Assembly (NCBI RefSeq): GCF_003001815.1
Contig: NZ_PVMZ01000014.1
Coordinates: 1-64,000 of the forward strand
From: Actinoplanes italicus
GTDB taxonomy: Bacteria; Actinomycetota; Actinomycetes; Mycobacteriales; Micromonosporaceae
Reading direction: 5' to 3'
Length of the DNA stretch: 64,000 nt
The notes beneath the pieces were generated by a model, which was not told where the DNA came from, ran no database searches, and worked only from the letters and a program-made list of their open reading frames with translations. The translations under genes were made by a program, and so were the position numbers. Shown in pieces: positions 1 through 64,000 of this stretch. The number at the start of each line of letters is the position of its first letter. Within the stretch, counting starts at the first letter, position 1.

Positions 1-90
1 GAATCCTAGACCTGTCCGAAGACAAGCCCGGGTATTGCCATAATTGGCACTGGCTTATCAAGCACCCTGTTGAGTTCTCAAAGAACAACC
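1..90 (-). promoter_or_regulatory. rRNA operon leader (16S lies off the left edge)
   Basis: Read on the minus strand, positions 89-67 give the conserved actinobacterial pre-16S leader element (TTCTTTGAGAACTCAACAG), normally involved in antitermination and processing just upstream of 16S. It is followed towards the edge by short inverted repeats such as TGCCAATTATGGCA. The 16S gene itself is not inside the window. The call rests on recognising this leader motif and on the two strong promoters behind it. Confidence 0.75.
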
Positions 91-143
91 GCACACCATT
101 CTGCGACCCGCTTCCGCGGCCCGCCCTCCGGGGCACTCGCTCT

Positions 144-171
144 ACTTTACCCGCCGTTTCCGCCGTGTCAA
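144..171 (-). promoter_or_regulatory. rrn promoter P2
   Basis: On the minus strand TTGACA (171-166) is followed after 16 bases by TAAAGT (149-144), close to the sigma-70-type consensus for actinobacterial rrn promoters (TANNNT -10). It lies about 55 bases before the conserved pre-16S leader motif. Confidence 0.7.
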
Positions 172-326
172 ATCCGCGTTTCGCAACCGAATTCGACAAA
201 CGAAAACACACCACAGCACGCGATCGAGTTGATCGCCTTACTAAGGTTGTGGGTTCCTCCAGGACGGCCGCGCCGGGCCCGATCAACGGTCCCGCTCGCT
301 CGCCCGTCTCCCTGGCGGCTCGGTAA

Positions 327-355
327 ACACTACTCGTCCGCCCGGGCAACTCCAA
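327..355 (-). promoter_or_regulatory. rrn promoter P1
   Basis: On the minus strand TTGGAG (355-350), a 17-base spacer and TAGTGT (332-327) form a second promoter upstream of P2. It sits directly behind the tyrS terminator, so rRNA transcription would start independently of tyrS. Confidence 0.55.
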
Positions 356-396
356 ATCGGGGTCGGGGCGACGACGGTCACACCCGGAAAAGCTAA

Positions 397-428
397 GGCG
401 CCGACTCCCACGAAGGGGAGCCGGCGCC
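397..428 (-). terminator. tyrS terminator
   Basis: GGCGCCGACTCCC and GGGGAGCCGGCGCC form a long GC-rich hairpin (one mismatch) just after the tyrS stop. On the minus strand it is followed by TTAGCTTTTCC. It separates tyrS from the rrn promoters. Confidence 0.8.
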
Positions 429-441
429 GGGAAAACGCAGG

Positions 442-1698
442 TCAGGGCAGGACTTCGACGCCGGCGAAGGTGCGCTTGCCGCGGCGGAGAACCAGGAAGC
501 GGCCGTGCAGGAGTGCGGACTGCGGAATCACGGCCTCACCGTCGGTGATCCGTTCGTTGTTCAGGTACGCCCCGCCCTCGGTGATCGTCCGGCGAGCCTC
601 GTTCGCGGACGCCACGAGACCCGACTCCTTGAGCAGCACACCCACGGCCGGGAGCTCACCCCGTACCGGATGAAGGCCTGCCTCGGACAAAGCGGCGCGC
701 AACGTGTCCGCGGACAGCTCGTCCAGCGAACCCCGCCCGAAGAGTGCCTGGCTCGCGGCGACCGCCTGCCGGGCCTCCTCCTCACCGTGCACCAGGGCCG
801 TCAGCTCCTCGGCGAGCGCCCGCTGCGCGAGCCGGGCCTGCGGCCGCTCCGCGGTCGCCTTCTCCAGCTCCTCGAGCTCCTCGCGGGACTTGAAGCTGAA
901 GTAGCGCAGGTACTGGTTGACGTCGCGGTCGTCGCTGTTGATCCAGAACTGGTAGAAGGAGTACGGCGTGGTCATGCTCGGGTCGAGCCAGACGGCGCCG
1001 CCCTCGGTCTTGCCGAACTTGGTGCCGTCGGCCTTGAGGACCAGCGGGGTGACGAAGGCGTTGACCGGGCCGGCGCCGCGGCGGCGGACGAAGTCGACGC
1101 CGGCGGTGATGTTGCCCCACTGGTCGGAGCCGCCGAACTGCAGCTGGCAGCCGTGCTGGACGTGCAGCTGGTAGAAGTCGTTGGACTGGAGCAGCTGGTA
1201 GCTGAACTCGGTGAAGCTGATGCCACTTTCGAGGCGGTTGCGCACCACGTCGCGGGCCAGCATCTTGTTGACCGGGAAGTGCTTGCCGACGTCGCGGAGG
1301 AAGTCGACCACCGACATCGGGCCGGTCCAGTCGAGGTTGTTGACCAGAGTCGCGGCGTTGTCACCGTCGTAGGTGACGAACGGCGAGAGCTGGGTACGGA
1401 TGCGCTGCACCCAGCCCTCGACCACCTCGGGCGGGTTGAGGCTGCGCTCACTGGACTCCCGCGGGTCGCCGATCTGGCCGGTGGCGCCGCCGACGAGCAG
1501 CAGCGGGCGGTGTCCGGCGAGCTGGAGACGGCGCGCGGTGCACACCTGCATGAGGTGACCGACGTGCAGTGAGGCGGCGGTGGGGTCGAAGCCGACATAG
1601 AACGTGATCGAGCCGCCGTCGAGCTTCTTGCGGAGCTCGTCGGGGTCGGTCGAGTCCTGGATCAGTCCGCGCCACAACAGGTCGTCTACGAGAGTCAC
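442..1698 (-). CDS. tyrS: Tyrosyl-tRNA synthetase
   Basis: Cytoplasmic class I aminoacyl-tRNA synthetase that charges tRNA-Tyr. The translation shows the HIGH signature as HVGH (about residues 45-48), the GFDPTA substrate segment before it, the KMSKS loop as KFGKT, and a C-terminal S4-like RNA-binding domain (RRTITEGGAYLNNERI). I chose the GTG at 1698 (418 aa), which begins VTLVDDLLWRGLIQ as in homologues and has GGGAGA about nine bases upstream; an in-frame ATG at 1725 would add nine residues unlike the family. It lies directly upstream of the rrn promoters, an arrangement also known for rrnB of fast-growing mycobacteria. It is divergent from the PPK2 gene, and no T-box leader is visible in the short gap. 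Confidence 0.95.
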   Translation of the reverse strand: MTLVDDLLWRGLIQDSTDPDELRKKLDGGSITFYVGFDPTAASLHVGHLMQVCTARRLQLAGHRPLLLVGGATGQIGDPRESSERSLNPPEVVEGWVQRIRTQLSPFVTYDGDNAATLVNNLDWTGPMSVVDFLRDVGKHFPVNKMLARDVVRNRLESGISFTEFSYQLLQSNDFYQLHVQHGCQLQFGGSDQWGNITAGVDFVRRRGAGPVNAFVTPLVLKADGTKFGKTEGGAVWLDPSMTTPYSFYQFWINSDDRDVNQYLRYFSFKSREELEELEKATAERPQARLAQRALAEELTALVHGEEEARQAVAASQALFGRGSLDELSADTLRAALSEAGLHPVRGELPAVGVLLKESGLVASANEARRTITEGGAYLNNERITDGEAVIPQSALLHGRFLVLRRGKRTFAGVEVLP

Positions 1699-1744
1699 GT
1701 CTCGGATTCTCCCGCACGGCCTCATATAGAGCGATCCTGGGTGG

Positions 1745-2524
1745 ATGGGTCACCTGGGTAGCGCGAATCCCCCGTACGAGATCTCGAAGAAGAAGGCCGA
1801 GGCGCGGCTGGCCGCGGCACAGGAACGGCTGTTGCGATTGCGGTTGCTGGTGGGCGGTCAGATCGGTCCCAAGAAGATCGGCCCGCCGCTGTGCGTCGTC
1901 TTCGAGGGCTGGGACGCCTCGGGCAAGGGCGGTGCGATCAAACGGCTGGTGGCACCCCTGGACCCCCGGCATGTACGCGTCGCACAGTTCGCCGCGCCGA
2001 CCTATGACGAGAAGCGGCACCACTTCCTGCAGCGGTTCTGGAACGTGCTGCCGGGCTTCGGCGGGATGGCGGTGCTGGACCGGTCCTGGTACGGGCGGGT
2101 GCTGGTGGAACGGGTCGAGGGCTTCGCGACCGGCGAGCAGTGGAAGCGGGCGTACGAGGAGATCGCCGAGTTCGAGCGGACGCTGACCGCCGAGGGCATG
2201 ATCCTGATCAAGTTCTGGATGCACGTGTCGGACGACGAGCAGCTGAGGCGGTTCGAGAGCCGGCGTACGGATCCGTTGCGGCAATGGAAGCTGACCGACG
2301 AGGACTGGCGGAACCGGGAGAAGCGCCCGGCGTACGAGGCGGCGGTCGAGGAGATGATCGACCGGACGGACCGGCCGAAGGCACGCTGGCACGTGGTGGC
2401 GGGCGACGACAAGCCGTACGCGCGGCTGGCGGTGGTCGAGAAGGTCTGCAACGTGCTGGAGACGAAGCTGGAGAAGCGGGGTTACGACCTGCGGGCAGCC
2501 GACCATGGCGTTTTGACCGAATAA
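1745..2524 (+). CDS. Polyphosphate kinase 2 family protein
   Basis: A 259-aa PPK2-family P-loop kinase that would transfer phosphate between polyphosphate and nucleotides. The Walker A region reads EGWDASGKGGAIKR (about residues 53-66), the Walker B-like segment VLDRSWYGRV follows around residue 110, and the lid region contains SRRTDPLRQWKLTDEDWRNR. The length fits a one-domain PPK2. Which class (ADP, AMP or GDP/GTP preference) cannot be assigned from motifs alone. It is divergent from tyrS with only about 45 bases between the starts, so the promoters must overlap. Confidence 0.85.
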   Translation: MGHLGSANPPYEISKKKAEARLAAAQERLLRLRLLVGGQIGPKKIGPPLCVVFEGWDASGKGGAIKRLVAPLDPRHVRVAQFAAPTYDEKRHHFLQRFWNVLPGFGGMAVLDRSWYGRVLVERVEGFATGEQWKRAYEEIAEFERTLTAEGMILIKFWMHVSDDEQLRRFESRRTDPLRQWKLTDEDWRNREKRPAYEAAVEEMIDRTDRPKARWHVVAGDDKPYARLAVVEKVCNVLETKLEKRGYDLRAADHGVLTE

Positions 2525-2540
2525 ACGGACATATGCCCGA

Positions 2541-2546
2541 TACCCT
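2541..2546 (+). promoter_or_regulatory. -10 box of a leaderless gene
   Basis: TACCCT ends exactly six bases before the ATG at 2553, the spacing expected when the start codon is the first transcribed base. Confidence 0.55.
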
Positions 2547-2552
2547 AGCAGG

Positions 2553-3065
2553 ATGACCATGAGCAGGAAGTCAATTTCCCGCGTCACCCTGCTGCTGGGT
2601 CTCGCGGCGAGCACCGCCGGTCCGGCCGGACCGGCCTACGCCTCCAACGAGCCGGTCGGCACCCAGGTCGCGGCGACCGCCGTCCAGGCGGCGCCGATCC
2701 TGGCCACCGCACAGGAGGAGGCACCGGATCAGGCCGCTCCCAAGGCCGTCCAGGTCTCCGTGAAGCGGACCCGCGGCAAGTACAACCAGTCGATCTTCCA
2801 GGTGTCCGGCGGTGCCAGGGAGGCCGGTGAGGTGCTGCGGCTGGCCTCCAGCCCGGCCTTCCGGAGCCTGGGCCCGCACTACCTGCCGGACGACAGATCG
2901 GGCCGCTACCGGTACGAGGTGACCGTCCTCTACCGCACCGGCAAGTACAAGAAGGTCGTCACCTACTCGAACACCCCGGGCGCGCCACGGGTGCTCGTCG
3001 AGTTGATCCACAAGGTGGAGAACATGCCGGCGCCGTCCTTCCCGCCCGGCTTCCCCTTCAACTGA
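2553..3065 (+). CDS. Small secreted protein of unknown function
   Basis: 170 aa. The N-terminus has basic residues (MTMSRKSISR), a hydrophobic core and a likely signal-peptidase site near AYA-SN (residue 30), so it is probably exported. After an Ala/Pro/Gln-rich linker, the region from about residue 65 carries KRTRGKYNQSIFQVSG and ends with a Pro-rich tail (APSFPPGFPFN). I do not recognise a family. The start is supported by the -10 box six bases upstream; a second ATG at 2559 is possible. It converges on ptsI with a shared hairpin between them. Confidence 0.6.
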   Translation: MTMSRKSISRVTLLLGLAASTAGPAGPAYASNEPVGTQVAATAVQAAPILATAQEEAPDQAAPKAVQVSVKRTRGKYNQSIFQVSGGAREAGEVLRLASSPAFRSLGPHYLPDDRSGRYRYEVTVLYRTGKYKKVVTYSNTPGAPRVLVELIHKVENMPAPSFPPGFPFN

Positions 3066-3091
3066 GAAGACGGAAGTCGGCCGAGTAGACG

Positions 3092-3117
3092 AGGGCCTCC
3101 CCCGCCAGGGAGGCCCT
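3092..3117. terminator. Bidirectional terminator between secreted protein and ptsI
   Basis: AGGGCCTCCC and GGGAGGCCCT form a perfect 10-bp stem with a 6-base loop between two convergent stops (3065 and 3123). The plus-strand side continues TCTCGTC. Confidence 0.75.
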
Positions 3118-3122
3118 TCTCG

Positions 3123-4766
3123 TCACACGGCGAGCTTGCGGGCCGACGCGGCGTCCGGCGCGGCCACCGCCGACGCGGCCAGGCGACGGCACTCGGCCTC
3201 GGTGCGCGCGGCCAGCGCCGCCCGGACCGGACCGATCGCACGCGGCGACATGGACAGACTCGTCACGCCGAGACCGACGAGCACCGGGGCGAGCAGCGGA
3301 TCGGACGCCGCCTCACCGCACACCCCGACGGGTTTGCCCACCGCCCGGCCGGCCTCTCCGCACACGCCTATGAGCTGCAGCAACGCCGGCTGCCACGGGT
3401 CGAGCAGGTCGGCCAGGTCGCCGCACATCCGGTCGGCGGCGAAGGTGTACTGGCTCAGGTCGTTCGTGCCGATGCTCAGGAAGTCGACGACCTTCAGCAG
3501 GTCGGCGGCGCGCAGCGCGGCGGCCGGCACCTCGATCATCACACCGGCCTTCGGCAGCCCGGCGTCGTACACGGCCGTCGCGAAATCCGTCGCCTCGGCG
3601 AGGGTGGACACCATCGGCGCCATCACCCAGACGTCGGCGCCGGTCTGCGACCGGGCCGCAGCGATCGCGGCGAGCTGCGTGGTGAGCACGTCCGGGCGCT
3701 GCCGCGCCACGCGCAGGCCGCGGACACCCAGGGCGGGATTGGGCTCACCGTCCTGGTTCAGGAACGGCAACGGCTTGTCGGCGCCGGCATCGAGGGTACG
3801 GATGACGACGCGCCGACCGGCCATGGCGGTGAACACGTCCCGGTACGCGGCGATCTGCTCGTCGAGGGCCGGCTCCTGGGCACGGTCGAGGAAGAGCAGC
3901 TCGGTACGGAACAGGCCGACACCCTCGGCGTGCGCCTCGTCGGCGGCGGGCACGTTCTTCGCGGAACCGACGTTGGCGAGGAGCTTCACCCCGTACCCGT
4001 CAGAGGTCTGCCCCGGACCGGTCGAACCGGAGGCCGCGGCTGCCACCTGCGCCGCCGCATCCGCCGCGGCCCTGGCCTCGGCCTCGTCGACGCCCACCCG
4101 GACCTGCCCGGAGGAGCCGTCGAGCAGCACGATCGTGCCGTCCGGCACGGCGAGGGCGCCGGAGCAGGCGACCACCGCCGGCAGGCCCAGCGCACGGGCC
4201 AGGATGGCGGTGTGGCTGGTCGGGCCACCGACCTCGGTGACCAGGCCGATCACCTGTTCCGGGTCGAGGTCGGCGGTGTCGGCCGGCGCCAGGTCGCGGG
4301 CCGCGAGGACGTAGGGGTGGCCGGGCGCGGGGACTCCCGGCATCGGCAGGCCGAGCAGGACGGCGACCGCCCGGTCCCGGAGGTCGTCCAGGTCGGCGAC
4401 ACGTTCGGCGAGATATCCGCCCGCGGCGGCGAACGCCTCCCGGAACGTGGCGAACGCGCCGTCGATCGCGTGCGGCGCGTCGTGGCCGTCGTCGATGAGC
4501 TCGCGTACGCCGTCGCGCAACTCCTCGTCGCCGGCCATCAGCGCCTCGGCCCGCAGCACCTCGGCGACCGTGTCGTCGGTCGCACGATCGGCACGGCGGC
4601 CGAGTTCGGCGACCACCTCGGCGAGCGCGGCCTCGGCCCTGGTGTATTCGGCGGCCGCGTCGGTGACCGGGACGGGGGCCGGGAGTGCCGGGGCGGCCGC
4701 GATCCGCAACAGCGGACCGGCGGCGATCCCGGCGCACACCCCGATGCCGGTGAGCACCTCAGACAT
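3123..4766 (-). CDS. ptsI: PTS enzyme I (phosphoenolpyruvate-protein phosphotransferase)
   Basis: 547 aa, close to the usual enzyme I length. It autophosphorylates from phosphoenolpyruvate and passes the phosphate to HPr. The phospho-histidine motif GGPTSHTAIL places the active His near residue 185. The PEP-binding TIM-barrel half contains FRTELLFLDR, RTLDAGADKPLPFL and the C-terminal GVCGEAA cysteine motif. I chose the ATG at 4766 (MSEVLTGIGV); it overlaps the end of ptsH by eight bases, so the two are translationally coupled. Upstream in-frame starts lie inside ptsH and lack family similarity. Confidence 0.95.
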   Translation of the reverse strand: MSEVLTGIGVCAGIAAGPLLRIAAAPALPAPVPVTDAAAEYTRAEAALAEVVAELGRRADRATDDTVAEVLRAEALMAGDEELRDGVRELIDDGHDAPHAIDGAFATFREAFAAAGGYLAERVADLDDLRDRAVAVLLGLPMPGVPAPGHPYVLAARDLAPADTADLDPEQVIGLVTEVGGPTSHTAILARALGLPAVVACSGALAVPDGTIVLLDGSSGQVRVGVDEAEARAAADAAAQVAAAASGSTGPGQTSDGYGVKLLANVGSAKNVPAADEAHAEGVGLFRTELLFLDRAQEPALDEQIAAYRDVFTAMAGRRVVIRTLDAGADKPLPFLNQDGEPNPALGVRGLRVARQRPDVLTTQLAAIAAARSQTGADVWVMAPMVSTLAEATDFATAVYDAGLPKAGVMIEVPAAALRAADLLKVVDFLSIGTNDLSQYTFAADRMCGDLADLLDPWQPALLQLIGVCGEAGRAVGKPVGVCGEAASDPLLAPVLVGLGVTSLSMSPRAIGPVRAALAARTEAECRRLAASAVAAPDAASARKLAV

Positions 4767-5031
4767 CGGCGTCCAGGTCCTTCGCCAGCAGCTCGGCCAG
4801 GCTGTCCAGGGCTTCGTCGGCGCCGTCACCCTCGGCTTCCAGGATCACCTCGGTGCCCTGTTTGGCCCCGAGGGCGAGCACCGACAGCATGCTCTTGGCG
4901 GGCACCGGCTTGCGGTCGCCGGACCGGATCGTGACCTTGACCGGGGCTTTCGCGGCCGCTTCCACGAAGATCTTCGCGGGGCGGGCGTGCAGGCCGCTGC
5001 TGGAACCGACGGTCACCGTACGCGTAGGCAT
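4759..5031 (-). CDS. ptsH: PTS phosphocarrier protein HPr
   Basis: 90 aa. HPr accepts phosphate from enzyme I at His15 (SGLHARPA) and passes it to EIIA. A serine near residue 47 (KSMLSVLALGA) corresponds to the regulatory serine of Gram-positive HPr; whether it is phosphorylated here is unknown. The start ATG at 5031 has AAGGAG five to six bases upstream. It lies nine bases after the dehydrogenase stop and overlaps ptsI. Confidence 0.95.
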   Translation of the reverse strand: MPTRTVTVGSSSGLHARPAKIFVEAAAKAPVKVTIRSGDRKPVPAKSMLSVLALGAKQGTEVILEAEGDGADEALDSLAELLAKDLDADV

Positions 5032-5040
5032 GGAAACTCC

Positions 5041-6081
5041 TTAAGGCTCGATGGTGACCTTGATGGCCTCGCCGCGGGCGACGATCCCGAACGCGTCGAT
5101 CGCGCTCTCCAGCGGCAGGCGGTGGGTGATGAGGTCGGCGACCGGCACCGCGCCGGTGGCGACCAGGTTGAGGGCCTCGGCGTTGTGCGCCGGGCTGGAC
5201 CCGTTGGCGCCGACGATCATCAGCTCCCGGTAGTGGACCAGGTTCGAGTCGCAGGTGATGGTCGGGTTGTCCTTGGGCAGACCGCCGAAGAAGCTGATCC
5301 GGCCCTGCCGGGCGGCCATCTGGATGGCCTGCTCCTGCGCCTTGCCGGAGGCGGCCGCCGTGATGATCACGTCGGCGCCGCGGCCGTCGGTGAGCCTGAG
5401 GACCTCCTCGATCGGGTCGACCTCGCCGGCGCAGATCGCCGCGTCCGGCTTGACCAGGTCGGCGGCCATCTCCAGACGCTGACGGCTGAGCTCGACCAGG
5501 AACACGCGGGCGGCGCCGCGGGCCCGGGCCAGCCGCACGTGGAGGCAGCCGATCGGGCCGGAACCGATGACGACCACGTCGTCGCCCTCGCCCACCCGTG
5601 CCAGGTTCTGCGCGTTGAGGGCGCAGGCCAGCGGCTCGGCCACCGACGCCTCGGCGAACGAGACGCCGTCCGGGATCCGGTTCAGGCCGTCGACCTTGAG
5701 CACCTCGCGGGGCACCACCATGTACTGGGCGAAGCCGCCCTCGAAGTGGTAGCCCATCGAGACCTGGTTCGGGCAGATCGTCATCCGGCCGCGCTCGCAC
5801 TCGGCGCACTCGCCGCACGGGATCGCGGCGATGACCTGCACCCGGTCACCGGTCGACCAGCCGTCGACTCCGTCTCCGACCTGCACGATCTCGCCGGCGA
5901 TCTCGTGGCCCATCACCCGGGGCGGGTGGATGTGGTGGTGGCCGAACTTCGAGATCTTGACGTCGGTGCCACAGGTGGAGCAGTTCCGCACCCGGATCTT
6001 GACCTCGCCGGGGCCGGCCTCGGGCTCGGGCGCGTCCTCGAACCGGACGTCGCCGGGGGCGTGGAATCGTACGACCTTCAT
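5041..6081 (-). CDS. Zinc-dependent MDR dehydrogenase, probable polyol-phosphate dehydrogenase
   Basis: 346-aa medium-chain dehydrogenase. Catalytic zinc ligands appear in NCSTCGTD and MGHEIAG; the structural zinc lobe is CGECAECERGRMTIC; the nucleotide fold is GSGPIG, followed by an acidic residue (LVELSRQRLE) typical of NAD preference. The family includes sorbitol, threonine, galactitol-1-phosphate and arabinitol-phosphate dehydrogenases. Its position inside a PTS operon, overlapping the EIIA gene by four bases (ATGA), suggests it oxidises the phosphorylated polyol made by the PTS. No MtlD-type mannitol-1-phosphate dehydrogenase is present, so this enzyme probably takes that role. The exact substrate is inference. 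Confidence 0.8.
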   Translation of the reverse strand: MKVVRFHAPGDVRFEDAPEPEAGPGEVKIRVRNCSTCGTDVKISKFGHHHIHPPRVMGHEIAGEIVQVGDGVDGWSTGDRVQVIAAIPCGECAECERGRMTICPNQVSMGYHFEGGFAQYMVVPREVLKVDGLNRIPDGVSFAEASVAEPLACALNAQNLARVGEGDDVVVIGSGPIGCLHVRLARARGAARVFLVELSRQRLEMAADLVKPDAAICAGEVDPIEEVLRLTDGRGADVIITAAASGKAQEQAIQMAARQGRISFFGGLPKDNPTITCDSNLVHYRELMIVGANGSSPAHNAEALNLVATGAVPVADLITHRLPLESAIDAFGIVARGEAIKVTIEP

Positions 6082-6527
6082 TGTTTCGCTTCCTCCTGGA
6101 TGCTCCCGAGAAGCCGGGTCACGGTCTCGGGTTCGGTGGCCTCACGCAGTTCGCGGGCCTGGTCCTCGTCGAGCAGGATCTCGGCGAGAGCGGCTAGAAG
6201 TTCGACGTGCCCGTCGCCCTTGGCGGCGATGGCCACGCAGAGCGTGACCGGCTCGCCGTCCCAGTCGACGGTCTCCGGGAAGCGCAGCACCGCGAGGGCG
6301 TCGCGCTTGACCAGGTCCTTGCCGGCGAGGGTGCCGTGCGGGATGGCGACCCCCTCGCCGACATAGGTGGAGATCGACTGCTCCCGGGCCAGCATCGCGT
6401 CGATGTAGCCCTCCTCGGCGGCGCCGATCTCGACCAGGACCTCGCCGCAGCGTCGGATCGCGTCGTCGCGGCTGCCGGCCGTCTCCCCGAGCCGGATGGC
6501 CCGGGGATCGAGCAACTGGTCAGACAT
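6078..6527 (-). CDS. PTS EIIA component, mannitol/fructose family
   Basis: 149 aa. It receives phosphate from HPr at His64 in GEGVAIPHGT and passes it to EIIB. The fold and motif match EIIA of the mannitol type (MtlF-like): LAREQSISTYVGEGVAIPHG and a C-terminal LLDEDQARELREA segment. It overlaps the EIIB gene by eight bases (ATGTCTGA, the same overlap as ptsH/ptsI) and the dehydrogenase by four. Confidence 0.9.
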   Translation of the reverse strand: MSDQLLDPRAIRLGETAGSRDDAIRRCGEVLVEIGAAEEGYIDAMLAREQSISTYVGEGVAIPHGTLAGKDLVKRDALAVLRFPETVDWDGEPVTLCVAIAAKGDGHVELLAALAEILLDEDQARELREATEPETVTRLLGSIQEEAKQ

Positions 6528-6828
6528 TGAGATCGGTCCCCTGCTGGATGGCCTTGACCACGCGGTTCACGGCCGGGTCGCCGAGGAAGATCTGGAACGG
6601 CACGATCGGCTTGTCCGGCGCGACCAGGCGGGCGCGGGCGGCCAGGCCGCTGTGGCAGACCACCACGTCGGCATCGGCCGGGATCGAGTTCACCGGGGTG
6701 TGCTCGACCGCTACCCCTGACTTGCCGAGCTGCTTGCGCAGGGTGCTGGCCAGCATCACGCTGCTGCCCATCCCCGCGTCACAGGCGACGACGAGTTTGC
6801 GGATGTCCTTGCCGTTGATGGTTGCCAT
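6520..6828 (-). CDS. PTS EIIB component, mannitol type
   Basis: 102 aa. The phosphocysteine is Cys16 in VVACDAGMGSSVML, the signature of mannitol-type EIIB domains, with the GDPAV motif near the C-terminus. It is encoded separately from EIIC, whereas E. coli MtlA fuses C-B-A. The ATG at 6828 has GGAGAG about six bases upstream. It lies 36 bases after the EIIC stop, in a gap holding a 16-bp tandem duplication. Confidence 0.9.
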   Translation of the reverse strand: MATINGKDIRKLVVACDAGMGSSVMLASTLRKQLGKSGVAVEHTPVNSIPADADVVVCHSGLAARARLVAPDKPIVPFQIFLGDPAVNRVVKAIQQGTDLNV

Positions 6829-6864
6829 GACTTCTCTCCTGTGGTGGTTACGCGCCTGCGGTGG

Positions 6865-7986
6865 TTACGCGTTTTCCTTGCGGCTGGACTCCGGGTCGTC
6901 GGCCGTCTCGTCGGGCGTCTCGTCGGGTTCCTGGTCGGACTTCAGCTTGCCGAATCCGAGTAGCAGGGACGCGACTCCGAAGGTGACCGCCGCGGCGATG
7001 ATGACGCCGAGGATCATTCCGACGTGGCTGCCCTTCGCGGTGACGGCGAAGAAGGCGAAGATGCTGCCCGGCGCCGGGGAGGCGACGGTGCCCGCGCCGG
7101 TGATCATGAAGGTCGCGACACCGGCCATGCCACCGGCCATCATGGCGAGGATCAGGCGCGGCTTCATCAGCACGTACGGGAAGTAGATCTCGTGGATGCC
7201 GCCGAAGAAGTGGATGATCATCGCGGCCGGGGTGGTCGGGCGCAGCGACTTCGGGCCGAAGAAGAAGTACGCGAGGAGCAGGCCCAGGCCGGGGCCGGGG
7301 TTCGACTCGATCATGAACAGGATCGACTTGCCGCTCTCCGCCACCTGCTGCACACCGAGCGGGCTGAACACGCCGTGGTTGATGGCGTTGTTCAGGAACA
7401 GCACCTTGGCCGGCTCGACCAGGATCGACACCAGCGGCATGAGGCTGTGGTCGAGCAGCCAGTCGACGCCGTCACCGGCCGCGTTGGTGAGGGTGTTGAC
7501 GACCGGGCCGATGCCGAGCTTGCCGAGGATCGCGAAGCCCGCGCCGACGATGCCGGCGGAGAAGTTGTCGACCAGCATCTCGAAGCCGGGGCGGATCTTG
7601 CCCTCGATGGCGTTGTCGAACAGCTTCAGGACGTACGCGGTGAGCGGGGCGATGATCATCGCGCCGAGGAACATCGGTACGTCGGCACCGACGATGACAC
7701 CCATCGTGGCGGTGGCGCCGACGACGGCGCCGCGCTGGCCGTGGACCATCCGGCCGCCGGTGTAGCCGATCAGGATCGGGAGGAGGTAGGTGATCATCGG
7801 GCCGACGAGCTCGGCCAGGCTCTCGTTCGGCAGCCAGCCGACCGGGATGAACAGGGCCGTGATCAGACCCCAGGCGATGATCGCCCCGATGTTGGGCATC
7901 ACCATGCCGGCGAGGTATCCGCCGAGCTTCTGGACGCGGGCCCGGAAACCGGATCCGCTGACCTCGGGTGTGTACGAAGAGGCCAT
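6865..7986 (-). CDS. PTS EIIC permease, mannitol type
   Basis: 373-aa integral membrane transporter that moves a polyol while EIIB phosphorylates it. It shows multiple hydrophobic segments and the conserved MtlA-like stretches MPNIGAIIAWGLITALF, GYTGGRMVHGQRGAVVGA, LNNAINHG and GGIHEIYFPYVLM; the GIHE glutamate is the substrate-binding residue in the family. The C-terminus ends in an acidic tail rich in Glu, Asp and Thr instead of a fused EIIB. GGAGAT lies eight bases before the ATG. Mannitol is the likeliest substrate, but arabitol or another polyol cannot be excluded. Confidence 0.9.
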   Translation of the reverse strand: MASSYTPEVSGSGFRARVQKLGGYLAGMVMPNIGAIIAWGLITALFIPVGWLPNESLAELVGPMITYLLPILIGYTGGRMVHGQRGAVVGATATMGVIVGADVPMFLGAMIIAPLTAYVLKLFDNAIEGKIRPGFEMLVDNFSAGIVGAGFAILGKLGIGPVVNTLTNAAGDGVDWLLDHSLMPLVSILVEPAKVLFLNNAINHGVFSPLGVQQVAESGKSILFMIESNPGPGLGLLLAYFFFGPKSLRPTTPAAMIIHFFGGIHEIYFPYVLMKPRLILAMMAGGMAGVATFMITGAGTVASPAPGSIFAFFAVTAKGSHVGMILGVIIAAAVTFGVASLLLGFGKLKSDQEPDETPDETADDPESSRKENA

Positions 7987-8064
7987 GAGGGATCTCCATT
8001 TCAGTGTGGAGAGTTATCGGTGGGGGTGGGTCCGGACAGCGCTGACGACGAGCCGGCCGGGGTT

Positions 8065-9012
8065 CTAGGAGTGGAGAGGGCGGGACGGGTCGGGGTCGGG
8101 GGTGACGCGTACGTGCGTACGGTCGAGGTCTGAGGGGGTCGGCATCCGGCTGCCCGGAAGCGAGACGGCCGCCGCGCCCCACGCCAGGCCTTCGGTGAGG
8201 GCAGAGGCACCGCGCGCCCCGGCCGCGAGGAAGCCGGCGAGCAGCGCGTCGCCGGCGCCGACCGTGCTGCGCGGGACGCTGACCGGGGAGACGCCGGCGA
8301 GCACGCCGTCCGCGTCGACCAGGACCGCGCCGTCCGCACCGAGGCTGGCCAGGACCGTGCCGGCGCCGGCCGCCCGCAGCCGGTGGCAGGCCGCGACCAC
8401 GTCGCCGAACGTGGCCGGTTCCGCGCCGACCGCCTCGGCGAGTTCCTCACGGTTGGGTTTGACCAGGGCGGCACCGGCCGAGACGCCGGCCAGCAGTGCC
8501 GGACCGCTGCTGTCCACCGCGAGCCGGGTGCCCGCGGCGACCAGGCGTTCGCAGAGTTCGGTGAAGGCCGCGATGCTCGGGCCGGGCGGCAGGCTGCCGC
8601 AGATGACCACCCAGTCGGCGGTGGCCGCGGCATCCAGGACCGCCTTGCTGACCTGGGCGAACTCGGCGTCGGAGAGAACCGGGCCGACCTCGTTGATCTT
8701 CGTTACGGTGCCGTCCGGTTCGGCCAGGGTGATGTTGGAACGGGTCCGGCCCGCGATCGGCACGGAGAGCAGGTCGACGCCCTCGGCCTCGAGCAGGTCG
8801 ACGAGCTGTTCGCCCTCCGCGCCGCCGGTCGGGACCACGGCCGTGGAGCGGATCCCGTTGGCGAGCAGCGCGCGGGAGACGTTGACGCCCTTGCCGCCCG
8901 GGTCGATGTGGGAGTCGGCGGCACGCAGCACCTCGCCGCGGACCAGCGCGTCGACTTCGAGGGCCCGGTCCACGCTGGGGTTGAGGGTGACCGTCAGGAT
9001 CACGCCGCTCAT
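8065..9012 (-). CDS. PfkB-family sugar-phosphate kinase (1-phosphofructokinase-like)
   Basis: 315 aa, ribokinase/PfkB fold. Visible motifs are TLNPSVDRALEVD at the N-terminus, the GGKGVNVSRAL phosphate-binding segment and the catalytic VGAGDALLAGF near residue 250. The pattern fits 1-phosphofructokinase and the related tagatose-6-phosphate kinases. In this operon it would phosphorylate the ketose phosphate released by the dehydrogenase. The start ATG at 9012 has a GGGGGAGAGG run upstream. It sits 64 bases after the DeoR gene and 78 bases before EIIC. Confidence 0.85.
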   Translation of the reverse strand: MSGVILTVTLNPSVDRALEVDALVRGEVLRAADSHIDPGGKGVNVSRALLANGIRSTAVVPTGGAEGEQLVDLLEAEGVDLLSVPIAGRTRSNITLAEPDGTVTKINEVGPVLSDAEFAQVSKAVLDAAATADWVVICGSLPPGPSIAAFTELCERLVAAGTRLAVDSSGPALLAGVSAGAALVKPNREELAEAVGAEPATFGDVVAACHRLRAAGAGTVLASLGADGAVLVDADGVLAGVSPVSVPRSTVGAGDALLAGFLAAGARGASALTEGLAWGAAAVSLPGSRMPTPSDLDRTHVRVTPDPDPSRPLHS

Positions 9013-9076
9013 GCCCTCTCCCCCTCTCGGGAGTCGAGAGCGCAGCTGGGTGAAGGCAGGAACTCGCTCCGGTCGC

Positions 9077-9838
9077 TCATGCCTTCACCACCCGGACCCC
9101 GGTCGCCTCGACCTCGGCGGAGAGGTCGTGGTCGAGACCGTTGTCGGTGATCAGCAGATCGAGCTCGGTGAGGGCGCCGAACTTGGCCAGGTAATCGTTG
9201 CCGATCTTGGTGTGATCGGCGAGCAGCACCACCCGGCGGGCCGCGGCGATCATCGCCCGCTTGACCGCCGCCTCGGCCGGGTCGGGGGTCGTCATTCCAC
9301 GTTCGACGCTGCATCCGTTGGTGCCCATGAACGCGACGTCGACGTACATGTCGGCGAGCGGCCGCAGAGCCCAGTCGTCCACGGTGGCCAGCGTCTTGCC
9401 GCGGACCCGGCCACCGAGCAGCAGCACGGACAGGTTGGGCTTGACCCCGAGCGCGGCGGCGATCACCGGCGAGTTCACCACCACGGTGAGCTCACGGTCG
9501 GCGGGCAGCAGCTGGGCGAGCCGGGCCGTGGTGGTCCCGGCGTCCAGGATGATCGCCCCGTCCTCGGGCACCTCGGCGAGCGCCGCCTTGGCGATCCGCT
9601 CCTTCTCGCTTATGAGCACCGCGTCGCGGGTCGCCAGCGCCGGCTCGAAGCCGAGCCGCTCGACCGGGATCGCGCCGCCGTGCACCCGGCGGAGAACGCC
9701 GGAGCGCTCCAGCACCGTCAGGTCGCGTCGGATCGTCTCGGCCGTCACCCCGAAGGTCTCGGCCAGCGCCACGACGTCGACCCGGCCCTCGGCACGTGCC
9801 CGCCGCACTATCTCCTGCTGGCGTTCCTCCGCGTACAT
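9077..9838 (-). CDS. DeoR-family transcriptional regulator of the PTS operon
   Basis: 253 aa. The N-terminal winged helix-turn-helix (RQQEIVRRARAEGRVDVVALAETFGVTAETIRRDL) and the sugar-phosphate-sensing C-terminal domain (DAGTTTARLAQLL, LLADHTKIG) are typical of FruR/GlpR-type DeoR regulators. It is the first gene of the minus-strand operon and most likely represses it until a phosphorylated intermediate binds. AAGG lies about six bases before the ATG. Confidence 0.9.
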   Translation of the reverse strand: MYAEERQQEIVRRARAEGRVDVVALAETFGVTAETIRRDLTVLERSGVLRRVHGGAIPVERLGFEPALATRDAVLISEKERIAKAALAEVPEDGAIILDAGTTTARLAQLLPADRELTVVVNSPVIAAALGVKPNLSVLLLGGRVRGKTLATVDDWALRPLADMYVDVAFMGTNGCSVERGMTTPDPAEAAVKRAMIAAARRVVLLADHTKIGNDYLAKFGALTELDLLITDNGLDHDLSAEVEATGVRVVKA

Positions 9839-9856
9839 CCTTGCTCACCCGCCTGG

Positions 9857-9880
9857 TTCGTTTTGGCTTTGTCTTTGTTT
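9857..9880 (-). promoter_or_regulatory. Candidate DeoR operator (CAAAR direct repeats)
   Basis: On the minus strand, 20 to 40 bases before the DeoR start, the sequence holds ACAAAGACAAAGCCAAAACG: three CAAAR units in direct repeat. DeoR-family proteins often bind short direct repeats. The AT-rich composition stands out from the surroundings. No functional evidence. Confidence 0.35.
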
Positions 9881-9997
9881 ACGCCCGCTTCTGCCCGAGC
9901 GCAATATGTCGAAGAGATTTCGGTCTCTTAAATCCGCAGGACTTATATGGGCAAATCGGTCTCAATAGTGAGAGTCCGGTTGTGTTGGTTTCGGAAA

Positions 9998-10717
9998 TCA
10001 GGCCAGGTGACGCTCGACGGTCAGGACCCGATCGGGGGTGCCGTGCAGCACGAGCAGACCGCCCTCGGGGATCGTCGTGTCCACCGGAACCGGCGAGAGC
10101 CGGCGGGACAGTTCTTGAATGGCGGACGGCCCCGCGCAGAGCACAGCCGGGCGGCCGGCCGCGAACGATTCCTCGGCGATCCGCAGCGCGCCCTCCGGAT
10201 CGGCGCACGAACAGGGGTCGCCGGCGCCGTACGCGGAAAGGAACGAGCGGGCCGGACACGACGTGTCCCGCATCAGGAGAACGCTGCTCGTGCTGACCCG
10301 GGCCCGGGTCTGCAGTTCGCGGAGAATCCGCACGTCGTCCGGGCGGCTCAACGCGTCGGCGGCCCGCTCCGGAGCCAGCCAGAGCAGATCGCCGACATCA
10401 CCGGAGGGGGAGAAGGCGCAGGTCGCGGCCGGTTCGACCTCGGCCGCGAAATAGTCGACGTGTTCCGGCCAGCCCAGTTTCACGTAATCGGTGCAGCCCA
10501 GCCACGGCCCGAGCCGCACCGACAGCCCGGCCCGTTCGGAGACCGCCCGGACCGCGGCCGCCGCGATGTGCTCGCCGGGCGCCGTACGTCCTTTCGGGAA
10601 ACACCACTCGCCGTGCCGCATGTGCAGAACGGCGACTTCCCGCGCGTTTCCCGCGCCACGCCACAGAACAGCCCCGGCGGCCGTGACGGGCGCGGAAAAC
10701 GACGGACCGGAAATCAC
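9998..10717 (-). CDS. NUDIX/histidine-phosphatase two-domain protein (MutT1-like, eroded motifs)
   Basis: 239 aa. The N-terminal half is a NUDIX domain: GEWCFPKGRTAPGEH begins the NUDIX box, but the helix reads RAVSERAG where REUXEEXG is expected, so two of the three metal-binding glutamates are changed. The C-terminal half resembles the histidine-phosphatase domain of mycobacterial MutT1 but has LMRDTSCPARS instead of an RHG motif. Both active sites may be weakened, or the protein may do something other than clear oxidised nucleotides. The GTG at 10717 is supported by TAACGT six bases upstream. Confidence 0.65.
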   Translation of the reverse strand: MISGPSFSAPVTAAGAVLWRGAGNAREVAVLHMRHGEWCFPKGRTAPGEHIAAAAVRAVSERAGLSVRLGPWLGCTDYVKLGWPEHVDYFAAEVEPAATCAFSPSGDVGDLLWLAPERAADALSRPDDVRILRELQTRARVSTSSVLLMRDTSCPARSFLSAYGAGDPCSCADPEGALRIAEESFAAGRPAVLCAGPSAIQELSRRLSPVPVDTTIPEGGLLVLHGTPDRVLTVERHLA

Positions 10718-10723
10718 CGCATA

Positions 10724-10729
10724 ACGTTA
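10724..10729 (-). promoter_or_regulatory. -10 box of a leaderless gene
   Basis: TAACGT on the minus strand, six bases before the GTG at 10717. Confidence 0.5.
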
Positions 10730-10775
10730 GGCCCTGTCCGACGTGATCGGATTTCCCCATTAGTGGGACCGGGGG

Positions 10776-11342
10776 TCACTTCATCCCGGCGAGCAACCCC
10801 AGGTTCTCGGCGAGCGCGCCGTCCTGACCGAGGGACCGGAAGCCGGACTCCACGTCGGCACGGGCCAGCACGCCACGGCGCACCGCGTAGTAGCGGACCA
10901 GCGACCACAGGAACACATCCAGATGATCGAAACGGGTACCGCCCTCGAGAACCTCCTCCTCGTGGAACCAGACGGCGACCTGTCCGTTCGCAAGCACCGT
11001 CCACAGATTGCCACCACCGTCGGCGGCGATCGTGAAGACGTCGTCGCCGGTCAGCTCGGTCTCGTAGTCGGATTCCAGGACCCGGCAGCCGTTCGCGGCG
11101 AAGTCGAAGCCGTACGACCAGTCGGCGATGTCGAACGCCGCGGGGATCCGGCCGGCACGCACCCGCCGATCGAAACCGGCCAGGGCGGCGGCCCCGGCCG
11201 GTGGCAGACGGTCCAGCAGGTGGTCGATCGAACGCGTCGTGTCCGGAACCTCGGCCGGCTCCGCGGAGGGGAACCAGCGGGCGATGTCAGCGTCGAGATC
11301 GCGCTCGACGTACCCGATCAGATCATCTGGGGTGAGAGTCAC
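10776..11342 (-). CDS. Hypothetical protein, weakly SMI1/KNR4-like
   Basis: 188 aa, no signal peptide or membrane segment. The middle reads DVFTIAADGGGNLWTVL, then VAVWFHEEE and FLWSLVRYYAV, a layout reminiscent of the SMI1/KNR4 (SUKH) fold, in which an acidic 'GDGGGN' turn precedes a W-x-H-E strand. SUKH proteins are often immunity proteins, but no toxin neighbours it, so the resemblance is only a hint. The GTG start is supported by TAGGAT seven bases upstream. Confidence 0.55.
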   Translation of the reverse strand: MTLTPDDLIGYVERDLDADIARWFPSAEPAEVPDTTRSIDHLLDRLPPAGAAALAGFDRRVRAGRIPAAFDIADWSYGFDFAANGCRVLESDYETELTGDDVFTIAADGGGNLWTVLANGQVAVWFHEEEVLEGGTRFDHLDVFLWSLVRYYAVRRGVLARADVESGFRSLGQDGALAENLGLLAGMK

Positions 11343-11349
11343 CCGCCGG

Positions 11350-11355
11350 ATCCTA
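11350..11355 (-). promoter_or_regulatory. -10 box of a leaderless gene (N7)
   Basis: TAGGAT on the minus strand, seven bases before the GTG at 11342. It lies at the end of the adenylate-kinase-like gene. Confidence 0.45.
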
Positions 11356-12000
11356 GCCGCGGAAGGCGGGCAGGCCGAGGGTCTTGCGGATGGCCTGCTG
11401 CACGTCCTCGACCGGGGGCCGGCCGTCCACGTCGTGCACGACCTCCTTGCGCCGGAACAGCTCCAGCACCGGCCGGGTCTTCTCGTGGTAATCGGTGAGC
11501 CGCGCCTCCAGCGCCTCTGGCGTGTCGTCGGCCCGGGTGATCAGCTCGTGACCGCAGATGTCACAGCGGCCCTCCTGCTCGGGACGGTCGGCGATCAGGT
11601 TGTAGTCCATGCCGCAGTTCGGGCAGAGCCGTCGGCTGAGCACCCGCCGGCGCACCTCGTCGTCAGGCAGCTCGAGGTGGATGACGGCGTCGATGTCGTA
11701 GCTCTCCATGAAGAACTCGGCCTGCCGCCCGTTGCGCGGGAACCCGTCGATGATGAAGCCGTAGTTCCAGTCGTGGATGCCCATCCGGCGGCGCACCACC
11801 TCCTCGACCAGCTCGTCACCGACCAGGTCGCCGGCCGCCATGATGCGTTTGACCTGGGCGCCGATCTTGGTGTGCTGGCGCACGTGCCAGCGGAAGATGT
11901 CGCCGACGCTGATGTGTACCAGGTCGAGGTCCTCGCGCAGCATCTTGGCCTGGGTGCCCTTGCCGCTGCCCTGCACGCCCATGATCACGTACTTGCGCAT
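11353..12000 (-). CDS. Adenylate-kinase-like nucleoside monophosphate kinase
   Basis: 215 aa. The P-loop GVQGSGKGTQAKML (about residues 8-21), the NMP-binding DIFRWHV/DGFPRNGRQAE region and a LID with a four-cysteine zinc site (CPNCGMDY...CDICG, roughly residues 127-154) are all present. The fold is that of adenylate kinase, which balances AMP, ADP and ATP. Actinobacteria normally carry adk next to secY; this isolated gene is probably a paralogue, possibly with another nucleotide preference. The ATG at 12000 has GGAGG seven bases upstream and is preferred to the upstream in-frame start at 12015. Confidence 0.8.
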   Translation of the reverse strand: MRKYVIMGVQGSGKGTQAKMLREDLDLVHISVGDIFRWHVRQHTKIGAQVKRIMAAGDLVGDELVEEVVRRRMGIHDWNYGFIIDGFPRNGRQAEFFMESYDIDAVIHLELPDDEVRRRVLSRRLCPNCGMDYNLIADRPEQEGRCDICGHELITRADDTPEALEARLTDYHEKTRPVLELFRRKEVVHDVDGRPPVEDVQQAIRKTLGLPAFRG

Positions 12001-12011
12001 GTTCGCCTCCG

Positions 12012-12581
12012 TCAATCGCTCGCGCCGAGGCGCAGGGGGCCGGGCACGCGCCCGGACAACGTGGTCGGATCGATGCTCCAGGCGCCGGCCACCCGGAACA
12101 CATCCCGCTCGGCGACCAGCACGGATGTCTCCTCGTCGAGCTCCCCGGGCAGCCCGGCGTCCCGCTCGGCGGCGTCCGGCTCACCGAACCAGGACGTCAC
12201 CTCACCGGTCTGACCCACATACCCGAACGCGCGCAGCAGCTCACCGGAGCCGGCCCGCAGCCATCGGTGCTGCTCGGTGACCCGGTGGGTGGCGAAGAAC
12301 TGCACCTCGGCGTCGAGCTCCGCGGAGAGCGCCACCACGTCCGGGCCGGGCGTCAGCAGGGCGCGGCCGACCGCCAGGACCCAGGAGATCCCGCGGGCTC
12401 CGGGCAGCGGTGGGGTGACCGCGATCCGGTCGTCGGTGAGATGGGCCAGGTCCAGCCCGTCCCGCCACGGCACGGTCCCCAGGTCGCGAAGGCCGAGCGC
12501 CTTGAGCACCGCACCGGGGTCGGCCGAGGCGACCGCCAGCCACGCCTGCTTGCCACCGAAACCGGTCATGACGTCATTCAT
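12012..12581 (-). CDS. Hypothetical protein
   Basis: 189 aa with no recognised domain, signal peptide or membrane segment. It contains ISWVLAVGRALL, VQFFATHRVTEQHRW and RAFGYVGQTGEVTSWFGEPD. Its stop lies 11 bases before the adenylate-kinase-like start, so the two are probably cotranscribed. The ATG at 12581 has TAGCGT exactly six bases upstream; an internal ATG at 12569 is an alternative. Confidence 0.6.
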   Translation of the reverse strand: MNDVMTGFGGKQAWLAVASADPGAVLKALGLRDLGTVPWRDGLDLAHLTDDRIAVTPPLPGARGISWVLAVGRALLTPGPDVVALSAELDAEVQFFATHRVTEQHRWLRAGSGELLRAFGYVGQTGEVTSWFGEPDAAERDAGLPGELDEETSVLVAERDVFRVAGAWSIDPTTLSGRVPGPLRLGASD

Positions 12582-12587
12582 GACCCA

Positions 12588-12593
12588 ACGCTA
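12588..12593 (-). promoter_or_regulatory. -10 box of a leaderless gene
   Basis: TAGCGT on the minus strand, six bases before the ATG at 12581. Confidence 0.5.
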
Positions 12594-12600
12594 TCCGGCG

Positions 12601-13155
12601 TCACGGCCAGCCGTAGTTGCGGCGCAGGATCGCCGCGATCCGGTCGAACCGCGGGCGGTCGAGAATCGCGCCCTCACGCCGGATGCCGTCCTCGTCGACC
12701 TCGATCACCCGGTCCAGGCGCACCCAGCTCGGGCGCGCGTCCCGGTCCCATTCGCCGGGGCCGAGCGCCAGCCAGTGCCGCTGGCCGTCGCGGTCGCTCT
12801 GGCTGGAGAGCATCAGGCCGAGCAGCGTCCGGGCGTCCCGCCCCACCACCACGACCGGCCGGTCCTTGCCCTGCGTCGGGTCGTCCTCGTAGGGCACCCA
12901 GGTCCAGACGATCTCACCCGGGTCGGCGTCACCGTCCAGGTTGGGCGCGTAGGCGAGCTGCCGCCCTTGCCGGGGCACGGCGCTCTTGACCGCCGCTTTC
13001 CTCGGCGGCGCGGCCTTCACCGGGGGCGCGGTGGGCTTGGGCGCTGCCGGCTTGGCAACTTCCTTCTTCGGTACGGACGGCGCACTCGGTTTCGGTGCCG
13101 GCGCGGTGGGCGTCCCGAAGATCCGGCGGAGGAAGGCTTTCAGCATCTCAAGCAC
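12601..13155 (-). CDS. PemK/MazF-like domain protein with Pro/Ala/Lys-rich N-terminus
   Basis: 184 aa. Residues 1-14 form a short amphipathic segment, about 15-65 are a Pro/Ala/Lys-rich linker, and the C-terminal part reads GEIVWTWVPYEDDPTQGKDRPVVVVGRD, the opening strands of the PemK/MazF fold (P-x-x-G-x-R-P-V-V-V). PemK-type toxins are mRNA interferases, but no small antitoxin gene precedes this one and the long linker is atypical, so it may be a domesticated relative. The GTG at 13155 is supported by TAAGGT six bases upstream. Confidence 0.6.
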   Translation of the reverse strand: MLEMLKAFLRRIFGTPTAPAPKPSAPSVPKKEVAKPAAPKPTAPPVKAAPPRKAAVKSAVPRQGRQLAYAPNLDGDADPGEIVWTWVPYEDDPTQGKDRPVVVVGRDARTLLGLMLSSQSDRDGQRHWLALGPGEWDRDARPSWVRLDRVIEVDEDGIRREGAILDRPRFDRIAAILRRNYGWP

Positions 13156-13161
13156 CGGGTC

Positions 13162-13167
13162 ACCTTA
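13162..13167 (-). promoter_or_regulatory. -10 box of a leaderless gene
   Basis: TAAGGT on the minus strand, six bases before the GTG at 13155. Confidence 0.5.
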
Positions 13168-13187
13168 CGGGTCGGGCCCACCGGCTC

Positions 13188-13391
13188 CTAGAGATCGAAC
13201 TCGCCGTCCCGCACACCGGCCAGGAAGGCGTTCCACTCGGCGTGGCCGAAGATCAGCGCGGCGCCGCCCGGGTCCTTGGTGTCACGGATCGCGACGATGC
13301 CGGGAAGGTTACGGGCCACCTCGACGCAGTCGCCCCCGTTGCCGCCGCTGCGAGTGCTCTTGTGCCAGACGGCACCCGTCAGGTCAGCCAT
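13188..13391 (-). CDS. DUF397 protein
   Basis: 67 aa. The sequence WHKSTRSGGNGGDCVEVA, VAIRDTKDPGGAALIF and WNAFLAGVRDGEFDL is the typical DUF397 layout. In actinomycetes DUF397 genes usually follow a DUF5753 XRE regulator and are thought to act with it (compare BldB/WhiJ-like systems). Its ATG overlaps the end of the XRE gene by eight bases, so it is coupled to it. Precise function is unknown. Confidence 0.85.
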   Translation of the reverse strand: MADLTGAVWHKSTRSGGNGGDCVEVARNLPGIVAIRDTKDPGGAALIFGHAEWNAFLAGVRDGEFDL

Positions 13392-14256
13392 CGCTCTCCT
13401 CGATGATCGTGCGGATGAGATCGTCGGAATCGGACCGGCCGAGTGCGATCGCCTCGAGTTCACCCCAGATCGACTCGTACGTCTCCACCTCCGCGAGCTT
13501 ATCCAGGTACAGCGCGCCGGTGAGGTTCTCGCAGTAGATGGTGGCCGGTTCGGGTGACGCGGTGCCGACGGCCGGGAACTCGAGGATGGTGAACTGCCCG
13601 GAGCTGGCGGCCCGGTGCGGACCGGCGGCGAACGGGATGACGCGCACCCCGACGTTGTGCCGGGTCGACACGTTGACCAGGTAGGCCAGCTGTTTCTGCA
13701 TGCCGAGCGTGTCCGGGATGGCCCGGCGCAACACTCCCTCGTCGACGATCACGTCGAGCCGGGGCGCCTCGGGCAGTCGTCGGCTGAGCAGCGACTGGCG
13801 CTCCAGGCGTACGGCCACCGCGCTGCCGACCGCGTCGTCGTCGCCGTGCCAGGCACGGAACACCGCTTCGGCGTACTCCCTGGTCTGCAGCAGTCCGGGG
13901 ATGACGCTGGGCGCGAAGGACCGCAGGCGGGACGCGGCCTGCTCCATCCCGACGTAGAGCTCGAACCAGGCCGGGACCACATCACCGTAGGCGTGCCACC
14001 AGCCCTTCGCCTTGGACTCGGCGGCCAGCCCGATCAGCACCTCGGTCATGTGACCGGGCGCCTCGTAGACACCGCACATGGCGATCACGTCGTGCTTGCG
14101 GACCGGGACCTCGCCGTTCTCGATCCGGTACATCCGGGCGCGGGAGAACTCCAGCTCGTTGGCCGCGGCCATCAGCGATATGCCGGCCTGCTCGCGCAAC
14201 TGCCGCAGCAGGCGGCCGACCTGCCGCCTCGGCACTGTCGAGCCCGTCTCGTTCAT
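13384..14256 (-). CDS. XRE-family regulator with DUF5753 domain
   Basis: 290 aa. The N-terminal helix-turn-helix (RQVGRLLRQLREQAGISLM, then ANELEFSRARMYRIENG) is followed from about residue 95 by the DUF5753 domain (FAPSVIPGLLQTREYAEAVFRA, then LDVIVDEGVLRRAIP). Such proteins partner DUF397 proteins in actinomycete developmental or stress control. GAGGAA lies four bases before the ATG at 14256; longer in-frame extensions upstream have no family match. It is divergent from the zinc-ribbon gene at 14437. Confidence 0.9.
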   Translation of the reverse strand: MNETGSTVPRRQVGRLLRQLREQAGISLMAAANELEFSRARMYRIENGEVPVRKHDVIAMCGVYEAPGHMTEVLIGLAAESKAKGWWHAYGDVVPAWFELYVGMEQAASRLRSFAPSVIPGLLQTREYAEAVFRAWHGDDDAVGSAVAVRLERQSLLSRRLPEAPRLDVIVDEGVLRRAIPDTLGMQKQLAYLVNVSTRHNVGVRVIPFAAGPHRAASSGQFTILEFPAVGTASPEPATIYCENLTGALYLDKLAEVETYESIWGELEAIALGRSDSDDLIRTIIEESDG

Positions 14257-14436
14257 GTTCCTCGGTCCCCCGGTGTCGCCGACGCTGTCCGGTTGTATCG
14301 AACGAGACGATTCCATTGCCTCGTACGAGACAGCGGGAATCCTTTTCTGGGAATCTCGCCAATCCGGCTTGAGACCGAGCCTAAGGCACGGAAGGCTCCA
14401 CTGTGTAGTCGGCGAATCGCACATGGTGAGGGTGGC

Positions 14437-14676
14437 ATGCTGGTACCGCGGACCGAACACGTCGGTGTGCGACCGCTCTGGGACTGCCGGGTCTGCGGCG
14501 AACCGTGGCCGTGCGCCACTGCCAAGGTCGAGCTCGCCGAGCAGTACCAGAACTTCCCGCACGGACTCTCGGTCTTCCTGGGCTCGTGCATGCTCGAGGC
14601 GATCGACGACCTCGCGGCCGGCCATGGCGGGCCGCCGGCCGACCTCTACGAACGGTTTCTCGGCTGGGCCTCCTGA
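14437..14676 (+). CDS. Small WDCRxCGxPWPC zinc-ribbon-like protein
   Basis: 79 aa. The opening RPLWDCRVCGEPWPCATAK carries three cysteines suited to metal binding, and the rest is helical (LAEQYQNFPHGLSVFLGSCMLEAIDDLA, ending YERFLGWAS). Similar small proteins lie beside XRE/DUF397 pairs in Streptomyces and relatives; function is unknown. GAGGGTGG lies just before the ATG. It is read divergently from the XRE gene, with a 180-base shared regulatory gap. Confidence 0.7.
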   Translation: MLVPRTEHVGVRPLWDCRVCGEPWPCATAKVELAEQYQNFPHGLSVFLGSCMLEAIDDLAAGHGGPPADLYERFLGWAS

Positions 14677-14679
14677 GAG

Positions 14680-15483
14680 TCAGCCCTCCACCCGCTTGCG
14701 CAGCTGCTCGAAGAGCTGCTGATCCTCGACCGCGCTGTACAGCGTGTCACCCGCGCTGCTCAGAATCACGAACGGGCAGGTCCGGTCGGTGCCGGTCAGC
14801 GGGCGCTCGGCGACCTTGCGGCGGGTGGCGACCTCGTAGACGGTCAGCAGGTACCTTCCCTCGACCAGCTTGCGCGTCTCGGCACCGGACCTGCAGTCGC
14901 GGATCGCCCGGCCCGATCCAGTGAGGTCGAGGCAGGCGACGAGCTGCGCCTTCGCCGGCTCCGGCGCCCACATCCGGCGCTGCGTGGCCGATCCGGCGTA
15001 GGCGGCCTGATTCAGGGTGCGGCTCGTCCGGTAGTCGGTGCCCGCGGCCCGCTCGCTGATCAGCACCGGGTGCGGGACGCCGCCGCGGGCCCTCGGGGCG
15101 GACGGGTAGAACCGGTCGTCGCACACCAGGTGCAGGTCGTCCTCGGCGCGTACGCCGTGGTCGGCGGGCCGTGGACCGGCCGCGTCCGCACCGGAGAAAC
15201 TCGGCGCCGGCTTGCGCGGCGGCGCCGAGACCGCCGGGGGCGTCGAGCCGCCGACGCTGACGAAGAGGTAGGCCGCGGTGCCGAAACAGGCCACCACGGC
15301 CACCGCGACGAGGGCGGAGATCACACGACGGCGACGATCCCGCGCCCGCCCGGCATCCGGCCCGGCCGGTGCAGCGGCCGGAGCCGGGTCGAACTGGCCC
15401 AGTTCGAGGCCACCGAGCGCGACCAGCCGGGCACCGAGCCCCGCACCGGACGAGTCTCCCGGTGTCTCCTCCGCATCCCGCAT
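14680..15483 (-). CDS. Single-pass membrane protein, extracytoplasmic C-terminus, unknown function
   Basis: 267 aa. A 50-residue cytoplasmic part ending in Arg-rich RDRRRR precedes one transmembrane helix (VISALVAVAVVACFGTAAYLFV, about residues 54-75). A Pro-rich linker and a roughly 165-residue outer domain with cysteines at LVCDDR, VACLDL, IRDCRS and RTCPF follow, which could form disulfides. No family recognised. GGGGAG lies about eight bases before the ATG. It converges on the zinc-ribbon gene with only three bases between their stops. Confidence 0.6.
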   Translation of the reverse strand: MRDAEETPGDSSGAGLGARLVALGGLELGQFDPAPAAAPAGPDAGRARDRRRRVISALVAVAVVACFGTAAYLFVSVGGSTPPAVSAPPRKPAPSFSGADAAGPRPADHGVRAEDDLHLVCDDRFYPSAPRARGGVPHPVLISERAAGTDYRTSRTLNQAAYAGSATQRRMWAPEPAKAQLVACLDLTGSGRAIRDCRSGAETRKLVEGRYLLTVYEVATRRKVAERPLTGTDRTCPFVILSSAGDTLYSAVEDQQLFEQLRKRVEG

Positions 15484-15571
15484 GATCTGCTCCCCGCCGC
15501 GCTACCAAGGCGACGAACTATATCGATGTGAACCCGAATTCGCACCGATGTCACACGACTCCGCCGGGTGA

Positions 15572-15946
15572 TCAGAAGGCGTACGGCCCGAAGCGTCCCC
15601 AGGCGACGACGAGCGAGAGCACCAGCAGTACCGCGGCCGGAACGGCGCCCGGACCCTCACCGCGGCGGACGTGCACCACCACCGCGCCGATCATGGTGAC
15701 CGCGAGGCCGGCCGCAGCGACGGGGACCAGGATCGGCAGCACGTCGAGGACGGCGGGCAGGATCAGGCCGATCGCGCCGAGCACCTCCAGCGCGCCGATG
15801 GTCTTGATCTGGCCCGCGGTGAAGTCCTCGGTCCAGGCCAGGCCGGAGGCGGCGAGCTTCTCCTTGGGCTGGATCAGCTTCATCGCGCCGGCGCCCAGGA
15901 AGGCGGCGGCGAGCAGGGCGGCGATGATCCACAGGACGACGTTCAT
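15572..15946 (-). CDS. DoxX-family membrane protein
   Basis: 124 aa with four hydrophobic helices (VVLWIIAALLAAAFLGAG; IGALEVLGAIGLILPAVL; ILVPVAAAGLAVTMIGAVVV; VPAAVLLVLSLVVAW). The pattern, including AGAMKLIQPKEKLAASGLAW, fits DoxX/DoxX-like proteins, membrane proteins linked to redox or detoxification. GAGGAA lies just before the ATG. It is divergent from a MarR regulator, with paired repeats in the shared promoter region. Confidence 0.8.
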   Translation of the reverse strand: MNVVLWIIAALLAAAFLGAGAMKLIQPKEKLAASGLAWTEDFTAGQIKTIGALEVLGAIGLILPAVLDVLPILVPVAAAGLAVTMIGAVVVHVRRGEGPGAVPAAVLLVLSLVVAWGRFGPYAF

Positions 15947-15967
15947 GATTCCTCGACTCGCTCGGTC

Positions 15968-16009
15968 ACTTAAACAGTTGAGCGAACCGTAGGCCCATTG
16001 ACTTAAACA
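15968..16009. promoter_or_regulatory. Candidate MarR operators (paired ACTTAAACA)
   Basis: ACTTAAACA occurs at 15968-15976 and again at 16001-16009, 33 bases apart (about three helical turns), within the doxX/marR intergenic region. The second copy is part of ACTT-N8-AAGT dyad symmetry. One copy overlaps the doxX -35 box and the other lies just beyond its -10 box, as expected for repression by the adjacent MarR protein. Confidence 0.45.
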
Positions 16010-16014
16010 TGCAA
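15986..16014 (-). promoter_or_regulatory. doxX promoter
   Basis: On the minus strand TTGCAT (16014-16009), a 17-base spacer and TACGGT (15991-15986). The -35 overlaps the right ACTTAAACA repeat. Confidence 0.5.
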
Positions 16015-16028
16015 GTAAAACCGTCGGC

Positions 16029-16034
16029 TAGGAT
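16029..16034 (+). promoter_or_regulatory. -10 box of leaderless marR
   Basis: TAGGAT ends six bases before the GTG at 16041. Confidence 0.55.
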
Positions 16035-16040
16035 GCTGAC

Positions 16041-16529
16041 GTGGAGACACCCGAGCCACGCTGGCTGACCAGCGAAGAGCGTGCCGCCTGGATGACCCTG
16101 ATGGGCGTGTTCATGCGGCTGCCCACGGCCCTCGACGCGCAGTTGCTGCGAGACTCCGGCCTCAGCCACTTCGAGTACGGCATCCTCGCCGGCCTCTCCG
16201 AGAATCCCGGCCGGACACTGCGGATGAGTACCCTGGCGGTCCTGGCCGAGGGCTCCCTGGCCCGGCTCTCGCAGGCGGTCGGACGGCTCGAGAAGCGCGG
16301 CTGGGTGCGCCGCTCCCCCGATCCCACCGACGGCCGCTACACCCTGGCCACCCTCACCGACGAGGGCTGGGACAAGATCGTCGCCAGCGCTCCCGGGCAC
16401 GTCGAGAACGTACGCACCCTGGTCTTCGACTCACTCACCAGGGCACAGGTGCGCCAGCTCCAGGAGATCGGCCGCCGGATCCTCGCCGCCACCGACCCCG
16501 AGGGTTCCTGCCCGGGAGCGGCCCGGTGA
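16041..16529 (+). CDS. MarR-family transcriptional regulator
   Basis: 162 aa. The winged helix region reads LSHFEYGILAGLSENPGRTLRMSTLA, then SLARLSQAVGRLEKRGWVRRSPDPTDGRYTLATLTDEG, the DNA-recognition helix and wing of MarR proteins. It probably controls the divergent doxX gene and itself. The GTG start at 16041 is supported by the -10 box six bases upstream. It overlaps the glycosylase start by four bases (GTGA). Confidence 0.9.
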   Translation: METPEPRWLTSEERAAWMTLMGVFMRLPTALDAQLLRDSGLSHFEYGILAGLSENPGRTLRMSTLAVLAEGSLARLSQAVGRLEKRGWVRRSPDPTDGRYTLATLTDEGWDKIVASAPGHVENVRTLVFDSLTRAQVRQLQEIGRRILAATDPEGSCPGAAR

Positions 16530-17122
16530 GCCCCGGCTGGATGACACTGCCCGCCACCGCCGTCGACGAGGCGGCGCGGCTGCTGCTCGGCTGGCGGCTC
16601 ACCGCGAACGGCGTGACCGTCCGGCTGTCCGAGGTGGAGGCCTACAGCGGGCTCGGCGAGGACCCGGCCAGTCACGCGCACCGGGGTATGACCGGCCGTA
16701 ACGCGGTGATGTTCGGACCCGCCGGGCGGCTCTACGTCTACCAGATCTACGGCATGCACTTCTGCGCCAACATCGTCTGCGGCGAGCAGGGCCGGGCGGC
16801 CGCCGTGCTGCTGCGGGCCGGTGCGGTGATCGACGGCCACGACCTGGCCCGCAAGCGACGGCCGGCGGCCCGCCGTGACACCGACCTGGCCGCCGGGCCG
16901 GCCAAGCTGATGCAGGTCCTCGACCTCGACCGCGCCGCCAACGACACTCCCCTGCTCGGCGGCGGACCGGCCACGCTGGCCCCTCCGGACGGACCGGCCG
17001 GCCCGGTCTCGGCGGGGCCGCGCGTCGGCGTCACCTCGGCACACGACGTGCCGTGGCGGTTCTGGATCACCGGCGATCCGACGGTCAGCGCGTACCGCCG
17101 TCACACCCGGCGCCGCCGGTGA
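16526..17122 (+). CDS. 3-methyladenine DNA glycosylase (AAG/Mpg family)
   Basis: 198 aa. It removes alkylated purines in base-excision repair. The family signature is clear: LSEVEAYSGLGEDPASHAH, RGMTGRNAVMFGPAGRLYVYQIYGMHFCANIV, with the catalytic Glu in EVEAY and the DNA-intercalating Tyr region near YVYQIYG. The GTG start overlaps marR by four bases, so it is coupled to it. Its last 38 bases overlap the end of the convergent helD gene. Confidence 0.92.
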   Translation: MSPGWMTLPATAVDEAARLLLGWRLTANGVTVRLSEVEAYSGLGEDPASHAHRGMTGRNAVMFGPAGRLYVYQIYGMHFCANIVCGEQGRAAAVLLRAGAVIDGHDLARKRRPAARRDTDLAAGPAKLMQVLDLDRAANDTPLLGGGPATLAPPDGPAGPVSAGPRVGVTSAHDVPWRFWITGDPTVSAYRRHTRRRR

Positions 17123-19337
17123 CGCGGAAGACCGTGAGGCTCCTGGTGGCGCGGGTCAGCGCGACGTAAAGGTCGTTCACGCCGCGCGGCGACTCCCCGC
17201 GGATCAGTTCCGGATCGACGAGGACCACGTGGTCGAACTCCAGGCCCTTCGCCTCGGTGACGGTCAGCAGCACGGCCGGTTCGTCCAGGTCGGAGCCGAG
17301 ATGCGGCAGGGCGGCGGCGACCTCGGCACGCCGGCCGGCAGGCACGATCACCGCGAGACTCCCGGCTCCCGGCTCACCCGCCACCACCGCGGCGAGAGCG
17401 GCCGCGTCGCCGGTCAGCTCGCGCGGCTCGGCGCCGGACGAGCGGACCGGGCGGGGCAGCTCGATCGGCGGGTCGGCGTCGGCGAGCAGGCGTCCGGCGT
17501 ACGCCATGATCTCGGCGGGGGTGCGGTAACTCACGGACAGCGCGGCGAGACGCCAGCGGTCGGAGACGTACGGCGAAAGCACCTCCCCCCACGAGCCGGC
17601 GCCGCCCGCCGCACCGGTCTGTGCCAGGTCACCGACGATCGTCATGGACCGGCTGGGACACCGGCGCATCAGCATCCGCCACGCCATCGGCGACAGTTCC
17701 TGCGCCTCGTCCACGATGACGTGCCCGAACGCCCACCTCCGGTCCACCGCCGCGCGTTCGGCGGCCGTCCGCACATCCCGGTCGGCGTAGCGCTCGGCGA
17801 GCACGCCGGCCTCGATCACGTCGGCCACGTTCGGGATCTCGGCCTCGAAGTCGTCCTCCGCCTCGTACGACTTCGAGCCGGCCGAGATGTCCAGCACGCC
17901 CTGCGCGTAGTCGAGCCGTCGACGCAGGTCACGGGCCTGCCGGGCGCGTGCCGCCGAGTCGTCCTCGCCGAGCAGTTCGACCGCCTCGTCGAGCAGCGGG
18001 ACGTCGGCCGCCGACCAGCCGCCGCCCGGCTCACGGCGCAACTCGTCACGATCCGTGGTCGCGAACAGGTCGTCGAGGAACCGTTCCGGGGTGAGCACCG
18101 GCCACAGCTCGTCGAGCACCGCCCGCACCCCGGGATCCCCGGCCAGATCGCCGCGGATGTCGGCCACGTCGGCCTCGTCGAGCACGTTCGGCGTACCCGG
18201 GGCGTCGTCCTCGCCGAGCGGGTCGTTCCAGAACGGGTCCGCGCCGATCCGCTCGGCCACCTGTTCGGCCAGCACGTCGAGCACCCCGGCCACGAAGATC
18301 GGCCGGGCCAGATTGTGCAGGCGGCCGGACTCCCGGGCCCGGCGGCGCGGCGTCTCGCAGTCGTAGCGGTCCAGCCGCAGCACGTGCCGGTCCACCACGA
18401 TCTCGACCGGTGTCTCCGGCACGCGCTGCCTGGCCCGTACGCCCTCGATCAGGAAGTCCACCATGTCGGAACGGCCCTTCACCTCGGCGGTGGCGGCCGT
18501 CTCCCGCCGTGTCGCCACCACGCCCGGGAACAGGTCGGCGGGGGTCGCCAGCAGCACGCCCGTCTCGGCGAGCGACGGCAGCACCTGCGAGATGTAGCGC
18601 AGGAACATCGGGTTGGGGCCGACGATCAGCACGCCGCGGGCGCTCAGCTGCTCCCGGTGCGTGTAGAGCAGGTAGGCCGCCCGATGCAGGGCCACCGCCG
18701 TCTTCCCGGTGCCCGGCCCGCCCTGCACAACGAGCACGCCACCGGCCGCCGAGCGGATCACCCGGTCCTGCTCGGCCTGGATCGTCTCGACGATGTCGCG
18801 CATCCGGCCGGTGCGGTGCGCGTCCAGGGCGGCGATCAGCGCGGCCTCACCGACCAGTGGTCCATTCCCGGCGGTCGCGTCGAAGACCTCATCATCAAGG
18901 CCGACGACGGTACGCCCACGCGTGCGGATGTGGCGGCGGCGGACGATGCCGTACGGGGTGACGGCCGTAGCCACGTAGAACGGCCGCGCCGCCGGCGCCC
19001 GCCAGTCGACCAGCAGCGGCTCGTCGGTGTCGTGGATGCCGATCCGGCCGATGCGCAGCGGGCCGCCGTCGCGCGGGTCGAGGCGGCCGAAGCACAGCCC
19101 CGACTCGACCGCCTCGTAACGGGCCAGGCGTTCGGCGTAGCCGTGGGCCGCGACGTCGCGCTGGAGCCGTGCCTGCGGTGTGCCGCCGCCCTGGCTCCAC
19201 TGGCCGGTCAGCTGGCCGCGGACCCGGTCGCGCAGCTCGTCCAGCCGGGTGTAGAGCATCGTGACGTGTTCCTGTTCCTCGGCGATCGCCCGTGCCTCCG
19301 GAGAATCCGCCACGGAAATGCTTGACAGACTTGACAC
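17085..19337 (-). CDS. HelD-type UvrD-like ATPase acting on RNA polymerase
   Basis: 750 aa, superfamily 1 helicase fold. Motifs in order: Walker A GGPGTGKTAVALHRAAYLLY, Walker B VIVDEAQELSPMAWRML, motif III GDLAQTG, motif IV SYRTP, motif V TVTEAKGLEFDHVVLV and motif VI YVALTRATRSL. The N-terminal coiled-coil region (EARAIAEEQEHVTMLYTRLDELRDRVR) and the inserted middle domain match actinobacterial (class II) HelD, which frees stalled RNA polymerase and is tied to rifampicin tolerance. I chose the GTG at 19337 (VSSLSSISVADS) because GGGAGG lies five bases upstream. No rifampicin-associated element was recognised upstream. Confidence 0.88.
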   Translation of the reverse strand: MSSLSSISVADSPEARAIAEEQEHVTMLYTRLDELRDRVRGQLTGQWSQGGGTPQARLQRDVAAHGYAERLARYEAVESGLCFGRLDPRDGGPLRIGRIGIHDTDEPLLVDWRAPAARPFYVATAVTPYGIVRRRHIRTRGRTVVGLDDEVFDATAGNGPLVGEAALIAALDAHRTGRMRDIVETIQAEQDRVIRSAAGGVLVVQGGPGTGKTAVALHRAAYLLYTHREQLSARGVLIVGPNPMFLRYISQVLPSLAETGVLLATPADLFPGVVATRRETAATAEVKGRSDMVDFLIEGVRARQRVPETPVEIVVDRHVLRLDRYDCETPRRRARESGRLHNLARPIFVAGVLDVLAEQVAERIGADPFWNDPLGEDDAPGTPNVLDEADVADIRGDLAGDPGVRAVLDELWPVLTPERFLDDLFATTDRDELRREPGGGWSAADVPLLDEAVELLGEDDSAARARQARDLRRRLDYAQGVLDISAGSKSYEAEDDFEAEIPNVADVIEAGVLAERYADRDVRTAAERAAVDRRWAFGHVIVDEAQELSPMAWRMLMRRCPSRSMTIVGDLAQTGAAGGAGSWGEVLSPYVSDRWRLAALSVSYRTPAEIMAYAGRLLADADPPIELPRPVRSSGAEPRELTGDAAALAAVVAGEPGAGSLAVIVPAGRRAEVAAALPHLGSDLDEPAVLLTVTEAKGLEFDHVVLVDPELIRGESPRGVNDLYVALTRATRSLTVFRVTGGAGCDGGTR

Positions 19338-19434
19338 CCGTGCCTCCCAGCCGTATTCTGATAGTGGTTCTTTCTGTCGCACGTAGCCAAAGACGCGCGA
19401 ACTTCCAGAGTACACGCCGCGATGACCGTGTGCG

Positions 19435-19866
19435 TCAGGTGAGCAGAATCTTCAGGGCCGCCGCATCGGCCCGCCAGGCGAGTTCGTCCAGCAGGGGCGG
19501 CGCGTGCACGGGCAACGGCCCGTCGGCGCCGGCGTCGTCCGGATATCGGGCGGTCACGTGGGTGTGCAGGTGCCGTTCGCGGTTGCCGAGCGTCAGATAG
19601 TTGAGCCGCGACGGGCGGAAACAGTCACGGATCGCCCGGGCCACTGTCAGAACCTCGCGGTGATAGAGATCGGACTCGACGGGGCTCAGGTCGATCGGCT
19701 CGCTGATGTGCCGGCCGCGCCACACCACGATCGCGTGACCACGGACGAACGACCGGCGGGCGAGATACGAGTCGGTGACCCGGCCGGACCAGATCCGGAG
19801 TCCGTAGTCGGTCTCGTCGCGCCGGTCACCGCACCAGCGACAACCGTCCTCCCCCACCGGCTCCAT
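19435..19866 (-). CDS. HIT-family protein
   Basis: 143 aa. The histidine triad HLHTHV (His99, His101, His103) follows NYLTLGNRERH, and a zinc-type CRWC pair lies at residues 9-12. HIT proteins hydrolyse or transfer nucleotides from nucleoside phosphates; the specific substrate is unknown. The ATG at 19866 has TATGGT six bases upstream. Confidence 0.85.
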   Translation of the reverse strand: MEPVGEDGCRWCGDRRDETDYGLRIWSGRVTDSYLARRSFVRGHAIVVWRGRHISEPIDLSPVESDLYHREVLTVARAIRDCFRPSRLNYLTLGNRERHLHTHVTARYPDDAGADGPLPVHAPPLLDELAWRADAAALKILLT

Positions 19867-19872
19867 CCCGGA

Positions 19873-19878
19873 ACCATA
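19873..19878 (-). promoter_or_regulatory. -10 box of a leaderless gene
   Basis: TATGGT on the minus strand, six bases before the ATG at 19866. Confidence 0.5.
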
Positions 19879-19915
19879 AACGATCCTCGATAGATATCGG
19901 GGTCCCGTTCGGCTC

Positions 19916-20386
19916 TCACCAGGAGGTCAGGGAGCGCCAGCCCTGCTCGGGTGCGCCGGTGCAGGCGCGGAGGCGGACCTTTCCCACGTTCGACCTGTCG
20001 ACCGAGAGCTCGGTCAGGCACGGGCCGTTGCGGGTGCCGGCCTGGAAGGTCGTGGTGATCCACCAGTTCTGATTCGACCGGTAGGTGCAGGCCCTCACCA
20101 GGACCTTGGAGCCGGAGCTGTGCGGTTGCAGGCAGTTCTCGCCCTGGGTGAGGCGGCCCTCGCTGGTCTGGTAGAAGAGCTGCGTCCTGTCTCCCTTGAC
20201 GCATGCGGTCGTGGACAGGATCGTGCCGATCGGACCGCCGGTGAGGCAGCGGTACGGAGTGCCGCGCGTGACGATCCAGCCCTGCAGCAGCGGCGGCGGG
20301 CCCGGCACGGCGGCCGCCGGCACACCCGGCAGGCCGAGCAGCAGAGCCGCGGCGGGCAAGGAGGCGAGCACACCACGGCTGAGCAT
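19916..20386 (-). CDS. Secreted ricin B-type lectin-like protein
   Basis: 156 aa. A signal peptide (MLSRGVLASLPAAALLLGLPGVPAAA, cut near residue 26) precedes a single beta-trefoil-like domain with three cysteine-bearing subunits: YRCLTGG...TTACV, NCLQPHSSGSKVLVRACTYRSNQNWWI and PCLTELS...VRLRACTGAPEQGW. The Q-x-W motifs appear as NQNWW and EQGW. No catalytic domain is attached, so it is probably a free carbohydrate-binding protein. The start is supported by TAGAGT six bases upstream. Confidence 0.7.
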   Translation of the reverse strand: MLSRGVLASLPAAALLLGLPGVPAAAVPGPPPLLQGWIVTRGTPYRCLTGGPIGTILSTTACVKGDRTQLFYQTSEGRLTQGENCLQPHSSGSKVLVRACTYRSNQNWWITTTFQAGTRNGPCLTELSVDRSNVGKVRLRACTGAPEQGWRSLTSW

Positions 20387-20392
20387 CGTCCC

Positions 20393-20398
20393 ACTCTA
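20393..20398 (-). promoter_or_regulatory. -10 box of a leaderless gene
   Basis: TAGAGT on the minus strand, six bases before the ATG at 20386. Confidence 0.5.
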
Positions 20399-20512
20399 GG
20401 AACGGCCGGCCGGGCCGCGCAGACGTTCCGCCGAGAACCACACCCCGCGCGGCGGCGGCCGGGTGGCGCCGCCCGGTAGTGCGAAACGGCCCCGGCGGCC
20501 GAACCGGGACAC

Positions 20513-20518
20513 TAGCGT
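20513..20518 (+). promoter_or_regulatory. -10 box of a leaderless gene
   Basis: TAGCGT lies five bases before the GTG at 20524 and eight before the ATG at 20527; either could be the first transcribed codon. Confidence 0.4.
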
Positions 20519-20523
20519 CGTCG

Positions 20524-21057
20524 GTGATGATCACGCGTCGGGGTCTGTTGGGGCTGAGTGGGGTGTGCGCGGCCGGTGTGTTGTGGTCGGCCGGGCTGAT
20601 CGTGGCACTGGCGGCCGGAGCACGGCCGGTGATCACGCCGATCGCCGTCGGGTTCGCCGCGGTGCTGACCGTTCCGGGGTTCGCGGCCGGGATCCTCGCG
20701 AACCGGCGCGGCTATCAGACACGGCAGCCACGCCGGCTGTGGAGCCTGGCGTCCTGGGTGCCGCCGCACGTGCCGGTGTGGGCGGCGATCGCGGCGGCGC
20801 TGACGTTCGCCGGGTTCTGGCTGGCGCTGGTGCTGGCGTTCGTCGCGCTGGACGGCAGCCCGCAGCGCACCGGCGACCGTTACGTGCTCGTCGACCACGA
20901 CCGCGAGGTGGTGGTCGACGAGGCCACCTACGAACGGCAGCTCGACCACGAGACGCAGATCTCGCTGGCCGTACTGGGTGCTTTCGCGGTGGGTGGCACG
21001 TTCCTGTGCGCGGCCCGCGCCACCGACCACGAAGAGGTGTGGCCGGGCTTACCGTGA
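20524..21057 (+). CDS. Four-helix membrane protein, unknown function
   Basis: About 177 aa. Four hydrophobic segments are visible: LLGLSGVCAAGVLWSAGLIV, VITPIAVGFAAVLTVPGFAA, VWAAIAAALTFAGFWLALVL and ISLAVLGAFAVGGTFLCAA. A hydrophilic loop between helices 3 and 4 (GDRYVLVDHDREVVVDEATYERQL) is probably the functional part. No family recognised. The start is GTG 20524 or ATG 20527. The gene ends four bases before the decarboxylase ATG. Confidence 0.6.
   Translation: MMITRRGLLGLSGVCAAGVLWSAGLIVALAAGARPVITPIAVGFAAVLTVPGFAAGILANRRGYQTRQPRRLWSLASWVPPHVPVWAAIAAALTFAGFWLALVLAFVALDGSPQRTGDRYVLVDHDREVVVDEATYERQLDHETQISLAVLGAFAVGGTFLCAARATDHEEVWPGLP
21050..21055 (+). promoter_or_regulatory. -10 box of leaderless decarboxylase gene
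   Basis: TACCGT, six bases before the ATG at 21062. It lies inside the last codons of the upstream membrane-protein gene. Confidence 0.45.
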
Positions 21058-21061
21058 AGCG

Positions 21062-22450
21062 ATGAGCGACGAGTTCGGCGACCGGGCCTTCGACGAGGTG
21101 CTGACCCGGACCGCGCGGATCGCGGCGGACTGGCTCGGTTCCCTCGACCGGCGGCCGGTCGGCTGGGCCGTGACCCTCGACGAGCTGCGCGAACGGCTCG
21201 GCGGGCCGCTGCCGGACGGTCCGGTCGATCCGCTCACCGTGGTCGAGGAACTGGTGGAGGCGGCCGAGCCGGGCATGGTGGCCATCCCGTCCGGGCGCTA
21301 CTTCGGGTTCGTCATCGGCGGCGGGCTGCCGGCCGCGGTCGCCGCCGACTGGCTCACGACCGTCTGGGACCAGAATCCCGGCCTGTACGCGTGCGGGCCG
21401 TCCGCGTCGGTCGCCGAGGAGGTGGCCGGCGAGTGGCTGCGCGACCTGTTCGGACTGCCGGCCGGTAGCTCGTACGCGTTCGTCCCCGGCTGTCAGACCG
21501 CCCACCTGACCTGCCTGGCCGCGGCCCGGCACCACGTGCTGCGGCAGGCCGGGTGGAACGTCGAGGAGGACGGGCTGTGCGGCGCGCCGCCGGTGCGGAT
21601 CGTGGTCGGCGCGCGGCGGCACGCGACCATCGACCGGACGCTGCGGCTGCTCGGGTTCGGCACCGCGACGCTGACCGTGGTGCCCGCCGACGAGCAGGGC
21701 CGGATGGACGTTACGGCGCTGCGGACCGTTCTGCCCGGCGGACCCGCGATCGTGTGCGCCCAGGCCGGCGAGGTCAACACCGGGGCCTTCGACGACCTGG
21801 CCGCGATCGCCGACGTGACCGAGGCGGCCGGGGCGTGGCTGCACGTGGACGGAGCGTTCGGGCTGTGGGTGCTGGCCAGCCCGGCAGTGCGGCATCTGGC
21901 GGCCGGAGCGCAACGGGCCGACTCGTGGGCGTTCGACGCTCACAAGTGGCTGAATGTCCCGTACGACAGTGGTGTCGCCTTCTGCGCCCACCCGGAACCG
22001 CACCGGGCCGCGATCAGCGTCACCGCCGACTATCTGATCCAGGGCGGCGCCGGGCAGCCACGCGACGCCATCGACTGGACGCCCGGCTTCTCCCGGCGGG
22101 CCCGCGGCTTCCCGGTCTATGCGGCACTACGGTCCCTGGGCCGCCGGGGCGTCGCCGACCTGGTGGAACGCTGCTGCGCACACGCCCGGACGTTCGCGGA
22201 CGGACTGGCCGCAGTGCCCGGCTGCGAGGTGATCGGCGAGGTCGTGATCAACCAGGTGCTGTTCCGGTTCGGCGACGACGCGACCACCGACCGCGTGCTG
22301 CGGCACGTGGTCGACAGCGGCGAGGCGTGGCTGAGCGGGACCGTGGCCGGCGGGCGGCGGGCGATCCGGCTGTCGGTCTGCAACTGGCGCACCGGCGACG
22401 ATGACGTGCGGCGCACGCTGGAGGCGTTCAGACGGGCTGCCGCGAGCTGA
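21062..22450 (+). CDS. PLP-dependent group II amino acid decarboxylase
   Basis: 462 aa, fold type I. The PLP lysine is in SWAFDAHKWLNVPYDSG; upstream are AWLHVDGAFGLW (the Asp that pairs with the pyridine nitrogen) and IVCAQAGEVNTGAFDD. The N-terminal FVIGGGLPAAVAADWL and QNPGLYACGPSASVAEEV match aromatic-L-amino-acid/glutamate decarboxylase relatives. The substrate cannot be told. The ATG is supported by the -10 box six bases upstream. Its last 23 bases overlap the convergent esterase gene. Confidence 0.88.
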   Translation: MSDEFGDRAFDEVLTRTARIAADWLGSLDRRPVGWAVTLDELRERLGGPLPDGPVDPLTVVEELVEAAEPGMVAIPSGRYFGFVIGGGLPAAVAADWLTTVWDQNPGLYACGPSASVAEEVAGEWLRDLFGLPAGSSYAFVPGCQTAHLTCLAAARHHVLRQAGWNVEEDGLCGAPPVRIVVGARRHATIDRTLRLLGFGTATLTVVPADEQGRMDVTALRTVLPGGPAIVCAQAGEVNTGAFDDLAAIADVTEAAGAWLHVDGAFGLWVLASPAVRHLAAGAQRADSWAFDAHKWLNVPYDSGVAFCAHPEPHRAAISVTADYLIQGGAGQPRDAIDWTPGFSRRARGFPVYAALRSLGRRGVADLVERCCAHARTFADGLAAVPGCEVIGEVVINQVLFRFGDDATTDRVLRHVVDSGEAWLSGTVAGGRRAIRLSVCNWRTGDDDVRRTLEAFRRAAAS

Positions 22451-23297
22451 CGAACCGCCAGATCGCGGCGGTCGCGTCCAGGGTCGTGGCCGGCCACTCG
22501 TGACCGGCTCCCGCGATGCTGATCAGCTCCACCAGCCGGCCGTCCGGGCAGTTGGCGACCGACCTGGTCACCGGCCCGTCGACGGTTTCGGTCGCGGAGG
22601 AACAGGAGGCGGCGGTACGCCAGGACGCGATCACCCCGGTGATGGGCGGGCCGTCGATGCGGATCGGGATCCGGCCGGTGCCGCCGTTGTTCCGTGAGCC
22701 GGGGCCGCCCGCCCACGGGACGCTCTCGTCGGCGGTGCCGTGCACGTGAAGCACCGAGACCGGCGCCGGGTGCGGGCAGTCGCCGATCAGCGTGCCGGCG
22801 ACCGGGGCGATCGCGGTGAACACGGTGCTGTCGCAGGCGAGGCGGTAGGCCATCATCGCGCCGTTGGACATCCCGGTGACCGACACCCGCGCCGGGTCGA
22901 CGGGCGCGCCCCGCGAGACGGCCGCCACCACGTCCTCGATGAACCGGACGTCGTCGACGCCGTCGCGGGCAGCGGGGCCGCAGCAGCCGGGGCCGGCGTT
23001 CCACGAGCGGCGTACGCCGTCGGGGTAGGCGACCACGAATCCCCCGCGGTCGGCGGTGGCGTTCCAGCCGTACGCCCGCTCGGCCTGCGCTCCCGTGCCG
23101 GCGCCGCCGTGCAGGACCACCACGAGCGGAACCCGCCCGGCCGGCAGCGACGCCGGCCGGTAGGTACGGAAGGTCCGTTCACCCAGGTCGTGCGCGGTGC
23201 TGCCGGGCGGGATCGTGCCATCCGGGCCGGTGCATCCGGCGGGGGACAGGAGGAGCAGCACGAGCAGGAACCGCGGAAGCCTGGACATGAGTCGCAT
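22428..23297 (-). CDS. Lipoprotein esterase of the PHB-depolymerase (LpqC) family
   Basis: About 289 aa. A lipoprotein signal (FLLVLLLLSPAGC) ends in a lipobox cysteine near residue 20. The alpha/beta-hydrolase core shows the oxyanion segment VVVLHGGAGTG, the nucleophile elbow GMSNGAMM and LHVHGTADESVPW before the acid residue; the catalytic His is probably in GAGHEWP. Related proteins are annotated as polyhydroxybutyrate depolymerases or feruloyl esterases, but substrates are rarely proven. Start 23297 (MRLMSRLP) is preferred; 23288 is an alternative. Confidence 0.8.
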   Translation of the reverse strand: MRLMSRLPRFLLVLLLLSPAGCTGPDGTIPPGSTAHDLGERTFRTYRPASLPAGRVPLVVVLHGGAGTGAQAERAYGWNATADRGGFVVAYPDGVRRSWNAGPGCCGPAARDGVDDVRFIEDVVAAVSRGAPVDPARVSVTGMSNGAMMAYRLACDSTVFTAIAPVAGTLIGDCPHPAPVSVLHVHGTADESVPWAGGPGSRNNGGTGRIPIRIDGPPITGVIASWRTAASCSSATETVDGPVTRSVANCPDGRLVELISIAGAGHEWPATTLDATAAIWRFVSSRQPV

Positions 23298-23461
23298 CGT
23301 CACCCGGCCGTGTTCGGGTCCGGTAAAGGGCGGGTCCGGATACGGGCAGGAGACGCGGTCACCGGATACCGTCGGAAGCTCGCGCGCCCGGGTGACCGCC
23401 GAGGGGGAGGCCACCCGGGCGCACGAGCCGTGTTCCCGCCGGAGTGCTGGCGACCGGCATC

Positions 23462-23467
23462 TACGGT
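23462..23467 (+). promoter_or_regulatory. -10 box of a leaderless gene
   Basis: TACGGT, six bases before the GTG at 23474. Confidence 0.5.
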
Positions 23468-23473
23468 GGGCCG

Positions 23474-24511
23474 GTGGAGATCCGCCTCTGGTCCGTCGTC
23501 GCCGAGGACGCGGCGCTGACCGTGGCCGGTCCCGGCGCCAGGGTCCACGAGACGGCCGACGCCGTGTTCGCGGCCGGACCGGACGCCACCGTGGTGATCG
23601 TCACCGGTCTGCGGACCGCCGAGGACGTCCGCGTCGACGGCCCGTTCCCGCGGCTGGTCGAGGGACGGCTGACCGGTGGTGACGGTCCCCCGCTGCACAC
23701 GTTCGCCCGGATGCCGGACGGCTGCCTGGTGCTCGGCACTGCCCGCGTCACCGAGGCCGCCCGCCGCCGGGGCCTGCTGAAACGGCTCGACCTACGCCTG
23801 GACACCCCGCTGCCCGAGCATCTGCTGAACCTGGCCGGCCCGGTCGGGCAACCCGGCGCCGCCTGGATCGACCTGCTGCCGGACGACCCGGCCGCGGCCC
23901 TGGAACGGTTCGTCGGCGACTGGTACGCGGACATCCCGGCGCAGGAGCCTCCGGCGCCGGGCGACGGGCAGCCGGAGCCGTTGCGCGCCTTCCACCGGGC
24001 GGCCGCCGGGCGGGCCGCGCTCTACGACGGCTCGCTGCGCCTGCACCCCGAACCCCGGCCCGGCGGCCCGGACGGGACGCTGGTCATCGGCGAGGGCGGC
24101 GACGGGACCTTCGAGCTGCTGATCGAACGGGGCGCCGACGACCCGCCGGTCTACTACCACGGGCTCAGCGACCAGCCGCTGCGGGAGCGGGAACGGCTCT
24201 CGGCGTACCTGCTGCTGCTGACCCTGACCCGGGTGGCGATGGACCGGCCGCCGGAAGGTCTCGCACCGGGCGGGATGGCCTTCGCCGACCGGGCGCAGGC
24301 CCGGCGGATCGTCGCGCCGCTGCAGCGGGTGCCGCTGCGGCCGCTGCGCTGGCCGTGTGCACGGTCACGGCTCTACGCCGGGCCGGACACCGTGGCGCTG
24401 GTCGGTGAGGACGACGCCGACTGGTTCGAGGTGTACGTCGCCACCCGCGACCGCTCGTCGCTGCGCCGGCTGCGCAAGATCGGTCTGGACTGGGCATCTT
24501 TCGACGGCTGA
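23474..24511 (+). CDS. Hypothetical protein
   Basis: 345 aa, soluble, no family recognised. The N-terminal part (residues 1-100) is rich in short beta strands (TVVIVTGLRTAEDVRVDG). A middle stretch has FVGDWYADIPAQEPPAPG and LRAFHRAAAGRAALY, followed by DGTFELLIERG and the final DADWFEVYVATRDRSSLRRL. The balanced composition and clear start (VEIRLWSVV, -10 box six bases upstream) argue for a real gene. It is followed nine bases later by the diguanylate cyclase gene, perhaps in the same transcript. Confidence 0.6.
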   Translation: MEIRLWSVVAEDAALTVAGPGARVHETADAVFAAGPDATVVIVTGLRTAEDVRVDGPFPRLVEGRLTGGDGPPLHTFARMPDGCLVLGTARVTEAARRRGLLKRLDLRLDTPLPEHLLNLAGPVGQPGAAWIDLLPDDPAAALERFVGDWYADIPAQEPPAPGDGQPEPLRAFHRAAAGRAALYDGSLRLHPEPRPGGPDGTLVIGEGGDGTFELLIERGADDPPVYYHGLSDQPLRERERLSAYLLLLTLTRVAMDRPPEGLAPGGMAFADRAQARRIVAPLQRVPLRPLRWPCARSRLYAGPDTVALVGEDDADWFEVYVATRDRSSLRRLRKIGLDWASFDG

Positions 24512-24519
24512 CGGTTCAA

Positions 24520-25935
24520 GTGACCGTGTTCGCTACCGATCATGCGGTCATGACATGGGCTCCGATCTGGCTCCGCCTCGCGCCACCGCGGCAACTCGGC
24601 GCTCGCATCCGCTGGCTCTTCCTGATCTTCATCCTCTTCAACGTGGTCACCAGCGTGCCACGCACGCTGGAAGGCGATGTCGCGCCGCTGCCGTGGCAGC
24701 TGGCCGCCGTGGCCGCCGCGCTCGGTCTGGGCTGGTGGTGGCTGCGCGGCTACCGGCGCAACTCCTTCCCGGTGTGGGCCGCCCCGGTCGAGGGCCTCGC
24801 GCTCGGCGTGATCGGGTACGGCTCGCACAACTGGCTGATCACTCTCGGACTGCTGTTCTCAGCGGTCTCGTTCCGTGGCCTCTACGGCACGTGGCGGCAC
24901 GCGCTGCTCATGACGGTGTCGCTGTTCGCCGCCTCGGCGGCCGCGATCGCCCTGACCGAACCCGGTCAGCTCGGCGTCTTCCTCCAGCAGAGCGCGGGCG
25001 TGCCGCCGCTGGCGCTGTTCACGGCCGCCGTCGCCGAGAGCACCCGGCGGCAGGAGCAGGCGGCTGCCCGCGAACGGGTCTTCGCCCGGCTCGGCTCCAC
25101 CCTGGTCACCACGTCCGACGCCGACGCGATCGGCCGGCACGCCGCCGAGGCCGCGGAGGAGCTGCTCGGCGGCCTTCCCGGCGGCTGGGCGGCGATCACC
25201 CGCAACACCCCGGAGGGCGAGGCGGTGAGCACGGTCGCCGGTCCGGTCCCGGCCGCGTTGCTGGCAGGAGACATCTCCTCGGTACGGGTGACGCTCACCC
25301 TGCGCAGCGACAAGCAGCTCTACGGCACCCTGATGGCCGGCGGTGACGTGCCGATCCCGGCCGAGGTGATGCCCTCACTGGAGACGCTGGCCGCGCAGAC
25401 CGTCCTCGGCCTGCGCAACGCCGAACACGCCGCCGACCTGCGGCACCAGGCGTTCCACGACAACCTGACCGGACTGGCGAACCGGCTGCTGCTGCGCGAT
25501 CACCTGGAGCAGGCCGTGGCCCGGGCCCGGCGGGGCAGCCCGGTGGCGCTGCTGATGGTCGACCTGGACGGGTTCAAGGCGGTCAACGACACGTACGGCC
25601 ACGCGGCCGGCGACCAGCTGCTGGTGGCCGTGGCACAGCGGCTGCGCGACGGCATCCGCGGCGCGGACACGGCGGCCCGGCTCGGCGGCGACGAGTTCGC
25701 GGTCCTGCTCGACGGGATGGACTCGCCGAGGGACGCTGTGCTGGTCGCCGAACGGCTGCTCACCTCGATCCAGGAGCCGCTCGTGGTGTCGGGTGTGGAA
25801 CTGATCCCGCGCGGCAGCATCGGAGTGGCGGTCTGGGAGGACCACGCCGACGCCGACGCGCTGATGCACGACGCCGACACCGCGATGTACTCGGCGAAGA
25901 CGGCCGGCAAGAGCCGGGTGGCGGTCGCGGCTTGA
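24520..25935 (+). CDS. Membrane diguanylate cyclase (GGDEF)
   Basis: 471 aa. Five or six hydrophobic helices in residues 25-175 form an integral membrane input region of unknown ligand. A GAF-like linker (about 185-300) follows, then a GGDEF domain with the intact RLGGDEFAVLL motif (about residue 389). The inhibitory I-site RGAD lies five residues before GGDEF, so product inhibition is expected. It makes cyclic di-GMP from two GTP. The start is uncertain: GTG 24520 or ATG 24550; neither has a clear ribosome site or -10 box. Confidence 0.9.
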   Translation: MTVFATDHAVMTWAPIWLRLAPPRQLGARIRWLFLIFILFNVVTSVPRTLEGDVAPLPWQLAAVAAALGLGWWWLRGYRRNSFPVWAAPVEGLALGVIGYGSHNWLITLGLLFSAVSFRGLYGTWRHALLMTVSLFAASAAAIALTEPGQLGVFLQQSAGVPPLALFTAAVAESTRRQEQAAARERVFARLGSTLVTTSDADAIGRHAAEAAEELLGGLPGGWAAITRNTPEGEAVSTVAGPVPAALLAGDISSVRVTLTLRSDKQLYGTLMAGGDVPIPAEVMPSLETLAAQTVLGLRNAEHAADLRHQAFHDNLTGLANRLLLRDHLEQAVARARRGSPVALLMVDLDGFKAVNDTYGHAAGDQLLVAVAQRLRDGIRGADTAARLGGDEFAVLLDGMDSPRDAVLVAERLLTSIQEPLVVSGVELIPRGSIGVAVWEDHADADALMHDADTAMYSAKTAGKSRVAVAA

Positions 25936-25946
25936 ACGGGCTCCGG

Positions 25947-26792
25947 TCAGACCGAGGCGATCGTGGGTGCCACCTCGTCGACGAGTTCCCTGGCCAGGAA
26001 GCCGACCCGGCCGAACCTCGGCGCCAGCCGCTGTCCGCTGACCGCGTGGGCGAACGCCGCCCAGCAGGCGGCCTGCGCCGGTTCGGCACCGCGGGCCAGC
26101 AGGCCGGCGACGATGCCCGCACGGACGTCGCCGCTGCCCGAGGTGCCCAGGCCGACGTCGCCGCTCTCCTCGCGCCATGCCCTCCCACCGGGCTCGGCGA
26201 TGTGCCCGTATAGCGAGACCACGGCGTCGTGCCTGGTCGCCAGCTCGTGGGCGGCCCCGGCCAGATCGTCGCCGGGCTCCCGGCCGAGCAGGTGGCCGGC
26301 CTCGACCAGGTTCGGGGTGAGCACCGCGCGGGACTGACGCAGCAGACCGGAATCCTTGCTGAGGGCGCCGAGGGCGTACGCGTCGAGCACCACGGCGGCG
26401 TCCCGGCCGGCCGCGTCGAGGACCGCCTTCATGAGCCGGGTGGTCCGGTCCACGTCGTCGAGGCCGGGGCCGAGCGCGATCACGTCGGCCGCGGCGGCCA
26501 TCTCCAGAATCTCGTCGGAGGGTCCGCCGTCCGGTGTCAGTCCGACCACCTTGGCCTCGGGGACGCTGATGCTCAACGGCACCGCGGACTCCTCGGCGAC
26601 GGCCAGCTGCAGGCGTCCCGCACCGGCCCGCAGCGCCGCGACACCCGCCAGCAGCACCGCGCCCGGCGTGCAGCGGGCACCGCCGACCACCAGGACCGTC
26701 CCGCGCGACGTCTTGTCACCCTGCGGACTGGGCAGCGGCCAGTCCCGCAGCATCCCCGGCGTGATGACACGCTCCTCAGACCGGTTCGGCAT
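25947..26792 (-). CDS. nnrD: ADP-dependent NAD(P)H-hydrate dehydratase
   Basis: 281 aa, YjeF C-terminal / ribokinase-like fold that repairs hydrated NAD(P)H. Motifs include GTVLVVGGARCTPGAVLLAGVAALRAG, LGPGLDD, VLTPNLVEA and the catalytic GTSGSGDVRAGIVAGL (commonly GTGGTGD). No N-terminal epimerase domain is fused. The ATG overlaps the upstream histidine-phosphatase gene by 17 bases, so they are coupled. Its stop lies 11 bases from the convergent GGDEF gene. Confidence 0.88.
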   Translation of the reverse strand: MPNRSEERVITPGMLRDWPLPSPQGDKTSRGTVLVVGGARCTPGAVLLAGVAALRAGAGRLQLAVAEESAVPLSISVPEAKVVGLTPDGGPSDEILEMAAAADVIALGPGLDDVDRTTRLMKAVLDAAGRDAAVVLDAYALGALSKDSGLLRQSRAVLTPNLVEAGHLLGREPGDDLAGAAHELATRHDAVVSLYGHIAEPGGRAWREESGDVGLGTSGSGDVRAGIVAGLLARGAEPAQAACWAAFAHAVSGQRLAPRFGRVGFLARELVDEVAPTIASV

Positions 26793-27492
26793 TGACGTCC
26801 TCCTGCCTCGTGTGCGGGACGTCCTCCTGCTTGAGGTGGGCCACCGAGTTGAACAGCTCCGGCTCGAGCCCCGCCGCGGTGCCGCGCCAGCTGCTGATCG
26901 AGCAGTTCGCGACGGTGGTGCGGTGGGCGAGTTCCATCAGCTCGCCCTCGCTCAGTCCCTCAGCGAGATAGCGGACCATCAGCACGGTGGCCTCATGCGC
27001 GAACAGGACCACCCGGCCGCGCGGGTGGTCCTGGCGGATCTCGCGCAGCACGGCCCGCAGGCGCAGCAGCACGTCGGCCCAGGACTCGCCACCCGGCGGG
27101 CGGTAGTAGAACTTGCCGAGACGGTCGCGTCTGCGCGCCTCGTCCGGCAGCCGCGCCCGTACGCCGCGGGCCGTGAGCAGGTCCAGGACACCCAGCTCAC
27201 GGTCGCGGAGCCGTTCGTCGACCACCATCGGGACACCACTGCCGGCCAGCGCGAGCTCAGCGGTCTGCCGGGTGCGCAGGTAGGGCGAGACCACCGCGAG
27301 GTCCGGCGGGTCGTCGCGCAGCAGGCGGCCCACCGCCTCGGCCTGCTCGCTGCCGAGCGGGGCCAGCGGCACGTCGGCGTCCCGTTCCGGGATGTCGATC
27401 GACTCCGCGCCGGATTCCTCGGCCTCCTGGGCGGTCACATTGCCGGTGCTCAGGCCGTGCCGGACCACCGCGAGCCAGTGCAGTTCCTCCAC
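26776..27492 (-). CDS. Histidine phosphatase family protein
   Basis: About 238 aa, phosphoglycerate-mutase-like. The catalytic RHG is in LAVVRHGLSTGNV; the second His is in VLFAHEATVLMV; VVSPYLRTRQTA and the GGESWADVLLRL segment complete the site. The substrate is unknown. I chose the GTG at 27492 (VEELHWLAVVRHG); TTG at 27513 would add seven residues. Coupled to nnrD downstream. Confidence 0.82.
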   Translation of the reverse strand: MEELHWLAVVRHGLSTGNVTAQEAEESGAESIDIPERDADVPLAPLGSEQAEAVGRLLRDDPPDLAVVSPYLRTRQTAELALAGSGVPMVVDERLRDRELGVLDLLTARGVRARLPDEARRRDRLGKFYYRPPGGESWADVLLRLRAVLREIRQDHPRGRVVLFAHEATVLMVRYLAEGLSEGELMELAHRTTVANCSISSWRGTAAGLEPELFNSVAHLKQEDVPHTRQEDVNAEPV

Positions 27493-27523
27493 ACATGCGG
27501 CCTTACCCAGCAACGGGCCGCGA

Positions 27524-27757
27524 CTATCCCCCGACGGGCCGCGGGGTGCACGCGTTCAGGGCGCGGGCCTGACCCAGCAGCCGGTCGTGAGTGACGCCGA
27601 GCTCCTCGATCGCCACCCGCAGCGACTCGGTGCCACAGACGTCACCGGCGACCTGCCGGGTGGCGGAGAGCACCTCCATGGTCGCGGCCATGGTGCCGGC
27701 CGCCTCGGAGAGCTTGCGGGACATCTCCTCGCGCAGGAGCAGCAGCAGCGGATCCAC
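27524..27757 (-). CDS. Small helical protein, unknown
   Basis: 77 aa from GTG 27757. GGAGG lies about ten bases upstream. The sequence DPLLLLLREEMSRKLSEAAGTMAATMEVLSATRQVAG suggests one long amphipathic helix or coiled coil, followed by a second helix (SLRVAIEELGVTHDRLLGQARAL). No family recognised. It lies 31 bases upstream of the histidine-phosphatase gene and could share its transcript. Confidence 0.5.
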   Translation of the reverse strand: MDPLLLLLREEMSRKLSEAAGTMAATMEVLSATRQVAGDVCGTESLRVAIEELGVTHDRLLGQARALNACTPRPVGG

Positions 27758-27891
27758 CGGGTGGACACCTCCGGATGCGGGCGGCCGGACGGCCACCGTT
27801 CGACCGGTCCAGATCGGCCGGGCGACGGTGTCACTGAGGGGACCCGGCGGATTTCCTACATCGGCACTCCGCGGACCCGATTGTTCAGACC

Positions 27892-30216
27892 ATGCACGTG
27901 CCGCGCCGTCTCGATCCGCCCCTGCTGGCGGCCCTCGCTCTGTTCACCCTGGTGCAGAGCTGGTCCGTCGTCGGGCTCTGGCACCGCTGGGAGAATCCGC
28001 TGGTGGCCTGGCTCGCCCTGCCGGTGCTCGGCGCTCTGGCGACCTACGAGTGCGTCCGGACAGCCCGGTGCACGGCGCTCGACAAACCCAGCCGGATCTT
28101 CTGGGGCAGCCTCGGCGCGGCCTGCGGCATTCTCATCCCGGCCGCGTTCAGCGGCATGCACGACGCCGTCGGCGGACCGGTCCTCAACCAGGCGCTCGGA
28201 CTGCGTACCCAATCGATCTTCCTGGTCGCGGTGGCCCTGGTTCTCTGGGGACTGCTCCGGCTGCCCACCTGGCAGCGCAGCGGCAGCGACTGGCTGCGGT
28301 TCGGCCTGGACGCCGGCGTCATCATGATCACCGCCGGTGTGCTGATCTGGCACTTCGCGCTGGCCCGGGTCGACTTCGCGACGTCACCGCACGTCACCCC
28401 GCGTGCGCTCGTGCTGATCACCGTCATCTCGGCGGTCTCGCTGATCACCTTCGTCAAGGTGGCCTTCTCCGGCGCGGGACGCCTGGACCGGGGCGCCCTG
28501 CACATCCTCTCCACCGGGGTCGGCCTGGCCGCGGCCACCGGAGCGCTGGCTCCGCACATCACCGACCGGCCATACCTCAACACCTGTCTCATCGCGCTGC
28601 CGATGTCCCAGTTCACGGCCTTCCTAGCGGCCCGGCGGCAGCGGCGGCACACCGGCGCCCCACAGGCCGCCCGGCCGGCGTCGCGGCGGTTCAGTCTGAT
28701 GCCGTACCTCGCCGTGGGGTTGCTCTACGCCGCGGTGCTCAAGGTCGAGACGCCGCGCGGAGGCGCGGAGATGCTGATGGCGGTGGCGGCCACCGCGGTC
28801 ACCGTGCTGGTGGTGCTGCGGCAGCTCACCACGCTGCATGACAACGCCCGGCTGCTCGACACCGTCGACGACAGCCTCACCCAGCTGCGTGCCTACCAGA
28901 AGCAGCTCGACCACCAGGTCACGCACGACGCGCTGACCGGGATCGGCAACCGGTCGGCGTACGCCGACGAGATCTCCGCACGGCTGGACGGCGGTGAGCC
29001 CTTCGTGGCGGCCCTGCTCGACCTCGACGATTTCAAGATCATCAACGATCGGTACGGCCACACGACCGGTGACGCGCTGCTCCAGACGATCAGCCACCGC
29101 CTGCGCGACCGGCTCCGCCCGGAGGACACCGTGGCCCGGCTCGGCGGTGACGAGTTCACCCTGCTGCTGCCCGGACTCACCGAGGCCGAGGCCGACCTGC
29201 TGCTCAGCGAGCTGCTCACCGTCGTACAGGCTCCGGTCGTCGACGGCGGCCGGGAGATGGCGCCGCGGGTCAGCGTCGGCCTCACCGCGAGCCGGCCCGA
29301 CGACAGCGCGGGCGAGCTGCTGCGGCGCGCCGACGTGGCGATGTATGCCGCGAAGGCGGCCGGCGGCGGCCGCTGGACCTGGTTCGACCCGATCATGGAC
29401 CAGATCGCCGACCACGACGCCCAGCTCGCCGCCGACCTGCGCCAGGCCATCAACCGCGACGAGCTGTTCCTGCTCTACCAGCCGATCGTCGAGCTGCCGC
29501 ACGGGCGGCTCGCCGGGGTCGAGGCCCTGGTCCGCTGGCGGCACCCCGAGCACGGCCTGGTCTCCCCCGCCGAGTTCATCCCGCTGGCCGAGCGCAACGG
29601 CTACATCGTCGAACTGGGCCGCTGGGTCCTCGAACAGGCCGTCCACCAGGCCTCCCGCTGGGAGCGGGGCCTCGGTGCGGACGCGCCCGCCAAGATCAGC
29701 GTCAACGTCTCGGCCCGCCAGCTCGGCGAGCCCGGCTTCCCGTCCGAGGTCGCGGCGCTGCTGTCGGCGGCCGGCCTCGACCCGGCCCGCCTGACCATCG
29801 AGGTCACCGAGACGGCGGTGCTCAGCACCGGCGTGGCGCTGGACGCGGTCCGTGCCCTGGCCGCGCTCGGGCTGACCATCGCGCTGGACGACTTCGGCAC
29901 CGGCCAGTCGTCGCTGAGCCTGCTGGTGGACTGCCCGGTCAGCTGGCTGAAGGTGGACAAGTCGTTCGTCGACGGGGTGACGCTCGACAGCCCGCAGGCG
30001 GTGATCGTGGACAGCCTGATCGGGATCACCGAGGGGCTGCGGATGCAGGCGGTCGCCGAGGGCGTCGAGACGGCCGAGCAGGCCGAGCGGCTGCATCGGG
30101 CCGGATACCGGTTCGCCCAGGGATACCACTTCGCGCGCCCCATGACCGACACCGACGTCGAGTTGCAGATCGCCGCCCAATTCGACCGCATTCCGGCACA
30201 CGGCCTGCCGAATTGA
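27892..30216 (+). CDS. Membrane GGDEF-EAL protein
   Basis: 774 aa. Residues 1-320 carry about nine hydrophobic helices, a membrane input region. GGDEF lies near residue 418 (ARLGGDEFTLLL) with the I-site RPED five residues before it. The EAL domain has EALVRW (about residue 543), the metal and catalytic residues in ISVNVSARQL, IEVTETAV, DDFGTGQSSLS, WLKVDKSF and AEGVETAEQ, and the terminal AQGYHFARP. Both domains look intact, so it could make and degrade cyclic di-GMP. It is followed by a second GGDEF-EAL gene 24 bases later. Confidence 0.92.
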   Translation: MHVPRRLDPPLLAALALFTLVQSWSVVGLWHRWENPLVAWLALPVLGALATYECVRTARCTALDKPSRIFWGSLGAACGILIPAAFSGMHDAVGGPVLNQALGLRTQSIFLVAVALVLWGLLRLPTWQRSGSDWLRFGLDAGVIMITAGVLIWHFALARVDFATSPHVTPRALVLITVISAVSLITFVKVAFSGAGRLDRGALHILSTGVGLAAATGALAPHITDRPYLNTCLIALPMSQFTAFLAARRQRRHTGAPQAARPASRRFSLMPYLAVGLLYAAVLKVETPRGGAEMLMAVAATAVTVLVVLRQLTTLHDNARLLDTVDDSLTQLRAYQKQLDHQVTHDALTGIGNRSAYADEISARLDGGEPFVAALLDLDDFKIINDRYGHTTGDALLQTISHRLRDRLRPEDTVARLGGDEFTLLLPGLTEAEADLLLSELLTVVQAPVVDGGREMAPRVSVGLTASRPDDSAGELLRRADVAMYAAKAAGGGRWTWFDPIMDQIADHDAQLAADLRQAINRDELFLLYQPIVELPHGRLAGVEALVRWRHPEHGLVSPAEFIPLAERNGYIVELGRWVLEQAVHQASRWERGLGADAPAKISVNVSARQLGEPGFPSEVAALLSAAGLDPARLTIEVTETAVLSTGVALDAVRALAALGLTIALDDFGTGQSSLSLLVDCPVSWLKVDKSFVDGVTLDSPQAVIVDSLIGITEGLRMQAVAEGVETAEQAERLHRAGYRFAQGYHFARPMTDTDVELQIAAQFDRIPAHGLPN

Positions 30217-30240
30217 GGCAGCGTCGAGGAGGGGGTGCGG

Positions 30241-32664
30241 ATGAACGTACGACAGAAGCTTCTCGGGGGTTATCTCCTGGTGGCGCTGATGGTCGCGGCA
30301 ACCGCCCTGATCGCCTGGCACGCGAACACGGCATCCGCCGAGCGGGCCGCCGCCCGGGAAGCCACCGGGCTGGCCCAGGGCATCGCCCTCGACGTGTCGC
30401 TCGGGCTGCCGGTCGACACCGAGGGCGAACAGGTCGAGCCGCTGTACGTCAGCCCCGTGTCGCTGGACAACTACCTCCAGCGCCTGCACGAGACCCAGCA
30501 CCGCGACGCCGTCGTCGTGGACCGCACCGAATACATCCTCGGCGACGTGGTCCGGGAGAACGTGGGTGCCGTCTTCGACCACGACCTCGGCGACGAGGTC
30601 GGCCGGACCATCAACGACGGCCGCGCGCGGCTGTTCGTCGAGACCAGCGACGACTACCCGCAGGGCATCAAACAGGTCGTCGTGGCGATGGACGATCACG
30701 CCGGCGCCCGGATCGGCGCGGTCATCCTCGAGTACACCCCACTCTACGAGCAGATGATGGCCGCCACCCGCCAGGCGCAGGTCATCACCCTGGTCGCCGC
30801 CCTCACGGTGATCCTGCTCGTGCTCGGCCTCGGCGTCGGCCTGTCCGGTTCGCTGATCCGCCGGATCACCTCGCTCACCACCGCGGTCCGCGTCATCCGG
30901 ACCGGCGACTACACCCACCGGGTGCCGCCGGACGGCCGCGACGAGATCGGCCGGCTCGCCCGGGCCTTCAACTCGATGGCCGAGCAGCTGGAACGGTCCG
31001 CCCGCGAGATCCTGGCCAAGGAGTACACCGACAGCATCCTGGCCAACGCCGGCGAGGGCATCTGCGGCATCGACACCACCGGAAGAATCGCCTTCGCCAA
31101 CGAGGCGGCCGGCCGGATCACCGGCCTCGGCGTGGCCGGCCTGCTGCAGCGCGAGGCCGCCGGCCTGCTCCCGGAGGTGGGCGGCGAACTCTCCAGCGGT
31201 ACCCGGGAGGGACGACTGCAACGTCCGGACGGTACGGCGGTGCGCGTCGAGTACACGGTCAGCAGCATCGAGAAGGAGAACCGGCCGATCGGCGCGGTGA
31301 TCGTGCTGCGCGACGTGACCCGGCAGCGCGACCTGGAACGCGACCTGCGGCACCAGGCCCTGCACGACGGGCTCACCGGGCTGCCCAACCGCAAGCTGCT
31401 GCTCGACCGGCTCGAGCACGCCCTGACCCGGGCACGTGTCCACGGCGAGCAGATCGCGCTGCTCTACCTGGACCTGGACGGCTTCAAACGGGTCAACGAC
31501 AGTCTCGGACACAACGCCGGAGACCTTCTGCTGCGTACGGCCGCCGAACGTCTCACCTCGGCGCTGCGCCCACCGGACACGATCGCCCGGCTCGGCGGTG
31601 ACGAGTTCGCCGTACTGCTGGAGAACGCCGGCCCCGACGTGGTCACCGAACTGGCGCACGCCTGCCTGGACACCCTCTCCCGGCCGTTCCTGGTGCACGG
31701 CCGGGAGGCGGTGGTGACCGTCAGCGTCGGCGTCGTCCCGGACGCGGCCCGGTACACCGACGCCGACGAGGTGGTCCGCAACGCGGACGTGGCCATGTAC
31801 GCGGCCAAGGACCAGGGCAAGAACCGGTTCATGACGTTCGAGAACCGCATGCACGAGCAACTGCTGAACCGCCTCGACCAGGAGTCCCGGCTGCGCGAGG
31901 CGGTGCAGCGCGGCGAACTGCGGCTGCACCTGCAACCGGTCGCCGCGATCCCCGACGGCCGGATGTCCGGTGCCGAGGCACTGGTCCGCTGGCAGGACCC
32001 GGAGCGCGGCCTGCAGATGCCCGGCTCGTTCATCCCGCTCGCCGAGGAGACCGGGATGATCATCGATATCGACCGGTGGATCCTCATGGAGGCCTGCCGG
32101 ACGGTCCGCAAGTGGCAGGGGGAGAACCCGGAGACCGCCCCCGCCTGGGTCAGCGTCAACCTGTCCGCGGCACACCTCGACCTGCCCGACCTGACCGACC
32201 ACGTGGCCTACGCCCTGGCCACCACCGGGCTGTCCCCGCACTGCCTGGTGCTGGAACTGACCGAGACCGTGATGATGCGCGACGTCGCGGTCACCTCGGC
32301 CCGGCTCCAGGAACTGCGCGAGCTGGGCGTGAAGATCGCCATCGACGACTTCGGGACCGGGTACTCGTCGCTGGGCTACCTGCGCGACATCCCGGTCGAC
32401 GTGCTGAAGATCGACCGCTCGTTCATCACCGGCCTGGTCGGCAACGGGCGCCAACAGGAGCTGGTCAGCGCGATCGTGCAGCTCGGGCACACACTCGGCC
32501 TGCGGGTCGTCGCCGAAGGCGTGGAGGACGCCGACCAGCTGGCCCTGCTCAGCGTGATGGGCTGCAAGTTCGCGCAGGGCTACTACCTGGGGCGCCCGGA
32601 GGCAGCCGACCAGTTGTACGCGCGGACGGCGCTGCTAGCGGCTCCGGTAGAGATCACGCAGTAG
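30241..32664 (+). CDS. Sensor-HAMP-PAS-GGDEF-EAL protein
   Basis: 807 aa. TM1 at about residues 8-28, an extracytoplasmic sensor to about 180, TM2 (VITLVAALTVILLVLGLGV), a HAMP segment (RRITSLTTAVRVIRTGDYT, then DEIGRLARAFNSMAEQL), a PAS domain (YTDSILANAGEGICGIDTTG), GGDEF near 452 (I-site RPPD) and EAL near 578 with DDFGTGYSSLGYLRD and AEGVEDADQ. Both catalytic sets look complete. AGGAGG lies eight bases before the ATG at 30241; GTG 30235 is too close to it. Probably cotranscribed with the gene before it. The last 30 bases overlap the convergent DinB gene. Confidence 0.92.
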   Translation: MNVRQKLLGGYLLVALMVAATALIAWHANTASAERAAAREATGLAQGIALDVSLGLPVDTEGEQVEPLYVSPVSLDNYLQRLHETQHRDAVVVDRTEYILGDVVRENVGAVFDHDLGDEVGRTINDGRARLFVETSDDYPQGIKQVVVAMDDHAGARIGAVILEYTPLYEQMMAATRQAQVITLVAALTVILLVLGLGVGLSGSLIRRITSLTTAVRVIRTGDYTHRVPPDGRDEIGRLARAFNSMAEQLERSAREILAKEYTDSILANAGEGICGIDTTGRIAFANEAAGRITGLGVAGLLQREAAGLLPEVGGELSSGTREGRLQRPDGTAVRVEYTVSSIEKENRPIGAVIVLRDVTRQRDLERDLRHQALHDGLTGLPNRKLLLDRLEHALTRARVHGEQIALLYLDLDGFKRVNDSLGHNAGDLLLRTAAERLTSALRPPDTIARLGGDEFAVLLENAGPDVVTELAHACLDTLSRPFLVHGREAVVTVSVGVVPDAARYTDADEVVRNADVAMYAAKDQGKNRFMTFENRMHEQLLNRLDQESRLREAVQRGELRLHLQPVAAIPDGRMSGAEALVRWQDPERGLQMPGSFIPLAEETGMIIDIDRWILMEACRTVRKWQGENPETAPAWVSVNLSAAHLDLPDLTDHVAYALATTGLSPHCLVLELTETVMMRDVAVTSARLQELRELGVKIAIDDFGTGYSSLGYLRDIPVDVLKIDRSFITGLVGNGRQQELVSAIVQLGHTLGLRVVAEGVEDADQLALLSVMGCKFAQGYYLGRPEAADQLYARTALLAAPVEITQ

Positions 32665-33189
32665 GAGGATCTCGGCGCCGTGGTGGATGACCTCACGGTT
32701 GATGTGCAGGATCAGAGTGGCCAGCGGCTCGGCGGCGTACTGGCCCTCAGCCTCGCCGCACGGACGGTTCAAGCCCTCGTCGCCCAGGGCCGTCACCCCG
32801 GCCAGCCAGGCCGCGTGGGCGTCGTCCAGCTGGGTGAGCGCCTCGTCCGCCGTACCCGCATAGGTGAAATTGAGGTAATCGGCCGGGGGACCGCCGAAGT
32901 GCGAGGCCACCCTCGCGCCGAGCACACCGACGATGATGTGACCGAGCCGCCAGGCGATCGTGGTGACCGGTGGCGGTGACGGCTCGGGGTACTCCCAGTC
33001 GATGGTGAAGTCACCCGCCCCGGCGGCCATCGGCGCGGCGCTCGTGCCGCGTGGTCGCACGCTCCAGGCGCCTGGCGCGGGTTCCCAGAAGTACTCGTCG
33101 TCGGTCAGTCCGTCGAGCCCGGGCCGCAGCTGGCTGCGCCAGTGAAAGTCGAGCTGCTCCCTTAGCTGCAGATTCCACTCAACACCCAT
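32635..33189 (-). CDS. DinB-family protein
   Basis: 184 aa, four-helix DinB/YfiT-type fold. WRSQLRPGLDGLTDDEYFWEPAPGAWSVRP at the N-terminus, TTIAWRLGHIIVGVLGAR (first metal His) and LILHINREVIHHGAEILLLRDLYR (further His) form the expected metal site. Many relatives are thiol-dependent (mycothiol or bacillithiol) transferases, but the role here is unknown. GGTGGA lies a few bases before the ATG. Confidence 0.8.
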   Translation of the reverse strand: MGVEWNLQLREQLDFHWRSQLRPGLDGLTDDEYFWEPAPGAWSVRPRGTSAAPMAAGAGDFTIDWEYPEPSPPPVTTIAWRLGHIIVGVLGARVASHFGGPPADYLNFTYAGTADEALTQLDDAHAAWLAGVTALGDEGLNRPCGEAEGQYAAEPLATLILHINREVIHHGAEILLLRDLYRSR

Positions 33190-33460
33190 TGCTCCACCTT
33201 CCCCCGTCCGTTCTGAACTACGCCTGTCCTTCTTCCCTCGCCACCCTCTCCGCGCCTTCTCTCCTTTCGGCGCGCCGCTCCTGCGCCACCTTCCCCACCG
33301 GAGCTATCCCTCCACCCCGCACGTCCCCTCTCCCTTTGCCGCGCCGCCCCGCTCCACCATCCCACGCCCTCCCTCTTCGCCGCGCCGCACCGCTCTTCAT
33401 CCCCGCCGCGTCCACTCCTCTCTCGTCGCGCCACCGTCTGCCTCCGCGCCGGCGTCCTTG
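33190..33460. other. Polypyrimidine tract, no gene
   Basis: About 260 bases in which the plus strand is dominated by C and T (CTTCTTCCC, CTCTCCTTTC and CCCTCCCTCTTCG-like runs) with few purines. Reading frames here are low-complexity and lack starts or family signatures. It separates the DinB start from the DUF559 gene. Confidence 0.6.
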
Positions 33461-33465
33461 TAGAT

Positions 33466-33498
33466 CTTGTGGGCTTTCGCCGGTATGGCGACCACAAG
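33466..33498. repeat. Hairpin related to the 47-bp elements
   Basis: CTTGTGG...TCGCC-GGTAT-GGCGA-CCACAAG forms a stem of 7 + 5 bp with a four-base bulge on the left arm. Its first 20 bases (from 33463) match the start of the three 47-bp elements downstream at 17 of 20 positions. It lies upstream of the DUF559 gene. Confidence 0.5.
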
Positions 33499-33573
33499 CA
33501 CACGACGTTGGCGACACCAGAGGTTGTCCACAGGGCCTCGGCAGCGGGTGGCGGAAACTGGCACTGTGTCGGG

Positions 33574-34521
33574 GTGCTGCTAGCGGTTCCAGGAAGGGAT
33601 GCGAGTGAGTTCGACTGGTTGGTCTTCGAGCAGGCGGGAGTCCTGACGAGTAGGCAGGCGATCAGTGCCCTGGGGCGCGCCGCGGTTCGCACCAACCTGT
33701 CCCAAGGCCGATGGCGTGCCGTCTGCCGCGGCGTGATCTTGACCGAAAACGGCCACCTCTGGCCGGAACAGCAACTGTGGGTCGCCGTCCTCGCGGCCGG
33801 CGACGGCGCCCGGCTGGCCGGTGCGGCGGCCGCCGCCGCTGGCGGGGTGCGCGGCATGCGTACCGAGGTCATCGATGTTCTCGTGCCCGCTGCCCGATCT
33901 CCGACCGGCCGGCTGTCCCGCTTGCCCGACGACATGTGCCCGGTTCGGGTACGCCGTACAACCGTTCTGCCCGACGAGCATCTGCAGCACGGTCTCCCGC
34001 CGCGAACCACGGTGGCGCGCGCGGTCATCGACGCGGCGGCCTGGTCCGGCAGCGATCGCGCCGCCGCTGGCGTCATCCTCGGGGCATGCCAGCAGAAGCG
34101 AGTGACGCCCGAGGAGCTGTGGCAGGCCATTGCCGTACTGCCACGGATACGGCGGCACAAGCTGATCAACGCCACTATCGCGGACGCCTGCGGAGGCGCT
34201 GAAGCGCTGTCCGAAATCGATCTCATAGCGCTGTGCCGCCGATCCGGACTTCCGTTGCCGCGGCTCCAGGCGCACCGGCTCGACGTTCATGGCCGGCGGC
34301 GATTTCTCGACGCCTACTGGGCGGACGAGCGCCTGCACGTCGAGGTGGACGGCGCACATCACATGGAGGTCGAGCACTGGGCCGACGACATGCTCCGGCA
34401 GAACGCGGTCTGGACACGCGGCGACCGGATCCTGCGCTTCCCGGCCTGGCTGCTCCGAACCGACCCGGCAACCGTGGTGGCCCAGCTCCGCGAGGCACTG
34501 GCCATCCCACCGAGACCGTGA
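33574..34521 (+). CDS. DUF559 endonuclease-like protein with N-terminal winged-helix domain
   Basis: About 315 aa. The N-terminal part (FDWLVFEQAGVLTSRQAISAL, then RTNLSQGRWRAVCRGVIL) resembles the winged-helix antitoxin domain of AbiEi-like proteins. The C-terminal part has GRRRFLDAYWADERLHVEVDGAHH and RILRFPAWLLRTDP, the Vsr/PD-(D/E)XK-like DUF559 core with its E-V-D-G motif. Such proteins are common and uncharacterised in actinomycetes; a DNA-cleaving role is inferred only. The start is uncertain (GTG 33574 chosen, GTG 33469 possible). It is flanked by palindromic repeats on both sides. Confidence 0.7.
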   Translation: MLLAVPGRDASEFDWLVFEQAGVLTSRQAISALGRAAVRTNLSQGRWRAVCRGVILTENGHLWPEQQLWVAVLAAGDGARLAGAAAAAAGGVRGMRTEVIDVLVPAARSPTGRLSRLPDDMCPVRVRRTTVLPDEHLQHGLPPRTTVARAVIDAAAWSGSDRAAAGVILGACQQKRVTPEELWQAIAVLPRIRRHKLINATIADACGGAEALSEIDLIALCRRSGLPLPRLQAHRLDVHGRRRFLDAYWADERLHVEVDGAHHMEVEHWADDMLRQNAVWTRGDRILRFPAWLLRTDPATVVAQLREALAIPPRP

Positions 34522-34563
34522 CCTCACCGTGGAGCGGCCGCACGCAGCAGTCACCCCCTAGAC

Positions 34564-34610
34564 GATCTTGCAGGGTTACGCCGTAGCAGCAGCCCGAACC
34601 GGACAAGATC
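34564..34610. repeat. 47-bp palindromic element, copy A
   Basis: Begins GATCTTG and ends CAAGATC, with GGTT/AACC further in, so it can fold into a hairpin. Copies A, B and C are each exactly 47 bases. A and C share 17 of the first 20 bases. Confidence 0.65.
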
Positions 34611-34646
34611 TGCCCGCTGAAGGCGGCGGCAGGCGTGCCGCCCGAC

Positions 34647-34693
34647 GATGTTGTGAGGTTGCGCCGCCCCGTCAACCGCAACGCCCCAAGATC
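34647..34693. repeat. 47-bp palindromic element, copy B
   Basis: Begins GATGTTGTGAGGTTGCGCCG, identical to copy C over the first 20 bases except position 4, and ends CCAAGATC. The right half is diverged from the other copies. Confidence 0.6.
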
Positions 34694-34759
34694 GCCGAGG
34701 AAGTCGCGCAGCGCACGACGCCACAGCGGTGACGGCAGTGTGGCGGCGGCGGCAGTAAG

Positions 34760-34920
34760 GGTGACGGCAGTGGGACGGTGACGGCAGTGGGACGGTGACG
34801 GCAGTGGGACGGTGACGGCAGTGGGACGGTGACGGCAGTGGGACGGTGACGGCAGGGGGACGGTGACGGCAGGGGGACGGTGACGGCAGGGGGACGGTGA
34901 CGGCAGTGGGACGGTGACGG
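34760..34920. repeat. 17-bp minisatellite, 9.5 copies
   Basis: Unit GGTGACGGCAGTGGGAC. Nine full copies start at 34760, 34777, 34794, 34811, 34828, 34845, 34862, 34879 and 34896, then a partial one. Copies 6, 7 and 8 share AGGGGGAC instead of AGTGGGAC, which suggests recent block duplication. It abuts copy C of the 47-bp element. Because 17 is not a multiple of three, no frame is repeated, which argues against coding. Confidence 0.9.
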
Positions 34921-34966
34921 ATCTTGTGAGGTTGCGCCGCTATTTCGACCGGAACCCGACAACATC
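34920..34966. repeat. 47-bp palindromic element, copy C
   Basis: Begins GATCTTGTGAGGTTGCGCCG and ends GACAACATC, with GGTT/AACC inside. It follows the minisatellite with no gap. Confidence 0.65.
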
Positions 34967-35005
34967 GCCGCCGTGGTGAGGCGGTGGCCGGTGGGCCGCG
35001 CGCGG

Positions 35006-35125
35006 TCGGCAGGCGCGAGGCCGGCGGGCGCGAGGCCGGCAGACGCGAAGCCGGCAGACGCCAAGCCGGCAGACGCGAAGCTGGCAGGCGCAAAGCCGGC
35101 AGACGCGAAGCCGGCGGGCGGTGAG
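35006..35125. repeat. 15-bp minisatellite, 8 copies
   Basis: Unit CCGGCAGACGCGAAG. Eight consecutive copies with substitutions (GGGCGCGAGG, CTGGCAGGCGCAAAG) but no length change. On the plus strand one frame would read P-A-D-A-K repeats; no ribosome site precedes that frame, so I regard the array as non-coding. No gene is seen between the DUF559 stop (34521) and the amylopullulanase stop (35256). Confidence 0.85.
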
Positions 35126-35255
35126 CGAGGCACGTTGGGGGGTGGAGACGGCCACCGCCCACCTCAGGCTGGTGGATGAGCGGTGGCCGTGAAGAGGGGC
35201 TGGGACCGGGCCGGCGCGCGGAGGTGGAAGGGGCCCGCGCGCCGGACCCGGTGGC

Positions 35256-38200
35256 TCAGCTCTGCACGAAGACCGAGACGGTTCGTGCGGGGACCGTCAG
35301 CGTGCCGGTCGACGCGGTGAACGACGCGGAGCGTGTCGCCGGGTCGGCGGAGGACTGCTGGACCGGGTGGAGGGTGACCTTCTTGCCTGCGAGCGCGGGC
35401 ACCGTCTGGGTGGCGGTGGTCGTGCCGGCGTTGAAGACGACCGTGATCGACTTCCAGCGGTTGTCGATGCCTCGGGCGTCGATGGTCATGGTGATGACGC
35501 CCGGGGTCTCGCCGGTGCCGGACAGCGGGAACGCGACCCGCTGCTGGACCTGCCTGCCGGTGGCCAGACCGAAGGCCGGCGTGGACTTCCGGATCTTCAG
35601 CAGCTCCTGGTAGGTGCTGTTCGTCAGGTTGATCGCGGCGCAGTCGGGGACGAGCGCAGGGTCGGCGAGCAGCGGCTTGGCGTACGCGTACTTGCTCTCG
35701 TTGTCCGCCCTGGGCGGCAGGCCGCGACCGAAACCGTTGCCCTGCGAGCAGTCCCAGATGATCTGGTTGAACCAGTCACCCGAGTTGTACGAGTTCCGGT
35801 CCAGCGACTTCGAGCGGAGCAGCTCGCTGCCGGTGGTGACGAAGCCTGCGCCCTGGCCGAGGACCGTGGTGGCCAGTGCCACCGACTGCGCGCGGGCCCG
35901 GTCGGTGGCCGTTGTCGCCTGCGGGAGCTTGAACGCCATCGAGTCGTAGAGGATCTCGTTGTCGTGGGCGTCCACGTAGGTGATCGACTCACCGGGGTCG
36001 TTCGTGTACCCGGCCGGCGCGCCGTTGTAGTCGACCTGCGAGCCGGTGACCACGTTGCCGGACGAGTCCGTGAACGTGTACCCGGCCAGGTTGCCGGTCA
36101 GACCGACCTTGATCAGGTCCTGGTAGTGCAGCAGCCGCGCCTTCTGTTCGGCGGCCGTTCCGTTGACCGCGTCGCCGTTGGGTGCGCCGGCCAGGCCGGA
36201 CGCGAAGCCCTGGATGCGCGGGTTGCCGTCGAACGGGCCGCCACCGCGGACCGCGTCACGGAGCCGGTCGTTGAACGTGCCGATCCCGGTGCCGCCGAGC
36301 TCGGTCTGGGACGCCTGGATGAAGCGCGCGTTGTTCGCCACCTCACCGAAGTTCCAGCCCTCGCCGTACACATAGATGTTCTTGCCGTCGACGCCGTCGC
36401 GGGAGACCGTGAGCCGGTCGAGGGCCTTGCGCACCGCCAGAATGTTCTCCTTGGGGTGGTGGCCCATCAGGTCGAAGCGGAAGCCGTCGACCTTGTACTG
36501 CTTGGCCCACGTGACGATCGAGTCGACCACGAGCTTGCCCATCATCGCGTTCTCCGGCGCGGTGTTGGAGCAGCAGGTGGAGTTGGCGACCGTGCCGTCC
36601 TCCAGCAGGCGGTGGTAGTAGCCGGGCACGATCTGGTCGAGCACCGACTTGGCGTCGGTACCGGCGGCCGAGGTGTGGTTGTAGACGACGTCCATCACCA
36701 CGCGGAGGCCGGCCTGGTTGACGCCGGAGACCATCGATCGGAATTCGCGGGTACGGGCGGACGGGTCGACCGCGTAGCCACCCTCCGGAACCGTGTAGTG
36801 CAGCGGGTCGTAGCCCCAGTTGTAGCCGTCGGTCGCGGCGACCTTCTCGATGCAGGCCTGCTGCTCCTCCGAGTCGGGCGGCAGCGACGCCAGGTCACAG
36901 GCGGGCTGCTGCTGGTCGGCGCGCTTCTCCGGGATGGTGGCGAAGTCGAACGCCGGGAGCAGGTGCAGGTGGGTCACACCCGATTTCGCCAACGAGGTGA
37001 GGTGCTTCATCCCGGTCGTCTGCGGCGAGGTGAACGCGGAGAAGGTCCCACGAGAAGAGGCCGGCACCGTCGAGTCCGCGATCGAGAAGTCCCGTACCGA
37101 AAGCTCCGAGATCTGGATCCTCGCGGGAGCGACCGCGGCCGGCTTCTTGAGGGAGGACCAGCCGGCCGGCGTGAGGGCCGGGTCGGACAGGCTGACGAAC
37201 TGGCTGCGGGTCGAGTCGGCGGTCAGGGCCAGCGAGTACGGGTCGGTCACGGACGCCGTGACGATCTTCTGCGTGGCCGGCTGCCATGCGGTCACCCGGA
37301 ACTTGTAGAACTTGCCGGCCCAGTCACCGCGACCGGACCAGACGCCGGTGCGGTCGTCCCGGGACAGTTCGACGAGCGCCGGGGAGACCTGGTCGGCGGT
37401 GTCGTAGACCTCGAGCTCGACGTTGCGGGCGGTCGGCGCCCAGACGGCGACGCTCGCCTTACGACCGTTGACGACCGGGCCGAGCGTCGAGTTCACGGCG
37501 GAGCCGTAGACGTGGTCGAGGACCCCGGAGAGCTGCACACCGGTGGCCGAGAGCAGCTTGCCGGTGGCGTCGCGCTCGGTGACGACGACCTGGCCGCGCA
37601 GAATGTCCGAGACATTGCCGGACCGAAGCGCGAAGGCGCCGTACTGCCAGAGGTGCGGGAACTTCTCACGCTGTGCCTCGGTGAGGCCGTTGCGCCGAGC
37701 AGTGAGAGACACCGACTTGAACGTCCCGGTCAGCTCACCGTCCGCGACACCGATCCCGCCGGTGGGCGAGTACACCAGGTCGTAGACCTTGCCGTCGGTG
37801 CCCGCACCGACCGGCTCGAGCGTGGTGCCCGTGCCGGTCTTCCAGGCGATCGTGCCCCGGTCCAGCCAGACGGCGGCCGACTTGGTCACGTCCGCCACGC
37901 CCCCACCGGCGCTGGTCTTGACCAGCGGCAGCAGGCGGGTCTCCTGCCCGGCGAGCAGCCAGACCTCGCGGCCCGCCTTGGCGAAGTCGAGGGACTGATC
38001 GGTCGGCAGGTCCTTCTCGTCACCCCGGTGGATGATGTAGCTCAGCGACGGCGCACCGGCCGCGAGGGGCACCTCGAACACCGCGCCGTAACTGTCGGTC
38101 CGGACCGGGAGCAGCGGGCTCGACCAGTCGGTCGGGCTGGCCGCGCCGGACCAGACGTGCAGGCCCCAGCCGTCGTAGTTCCCGTCGGCGCGCTTCCAGT

Positions 38201-40715
38201 GGATTATCGCCTTGTTCGGGTCCTGCGCCGGGTCGGGCTGGCCGGTGGCCGCCTGCCGGGTCGGGTAGACCGTGGCGTCGCCCTGCTTGATCCAGATCTC
38301 CGGGTTGGCGCCGATGTTGATGGTGCGGTCGGCGTCGGTGTCCTTGTTGCCGTTGTCGTCGACGACGATGAATCCGACGCTCTTGGCGCCCGGCTTGAGC
38401 TTCACGTAGGCGAAGCGGCCGTAGGAGTCCTCGCCGGTGAACGGCTGGCCGTCGGGCCACGTGGTGGCCATCGACGGGTCGATGTCACCCCACACGTACA
38501 GGTTCTGCTCGTCGTAGCTGCCCGCGGGCCGCTGGTAGTGCACGACGGCGTAGCCGGCGGTGGACTCGGCCACGGGGGTGCCGACGGTGATGTTCGTGGT
38601 CGCGGAGGCGAGCCGCCCCTTGCTGTCACGCACCACTGCCTTGTACCGCACGGGCGTCTTCCCCGCCAGCCCGGTCAGGTCGTGGTAGATGCGATACGGC
38701 GCGCGGTCGGCGGTGCCGAGCAGCTTCCACTCACCGTTGCCGGCCTGGGCCGCGAAGGTCACCGTGGACAGCGGGTCGCCGACGACGTCGGCGACGATCT
38801 CGGTGCGATCGGCCACCGAGGCGTCCGCCTTCGGGCTGCTGAGGGTCAGAGAAGGACCCTTCGCGGGTACGGCCACCGGTGGCCCCGCCTTCAAGACGAC
38901 CGAGGACAGCGCCGGCACGGTGATGGTGATCTTGCCGTCAGCGTCCGAGTTGACCGGGGCCGCGCCACCGTAGATCCCGGTGAACACCGCGTTCGGCGTG
39001 GCCGTGGCGAACGAGACGGTCTGCGCCGTGGTGGCATTGTTGACCGCGACCACGTACTCCTTGCGGGTGTTGTCCCGGGCGATCCGGGAGGCCGCGAAGA
39101 CACCGGGGCCCTCGGCCGCGTACCGCGTCTGCTGGATGCCGGTGACCAGCGCCGGGTTGGCCTTGCGGAGCTTCGCGAGGTCGGCGATGGTCCGGTAGAC
39201 CGGGTGGCTCGTGTTGTAGTTGTCGACCGCGTGGGTGCGGTCGGTGCCGATGAGGTCGTCGTCCAGGTAGTCCGCGCTCTTGCTGGCGAACAGGTCCTGA
39301 CGGGCGTCCTTGTCGCCGCCCGGCCCGGTGAAGCCCTGCTCGTCACCGGAGTACACGACCGGCTGGCCACGGGTCAGGAACATCAGCTCGTGCGCGAGCT
39401 GGTCGCGCTTGAGCTGGCTGTCGGCGGTGGCCGCGGCGGCGATGAACGAGCCGATCCGGCCCATGTCGTGGTTGCCCAGGAAGGTCGGCAGACGGTCCGC
39501 GCTCGTGTCGCGGGCGGTGTAGAGGTCGTCCTTGGCGTACAGGTCGGACAGCGCGTTCGCCCCGCTGTTGCCGGTGACGAAGCCGCGGGCCGTCTCCTGG
39601 AACGAGAAGTCCAGGGTGGCGGGCAGCTTGCCCTCGCGTACGTAGGTCGACTGGATCTCCTGGTCGGCGCTGTAGACCTCGCCGAACATGAAGAAGTCCT
39701 TCTTGCCGGCCTTGGCTGCGGCCTTCTCGACGCCGGGCGCCCACTGCTGCCAGAACTCCAGGTTGGAGTGCTTGACGGTGTCGAGGCGGTAGCCGTCGAT
39801 GCCGGTGTCCCGGACCCAGTCCGAGTAGATCTTCGTCATGCCCTCGACCACCTCGGGACGCTCGGTGAAGAGGTCGTCGAGGCCGAAGAAGTCGCCGTAC
39901 TCGCTGTTCTCGCCGGCGAAGGTCGAGTCACCACGGTTGTGGTACATGTTCACGTCGTTCAGCCACGACGGAACCTTGACCCTGCTGTCGGCTTTACTGC
40001 CGAAGACGGGGGTGTACGGGTACGAGCTCGCGTCCGTCTCCGGGAACTCGTCCGAGGTCGCGTAGTTGCGGTCCTCGAACGGCTGCCCGTCGGTGTCGGT
40101 GTAGGGCGAGTCCGCCTTGTCGACGTACGTGTACGTGTTCTCCGCGTACTTGATGACGTCGGCGGTGTGGTTGACGATGATGTCCAGGTAGATCTTGAGA
40201 CCGCGCTGGTGGGCGAGTTTGACCAGCTTCTTGAGGTCGGCGTTGGTGCCGAAGTGCGGGTCGACCTGGGTGAAGTCGGTGATCCAGTACCCGTGGTAGC
40301 CGGCCGACACGTCGGTGCCGGTGCCCTGCACGGGACGGTTCTTGAAGACCGGCGCGAGCCAGATGGCGGTGGTGCCGAGCCCCTGGATGTAGTCCAGGCG
40401 GTCCATCACGCCCTTGAGGTCGCCACCGTGGTAGAAGCCCTTGTCAGCGGGGTCGTAACCGGTCGACAGCCGGTCGCCGGACAGCCCGCCCTTGTCGTTG
40501 CGCTTGTCCCCGTTGGCGAACCGGTCCGGGAGCACGAAGTAGAACTGCTCCCCGCTCGTGGGGTTGTCGGAGCCCCACTTGGCGATCACGGAGTCGCTGG
40601 GGGTTTTTTCAACAGCGGCCGCGGCGGAGGCCGGCACGGCGAGAAGTGGGAGGAAGAGACTGAGCAGCGCGGCGCCCAGCCTCAGACGGCGGTGTAAAGG
40701 TCTGCTGAGTGCCAC
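35256..40715 (-). CDS. Secreted amylopullulanase with two GH13 domains and tandem pullulanase-type carbohydrate-binding domains
   Basis: 1819 aa. Signal peptide residues 1-34. The first GH13 (alpha-amylase) domain carries DIIVNHTAD, GYRLDT (nucleophile Asp near 312), GEVYS (near 345) and FLGNHDMGR (near 415). A beta domain and an Ig-like stretch follow to about 700. Two CBM41/PUD-like domains start near 725 (AVVHYQRPAGSYDEQNLYVWG) and 837 (AIIHWKRADGNYDGWGLHVWSG). The C-terminal GH13 pullulanase has YNWGYDP, MDVVYNHT, GFRFDLMGHH (near 1411), YGEGWNFG (near 1451) and YVDAHDNE (near 1583). It would cut both alpha-1,4 and alpha-1,6 bonds outside the cell. The GTG start has GGAAGGG upstream. Next to the LacI and malEFG genes. 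Confidence 0.93.
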   Translation of the reverse strand: MALSRPLHRRLRLGAALLSLFLPLLAVPASAAAAVEKTPSDSVIAKWGSDNPTSGEQFYFVLPDRFANGDKRNDKGGLSGDRLSTGYDPADKGFYHGGDLKGVMDRLDYIQGLGTTAIWLAPVFKNRPVQGTGTDVSAGYHGYWITDFTQVDPHFGTNADLKKLVKLAHQRGLKIYLDIIVNHTADVIKYAENTYTYVDKADSPYTDTDGQPFEDRNYATSDEFPETDASSYPYTPVFGSKADSRVKVPSWLNDVNMYHNRGDSTFAGENSEYGDFFGLDDLFTERPEVVEGMTKIYSDWVRDTGIDGYRLDTVKHSNLEFWQQWAPGVEKAAAKAGKKDFFMFGEVYSADQEIQSTYVREGKLPATLDFSFQETARGFVTGNSGANALSDLYAKDDLYTARDTSADRLPTFLGNHDMGRIGSFIAAAATADSQLKRDQLAHELMFLTRGQPVVYSGDEQGFTGPGGDKDARQDLFASKSADYLDDDLIGTDRTHAVDNYNTSHPVYRTIADLAKLRKANPALVTGIQQTRYAAEGPGVFAASRIARDNTRKEYVVAVNNATTAQTVSFATATPNAVFTGIYGGAAPVNSDADGKITITVPALSSVVLKAGPPVAVPAKGPSLTLSSPKADASVADRTEIVADVVGDPLSTVTFAAQAGNGEWKLLGTADRAPYRIYHDLTGLAGKTPVRYKAVVRDSKGRLASATTNITVGTPVAESTAGYAVVHYQRPAGSYDEQNLYVWGDIDPSMATTWPDGQPFTGEDSYGRFAYVKLKPGAKSVGFIVVDDNGNKDTDADRTINIGANPEIWIKQGDATVYPTRQAATGQPDPAQDPNKAIIHWKRADGNYDGWGLHVWSGAASPTDWSSPLLPVRTDSYGAVFEVPLAAGAPSLSYIIHRGDEKDLPTDQSLDFAKAGREVWLLAGQETRLLPLVKTSAGGGVADVTKSAAVWLDRGTIAWKTGTGTTLEPVGAGTDGKVYDLVYSPTGGIGVADGELTGTFKSVSLTARRNGLTEAQREKFPHLWQYGAFALRSGNVSDILRGQVVVTERDATGKLLSATGVQLSGVLDHVYGSAVNSTLGPVVNGRKASVAVWAPTARNVELEVYDTADQVSPALVELSRDDRTGVWSGRGDWAGKFYKFRVTAWQPATQKIVTASVTDPYSLALTADSTRSQFVSLSDPALTPAGWSSLKKPAAVAPARIQISELSVRDFSIADSTVPASSRGTFSAFTSPQTTGMKHLTSLAKSGVTHLHLLPAFDFATIPEKRADQQQPACDLASLPPDSEEQQACIEKVAATDGYNWGYDPLHYTVPEGGYAVDPSARTREFRSMVSGVNQAGLRVVMDVVYNHTSAAGTDAKSVLDQIVPGYYHRLLEDGTVANSTCCSNTAPENAMMGKLVVDSIVTWAKQYKVDGFRFDLMGHHPKENILAVRKALDRLTVSRDGVDGKNIYVYGEGWNFGEVANNARFIQASQTELGGTGIGTFNDRLRDAVRGGGPFDGNPRIQGFASGLAGAPNGDAVNGTAAEQKARLLHYQDLIKVGLTGNLAGYTFTDSSGNVVTGSQVDYNGAPAGYTNDPGESITYVDAHDNEILYDSMAFKLPQATTATDRARAQSVALATTVLGQGAGFVTTGSELLRSKSLDRNSYNSGDWFNQIIWDCSQGNGFGRGLPPRADNESKYAYAKPLLADPALVPDCAAINLTNSTYQELLKIRKSTPAFGLATGRQVQQRVAFPLSGTGETPGVITMTIDARGIDNRWKSITVVFNAGTTTATQTVPALAGKKVTLHPVQQSSADPATRSASFTASTGTLTVPARTVSVFVQS

Positions 40716-40747
40716 TGCGCACCCTTCCGATTCGGTGGTATCGGATT

Positions 40748-40762
40748 GACAGTTATATATTT
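40748..40762 (-). promoter_or_regulatory. Candidate promoter element of the amylopullulanase gene
   Basis: An isolated AT-rich patch (minus strand AATATATAACTGTC) about 35 to 45 bases before the start codon in otherwise GC-rich DNA, likely to hold the -10 box. No convincing -35 was matched. Confidence 0.35.
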
Positions 40763-40919
40763 CGTCACGTCACCCCGGCGCGGAAGCCACTGGATGCCCT
40801 CGGAGTAGAGTGCTCCAGGACAGGCTCGACGACGCGCCGCGGCGACAAAACCCGAAAAGCCGTTCAGGACGCGTTCCATCGACTGATCGGACTGTATCGC
40901 TCCTGTTGCCGGGACGTTA

Positions 40920-40931
40920 GCAAGGTCTTGC
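40920..40931. promoter_or_regulatory. Candidate LacI/MalR operator (GCAAG-GT-CTTGC)
   Basis: A perfect 12-bp palindrome 50 bases upstream of the lacI -10 box, in the divergent gap between the amylopullulanase and lacI genes. CTTGC half-sites also occur before malE, and Streptomyces MalR is known to recognise CTTGCAG-type motifs. Confidence 0.5.
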
Positions 40932-40979
40932 ATGGAATGGAAGACCTTTCAGGACCATGCCGAGCACACTACAGACGAC

Positions 40980-40985
40980 TAGAGT
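40980..40985 (+). promoter_or_regulatory. -10 box of leaderless lacI-type gene
   Basis: TAGAGT, six bases before the ATG at 40992. Confidence 0.55.
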
Positions 40986-40991
40986 GAGCCC

Positions 40992-42041
40992 ATGCGTGCG
41001 CGAATGGCCGATATCGCCAAACAGGCTCAGGTCAGTGAGGCGACGGTGTCGCGTGTCATTAACGACCGCCCCGGTGTCTCCGCTGAAACCCGACAAGCGG
41101 TCCTGACGGCACTCGACGTCCTCGGCTACGAACGACCGGAAAGATTGCGCAAGCGCAGTGCCGGTTTGGTCGGCCTGGTCGTCCCGGAACTGGACAACCC
41201 GATCTTCCCCGCCTTCGCCCAGGTGATCGAGTCGACGCTGGCGCAGCACGGCTATACGCCGGTGCTGTGCACCCAGTCGCCCGGCGGCGTCACCGAGGAC
41301 GAGTACGTGGAGATGCTGCTCGACCGGCAGGTCTCCGGCATCGTCTTCATCTCGTCGCTGTCGGCCGACACCACCTCCGACCGCGCCCGGTACCAACGAC
41401 TGCTCGACCGGCCCCTGCCGATCGTGCTGGTCAACGGCTACGCCAAGGAGCTCGAGGCGCCGTTCGTCTCCTGTGACGACCGGGTCGCCGGCGACCTCGG
41501 GGTCACCCACCTGGTGGCGCTCGGGCACCGGCGGATCGGCATGATCTCCGGCCCCAACCGGTTCATCAACACCCAGCGCAAGCTGGAGGGTTACCGCGCC
41601 GCCATGAAGCGCGAGGTGGGCCTCTCCGATGCCGAGGTCGACGAGTTCGTCTCCCTGACCCTGTTCGGCGTCGAGGGCGGCGAGGTGGCCGCCGAACGGC
41701 TGCTGGCCAAGGGCGTGACCGGCATCATCTGCGCCTCCGACATGATGGCGCTCGGTGCGATCCGGGCCGCCCGGCGCCGTGGCCTGCGGGTTCCCGAGGA
41801 GGTGTCGGTGATCGGTTTCGACGACTCGGCGCTGATCCCGTTCACCGACCCGCCGCTCACCACGCTGCGACAGCCGGTGGCCTCGATGGCGGTGGCCGCG
41901 GTGCGGTCGCTGGTCGACGAGATCAACGGGCACGGTGCGCCGCACTCGGAATACCTGTTCCACCCCGAGCTGGTGGTGCGTAACTCGACAGCGATCGCTC
42001 CGATGCGCTCGGAGGTTCCGGTCGCCAGCACAGTCGCCTGA
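40992..42041 (+). CDS. LacI-family regulator, probable maltose/maltodextrin repressor
   Basis: 349 aa. The helix-turn-helix and hinge are clear: ADIAKQAQVSEATVSRVINDRPGVSAETRQAVLTAL. The periplasmic-binding-like sensor domain includes GLVVPELDNPIFPAFAQVIE, IGFDDSALIPFTDPPLTTLRQP and the effector-binding core. It sits between the amylopullulanase gene and malEFG and probably represses both, with a maltose-type inducer, as MalR does in Streptomyces. The ATG at 40992 is supported by the -10 box; ATG 41004 is an alternative. Confidence 0.88.
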   Translation: MRARMADIAKQAQVSEATVSRVINDRPGVSAETRQAVLTALDVLGYERPERLRKRSAGLVGLVVPELDNPIFPAFAQVIESTLAQHGYTPVLCTQSPGGVTEDEYVEMLLDRQVSGIVFISSLSADTTSDRARYQRLLDRPLPIVLVNGYAKELEAPFVSCDDRVAGDLGVTHLVALGHRRIGMISGPNRFINTQRKLEGYRAAMKREVGLSDAEVDEFVSLTLFGVEGGEVAAERLLAKGVTGIICASDMMALGAIRAARRRGLRVPEEVSVIGFDDSALIPFTDPPLTTLRQPVASMAVAAVRSLVDEINGHGAPHSEYLFHPELVVRNSTAIAPMRSEVPVASTVA

Positions 42042-42047
42042 CCGAAA

Positions 42048-42082
42048 ATGTACGGATGGCGGCAGCGCCGCCGTCCGTACAT
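42048..42082. terminator. Bidirectional hairpin after lacI
   Basis: ATGTACGGA-T-GGCGGC pairs with GCCGCC-G-TCCGTACAT around a 3-base loop: a 35-base near-perfect palindrome seven bases after the lacI stop. On the minus strand it is followed by TTTTCGG. Confidence 0.75.
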
Positions 42083-42119
42083 CGGGAGAGCGTTCTCTGG
42101 GTTTGGAGAAAAACATCCG

Positions 42120-42146
42120 GGCGCCCACCGGAAATCGGTGGGCGCC
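42120..42146 (-). terminator. malG terminator
   Basis: GGCGCCCACCG and CGGTGGGCGCC form a perfect 11-bp stem with a 5-base loop, 22 bases after the malG stop. On the minus strand it is followed by CGGATGTTTTTCTCC. Confidence 0.85.
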
Positions 42147-42168
42147 GCGGAGGGAATTGCGTCGGGAA

Positions 42169-43074
42169 TCAGCCCTTCGTGCCGCCGGCGGTAAGACCGG
42201 ACACGAGATGCTTCTGGGCGAAGAGGAATACGATTCCGGCCGGGATGGTGACGAGCACCGCGGCCGCCGTGAGGTATTCCCACTGCGGATTGAACTGAGG
42301 AACGAACTGCTGCAGGCCGTACGCCAGCGTGTATTTGTCGTCGGTCTGGATGAACGCCGACGCGTAAGCCACCTCGCCCCAGGCGGTGAGGAAGGCGTAG
42401 AAGCCGGTCACCGCGATGGCCGGTCGCGCCAGCGGCAGGATGACCCGCCAGAAGATGCGGAACGGGCTGCAGCCGTCCAGCGCCGCCGCCTCGTCGAGCG
42501 AGGTGGGGATCGAGTCGAAGTAGCCCTTGAGCATCCAGGCGCAGAACGGCACGGCGATCGTCAGATACGCGATGACCAGCGACGGCAGCGTGTTGATCAG
42601 CCCGAGGTTCGACATGATCGTGTAGATCGGGACGATCAGGATCGAGATCGGGAACATCTGCGTGACCAGGAAGACCATCATGAGCGAGCGCCGGCCCGGG
42701 AAGTTGAACCGGGACAGCGCGTAGCCGGTGGTCGCCGAGAAGAAGATGCCCACCAGCATGGTCAGGCTGGCCACGATCACCGAGTTCAGGAACCATTCCG
42801 GGAAGTTCGTCTCGAACAGCACGTACTCGTAGTTCGCGAACGTCGGGTCCTTGATCAGGGTGATCTCGGTGCTCTGCACGGCATAACCGGGCTTGAACGA
42901 GGAGAGCACCACCCACAGGATCGGGCCGATGGCGATGAGCGACGCCAGGATCAGCGTGCCGTGCAGGGCGATCGACGCGCCCATGCTGCGCCGGCCGCGC
43001 CGGGGCTTGTTGACGCGGGCGGGCGCGTCGTTCTTCGGAGCCGCGATCGGCGGAGTCGTCGTCATCTGGGCCAT
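42169..43074 (-). CDS. malG: Maltose/maltodextrin ABC transporter permease MalG
   Basis: 301 aa. Six hydrophobic helices; the EAA loop that contacts the ATPase reads LDEAAALDGCSPFRIFWRVILPLARPA. The C-terminal ALVTIPAGIVFLFAQKHLVSGLTAGGTKG is typical of MalG. The ATG lies one base after the malF stop, so translation is coupled. No ATPase gene is present; actinomycetes usually supply a shared MsiK from elsewhere. Confidence 0.92.
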   Translation of the reverse strand: MAQMTTTPPIAAPKNDAPARVNKPRRGRRSMGASIALHGTLILASLIAIGPILWVVLSSFKPGYAVQSTEITLIKDPTFANYEYVLFETNFPEWFLNSVIVASLTMLVGIFFSATTGYALSRFNFPGRRSLMMVFLVTQMFPISILIVPIYTIMSNLGLINTLPSLVIAYLTIAVPFCAWMLKGYFDSIPTSLDEAAALDGCSPFRIFWRVILPLARPAIAVTGFYAFLTAWGEVAYASAFIQTDDKYTLAYGLQQFVPQFNPQWEYLTAAAVLVTIPAGIVFLFAQKHLVSGLTAGGTKG

Positions 43075-43075
43075 G

Positions 43076-44077
43076 TCACCAAACCTCGCCTTGCTTGCGC
43101 AGCACCCGCCGGTAGAAGACCGAGAAGATGAGCAGGATCGAGAGGATCAGCACGCCGTACGTGGAGGCGAGCGAGTAGTTCCGGATGCCCTCGAAGGCCG
43201 CCCGGAACGCACCGGTCACCAGGATCTCGGTCGCGCCCGCCGGCTGGCCCTCGGTCACCAGGAAGATGATCGGGAACATGTTGAACGTCCAGATCGTGCC
43301 GAGCAGGATCACCGTCATGCTGACCGGCCGCAGCCCCGGCAGGGTGATGTTGCGGAACCGCTGCCACGGCGTCGCGCCGTCGATCTCGGCCGACTCGTAG
43401 AGCTCCTCCGGGATGCTCTGCATACCGCCGAGCAGGGCCACCATCATGAACGGCACGCCGAGCCAGATATTGGTGATGATCGCGACGAACAGCGCTGTCG
43501 ACTTGTTGGCGAACCAGGCGACCGAGTCGATGCCGATCGAGTTGAGCACCGAGTTGACCAGGCCCAGCTGTTCGTTGAAGAGGAACTTCCAGGCGAAGGC
43601 GCTGATGAACGCCGGCACCGCCCACGGCAGGACCAGCAGCACGCGGTACAGGCCGCGCAGCCGCATCTCACGGTGGATCATGACGGCCAGGCCGAGGCCC
43701 AGGCCGTAGTGGAAGGCCACACCGAAGAACGTCCAGATCAGCGTGGTCCCGGTCCACTGCCAGAACTCACCGATCCGGCCGGTGAGGACGTTGATGTAGT
43801 TGTCGAGACCCACGAACGACCAGGCGTTCGGGTTCTCCTTGCAGACCTCGCCACCGGTGATCGACTTGGTGCAGATCTCGGCGAGCTGGTTGGCCTCGGT
43901 CTGGTCGGTGAAGGTCAGCCAGATGCCGTTGGCCAGGGGATAGAAGATCAGGACCGCCAGGACGGCAACGACCGGCACGACCATCGCCCAGGCCGTCCAG
44001 TGCTTGTCCCAGCTCCGCCTCAGCTTGGTCGACAGTCCGGCGCTCGGCGGCGCCGCGTCGGCGGTCACAGTGCTCAT
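43076..44077 (-). CDS. malF: Maltose/maltodextrin ABC transporter permease MalF
   Basis: 333 aa. The start MSTVTADAAPPS at 44077 precedes a cytoplasmic segment and TM1 (AMVVPVVAVLAVLIFYPLANG). A periplasmic loop (TNQLAE-ICTKSI-type segment with GLDNYINVLTG) follows, and the EAA loop is LYESAEIDGATPWQRFRNITLPGLRPVS. An in-frame extension upstream overlaps the malE stop region and has no homology. It is separated from malE by a 70-base gap with a strong hairpin. Confidence 0.9.
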   Translation of the reverse strand: MSTVTADAAPPSAGLSTKLRRSWDKHWTAWAMVVPVVAVLAVLIFYPLANGIWLTFTDQTEANQLAEICTKSITGGEVCKENPNAWSFVGLDNYINVLTGRIGEFWQWTGTTLIWTFFGVAFHYGLGLGLAVMIHREMRLRGLYRVLLVLPWAVPAFISAFAWKFLFNEQLGLVNSVLNSIGIDSVAWFANKSTALFVAIITNIWLGVPFMMVALLGGMQSIPEELYESAEIDGATPWQRFRNITLPGLRPVSMTVILLGTIWTFNMFPIIFLVTEGQPAGATEILVTGAFRAAFEGIRNYSLASTYGVLILSILLIFSVFYRRVLRKQGEVW

Positions 44078-44108
44078 CAGCTGTGCTCCAGAGTTCTCCA
44101 GGGAGAAC

Positions 44109-44136
44109 GGCGCCGGCCCTGAGGCGGGCCGGCGCC
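44109..44136 (-). terminator. malE-malF intercistronic hairpin
   Basis: GGCGCCGGCCC and GGGCCGGCGCC form a perfect 11-bp stem with a 6-base loop right after the malE stop. No T-run follows, so it more likely stabilises malE mRNA or weakens readthrough than stops all transcription. Confidence 0.7.
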
Positions 44137-44147
44137 GAATCAGTACG

Positions 44148-45452
44148 TCAGTTGGTGGCGTACGAGGGGACGACCTCGGCCTTGTACTTCTGGGCCACGG
44201 CGTCGAGCGAAGCCTTGGCGTCCTTGTTCTGGACCAGCACCTCGGTGGCCATGGTGTCGAGCGGGCCGAAGAACTGGCCACCCTCCGGGATCCACGGGCG
44301 GCTGACGGCCGACTCGGTGACCGGCTTGAACGCGGTGACGACGGCGTTGTTCTTGACCGTGTCGATCTCGTAGGCCGACTTGCGGGTGGGCAGCAGGCCC
44401 AGCTTGTCGGCGAGCGCCGCCTGCGACTCGGCGGAGTTCATGAACTTGATGAACGCGACGGCGGCAGCGGCCTTCTCCTGCGGGACACCCGAGTAGACGA
44501 CGTAGTTGTGGCCACCGATCGGCGAACCCGCCTTGGCGGAACCGGCCGGGACCGGGGCGATACCGAGGTTCTCGACGCCGCCGAAGCCGGGCGCGGCCTT
44601 GACGTTCGCGACCTCCCACGGGCCGTTGACGATGAAGGCGACCTTCTTCTCCTTGAAGAGGGTCATCATCGTGCCGTACGAGTCGGTGGCCGACGGCTTG
44701 ACCGCGGCACCGCTGTCGATCAGGTCCTTGGCGATCTTCAGGCCCGCGACGTTCTGCTCCGAGTTGACCACGATCTTCTTGGCGCTCGTGTCGACCAGGT
44801 CGCCGCCCTCGCCGTACATGAACGGCAGCGTGAAGTAGCCGGCCGGGTTGACGTACGCGCCGTCGACGCCGGTCTTCTGCTTGACGGTCTGGGCGGCGGT
44901 CTTCAGCTCGGCCCAGGTCTTCGGCACCGAGACGCCGGCCTTCTCGACGAGCTCCTTGTTGTAGAGCAGGGCGAGGCTGTCGGTGACCTGCGGGACGCCG
45001 TAGGTCTTGCCGTCGAACTTGTTCGAGGCCAGCGCGGCCGCGTTGTAGTCCGACTCGTCGGCGAGCAGCTCGGAACCGTCGAGCGAGTACAGGTAGCCCA
45101 GGGAGGCGAACTCGGGAACCCAGGCGACCTCGGCGCGCAGGATGTCCGGGGCGCCGGTCTTGGCGGCCGCCGCGGTCTTGAACTTGTTCTGCGCGTCGGC
45201 GAACGGGACCGACTGGTAGTTGACCTTGACGTTCGGGTACGTCGTGTTGAACTTCTTGATCAGCTCCTGGAAGACCGGACCCTCGTTCTTGGCGTCCGAA
45301 GTGTCCCACCACGTGAGCTCGGCAGACAGGGAAGCCGGGTCGGCAGCCTTGTTCTCACTGGCGGCCGGCTTCGAGTCGCTGCCACAGGCGGCGACGGTGA
45401 AGGCGAGGGCCACGGAGGAGAGAGCGGCCAGTCCCTTGGTTATGCGACGCAT
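44148..45452 (-). CDS. malE: Maltose/maltodextrin-binding lipoprotein MalE
   Basis: 434 aa. Lipoprotein signal peptide with lipobox VAAC (Cys near residue 23), then a Type I solute-binding protein. ELTWWDTSDAKNEGPVFQELIKKFNTTYPNVKV, GKTYGVPQVTDSLALLYNKEL, FIVNGPWEVANV and FGPLDTMATEVLVQNKD are family features. It captures maltodextrins released by the amylopullulanase. AAGGAG lies six bases before the ATG at 45452; the upstream in-frame extension runs through the promoter. Confidence 0.93.
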   Translation of the reverse strand: MRRITKGLAALSSVALAFTVAACGSDSKPAASENKAADPASLSAELTWWDTSDAKNEGPVFQELIKKFNTTYPNVKVNYQSVPFADAQNKFKTAAAAKTGAPDILRAEVAWVPEFASLGYLYSLDGSELLADESDYNAAALASNKFDGKTYGVPQVTDSLALLYNKELVEKAGVSVPKTWAELKTAAQTVKQKTGVDGAYVNPAGYFTLPFMYGEGGDLVDTSAKKIVVNSEQNVAGLKIAKDLIDSGAAVKPSATDSYGTMMTLFKEKKVAFIVNGPWEVANVKAAPGFGGVENLGIAPVPAGSAKAGSPIGGHNYVVYSGVPQEKAAAAVAFIKFMNSAESQAALADKLGLLPTRKSAYEIDTVKNNAVVTAFKPVTESAVSRPWIPEGGQFFGPLDTMATEVLVQNKDAKASLDAVAQKYKAEVVPSYATN

Positions 45453-45495
45453 GTTGCGCTCCTTGAAGACCTGCTTGGTGACGACCGGACGGTAG

Positions 45496-45538
45496 CAAGA
45501 AGTTTCTGGCTTAGAAACCCCTTGCGAACCAACTTGCA
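45496..45538. promoter_or_regulatory. Candidate MalR operator region before malE
   Basis: GCAAG at 45496-45500 and CTTGC at 45522-45526 and 45534-45538 (the last two 12 bases apart), with a GTTTCT-GGCTT-AGAAAC palindrome at 45503-45519 between. The half-sites match the palindrome before lacI. The malE promoter must lie here; a possible -10 is TACCGT on the minus strand near 45489-45494. Confidence 0.45.
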
Positions 45539-45711
45539 ACACGGCTGTCGCGAGAACCTGAACGATTCCGGCATCACGGGCGGGCGAAAGGGCGCTAGCT
45601 GCTGTTCTGTTACCTTCCGGCCCGTGTCATGGAACGTGATCGACATGGAAGCGGGTTACAGCAACTTACCGGCTTCGGGGTTATCGCGGGATATCTCGGG
45701 GGTGCCCTCGA

Positions 45712-45725
45712 TGCAACTTCTTGCA
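45712..45725. promoter_or_regulatory. Further CTTGC-type palindrome
   Basis: TGCAA-CTTC-TTGCA, a 14-base dyad about 260 bases upstream of the malE start. It resembles the other candidate MalR sites but is distant from any gene start. Confidence 0.3.
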
Positions 45726-45802
45726 CGATGCACCGAAAGCCGGTGCCGGGTTGCAGCGGGATACGGTCGCCGACCGAAGGAAACACGACAGACATGTAAA
45801 AA

Positions 45803-45833
45803 GGCGGTGACGGGCATACTGCCCGTCACCGCC
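45803..45833 (-). terminator. Terminator of the DUF4132 gene
   Basis: GGCGGTGACGGGCA and TGCCCGTCACCGCC pair perfectly over 14 bp with a 3-base loop, followed on the minus strand by TTTTTACATG: a textbook intrinsic terminator, about 130 bases after the stop. Confidence 0.92.
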
Positions 45834-45890
45834 TCCGCGACCCTCGTGCCGCTTTCTTGCCGCCGGTCGACTGCCGCGGCCGACTGCCCT

Positions 45891-45973
45891 CGGTCAACGG
45901 CTTCCGGTCAACGGCTTCCGGTCAACGGCTCCCGGTCAACGGCTCCGGTCGACGGCTTCCGGTCAACGGCTTC
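45891..45973. repeat. 14-bp tandem repeat overlapping the DUF4132 stop
   Basis: Unit CGGTCAACGGCTTC, six copies (one is 13 bases, two carry C for T near the end). The last copy contains the stop codon and final codons of the DUF4132 gene, so the array spans the gene end and its 3' untranslated region. Nothing else was seen in the 45834-45890 part of this gap. Confidence 0.85.
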
Positions 45974-48900
45974 CGGTCAGCAACTCCAGGTCACGGATCA
46001 CCTCGAAGATCACGACCGGATCCAGGTCACCGAACTTGTCGGTGCGACTGTTCAGCCGGAGCGGACCCAGGGTCTGCTCCGGGAACACATCCATGGAACC
46101 GATCACGACGCCCGGTTCCAGCTCCAGCTCCAGCGCGTAAGCGGCGGACGGGCTGAGGCTGGTCACGGTGCGGCTGTCCCGCATGGCGTTCCGCACCCAG
46201 CCGTGGCTCTCCAGGCCCAGCACCGCACGGGACGACACCACCGAGCCCTGGAAACGGGTGAGCACGGTTCCCCTGGCCCCGGCCCCGATTCCCCCAGCCC
46301 CGGCCGTGGTTCCTCCAGCCCCGACCGTGGCTCCCCCAGCCTCGGCCTCGGTGAGGGCGAGGATCTCCCGGCCGAGCTGGGGGAACGGCTGCACGATCCG
46401 GTAGTCGGCGAAGATCTCCGACCACCGGGGCAGCGTTTCCGCGAGATGGACGGGGTGGACCACACCGAGCAGTTCGCCGGCACCGATCGTGGTTTCCTGA
46501 TCGTCCACATCGGCGAACGTGCCGTCCTCGGCCACCCGGATCCCGCCGGCCAGGGCGCCCTTCGCGTCGAAGCGGCCCCAGAGCAACCGCCGGGTCAGGT
46601 GGCGCATCAGCGGATGCTCGGCGAAGAAACGGCGGAACTCGCCGGCCGGCCAGCGACGACCGGTCACCATGGCCCGTTCCAGGCGGCGGACCTGGTCGGT
46701 GGCGATCGCCCGCACGTCCTTCTTCAGAACGGTGAAACGCCTGTAGGCCGCGTCGGCCAGTTCGGCGTCGTCGCGGGCGCCCGGCTTGGGCAGCGTCCTG
46801 AGTCGCTTCCCGGTGCCGTCGACGACGAACGGCTTCAACTCCTCGTCGAAGCCGACGACGAACTGCCGGGCTCCGTAGTCGAGCATCAGACCGCCGTCGC
46901 TGTCCAGGCCGAAGTCCGGGACCAGCCGGTCGGCGAGCTGCTCGGCGCTCAGACCCTGCCGCTCGGCGAATTGCGCGATCTGCCGCTCGGCCGCCGAGCG
47001 CAGCCCGCTGAACCGGCATCGCGTGGCGACCCGGTTCATGTGCAGGAGGGCCACGTCGGTCCCGATCCGGGCGAGGATCCCGAGTCCGGTGACAGCCCTG
47101 GCATGCGCCTTCTGCCCCGGCCACTCCATGATCAGCGGGGTCAGCCGCCGCACGGTGTCGTCGTCGCCGACCTCGCCGAGCGTGTCCAGCACCCAGCCCT
47201 GCCTGGAGTTGGAACCAGCGGTCTGCCAGGCCTCGAACAGTGCCCAGGCGAACCGGGCCAGATCCGCCGGCTCGCAGGCCTCCCGGACGATCCCGACGCC
47301 GGGGTACGACTCGGCGGCATCGTGCAGCGCGAACACCATCACCAGATCCCGCACCACACCGGTCGGCAGAACGGGGACCGGCTCAGAAACCGGCTGTGCC
47401 GCACCGCTGGCTGGGTGCGTGGAAGGTTCGGCGGGCCGGGTGTGGCGCCGCAGACGGATCGCGGGCAGGGTGGCGGGGTCGAACCACTGTGGGATGGCGG
47501 GGAGTTTCACGGGCAGGATCGCCCACGGGTCGGCGGCGATCAGTGTCGCGGCGGCGGATGCCGCCTCGGGCCCGTAGGAAGCGGCTGCCTCGCGGATCGT
47601 CTCGGCATGGCCGGTGGCGGCCATGTACAGCAGGGTGTGCTGCGCCGACTGGCGTGCGCGGCCGTCCGGGCCGAGTGCCCGCGGCACGAGAAGGCTGGCG
47701 GCGAACTCAGGGTGCCGTTCCAGCCAGGCGTGCGCGCCCGGGGCGGCATGTCCGCGCTGGTCGGGGCTGGCCGGGGCGGGGCCGACCGGGGCGGGGCCGA
47801 CCGGGGCAGGGCCGACCGGGGCAGGGGCCGCGGGGGCGGGAGGTCGGGGGGCTAGGCGTGCCTCCATTCGCCAGGCTACGTCGGGGGAGGCGAACGGCAG
47901 CATCAGCGGGGCGGTTACCGCCGCGTCGTGGAAGGCGAGACGGCGTAGGGGCAGCAGTGCGTCGGACTCGAAACGGGCGATGATCCGGCGCATCCAGAAA
48001 TCGGCGTCCGGGGCGGGCGTCGGCTTCCAGTCGGCGAGCAGTGGGCGGGCCGTCTCCTCGGGGGCCGCGATGAAGAACTCCGCCGCCTCGCGGGGGTCGA
48101 CCGTCTCACCGCGGCGTATCCGGTCGGCGACGGCGGGCCAGTCGACCGTGCCCGTCACGGCGAACGTGACCGACAGCCACTCCTCACGCTCGCCCGGCGC
48201 CCACACCATCGTGGTCGGCGACTCGGGGGCCTTCAGGTCGAGGACGACCGGTGGGTTCGTCCGGCGGTTTCGCCACGGCGGGTCGGCCAGCAGCGGTGGC
48301 AGTGCCTCCGGCCGGGCGGGAACGGTGGCGGCCACGCCGCTCAGGTGTTCTCGGATCCGGGCCCCGGGGGCTCCGGTCAGCCCGGCCGCGACCTGCCCGG
48401 CCAGGGCCGGGTCGGCCCGCACCCGGGCCGCGAGCAGGTCGCTTGCCAGCGGCTTTCCGGCCCGGGCCGCCAGCGTCCGCAGTGCCGTCTCCGGGAACCG
48501 GCTGGTCGCCTCGATCATCGCCTGGCGCACGTCCCGCTGGCCGGCCCGGTCGATCAGGCCGCCGAGTGCGCCGTCGTCCGGCAGGACGGCGAGTAGGTCG
48601 ATCAGCTGCCGCCGCTCGGCCATCGGGGGTTCGAGCTCGTCGAGCCGGCGCAGCAGCAGCGGGACCGCGGCCGGGCCCAGACCGTCGACCAGTGTCGGGT
48701 ATCCGCCGGGCCATCCGGGTGCCAGCGTCTTGGGGTGCGCCAGCGCGGCGGCGGCCTGCTCGGGGGTACTGATCGCGTTCAGCAGCACGGACGCCCGGTA
48801 GTAGTCGTGCTCGCCCCGGAGGAACTGGATTCGTTCGTCGTGGCTGTCGGGCTCGGCGAGGGCCTCGGCCCAGTCCGCCGTCACCCAGTCGCTCCGCGAC

Positions 48901-49526
48901 GGGACCAGCACCGAGATGGCACAGCGGGCGTGCGGGCCGAATGCGCGCAGCGGCTCGAGGGCCGTGACCGTCTCCTCGTGGACGGTGTCCGGTGCGGCCG
49001 CCAGCGCCGCGCGGATGCGCAGCAGCGCCAGCATGTGGGGGTCGGAGTACAGCGCCCAGAACCCGCCGTCACCGGCTCGTCGGCGGCGCAGGCCCATGAT
49101 CTCGGTGCCGTCCCGGCGGATCTTTCGCATCAGCGGCTCGCCGCCCTCGGCGACGGTGCTCAGGGAATACAGCGCCACGACCGCCTCGGCGGCGAAACGG
49201 ACACCCCGCTCGGTCAGCCAGAGGTCGGCGAACCAGGGGTGTCGCTCGTGCTCGTCGGAGTCGAGGTGGATGGCGGCGAAGGCCACGACGGCCGCGCCCT
49301 CGGGGGACGCTGCCGGCCCACCGCCGAGCCACGCCCGGCCGGCGGCGGCCAGGGCCGGGTCGGTGAGATCGCTGTCGAGCACGCCGGGGAGGAAGACGGG
49401 CAGCTCCCGCATCTGCCCGTCGACGACCTCACGTGCACGGGGATCCGGCACGACCGGGCGGACACCGGATCCACCCCGCCGCGGATGCATCTGGGACAAC
49501 CAGGGTTCGGGTAGATCGAACGACAT
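45963..49526 (-). CDS. Large DUF4132 protein
   Basis: 1187 aa, soluble, alpha-helical (HEAT-like in the middle: PLLLRRLDELEPPMAERRQLIDLLAVLPDDGALGGLI). The DUF4132 signature lies at about 850-1010: LSAEQLADRLVPDFGLDSDGGLMLDYG, FVVGFDEELKPFVVDGTGKRLRTLPKPGARDDAEL and WPAGEFRRFFAEHPLMRHLTRRLLWGRFD. The family includes E. coli MolR/YehI-type proteins of unclear function. Two low-complexity insertions (PAPVG repeats near 580 and GAGG/TAGAGG repeats near 1080) are encoded by DNA repeats. ATG 49526 (MSFDLPEP) has TACGGT seven bases upstream. Confidence 0.82.
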   Translation of the reverse strand: MSFDLPEPWLSQMHPRRGGSGVRPVVPDPRAREVVDGQMRELPVFLPGVLDSDLTDPALAAAGRAWLGGGPAASPEGAAVVAFAAIHLDSDEHERHPWFADLWLTERGVRFAAEAVVALYSLSTVAEGGEPLMRKIRRDGTEIMGLRRRRAGDGGFWALYSDPHMLALLRIRAALAAAPDTVHEETVTALEPLRAFGPHARCAISVLVPSRSDWVTADWAEALAEPDSHDERIQFLRGEHDYYRASVLLNAISTPEQAAAALAHPKTLAPGWPGGYPTLVDGLGPAAVPLLLRRLDELEPPMAERRQLIDLLAVLPDDGALGGLIDRAGQRDVRQAMIEATSRFPETALRTLAARAGKPLASDLLAARVRADPALAGQVAAGLTGAPGARIREHLSGVAATVPARPEALPPLLADPPWRNRRTNPPVVLDLKAPESPTTMVWAPGEREEWLSVTFAVTGTVDWPAVADRIRRGETVDPREAAEFFIAAPEETARPLLADWKPTPAPDADFWMRRIIARFESDALLPLRRLAFHDAAVTAPLMLPFASPDVAWRMEARLAPRPPAPAAPAPVGPAPVGPAPVGPAPASPDQRGHAAPGAHAWLERHPEFAASLLVPRALGPDGRARQSAQHTLLYMAATGHAETIREAAASYGPEAASAAATLIAADPWAILPVKLPAIPQWFDPATLPAIRLRRHTRPAEPSTHPASGAAQPVSEPVPVLPTGVVRDLVMVFALHDAAESYPGVGIVREACEPADLARFAWALFEAWQTAGSNSRQGWVLDTLGEVGDDDTVRRLTPLIMEWPGQKAHARAVTGLGILARIGTDVALLHMNRVATRCRFSGLRSAAERQIAQFAERQGLSAEQLADRLVPDFGLDSDGGLMLDYGARQFVVGFDEELKPFVVDGTGKRLRTLPKPGARDDAELADAAYRRFTVLKKDVRAIATDQVRRLERAMVTGRRWPAGEFRRFFAEHPLMRHLTRRLLWGRFDAKGALAGGIRVAEDGTFADVDDQETTIGAGELLGVVHPVHLAETLPRWSEIFADYRIVQPFPQLGREILALTEAEAGGATVGAGGTTAGAGGIGAGARGTVLTRFQGSVVSSRAVLGLESHGWVRNAMRDSRTVTSLSPSAAYALELELEPGVVIGSMDVFPEQTLGPLRLNSRTDKFGDLDPVVIFEVIRDLELLTGSR

Positions 49527-49533
49527 GAACGGC

Positions 49534-49539
49534 ACCGTA
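49534..49539 (-). promoter_or_regulatory. -10 box of leaderless DUF4132 gene (N7)
   Basis: TACGGT on the minus strand, seven bases before the ATG at 49526. Confidence 0.45.
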
Positions 49540-49557
49540 CCGGCCACATACGACAGA

Positions 49558-49585
49558 AACGGGAGCGGCGGACACCGCTCCCGTT
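49558..49585 (-). terminator. argH terminator
   Basis: AACGGGAGCGG and CCGCTCCCGTT pair over 11 bp with a 6-base loop, 16 bases after the argH stop; the minus strand continues TCTGTCG. It also insulates the DUF4132 promoter. Confidence 0.75.
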
Positions 49586-49601
49586 CAGACCGTGAGCCGG
49601 A

Positions 49602-51053
49602 TCACCGGGGTACGACCTTCTCCACCGCCCACTGGCGCCAGTTGTCCAGCTTGTGCTGCACGATGGCGAGCTGGTCGGCGACCGGGCCGGGGCCGGTCGA
49701 GCCCGGCGTGGTGCGGGCCGCCAGCGCCGACGCCACCGACAGCACCTGCCGCACCGACGGGTCGAGGTGCTCGCTGATCGTCTTCAGGTCGTCGTCGGTC
49801 ACGTCCTCGAGCTCGCACTCGCGCGCCGAGCAGAGGGCCACCAGCTTGCCGGTGATCTCGTGCGCGTCACGGAACGGCACGCCCTTGCGGACCAGCCAGT
49901 CGGCGACCTCGGTGGCCAGCGAGAAGCCGACCGGGGCGGCCGCGGCGAGCCGGTCCACGCGGACCGTCATGGTCGAGATCATCCCGGCCAGCGCGGGCAG
50001 CAGCAGTTCCAGGGTGTCGACCGCGTCGAAGGCCGGCTCCTTGTCCTCCTGCATGTCCCGGTCGTACGTCAGGGGCAGGCCCTTGAGCATCGTCAGCACC
50101 GCGACCAGGCCGCCGACCAGCCGGCCGCTCTTGCCCCGGGCCAGCTCGGCGATGTCGGCGTTCTTCTTCTGCGGCATGATCGACGAACCGGTGGCGAACG
50201 CGTCGTCCAGCTCGACCCAGCCGAACTCGGTCGACGTCCAGAGAACCACCTCCTCGCCGAGGCGGGACAGGTGCACGCCGATCAGGGCGGTCACGAACAG
50301 GAACTCGGCCACGAAGTCACGGTCGGCGACGGCGTCCATCGAGTTCTGCGCGGGAGCCGTGAAGCCCAGCTCCTTGGCGACGGCGGCCGGGTCGAGCGGC
50401 AGCGACGAACCGGCCAGCGCGCCCGATCCGAGCGGGCTGATCGCGGTCCGCGCGTCCCAGTCCTTCAGCCGCTCGAGGTCACGCAGCAGCGGCTGGACGT
50501 GCGCCAGCAGCCAGTGGCCGAAGCTGACCGGCTGCGCGTGCTGCACGTGGGTCATCCCGGGCGCCGGGGTGTCGACGTTGCGGGCGGCCTGCTCGGTCAG
50601 CGCGTCGGCCAGCTCGATCAGCGCCACGGCCACGCCGCGGGCGTGATCGCGCAGGTAGAGCCGCAGGTCGGTGGCGACCTGGTCGTTGCGGGACCGGCCG
50701 GCGCGCAGCTTGCCGCCGAGCGCGCCGAGGCGCTCCAGCAGGCCGCGCTCCAGGGCGGTGTGCACGTCCTCGTCCTCGATCGTCGGACGGAACTCGCCGG
50801 CCGCGCACGCCGAGGCCAGGTCGTCCAGCGCCGCGAGGATCCGGCCCAGCTCGTCGGCGTCGAGCAGGCCGGCGTTGGCGAGGACCCGGGCGTGGGCGCG
50901 GGAGGCCAGCAGGTCATACGGCGCGAGCCGCCAGTCGAACTGGACGCTGACGCTCAGCCGGGCCAGCGCCTCCGCCGGACCTCCGGCGAAACGGCCGCCC
51001 CACAGCCTCGTCGGCTCGTCGCTCTCCGGCACACCCACTCCTCGTTCGCTCAC
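49602..51053 (-). CDS. argH: Argininosuccinate lyase
   Basis: 483 aa. Last step of arginine synthesis: argininosuccinate to arginine and fumarate. TRLWGGRFAGGPAEAL at the N-terminus, the central GRSRNDQVATDLRLYLRD, TPGMTHVQHAQPVSFGHWL and the signature GSSIMPQKKNADIAEL mark the fumarase/aspartase superfamily lyase. The GTG at 51053 is chosen. It is separated from argG by the oppositely oriented dapE, so it must have its own promoter in the 51054-51272 gap. Confidence 0.95.
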   Translation of the reverse strand: MSERGVGVPESDEPTRLWGGRFAGGPAEALARLSVSVQFDWRLAPYDLLASRAHARVLANAGLLDADELGRILAALDDLASACAAGEFRPTIEDEDVHTALERGLLERLGALGGKLRAGRSRNDQVATDLRLYLRDHARGVAVALIELADALTEQAARNVDTPAPGMTHVQHAQPVSFGHWLLAHVQPLLRDLERLKDWDARTAISPLGSGALAGSSLPLDPAAVAKELGFTAPAQNSMDAVADRDFVAEFLFVTALIGVHLSRLGEEVVLWTSTEFGWVELDDAFATGSSIMPQKKNADIAELARGKSGRLVGGLVAVLTMLKGLPLTYDRDMQEDKEPAFDAVDTLELLLPALAGMISTMTVRVDRLAAAAPVGFSLATEVADWLVRKGVPFRDAHEITGKLVALCSARECELEDVTDDDLKTISEHLDPSVRQVLSVASALAARTTPGSTGPGPVADQLAIVQHKLDNWRQWAVEKVVPR

Positions 51054-51100
51054 GTTTCGTTACCTTCCTGACCCTATCGCTGCGATCCGGACGCCGGGGT

Positions 51101-51137
51101 CCGGCCCGGTCCCATCGCGCTGGGTGGGACGGGCCGG
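51101..51137. other. Hairpin in the argH leader region
   Basis: CCGGCCC-G-GTCCCA pairs with TGGGAC-GGGCCGG (13 bp, one bulge, 10-base loop), 48 bases upstream of the argH start. No T-run follows on either strand; its role is unknown. Confidence 0.4.
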
Positions 51138-51260
51138 GGTGAACGGTGACGGACCGCTTGTGCCCCGGCGGGCGCGCTGGGGCCCGGGACGGACCGCCGG
51201 CCTCGCGGGCCGCACGAGGCGGCTCACGTAGCCGTACGTATAAAAATGCCTTTGATCTGA

Positions 51261-51266
51261 TAAGTT
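51261..51266 (+). promoter_or_regulatory. -10 box of leaderless dapE
   Basis: TAAGTT, six bases before the ATG at 51273, in an AT-rich patch. Confidence 0.55.
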
Positions 51267-51272
51267 TGCAAC

Positions 51273-52334
51273 ATGACCAGCCTCGATCTGACCGGTGATG
51301 TTGTCGATCTCACTCGGGCCATCTGTGACATCCCGTCGGTAAGCGGCGACGAGAAGGCCCTGGCCGACGCCGTGGAGAGCGCGCTGCGCGCGTTGCCGCA
51401 CCTCGCGGTCCTGCGCGATGGGGACGCCGTGGTGGCCCGGACGTCGCTGGGCCGCCCGGCCCGGGTCGTGTATGCCGGCCACCTCGACACCGTGCCGATC
51501 GCCGACAACCTGCCGACCGTGCTCGACGGTGACATTCTGCGCGGCCGCGGCACCGTCGACATGAAGGCCGGTGTGGCCGTCATGCTCAAGCTGGCCCTCC
51601 TCGAGGCGCCGCGGCACGACCTCACGTTCGTCTTCTACGACCACGAGGAGGTGGCGGCGAAGTTGAACGGGCTGGGACGGCTGGTCCGCAACCATCCGGA
51701 GTGGCTGGCCGGCGACTTCGCGATCCTCGGCGAGCCGTCCGACGGGACCGTGGAGGGCGGCTGCCAGGGCACCATGCGCGTGAAGATCACCGTGCCGGGC
51801 GTGGCGGCGCACTCGGCCCGTTCGTGGAAGGGCAGCAACGCCATCCACAGCGCGGGCGCGGTACTCGACGTGCTCCGCGCCTACGTGCCGCGGCAGCCGG
51901 TCGTCGACGGGCTGCGATATCACGAGGGCCTCAACGCCGTGAAGATCGAGGGCGGCATCGCCGGGAACGTGATCCCCGACCTGTGCACGGTCTATGTCAA
52001 CCACCGATTCGCTCCGGACCGTGACGTGGCCGCCGCGGAGGCGCACCTGCGTGAGGTGTTCGCCGGGTTCGAGGTCGAGGTCGTCGACGCGGCGCCGGGC
52101 GCCCGCCCCGGGCTCGACAAGCCGGCCGCGAAGGAGTTCGTCGAGCTGGTCGGCCGTGAGCCGCAGGCCAAGCTCGGCTGGACCGACGTGTCACGCTTCG
52201 CCGGGCTGGGCATTCCGGCGGTCAACTACGGGCCGGGCGACCCGTTGCAGGCGCACACCGACGGGGAGCACGTGCCGGTGCCGGAGATCCGCCGCACGCT
52301 CGAAGTCCTGCAGGGCTGGCTCGCCCTCGCCTGA
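51273..52334 (+). CDS. dapE: Succinyl-diaminopimelate desuccinylase
   Basis: 353 aa, M20 peptidase family, lysine/diaminopimelate pathway. Metal ligands: YAGHLDTVP, GRGTVDMKAG (shared Asp), FYDHEEV (catalytic Glu and ligand), LGEPSDG and the C-terminal AHTDGEHV. A lid domain (GVAAHSARSWKGSNAIHSAG) is present. The length and motifs fit actinobacterial DapE. It is inserted on the plus strand between argG and argH; a shared terminator separates it from argG. Confidence 0.92.
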   Translation: MTSLDLTGDVVDLTRAICDIPSVSGDEKALADAVESALRALPHLAVLRDGDAVVARTSLGRPARVVYAGHLDTVPIADNLPTVLDGDILRGRGTVDMKAGVAVMLKLALLEAPRHDLTFVFYDHEEVAAKLNGLGRLVRNHPEWLAGDFAILGEPSDGTVEGGCQGTMRVKITVPGVAAHSARSWKGSNAIHSAGAVLDVLRAYVPRQPVVDGLRYHEGLNAVKIEGGIAGNVIPDLCTVYVNHRFAPDRDVAAAEAHLREVFAGFEVEVVDAAPGARPGLDKPAAKEFVELVGREPQAKLGWTDVSRFAGLGIPAVNYGPGDPLQAHTDGEHVPVPEIRRTLEVLQGWLALA

Positions 52335-52337
52335 GAC

Positions 52338-52384
52338 CCGCGTGGTGACCTTCGGCGTTTGTACCGCCGCAGGTCACCACGCGG
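52338..52384. terminator. Bidirectional terminator between dapE and argG
   Basis: CCGCGTGGTGACC and GGTCACCACGCGG pair perfectly over 13 bp, with an inner CGGCG/CGCCG stem, between the two convergent stops (52334 and 52388). Confidence 0.85.
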
Positions 52385-52387
52385 ACC

Positions 52388-53620
52388 TTATTCGGCGGGG
52401 TTGGCTGCGGCGCGCTGGATGGCGCCGGGCACCGAGTACATGTGGGCGTACGCGCGGGCCTGCTCGCCGGTCCACAGTGACGAGCCGTGGCCGTAGACGA
52501 CGCCCGAGCGGGTCGCCGCGTCCAGCAGGCTGTACGGGCTCTTCGAACCCAGCAGCACGATGTTGCCCTTGTGCAGCCGGACCCGCACGGTGCCGGTGAC
52601 CCGGGTCTGGCTGGAGTCCAGGAAGGCCCGGAAGTCATCCATGATCGGGTCGAAGTAGACGGCCTCGTGCAGCAGGTCGCCGTAGGTGTTGCCGAGCGTC
52701 GCCTTGGTGGCCTGCTGCCGGTTCGACAGGACCAGCTTCTCCAGCTCACGGTGCGCTGCGATGAGGATCAGCATGCCCGGCGCCTCGAACCCGACACGCG
52801 CCAGGTTGCCGACCATGGTGGAGCCCATGTGGATGCCGCGGCCCACGCCGTGCTCGCCGCCCAGAACGTTCAGCGCTGACAGGATGTCGTAGTTGTTCTC
52901 GCTCGGCAGCGGCTCGCCGTCAGCGGTCACCGCCGAGACGACCTCGCCCTTCTCGAACGTCAGGTGCAGCTCGACGCCCTTGTCCGGCGCCTCGTCGATC
53001 GGCTTGGTGTAGGTCCACGCCGACTCCGGGAGGTACTCCCAGGAGCCGTACGTCTCCTCGCCACCGATCGACGTGCCGATCAGACCCTCGTTGATCGAGT
53101 ACAGCTTGACCTTCTCGCTGACTCCGTAACCGCGGCTGCGGAGGAACTCGGTCTCACCCTCACGGGTGAGCCGCTCGTCCCGGATCGGGGTGACGATCTC
53201 CAGCTGCGGGGCCAGCGCCCGGATCACCGCGTCGTAGCGGACGTGGTCCGCGCCGGCGCCGGTCGAGCCGTGCGCCACCGCGTCGGCGCCCACCTGGAGC
53301 GCGACCTCGACGACCTTCTCCGCCTGGATCAGCCGCTCGGCGCCGACGCACGACGGGTAGGCGCCGTTGCGCAGGTAGTTCGCCTTGATGGCGTAGGTGA
53401 TGACACGGTCGTAGAGCTCCGCACGGGCGTCGACGATGTGGTGCTCGACAGCGCCCAGCTCCTCGGCCCGCGCCTTGACGGCCTCACCCTCGCCGCTGTG
53501 CAGGCCACCGGTGTCGATGTTCGCGGTCACCACCTCCCAGCCCGCTTCGCGGAAGGCGACGAGGGCGTACGAGGTGTCCAGCCCACCGGAGAAGGCGAGA
53601 ACGATCTTGCGCTTGGTCAT
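52388..53620 (-). CDS. argG: Argininosuccinate synthase, divergent clade
   Basis: 410 aa. The ATP-binding loop AFSGGLDTSYALVAF is intact. The rest differs from the usual actinobacterial ArgG: NYLRNGAYPSCVGAERLIQ in place of YMDRYPLVSALSRPLI, and VAHGSTGAGADHVRYD where the family has HG(A/C)TGKGNDQVRFE. The LRNG-YP--V--ER and TSIGGEET stretches resemble the ArgG group I know from Bacteroidetes. The Lys and Asn of the substrate loop (KGND) are Ala here (AGAD). Its ATG overlaps the unknown gene upstream by four bases (ATGA). It most likely makes argininosuccinate for ArgH. Confidence 0.85.
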   Translation of the reverse strand: MTKRKIVLAFSGGLDTSYALVAFREAGWEVVTANIDTGGLHSGEGEAVKARAEELGAVEHHIVDARAELYDRVITYAIKANYLRNGAYPSCVGAERLIQAEKVVEVALQVGADAVAHGSTGAGADHVRYDAVIRALAPQLEIVTPIRDERLTREGETEFLRSRGYGVSEKVKLYSINEGLIGTSIGGEETYGSWEYLPESAWTYTKPIDEAPDKGVELHLTFEKGEVVSAVTADGEPLPSENNYDILSALNVLGGEHGVGRGIHMGSTMVGNLARVGFEAPGMLILIAAHRELEKLVLSNRQQATKATLGNTYGDLLHEAVYFDPIMDDFRAFLDSSQTRVTGTVRVRLHKGNIVLLGSKSPYSLLDAATRSGVVYGHGSSLWTGEQARAYAHMYSVPGAIQRAAANPAE

Positions 53621-54510
53621 CGGGACAGTTCCTTCTCGAGAATCGGTACATATGTCTTACCGTCCGAGCGGACGTGACCCGGCGGCAGGACATAGAACTC
53701 ACAGCGGCCCGCTTCGATGTCCTTCTGCATCGCCCGCTGGCGGCTGTAGTCGAACGGATCGAGCAGGAAGGTCGGTTCGGGCAGCACTCCCCCGGCCGGG
53801 AGCGTCAGGTCGCTCTGGTAGACGAACGAGCCCGGCGAGGTGTGGAACGGCACAGTCGCGACCAGGATCTTCAGCGCCCCGAACTCGGTGTGCACCTTGA
53901 GGGCGCTGTTGTCGTACTGGGTGACGCCGTCGAGCTTCTGCGCCCGGTACGCGGACAGGGCCAGCGCCTTGGCCGCCTTGCCCAGCCCCACCGCCGGCAT
54001 CAGCGACCACAGCGACCAACCCACCCAGCGGCCCGGCTCGGCGCTCGGCGCGGCACAGTAGCCACCGACCGGTACCGGGCCGCGGTAGCCGCTGTCCCTC
54101 ATGTCCTGCTGCACCTTGCGCAGCAGCTGCTTCACGTCCGTGTCGAAGCGGAACGTGGACCGCTCGACCATGTCGGCGAACTGCTCCTGCGGCAGACCGG
54201 CGATCAGGGCCGCGGCCGGCATCAGGATCAGGTCGACCATCACCCACTGCGGCATCGGGATGCCCCGGTCGCCGAACGCGATGCCGTTGATCACGTTGAA
54301 GAAGTTCAGGAAGTCCCGGATCGACCAGTCCTTCTCGGCCGTGTCGGTGAAGTCGAGCCAGGTGAGCTTGTGGCCGTACGGCGTCTCGTTGAGATGGGTC
54401 CGCAGGGTCTCGTTCGAGGCGAGGAAGAACTCGACACCGTGCCCGACCAGCGTGTCGGTGTGGTCGGCGAAGTCCGGGAAGCGGGCCTCGACCGCGGGTG
54501 GGAACGTCAT
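53617..54510 (-). CDS. Unknown protein embedded in the arginine operon
   Basis: 297 aa, soluble, no family I recognise. Segments that look structured: VGHGVEFFLASNETLRTHLNETPYG, DWSIRDFLNFFNVINGIAFGDRG, MPQWVMVDLILMPAAALIAGL, GYRGPVPVGGYCAAPSAEP, GRWVGWSLWSLMPAVGLGKAAKALALSAY and LVATVPFHTSPGSFVYQSDLTLP. It starts directly after the argR stop (no gap) and overlaps argG by four bases, so it is made with ArgG. It is not a GNAT-type acetyltransferase or carbamoyltransferase by motif. A role in arginine synthesis or in ArgG activity is inferred from position only. Confidence 0.75.
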   Translation of the reverse strand: MTFPPAVEARFPDFADHTDTLVGHGVEFFLASNETLRTHLNETPYGHKLTWLDFTDTAEKDWSIRDFLNFFNVINGIAFGDRGIPMPQWVMVDLILMPAAALIAGLPQEQFADMVERSTFRFDTDVKQLLRKVQQDMRDSGYRGPVPVGGYCAAPSAEPGRWVGWSLWSLMPAVGLGKAAKALALSAYRAQKLDGVTQYDNSALKVHTEFGALKILVATVPFHTSPGSFVYQSDLTLPAGGVLPEPTFLLDPFDYSRQRAMQKDIEAGRCEFYVLPPGHVRSDGKTYVPILEKELSR

Positions 54511-57089
<2,579 letters not shown>

Positions 57090-57989
57090 TTATTCCGATC
57101 TACGGGTGGCGGGTGGGGCGGCCGGAGGGGGGACCACCATGGTTCCGAATCCTTCTTCCGTGAAGACTTCGAGCAGAGTCGAGTGGGCGACCCGGCCGTC
57201 GACGACGTGCGCGGCCGGCACACCACCGCGGACCGCGCGCAGGCACGCCTCCATCTTGGGCACCATCCCGGACTCCAGCGAGGGCAGCAGCTTCTCCAGC
57301 GCGTCCGCATCGATCTCGGTGGTCAGCGAGGAGGTGTCCGGCCAGTTCGTGTAGAGGCCCGGCACGTCGGTGAGGATCACCAGCTTGCGGGCGCCCAGCG
57401 CGACCGCCAGCGCCGAGGCGGCGGTGTCGGCGTTCACGTTGTGCAGCACGCCGTCGGCGTCCGGCGCGACCGTGGCGATCACCGGGATGCGGCCGGCCGC
57501 GATCAGGTCGTCGACGGCCGACGTGTCCACCTGGTCGACGTCGCCGACCTGACCGATGTCGACCTCCTCGCCGTCGATCACGGCGCCCCGGCGGATCGCG
57601 GTGAACAGGCGCGCGTCCTCACCGGACAGGCCCACGGCATGCGGGCCGTGCTGGTTGATCAGGCCCACCAGCTCCCGCCCGACCTGGCCGGTGAGCACCA
57701 TCCGGACGATCTCCATCGTCTCCGGGGTGGTGACCCGCAGGCCGCCGCGGAACTCCGACTCGATGCCGACCCGCTTCAGCATCCGGTTGATCTGCGGGCC
57801 GCCGCCATGCACCACGACCGGCTTGATGCCGACCAGGCGCAGGAACACCATGTCGGCGGCGAACGCCTCCTGCAGCTCCGGCTGGATCATGGCGTTGCCG
57901 CCGTACTTGATCACGACGGTCGTGCCGTGAAACCTCTCCAGCCAGGGCAAGGCCTCGATGAGGATCTCGGCCTTCTTCTGGGCCTTCAT
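57090..57989 (-). CDS. argB: Acetylglutamate kinase
   Basis: 299 aa. [40 protein letters not shown] and [26 protein letters not shown] are the amino-acid kinase motifs. It phosphorylates N-acetylglutamate and is the usual feedback point. The ATG overlaps the argJ stop by four bases; there is no clear ribosome site, so it depends on coupling. Confidence 0.95.
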
Positions 57990-59158
57990 GAGGAGTACGC
58001 CGAGTTCTCGTGCACATACGCGTGGGACAGATCGGTGGTCCAGATCGTCGCGCTCATCTCGCCCTCGCGCAGGTTGATCGTCACGCTGACGTCCCGCCCG
58101 GACAGGTCGACCTTGCTGCGGTCCTCGGCGGCGGCCCCGCCCTTGCAGATCCACACGCCGTTGATCGCCACGTCGATGCGGTCCGGCTCGAAGGCCGCGC
58201 TGGTCGTGCCGATCGCCGCCAGGATGCGTCCCCAGTTCGGGTCGTTGCCGAAGAACGCCGTCTTCACCAGGTTGTTGCCGGCGACCGTGCGGCCCACCTG
58301 CACCGCGTCGGCCTCACTGGCCGCGCCCTGCACCTCGATGGCGATGTGCTTGGTCGCGCCCTCGGCGTCGGCGATGAGCTGCTGCGCCAGGTCGTGGCAG
58401 ACCTCGGTGACCGCGGCCGTCAGCTCCTCGAGCGACGGCTGCCGGTTGGAGGCACCGCTGGCCAGCAGCAGCACCGTGTCGTTGGTGGACATGCAGCCGT
58501 CCGCGTCGATCCGGTCGAACGTGACCCGGGTCGCGGCCCGCAGCGCGGCGTCGAGCACCTCGTTGTCGGCCGAGGCGTCGGTGGTGATCACGACGAGCAT
58601 GGTGGCGAGCGCCGGGGCCAGCATGCCGGCACCCTTCGCGATGCCGCCGACGGACCAGCCGTCGCGCTGGGCGACCGCGTTCTTGGCCACCGTGTCGGTC
58701 GTCATGATCGCCTCTGCGGCCTTGGCGCCACCGTCGGCGTCCAGCGCCTTGGCAGCGGCGTTGACGCCCGGGAGGAGCTTGTCCATCGGCAGTAGCTCGC
58801 CGATCAGGCCGGTCGAGCAGACCGCCACGTCGCCGGCGCCGATCATCATGCGGTTGGCCCCGCCACGCAGGACCGTCGCGGTGTGCTCGGCGGTGGCGTG
58901 GGTGTCCCGGAAACCCTGCGAGCCGGTGCACGCGTTGGCGCCACCCGAGTTGAGGATCACCGCGCGGACGATGCCGCCCTTGAGCACCTGCTGGCTCCAG
59001 AGCACCGGGGCGGCCTTGACCCGGTTGCCGGTGAAGACACCGGCCGCCGTGTAGTCGGGGCCGTCGTTGACGACCAGGGCGACGTCGGGGTTTCCGCTGG
59101 CCTTGAGTCCGGCGGCGACGCCGGAGGCACGAAAGCCCTTGGGATGGGTGACAGTCAC
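57986..59158 (-). CDS. argJ: Bifunctional ornithine acetyltransferase / N-acetylglutamate synthase
   Basis: 390 aa. The self-cleavage site with the nucleophile Thr lies in [44 protein letters not shown] is the other signature. ArgJ recycles the acetyl group from acetylornithine to glutamate. GTG 59158 overlaps argC by four bases (GTGA). No separate argA or argE is seen, as expected with ArgJ. Confidence 0.95.
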
Positions 59159-60156
59159 GGGGCTACTCCAAACACCGACAGGCCCGTCGTCTCGGGCAGG
59201 CCGAACATGATGTTGGCGTTCTGCACGGCCTGACCCGCGGCGCCCTTGCCGAGGTTGTCGAGCGCGCTCACCACGATGATGCGGCCCGAGTCGATGTCGA
59301 CCGTGGCCTGCAGGTGGCACGAGTTGGAACCCGCGGTGGCCGCCGTGTGCGGCCAGGCGCCCTCCGGCAGCACGTGCACGAACGGCGCGTCGGCGTAGGC
59401 CGCCTGCAGCGCCTCACGCGGATCGCCACCGCTGAGACGGCGTGTGGTCACCGTCGCCAGGATGCCGCGCGGCATCGGCGCCAGGATCGGCGTCATCGAC
59501 AGCGAGGAGGCCCCGGTGGCCTGCTTGATCTCGGCGACGTGCTGGTGTGCGCCGACCTTGTAGGGCGACAGGTCACCCATGATCTCGCTGGCCAACAGGT
59601 GCACCTTGGCGTTGCGCCCGGCCCCCGACGTGCCCGAGCTGGCGACCACGACGACGTCCTCCGGGTCGGCCACGCCCGACGCGATCAGCGGCGCCAGCGC
59701 CAGAGTGATCGTCGCCGCATAACAACCCGTGTTCGCCACGCGGGTCGACGTGGCGATCGCCTCCCGCGCGCCCGGCAGCTCGGGCAGCCCGTAGGTCCAC
59801 GTGCCGGCGTGCCCGCCACCGTAGTAACGGGTCCACTGCTCGGCGCTCTCCAGCCGGAAGTCCGCACCGAGGTCGACGACCTTCACATCCGGTGCGAGCC
59901 GGCCCGCCACGGCCGCCGACTGCCCGTGCGGAAGGGCGAGGAACACCAGGTCAGCGCCGCTCAGGGTGGCGGCGTCGGTGGTGCCGAGCGTCAGATCGAG
60001 ACCGGCGAGCTGGGGGTGCACCGCACTGACGTGCGACCCCGCCTGGCTGTGGGCGGTCGCCGCGACCAGCTCGAACTCGGGGTGCCCGGCGATCAGGCGC
60101 AGCAACTCACCGCCCGCGTAGCCACTGGCTCCCGCTACCGCGACCCTGATTCCCAT
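59155..60156 (-). CDS. argC: N-acetyl-gamma-glutamyl-phosphate reductase
   Basis: 333 aa. NADP-binding VAGASGYAGGELLRLI at the N-terminus, catalytic Cys in RVANTGCYAATITLAL, and VVVASSGTSGAGRNAKVHLL. First gene of the argCJBDFR operon; GGAGGT lies five bases before the ATG. Confidence 0.95.
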   Translation of the reverse strand: MGIRVAVAGASGYAGGELLRLIAGHPEFELVAATAHSQAGSHVSAVHPQLAGLDLTLGTTDAATLSGADLVFLALPHGQSAAVAGRLAPDVKVVDLGADFRLESAEQWTRYYGGGHAGTWTYGLPELPGAREAIATSTRVANTGCYAATITLALAPLIASGVADPEDVVVVASSGTSGAGRNAKVHLLASEIMGDLSPYKVGAHQHVAEIKQATGASSLSMTPILAPMPRGILATVTTRRLSGGDPREALQAAYADAPFVHVLPEGAWPHTAATAGSNSCHLQATVDIDSGRIIVVSALDNLGKGAAGQAVQNANIMFGLPETTGLSVFGVAP

Positions 60157-60166
60157 GCCTACCTCC

Positions 60167-60195
60167 GTATGACTATGCAGAAGAACGTATCAACT
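60167..60195 (-). promoter_or_regulatory. Candidate ArgR box / argC promoter
   Basis: On the minus strand TTGATACG...TTCTGCATAGTCATACGG lies 11 to 40 bases before the argC ATG. GCATAGTCATAC has the A/T half-site spacing of ARG boxes, but the match is partial. Confidence 0.35.
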
Positions 60196-60410
60196 CCCAC
60201 TGCCGGCAGCAACCAGGAAACCGCCCATCCCGCATGCTGAGCGATGCGGCCGGGTCCCGGTCGTTTTTCTCTGATTTGGTACGGAAGTCGCAGCACCGCA
60301 GAACCGGGACCGTCCCGGACCACACCGCGACGCAGGCGGCCCGTCCGAGCCTTGACGCGACCGCCGGGCCGAATGCGACCCTCACCGCCGTCCCGCCTCG
60401 CCACCCGGGC

Positions 60411-60593
60411 GCGTGGCGATCCATGGCGCACCCGCGGGCACAGGTCACCACACGACCAGGGCCGACGCCGCGCGTGGCGATCCATGGCGCACCCGCGGGC
60501 ACAGGTCACCACACGACCAGGGCCGACGCGGCGCGTGGCGATCCGTGGCACACCCGCGGACACAGATCACCACACAACCAGGCCGGCGAACGT
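60411..60593. repeat. 61-bp tandem repeat, three copies
   Basis: Copies start at 60411, 60472 and 60533. The first two are nearly identical; the third has about eight changes. Each unit carries an imperfect inverted repeat (GCGTGGCGATCC ... GGTCACCACACG). There are no spacers, so this is not a CRISPR. It lies in the 500-base gap between the argC promoter and the 60658 gene; no gene is seen in that gap. Confidence 0.9.
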
Positions 60594-60657
60594 CCGAGAA
60601 CCCGGCGTCGATCGACCCGTCACGGCCACCGGCCGTGCGAGCCGGCAGTGCCGGGGG

Positions 60658-61200
60658 TCAGCGGGTGGTGGCCCAGTCGTTCCAGGCGGCCAGCCAGGCA
60701 TCTTGAGCGGCGGCGATGGCCTGGATCTTGGCGTAGTCGACCGGGCGGAGGCCGCGCTGGCGTTCCCAGGCCAGCTGGGCCGGGCGGCTCGGGACGGCCG
60801 GGCCGAGACCGGTTCCGTGCAGGAGCGTCTCGGAGATCGCCAGCCGCCGGAGTATCTGGTCGGTCCGGAACCATTCGGCTTCGCGGTCAAGCCTGGTGAG
60901 CTGGTCGAGCATGGCCTGAACCGAACGGCGGGCCTCCTCCTCGGGTTCGCCCGCGAGGTCGGTCTGCCGGCGTACGGCGTCGCGCCAGAGGGTCTCCCAG
61001 CCGCGCGGCAACTGCGGGCGGGGACCGCCGGTGCTCGTCCACACGTCGTAGGAGCGGGCGGAGGCGAGCACCGCGTCCACCAGCGTCAGGTGCGGTTCGC
61101 GGGAGACAGGCGGGTCTGCCGACGGCGGATCGATCGCTGGCTGGTCCTGCGATGGCTGTTCACCGGGTGGCGGAACCCGGTCCGCGTGGTCGGACTCCAT
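60658..61200 (-). CDS. Hypothetical protein downstream of egtD
   Basis: 180 aa. A Pro-rich N-terminal 45 residues (PPPGEQPSQDQPAIDPPSADPP) is followed by a helical domain: TLVDAVLASARSYDVWTSTGG, WETLWRDAVRRQTDLAG, MLDQLTRLDREAEWFRTDQILRRLAISETLL and AKIQAIAAAQDAWLAAWNDWA. No family recognised. GAGGGGG lies a few bases before the ATG at 61200. It has its own promoter candidate, so it is probably not part of the ergothioneine transcript. Confidence 0.6.
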   Translation of the reverse strand: MESDHADRVPPPGEQPSQDQPAIDPPSADPPVSREPHLTLVDAVLASARSYDVWTSTGGPRPQLPRGWETLWRDAVRRQTDLAGEPEEEARRSVQAMLDQLTRLDREAEWFRTDQILRRLAISETLLHGTGLGPAVPSRPAQLAWERQRGLRPVDYAKIQAIAAAQDAWLAAWNDWATTR

Positions 61201-61321
61201 GCGGCACCCCCTCGGTCGACGCCTCGTGCTGCCGGGCCGGGGTCGTGGTCCGGCGCCGTGGCGTCTCCGTGATGCCCCCATCGCGGAAACGGCGCCGTGC
61301 CGACGGCCCCGGCCGGACGGC

Positions 61322-61348
61322 ACCGTAAAGAAAAGCACGAAGCGTCAA
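61322..61348 (-). promoter_or_regulatory. Candidate promoter of the 60658-61200 gene
   Basis: TTGACG (61348-61343), a 15-base spacer and TACGGT (61327-61322) on the minus strand. It lies just after the egtD terminator hairpin. Confidence 0.4.
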
Positions 61349-61355
61349 CCATCTA

Positions 61356-61387
61356 CCCTGCCCGGTCGGATGTCACGCCGGGCAGGG
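61356..61387 (-). terminator. egtD terminator
   Basis: CCCTGCCCGG and CCGGGCAGGG pair over 10 bp with a 12-base loop, 20 bases after the egtD stop. No strong T-run follows directly. Confidence 0.6.
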
Positions 61388-61407
61388 GCGTCGATCCGGC
61401 AGTGGGG

Positions 61408-62370
61408 TCAGACGGCCTGGGCCAGGGTCAGCCCGAACCAGTTCCGGGAGTCGGTCCACCAGTGGCGCGGGGTGAAGCCGGCCGCCTCGAGTTCGGCCGT
61501 CAGCCCTGAACGGTGGAACTTGGCGGAGATCTCGGTACGGAGTTCCGAGCCGGCCGTGAACGGGACGTCCAGGTCGAGGGCCGCGATCCGGACCAGCTGG
61601 TCGCGGCGGGAGCGCAGCCGCATCTCGATCCACTCGTGATCCGGGTCCCAGGCGGCCACGTGGTCGAAGGCGGCCGGGTCGAAGTCTGCGTCGAGTTCAC
61701 GGTTGATGACGTGCAGGACATTGCGGTTGAAGGCCGCGGTCACGCCGGCCGGGTCGTCGTAGGCGGGCACCAGCACGGCCGGGTCCTTGACCAGGTCGGC
61801 GCCGAGCAGGAGCCATTCGCCCTCGTGCAGGACCGATCGCAGCGAGCTCAGGAACGCGGCGCGCTCGGCGGGGACCAGGTTGCCGATGGTGCCGCCGAGA
61901 AAGGCGACCAACCGGCTGTCGCCGTCGGGGAGGTGGCGCAGGTGGCGCGTCATGTCGGCGACGACACCGCGGATGCTCAGACCGGGGTAGGCCTCGGCCA
62001 GTGACGTCACGGCGGAGGACAGGGCGGACGCGGAGACGTCGAGCGGGACGAACGCGCCCAGGGTGCCGTGCGCGACCAGGGCGTCGAGCAGCAGGCGGGT
62101 CTTCTCGGACGAGCCGGAGCCGATTTCGACGAGGGTCTTCGCCTCAGTGGTACGAGCCACGGCGGCGGCGTGCTGCTCGAGGAGGGTCCGTTCGGTACGG
62201 GTCGGGTAGTACTCCGTCAGCCGGGTGATCTCCTCGAAGAGTTCGCTGCCACGGGCGTCGTAGAACCACTTCGGCGGCAGCCAGCGGGGGTCGGCGGTGA
62301 GGCCGGTCCGCACGTCGGCGCGCAGTTCACGAGCCAGGTAGTCGTCGTTCAGGTGCTGGTCCAGGGTCAC
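61408..62370 (-). CDS. egtD: L-histidine N-alpha-methyltransferase
   Basis: 320 aa. It trimethylates histidine to hercynine with S-adenosylmethionine, the first step of ergothioneine synthesis. WLPPKWFYDARGSELFEEIT, the SAM motif EIGSGSSEKTR (82-92), FLGGTIGNL and LNPAAF-like AAFNRNVLHVIN are family features. The start is GTG at 62370 with GAAAGG upstream. It lies 27 bases after egtC in the same operon. Confidence 0.95.
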   Translation of the reverse strand: MTLDQHLNDDYLARELRADVRTGLTADPRWLPPKWFYDARGSELFEEITRLTEYYPTRTERTLLEQHAAAVARTTEAKTLVEIGSGSSEKTRLLLDALVAHGTLGAFVPLDVSASALSSAVTSLAEAYPGLSIRGVVADMTRHLRHLPDGDSRLVAFLGGTIGNLVPAERAAFLSSLRSVLHEGEWLLLGADLVKDPAVLVPAYDDPAGVTAAFNRNVLHVINRELDADFDPAAFDHVAAWDPDHEWIEMRLRSRRDQLVRIAALDLDVPFTAGSELRTEISAKFHRSGLTAELEAAGFTPRHWWTDSRNWFGLTLAQAV

Positions 62371-62397
62371 GGTCGAACACCTTTCACCGGGGGTTTC

Positions 62398-63138
62398 CTA
62401 CAGCGGGGTGGTCTCCACCTGGGTGGCGGTGGCCACGACCAGGTGGCCGTCGGGCACCGGCTCCCAGGCCGGTCCGGGGTCGAGCGGTTCGGAGCTGATC
62501 AGGGTCGAGTCGCGGAGTCTCCGCACCGACAGCGCGTGGCCGAGGGTTGTCGCGATCATCTGAGCGCCGTCGCTGAGCAGCAGGTTCAGGCGGGAGCCGG
62601 GCGCGGCGGCGGCCACCTCGCCCACCACGGTGGCGACGGCCTTCGACGCGGGCTCGCCGGCGCGCAGCTTCGCCCGTACCAAAGCCCAGATCGTTGCGGA
62701 GTCGGTGGGTGCGTCAAGGGTGAGGAGATCCTCGACCGGGAGGTCACGCGCCTGCGCGGCGATGGCCGAAGGCCAGCCGCGGACCACGCCGTTGTGGCTG
62801 AAGAGCCACCGGCCGTCGGTGAACGGCGCCGCCGCCGTCTCGACCACCGGGAGGCCGACGGTGGCCGAGCGGACCGCCGCCAGGATCGCCGGGGACGAGG
62901 TGGCGGCGGCCAGCGCGGGCAGGGAGGCATCGGTCCAGATCGGCATGGCGCTGCGGTAACGCACCGGGGCCTCGGCGCCGGCCGGCCACCAGCCGACCCC
63001 GAAGCCGTCGGCGTTGACGGTTCCTCCGCCGCGCATGTCGCGCGGCGCCCATGCTTGCGTGGCCAGGGCGTGCGGAGGATCGAAGATCAGATTCCGCAGC
63101 GGTACGGGCGGACCGAGGTACCCGAGATGCCGGCACAT
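62398..63138 (-). CDS. egtC: Ergothioneine gamma-glutamyl hydrolase
   Basis: 246 aa, class II glutamine-amidotransferase (Ntn) fold. Cys2 (MCRHLGYLG) becomes the N-terminal nucleophile after Met removal; NADGFGVGWW, FSHNGVVRGW and SATIWALV are typical. It removes the gamma-glutamyl group from the EgtB product. Its ATG overlaps the egtB stop by one base. Confidence 0.94.
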   Translation of the reverse strand: MCRHLGYLGPPVPLRNLIFDPPHALATQAWAPRDMRGGGTVNADGFGVGWWPAGAEAPVRYRSAMPIWTDASLPALAAATSSPAILAAVRSATVGLPVVETAAAPFTDGRWLFSHNGVVRGWPSAIAAQARDLPVEDLLTLDAPTDSATIWALVRAKLRAGEPASKAVATVVGEVAAAAPGSRLNLLLSDGAQMIATTLGHALSVRRLRDSTLISSEPLDPGPAWEPVPDGHLVVATATQVETTPL

Positions 63139-64000
63139 CAGGCGTCCCGCGCGCAGCGGAATCCGCTGAAGATCTGTCGCCTGATCGGGTGATCCCAGTT
63201 ACGGAAGGTGCCCCGGCAGGCGGCCGCGTCGGTGCCGAACGAGCCGCCGCGCAGTACCCGGTAGTCACCGCCGAAGAACACCTCCGAGTACTCCCGGTAG
63301 GGGAACGCCGAGAACCCCGGGTAACCGTGGAACCCGGACGACGTCCACTCCCAGACGTCGCCGATGAGCTGGTGAACGCCCTGCGGGGAGGCGCCGTCCG
63401 GGTAGGCGCCGGCCGGTGCCGGGCTGAGGTGCCGCTGTCCCAGGTTGGCGTGTCGCGGGCCGGGCGGGTCGTCGCCCCACGGGTATCGGCGGGAGCGTCC
63501 GGTCGCCGGGTCCCAGCGGGCGGCCTTCTCCCACTCAGCCTCGGTGGGCAGGCGTTTCCCGGCCCAGGCGGCGTAGGCCTCGGCCTCGTAGAAGCAGACG
63601 TGAACGACCGGTTCGTCCGGGTTGACCGGTTCGACGCGGCCGAACCTGTTGTAGAGCCAGCCGTCCCGGTCACGGATCCAGTGCAGGGGCGCGGTCAGGT
63701 TCGCCTTCTGACGGTGCTGCCGGCCGCGCTCGCTCCACCAGCGGGGGTCGTCGTAGCCGCCGGCGTCCATGAACGCCAGGTACTGACCGTTCGTGATCGG
63801 GGCCGCGTCGATCCAGAAGGCGGGGACGTCGACCGGGTGCGCCGGACGTTCGTTGTCCAGCGCCCAGGGCTCGGTGTCCGTACCCATGGTGAATCTGCCC
63901 TGCTCGATGAGCACCTCGCCGGTCACTCTCGCCCGCGGCGACGGTGGCGCCGGCGCCGTGAGGACCGCGGGACCGGTCCGCAGCTGGTGCGTGGCCAGCA
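63138..64000 (-). CDS. egtB: Ergothioneine sulfoxide synthase (5' part beyond the window)
   Basis: The reading frame is open to the window edge (287 codons seen, start off the right side). It includes [16 protein letters not shown] (end of the DinB-like domain), then the FGE-sulfatase domain: [57 protein letters not shown] and the terminal [20 protein letters not shown]. EgtB is the iron enzyme that joins hercynine to gamma-glutamylcysteine. An internal GTG at 63926 is not the real start, because homologous sequence continues upstream. Confidence 0.92.

Follow-up and report, generated by a model that had tools for sequence, protein, structure and literature searches.

A fixed-length palindrome family and its candidate AbiEi-DUF559 partner gene in Actinoplanes italicus and other Micromonosporaceae

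Results

Palindromes of One Length around a Nuclease-like Gene

We wanted to know why several palindromes of equal length surround a single nuclease-like gene in Actinoplanes italicus and whether gene and palindromes belong together. The locus lies in the 64,000-nucleotide stretch of DNA analyzed here (hereafter the window), for which an earlier note, made from the sequence alone, had reported three 47-bp copies around the gene. All three are present, at positions 34564 to 34610, 34647 to 34693, and 34920 to 34966 (3 end pairs with up to two mismatches, compared with 0.25 expected in the window). The first begins 42 nt past the stop codon of the gene (positions 33574 to 34521), and the second follows it by 83 bp, start to start. 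What the note took for a related hairpin at 33466 is indeed related but is in fact a decayed full-length 47-mer in register at positions 33463 to 33509, 5' of the gene, with an intact left arm and core and a right end that departs from the end pattern by three mismatches. It scored 28.5 bits with a weight matrix built from 28 distinct training copies, all from outside the window, every one of which scored higher (the lowest at 45.6 bits); the reversed control (1.2 Mb, one strand) gave no score above 12 bits. All four copies are on the forward strand, one upstream and three downstream of this single gene. We also noted tandem arrays of 17-bp and 15-bp units between and after the palindromes (positions 34760 to 34919 and 34998 to 35100), and short tandem repeats occur in the flanks of some other 47-mer copies. 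A structured-RNA reading of positions 33000 to 35300 was dropped, as Rfam gave no match there up to an E-value of 1.

Throughout the 11.15-Mb A. italicus genome, the pattern GATSTTG-N33-CAASATC occurs in at least 141 exact-end copies, with 0 in the reversed control, and a relaxed count (two conserved inner pairs added, two mismatches allowed) gave 230. The length is locked: of 23 end pairs lying 14–91 bp apart in a 1.264-Mb sample of the genome, 22 spanned 47 bp and one 48 bp. The consensus, summarized from column counts, is GATCTTGTGAGGTTNSGCCGYCNNNNCRRCCNSAACCTCACAAGATC. Its core is asymmetric, so that copies are oriented, and the oriented pattern was found at 69 places on the forward and 61 on the reverse strand. 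The conserved left half and diverged right half described in the note hold for the window copies but not for 31 distinct copies sampled from the genome, in which both halves are about equally conserved.

The family extends to relatives. A scan of genome contigs returned at least 102 loci with a 47-mer; among the matches listed, 101 are from Micromonosporaceae (Micromonospora, Actinoplanes/Paractinoplanes, Phytohabitans, and one further member of the family), the sole other locus being from a Mariprofundus MAG. The pattern was matched in 49 of 150 genomes drawn from Micromonosporaceae, and in its exact form it had no match in 16 genomes from other families of the same order. Across 67 genomes of the genus, relaxed 47-mer counts range from 0 to 230 (these allow two mismatches; the 48-mer counts given below allow none). 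Further genome copies and a conserved length in relatives, the absence of which would have told against the note's reading, were both found. A phage or plasmid origin was rejected: the exact GATCTTG/TT/AA/CAAGATC 47-mer pattern was unmatched in IMG/VR, the window protein had no match among plasmid proteins at 1e-5, and a single protein match, at 38%, was found in an unannotated 7.6-kb record named "Bacteriophage sp."

The Gene Encodes a Predicted AbiEi-DUF559 Fusion

The candidate partner gene (positions 33574 to 34521, forward strand), whose GTG start was assigned by comparison with Micromonospora homologues, encodes 315 amino acids, with an AbiEi-antitoxin-like region at residues 18–188 and a C-terminal DUF559/REase_MTES_1575 nuclease-type domain (DUF559 match at positions 34303 to 34500, forward strand). 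The Pfam match to DUF559 is weak (E 2e-4). The PADLOC AbiEi model matched the window protein at E 2e-9, the Micromonospora inaquosa homologue at 6e-12, and the 48-class protein of genome G075 (see below) at 1.5e-18; a weaker PADLOC match, to a methyl-directed restriction enzyme, was obtained for the window protein (E 0.01) and for a 48-class protein (1.8e-5). NCBIfam gave no name for any of the three proteins tested. In an alignment of 20 homologues, DUF559 was matched in all 20 at E up to 1 (best 7e-7), REase_MTES_1575 in 10, and AbiEi_4 in 8, and residues Asp-239, Glu-250, and Asp-252 are kept, as would, by analogy, be expected of a PD-(D/E)XK site. AlphaFold, run on an alignment of four sequences, gave a poor model (mean pLDDT 45), and a profile search of solved structures gave weak matches only, the best being 3hrl, an "Endonuclease-Like Protein" (E 0.046). 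A view of the DUF559 gene as irrelevant, drawn from two Pfam DUF559 matches in the A. italicus genome, was abandoned, as the protein search finds four homologues there.

Upstream of the gene, the DnaA-box-like sequence TTGTCCACAGG occupies positions 33524 to 33534 on the forward strand. A looser motif, NTNTCCACAG, which we take to resemble a DnaA box, stands at most 160 bp before the start of homology in 26 of 33 AbiEi-DUF559 homologues examined (0.002 expected per locus), and the stricter TTRTCCACAGG in 19 of the 33. The looser motif is absent from four Micromonospora homologues, paralogue 1 of G023, and two others.

Copies Lie between Genes, and One Site Is Empty in Relatives

None of 34 copies sampled from 1.264 Mb of the A. 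italicus genome lies inside a called gene (calls for all position statistics are those of a crude caller, which missed the DUF559 gene itself). In the same sample, 12 of 17 occupied intergenic regions are convergent, compared with a background of 14% when regions of 60 bp or more are counted (p = 1.6e-7) and of 27% when intergenic bases are (p = 2e-4). This bias is weaker in 80 of the 102 listed loci, where convergent gaps make up 19% of intergenic bases and the 84 copies divide into 23 convergent, 16 + 15 tandem, and 7 divergent placements, with 3 in called genes and 20 unclassified.

At C1:71541 of A. italicus, the element sits between two convergent genes, 6 nt from one stop codon and 8 nt from the other, and the same junction is without it in G082, G067, G071, G052, and G049 (83–88% identical over the query). 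In these five relatives, the junction is 28–45 bp shorter; the few bases surrounding the element differ, which blurs its exact ends, and at this one aligned empty site no target duplication is evident. These five, the nearest genomes at this junction, hold 0, 0, 1, 0, and 0 47-mers, respectively, and G071 has 30 48-mers. At a second homologous junction, in Micromonospora, elements are present in some species and absent in others, with a spacer too variable for an empty site to be read, and lengths other than 47 bp also occur (50 in L206). An empty site, as sought in the earlier note, thus exists, and the proposal of a dispersed, equal-length, and probably mobile family stands on it together with the genome copies and the shared length.

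Palindrome Symmetry Suits Recognition by Protein

Across species, the two arms covary strongly. In 55 of the 84 distinct 47-mers listed, we counted 134 double changes compared with 56 after shuffling (0 of 500), and pairing is 89% compared with 29–46% in slid controls; 18 columns are fixed by the search pattern and cannot vary. Within A. italicus, in contrast, no arm covariation was found (13 double changes compared with 12.8 shuffled) among 28 of the 34 sampled copies, duplicates, one near-duplicate, and one out-of-register copy being left out. The "structured" in the note's "mobile or structured" is less secure, as arm covariation is seen across species yet is absent among the A. italicus copies. 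Two protein monomers recognizing a symmetric site would explain both observations, and the pattern suits such recognition better than it does a hairpin kept in every copy.

The extragenic, largely convergent placement and the strength of the palindromes would also be expected of bidirectional terminators shared by convergent genes. We consider this highly improbable, as the compensatory change by which an intrinsic terminator keeps its hairpin failed to appear among the 28 A. italicus copies, five relatives do without the element at the C1:71541 junction, and in Micromonospora trifolii a separate GC-rich hairpin adjoins the element. Further, terminators would leave unexplained the fixed length and the different families found beside different paralogues (see below).

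Many neighboring copies are spaced 72, 81–84, 93–96, or 101–106 bp apart. A set of 44 neighbor distances, hand-collected among the matches listed with most within-cluster repeats left out, is phased near 10.5 bp (R 0.72, reached in 0 of 5000 random sets drawn uniformly between 66 and 125 bp), with out-of-phase distances such as 89 and 119 bp included; for a conservative set of 21 distances, the figure was 19 of 20,000 random sets. Such helical phasing suits complexes on double-stranded DNA. Phasing and the conserved, contact-like columns would both fit cognate sites that owe nothing to nuclease-driven mobility, namely sites of an AbiEi-type regulator or a chromosome organizer, which ordinary duplication and horizontal transfer would have spread and which would be retained as a regulon or as an architectural array; several clusters do resemble tandem duplications. 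We regard this explanation as unlikely, although it is the one that deserves most weight among the alternatives. It sits poorly with the 230 relaxed copies in A. italicus against 0 or 1 47-mers in each of the five genomes that lack the C1:71541 element and with the position of most sampled copies between convergent genes, away from promoters, and it would not account for the conserved nuclease-type domain.

Gene and Palindromes Occur Together

A close homologue of the window protein (E < 1e-40) was found by protein search in 23 of 67 genomes of the genus, A. italicus included. As elements, we counted 47-mers with up to two mismatches plus exact 48-mers; the thresholds of 4 and 20 were chosen after the counts had been seen, and kinship is ignored in the p values. 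At least 20 elements are present in 14 of the 23 genomes with a homologue but in 1 of the 44 without (p = 1e-7), and at least 4 in 16 of 23 compared with 3 of 44 (p about 1e-7). There are 28 genomes with no protein hit, 27 of which also lack any 47- or 48-mer. The exception, G070, has 25 relaxed 47-mers and 3 48-mers and stands alone in the genus in combining 20 or more elements with the lack of a homologue hit, for which gene loss, an assembly gap, or another mover are candidate explanations. Also counting against a pairing are G069 and G073, with 8 elements each and no close homologue, and the 9 of 23 homologue-bearing genomes that have 0 to 5 elements. Of these nine, G007 and G014 carry palindromes of 47/48 bp with GACCTTG ends near the gene, and palindromes of another sequence are present in G013 and G052. 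No GATCTTG-type or repeated palindrome was recognized near the gene in the other five, G017, G019, G063, G012, and G082. Among genomes with many copies, no element was found by the gene in the stretches read from G008 (83 copies) and G004 (30 copies). When 10 homologue loci that lack GATCTTG elements were scanned for repeated palindromes, a single pair was found, in G013 (L299), where two similar 42-bp palindromes (AACTCCCCACACAA...) at 3587–3628 and 3709–3750 lie beside the homologue and perhaps represent a further family.

At the level of individual loci, an exact 47- or 48-mer is present in 12 of 34 homologue loci compared with 1.43 expected (P = 5e-10). These loci, of 2.7–8.5 kb, hold homologues at about E 1e-40 or better, several of them broken, with weaker ones (e.g. 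C1:525654) left out; looser flank scans add G023 paralogue 1, G080, G021, G007, and G020 as loci with elements. The association recurs in Micromonospora, in which 4 of the 102 listed loci, picked solely for the 47-mer, carry a homologue 56–59% identical to the window protein (M. inaquosa, M. alfalfae, M. trifolii, and M. tarensis, the last frameshifted). In the first three, the palindrome is directly upstream of the homologue, 39 nt before the presumed ATG in M. inaquosa. The position of the element relative to the gene varies, being often downstream in Actinoplanes, which counts against the reading proposed below. The nuclease-like gene that the earlier note placed at the center does matter: its homologues adjoin the elements and accompany them, at least as an association across the 67 genomes that disregards kinship. 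The note had considered movement by an enzyme from another locus, but the gene at positions 33574 to 34521 is itself the best candidate for the partner.

The note had also suggested looking for a transposase; for Y1_Tnp (PF01797), A. italicus gave no match. Ordinary REP/BIME elements moved by a RAYT, a Y1 transposase, would show the same layout, with palindromes on both sides of the gene and at many other places in the genome, and Y1_Tnp is matched in 3 of 11 element-rich genomes (G023, G201, and G192). With no match in the other 8 (A. italicus and 7 of 10 others), we rejected this mover and regard its involvement as close to inconceivable.

A different role for the association would be addiction or defense: the palindromes would tether a harmful nuclease or mark self DNA, and site loss or unmarked DNA would release the nuclease. 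AbiEi is described as the antitoxin of a type IV toxin-antitoxin system (in the portion of PMC7319586 covered here) and is here fused to a nuclease-type domain, and the methyl-directed restriction-enzyme match points the same way. We think this improbable, given that G071 keeps its 48-mers although its homologues are split or broken and that G070 has 47-mers but gave no homologue hit.

Palindrome Families Differ between Paralogues

Elements of 48 bp were first met beside more distant homologues. Exact 48-mers are most numerous in G020 (133), G075 (116), G064 (77), G018 (66), G062 (55), G081 (31), G071 (30), and G078 (22), with 12 in A. italicus and 11 in G023, and all ten of these genomes have a homologue at E < 1e-40. 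On the protein tree, the 47 and 48 labels need 3 changes compared with 6.9 when shuffled (47 label, 3 of 500; 48 label, 2 of 500); the 48-labeled proteins form one clade except for those of G064 and G071, which are 48-class inside the 47 clade. Single genomes show the same division: in G023, paralogue 1 has a 47-mer nearby and paralogue 2 a 48-mer at a distance of 42 bp, and G062 is split likewise. We also note six 48-bp elements, most with an ACGTC center, clustered at C14:177037–177771 on the window's own contig.

A. italicus itself has a second family, CGTGGTGA-N25-TCACCACG, for which 23 of 24 head-to-head pairs lying 20–75 bp apart in 1.264 Mb measure 41 bp; one copy is in the window, at positions 52341 to 52381 on the forward strand. 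The second A. italicus paralogue (C12:17772–18656, 54% identical) has one 41-mer upstream and eight downstream by a relaxed pattern, and no exact 47-mer was found in its 8.5-kb locus, whereas the 3.9-kb locus of the window gene has three exact 47-mers and no 41-mer. That the two paralogues have different families is a strong argument against a shared insertion hot spot behind the association. Two further, more distant A. italicus homologues (C9 and C1) have no matched palindrome family, and this, like the presence of 12 48-mers in the genome, counts against the pairing. For a third A. italicus family, with the core ACCGCTGTCTC and 8 copies in 1.264 Mb (C1:452485, 533160, and 741059 and five more in C1/C2), no partner gene was found. 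Near more distant homologues (L276, L277, L278, L279, L281, L284, L274, and L294), we observed a 45-bp palindrome, GTCGGTGGTCCAAGG...CCTTGGACCACCGAC, with a conserved loop, which recurs in several species and could represent either a further family or a feature conserved in single copy.

Discussion

The pairing of nuclease gene and palindrome is well supported, and the observation made in the earlier note is confirmed, its interpretation in part. We think it fairly probable that these are cognate nuclease-palindrome pairs, laid out like RAYT and REP but made of unrelated parts, in which the palindrome is spread by the nuclease in trans. The gene product would combine an AbiEi-like DNA-binding domain with a DUF559 (Vsr-like PD-(D/E)XK) nuclease domain, and the 47-bp palindrome would be its cognate site, made of two half-sites of about 23 bp in inverted orientation, each taken by one monomer. 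The fixed length would then reflect the fixed geometry of the bound pair, because one monomer is proposed to sit on each half-site. Sites around the gene itself may serve autoregulation, and the nuclease, acting in trans, would have placed further sites throughout the genome, for the most part where two convergent genes meet, in the way proposed for RAYT with REPs; related paralogues would serve the 48-bp and 41-bp families. The step that we put forward most tentatively is that the protein, through its nuclease domain, copies or moves its own site.

The broader claim, which to us could as readily prove right as wrong, is that an AbiEi-Vsr-like fusion mobilizing its own fixed-length operator palindrome constitutes a new actinomycete class of nuclease and repeat, whose paralogues have founded families of their own. 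Such a partner would make the function of an uncharacterized nuclease family directly testable, would explain a set of intergenic repeats of Micromonosporaceae, and, if the claim is true, would provide a function for a branch within DUF559. As palindrome families differ from paralogue to paralogue, the specificity of protein for DNA could be mapped by sequence comparison alone. Among the open-access titles and abstracts listed, none joins DUF559 or AbiEi proteins to dispersed palindromes, which is weak evidence, as most subscription journals lie outside that set. The described enzyme partner of dispersed bacterial palindromes in the literature found is the HUH-type RAYT. In these soil bacteria, repeat and enzyme appear to form a partnership whose components are not known to act jointly, and a second, unrelated enzyme partner would suggest more than one origin for the combination of a nuclease with its multiplied site.

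Several known systems share features with this one. Like MITEs, the elements are small, non-coding, and bounded by inverted repeats, with an empty site in relatives; unlike MITEs, each family is locked to one length. At the one aligned site, whose ends are blurred, no target duplication is evident, and the transposase search was made with PF01797. Caulobacter VsrA, a DUF559/Vsr-like protein linked to cytosine methylation and mismatch repair, belongs to the same nuclease domain family as the window protein, but neither palindromes nor an AbiEi-like domain are mentioned for it in the portion of PMC12907096 covered here. AbiEi is described (PMC7319586, in part) as binding its own promoter at a pair of inverted 23-bp repeats separated by 3 bp, bending the DNA, and repressing itself. 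Here too, a protein that matches the AbiEi model is encoded next to a dyad. Lengths of 47 and 48 bp would fit 2 × 23 + 1 or 2, and the dyad is upstream in three Micromonospora loci and the window, but the 41-bp family does not fit 2 × 23 bp, and many copies are downstream. Unlike in AbiE, one protein joins the AbiEi-like domain to a nuclease-type domain, and the dyad occurs in many copies around the genome.

The closest layout is that of REP/REPIN elements and their RAYT (TnpA-REP). According to the portion of PMC2817692 covered, REPs are short imperfect palindromes present in tens to hundreds of intergenic copies and in spaced arrays, each being a hairpin with a GT(A/G)G head; the RAYT gene is flanked by its own palindromes in a pairing specific to each gene, and RAYT has been proposed to copy or move REP. 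A length of 20–40 bp is given for REP in part of PMC3733652. The palindromes described here are likewise extragenic and in high copy (141 exact-end copies; 34 of 34 sampled copies outside called genes), and the gene is flanked by its own palindromes in the window and at the second A. italicus paralogue, and palindromes are upstream in three Micromonospora loci, although not found at every homologue. The parts differ, as the candidate enzyme is AbiEi-like plus DUF559 rather than a Y1 HUH transposase and the element is a dyad of 41, 47, or 48 bp with inverted GATCTTG or CGTGGTGA ends rather than a GT(A/G)G-headed hairpin. If our reading is true, the pair would be an independently evolved counterpart of RAYT and REP that combines an antitoxin fold with that of a repair nuclease.
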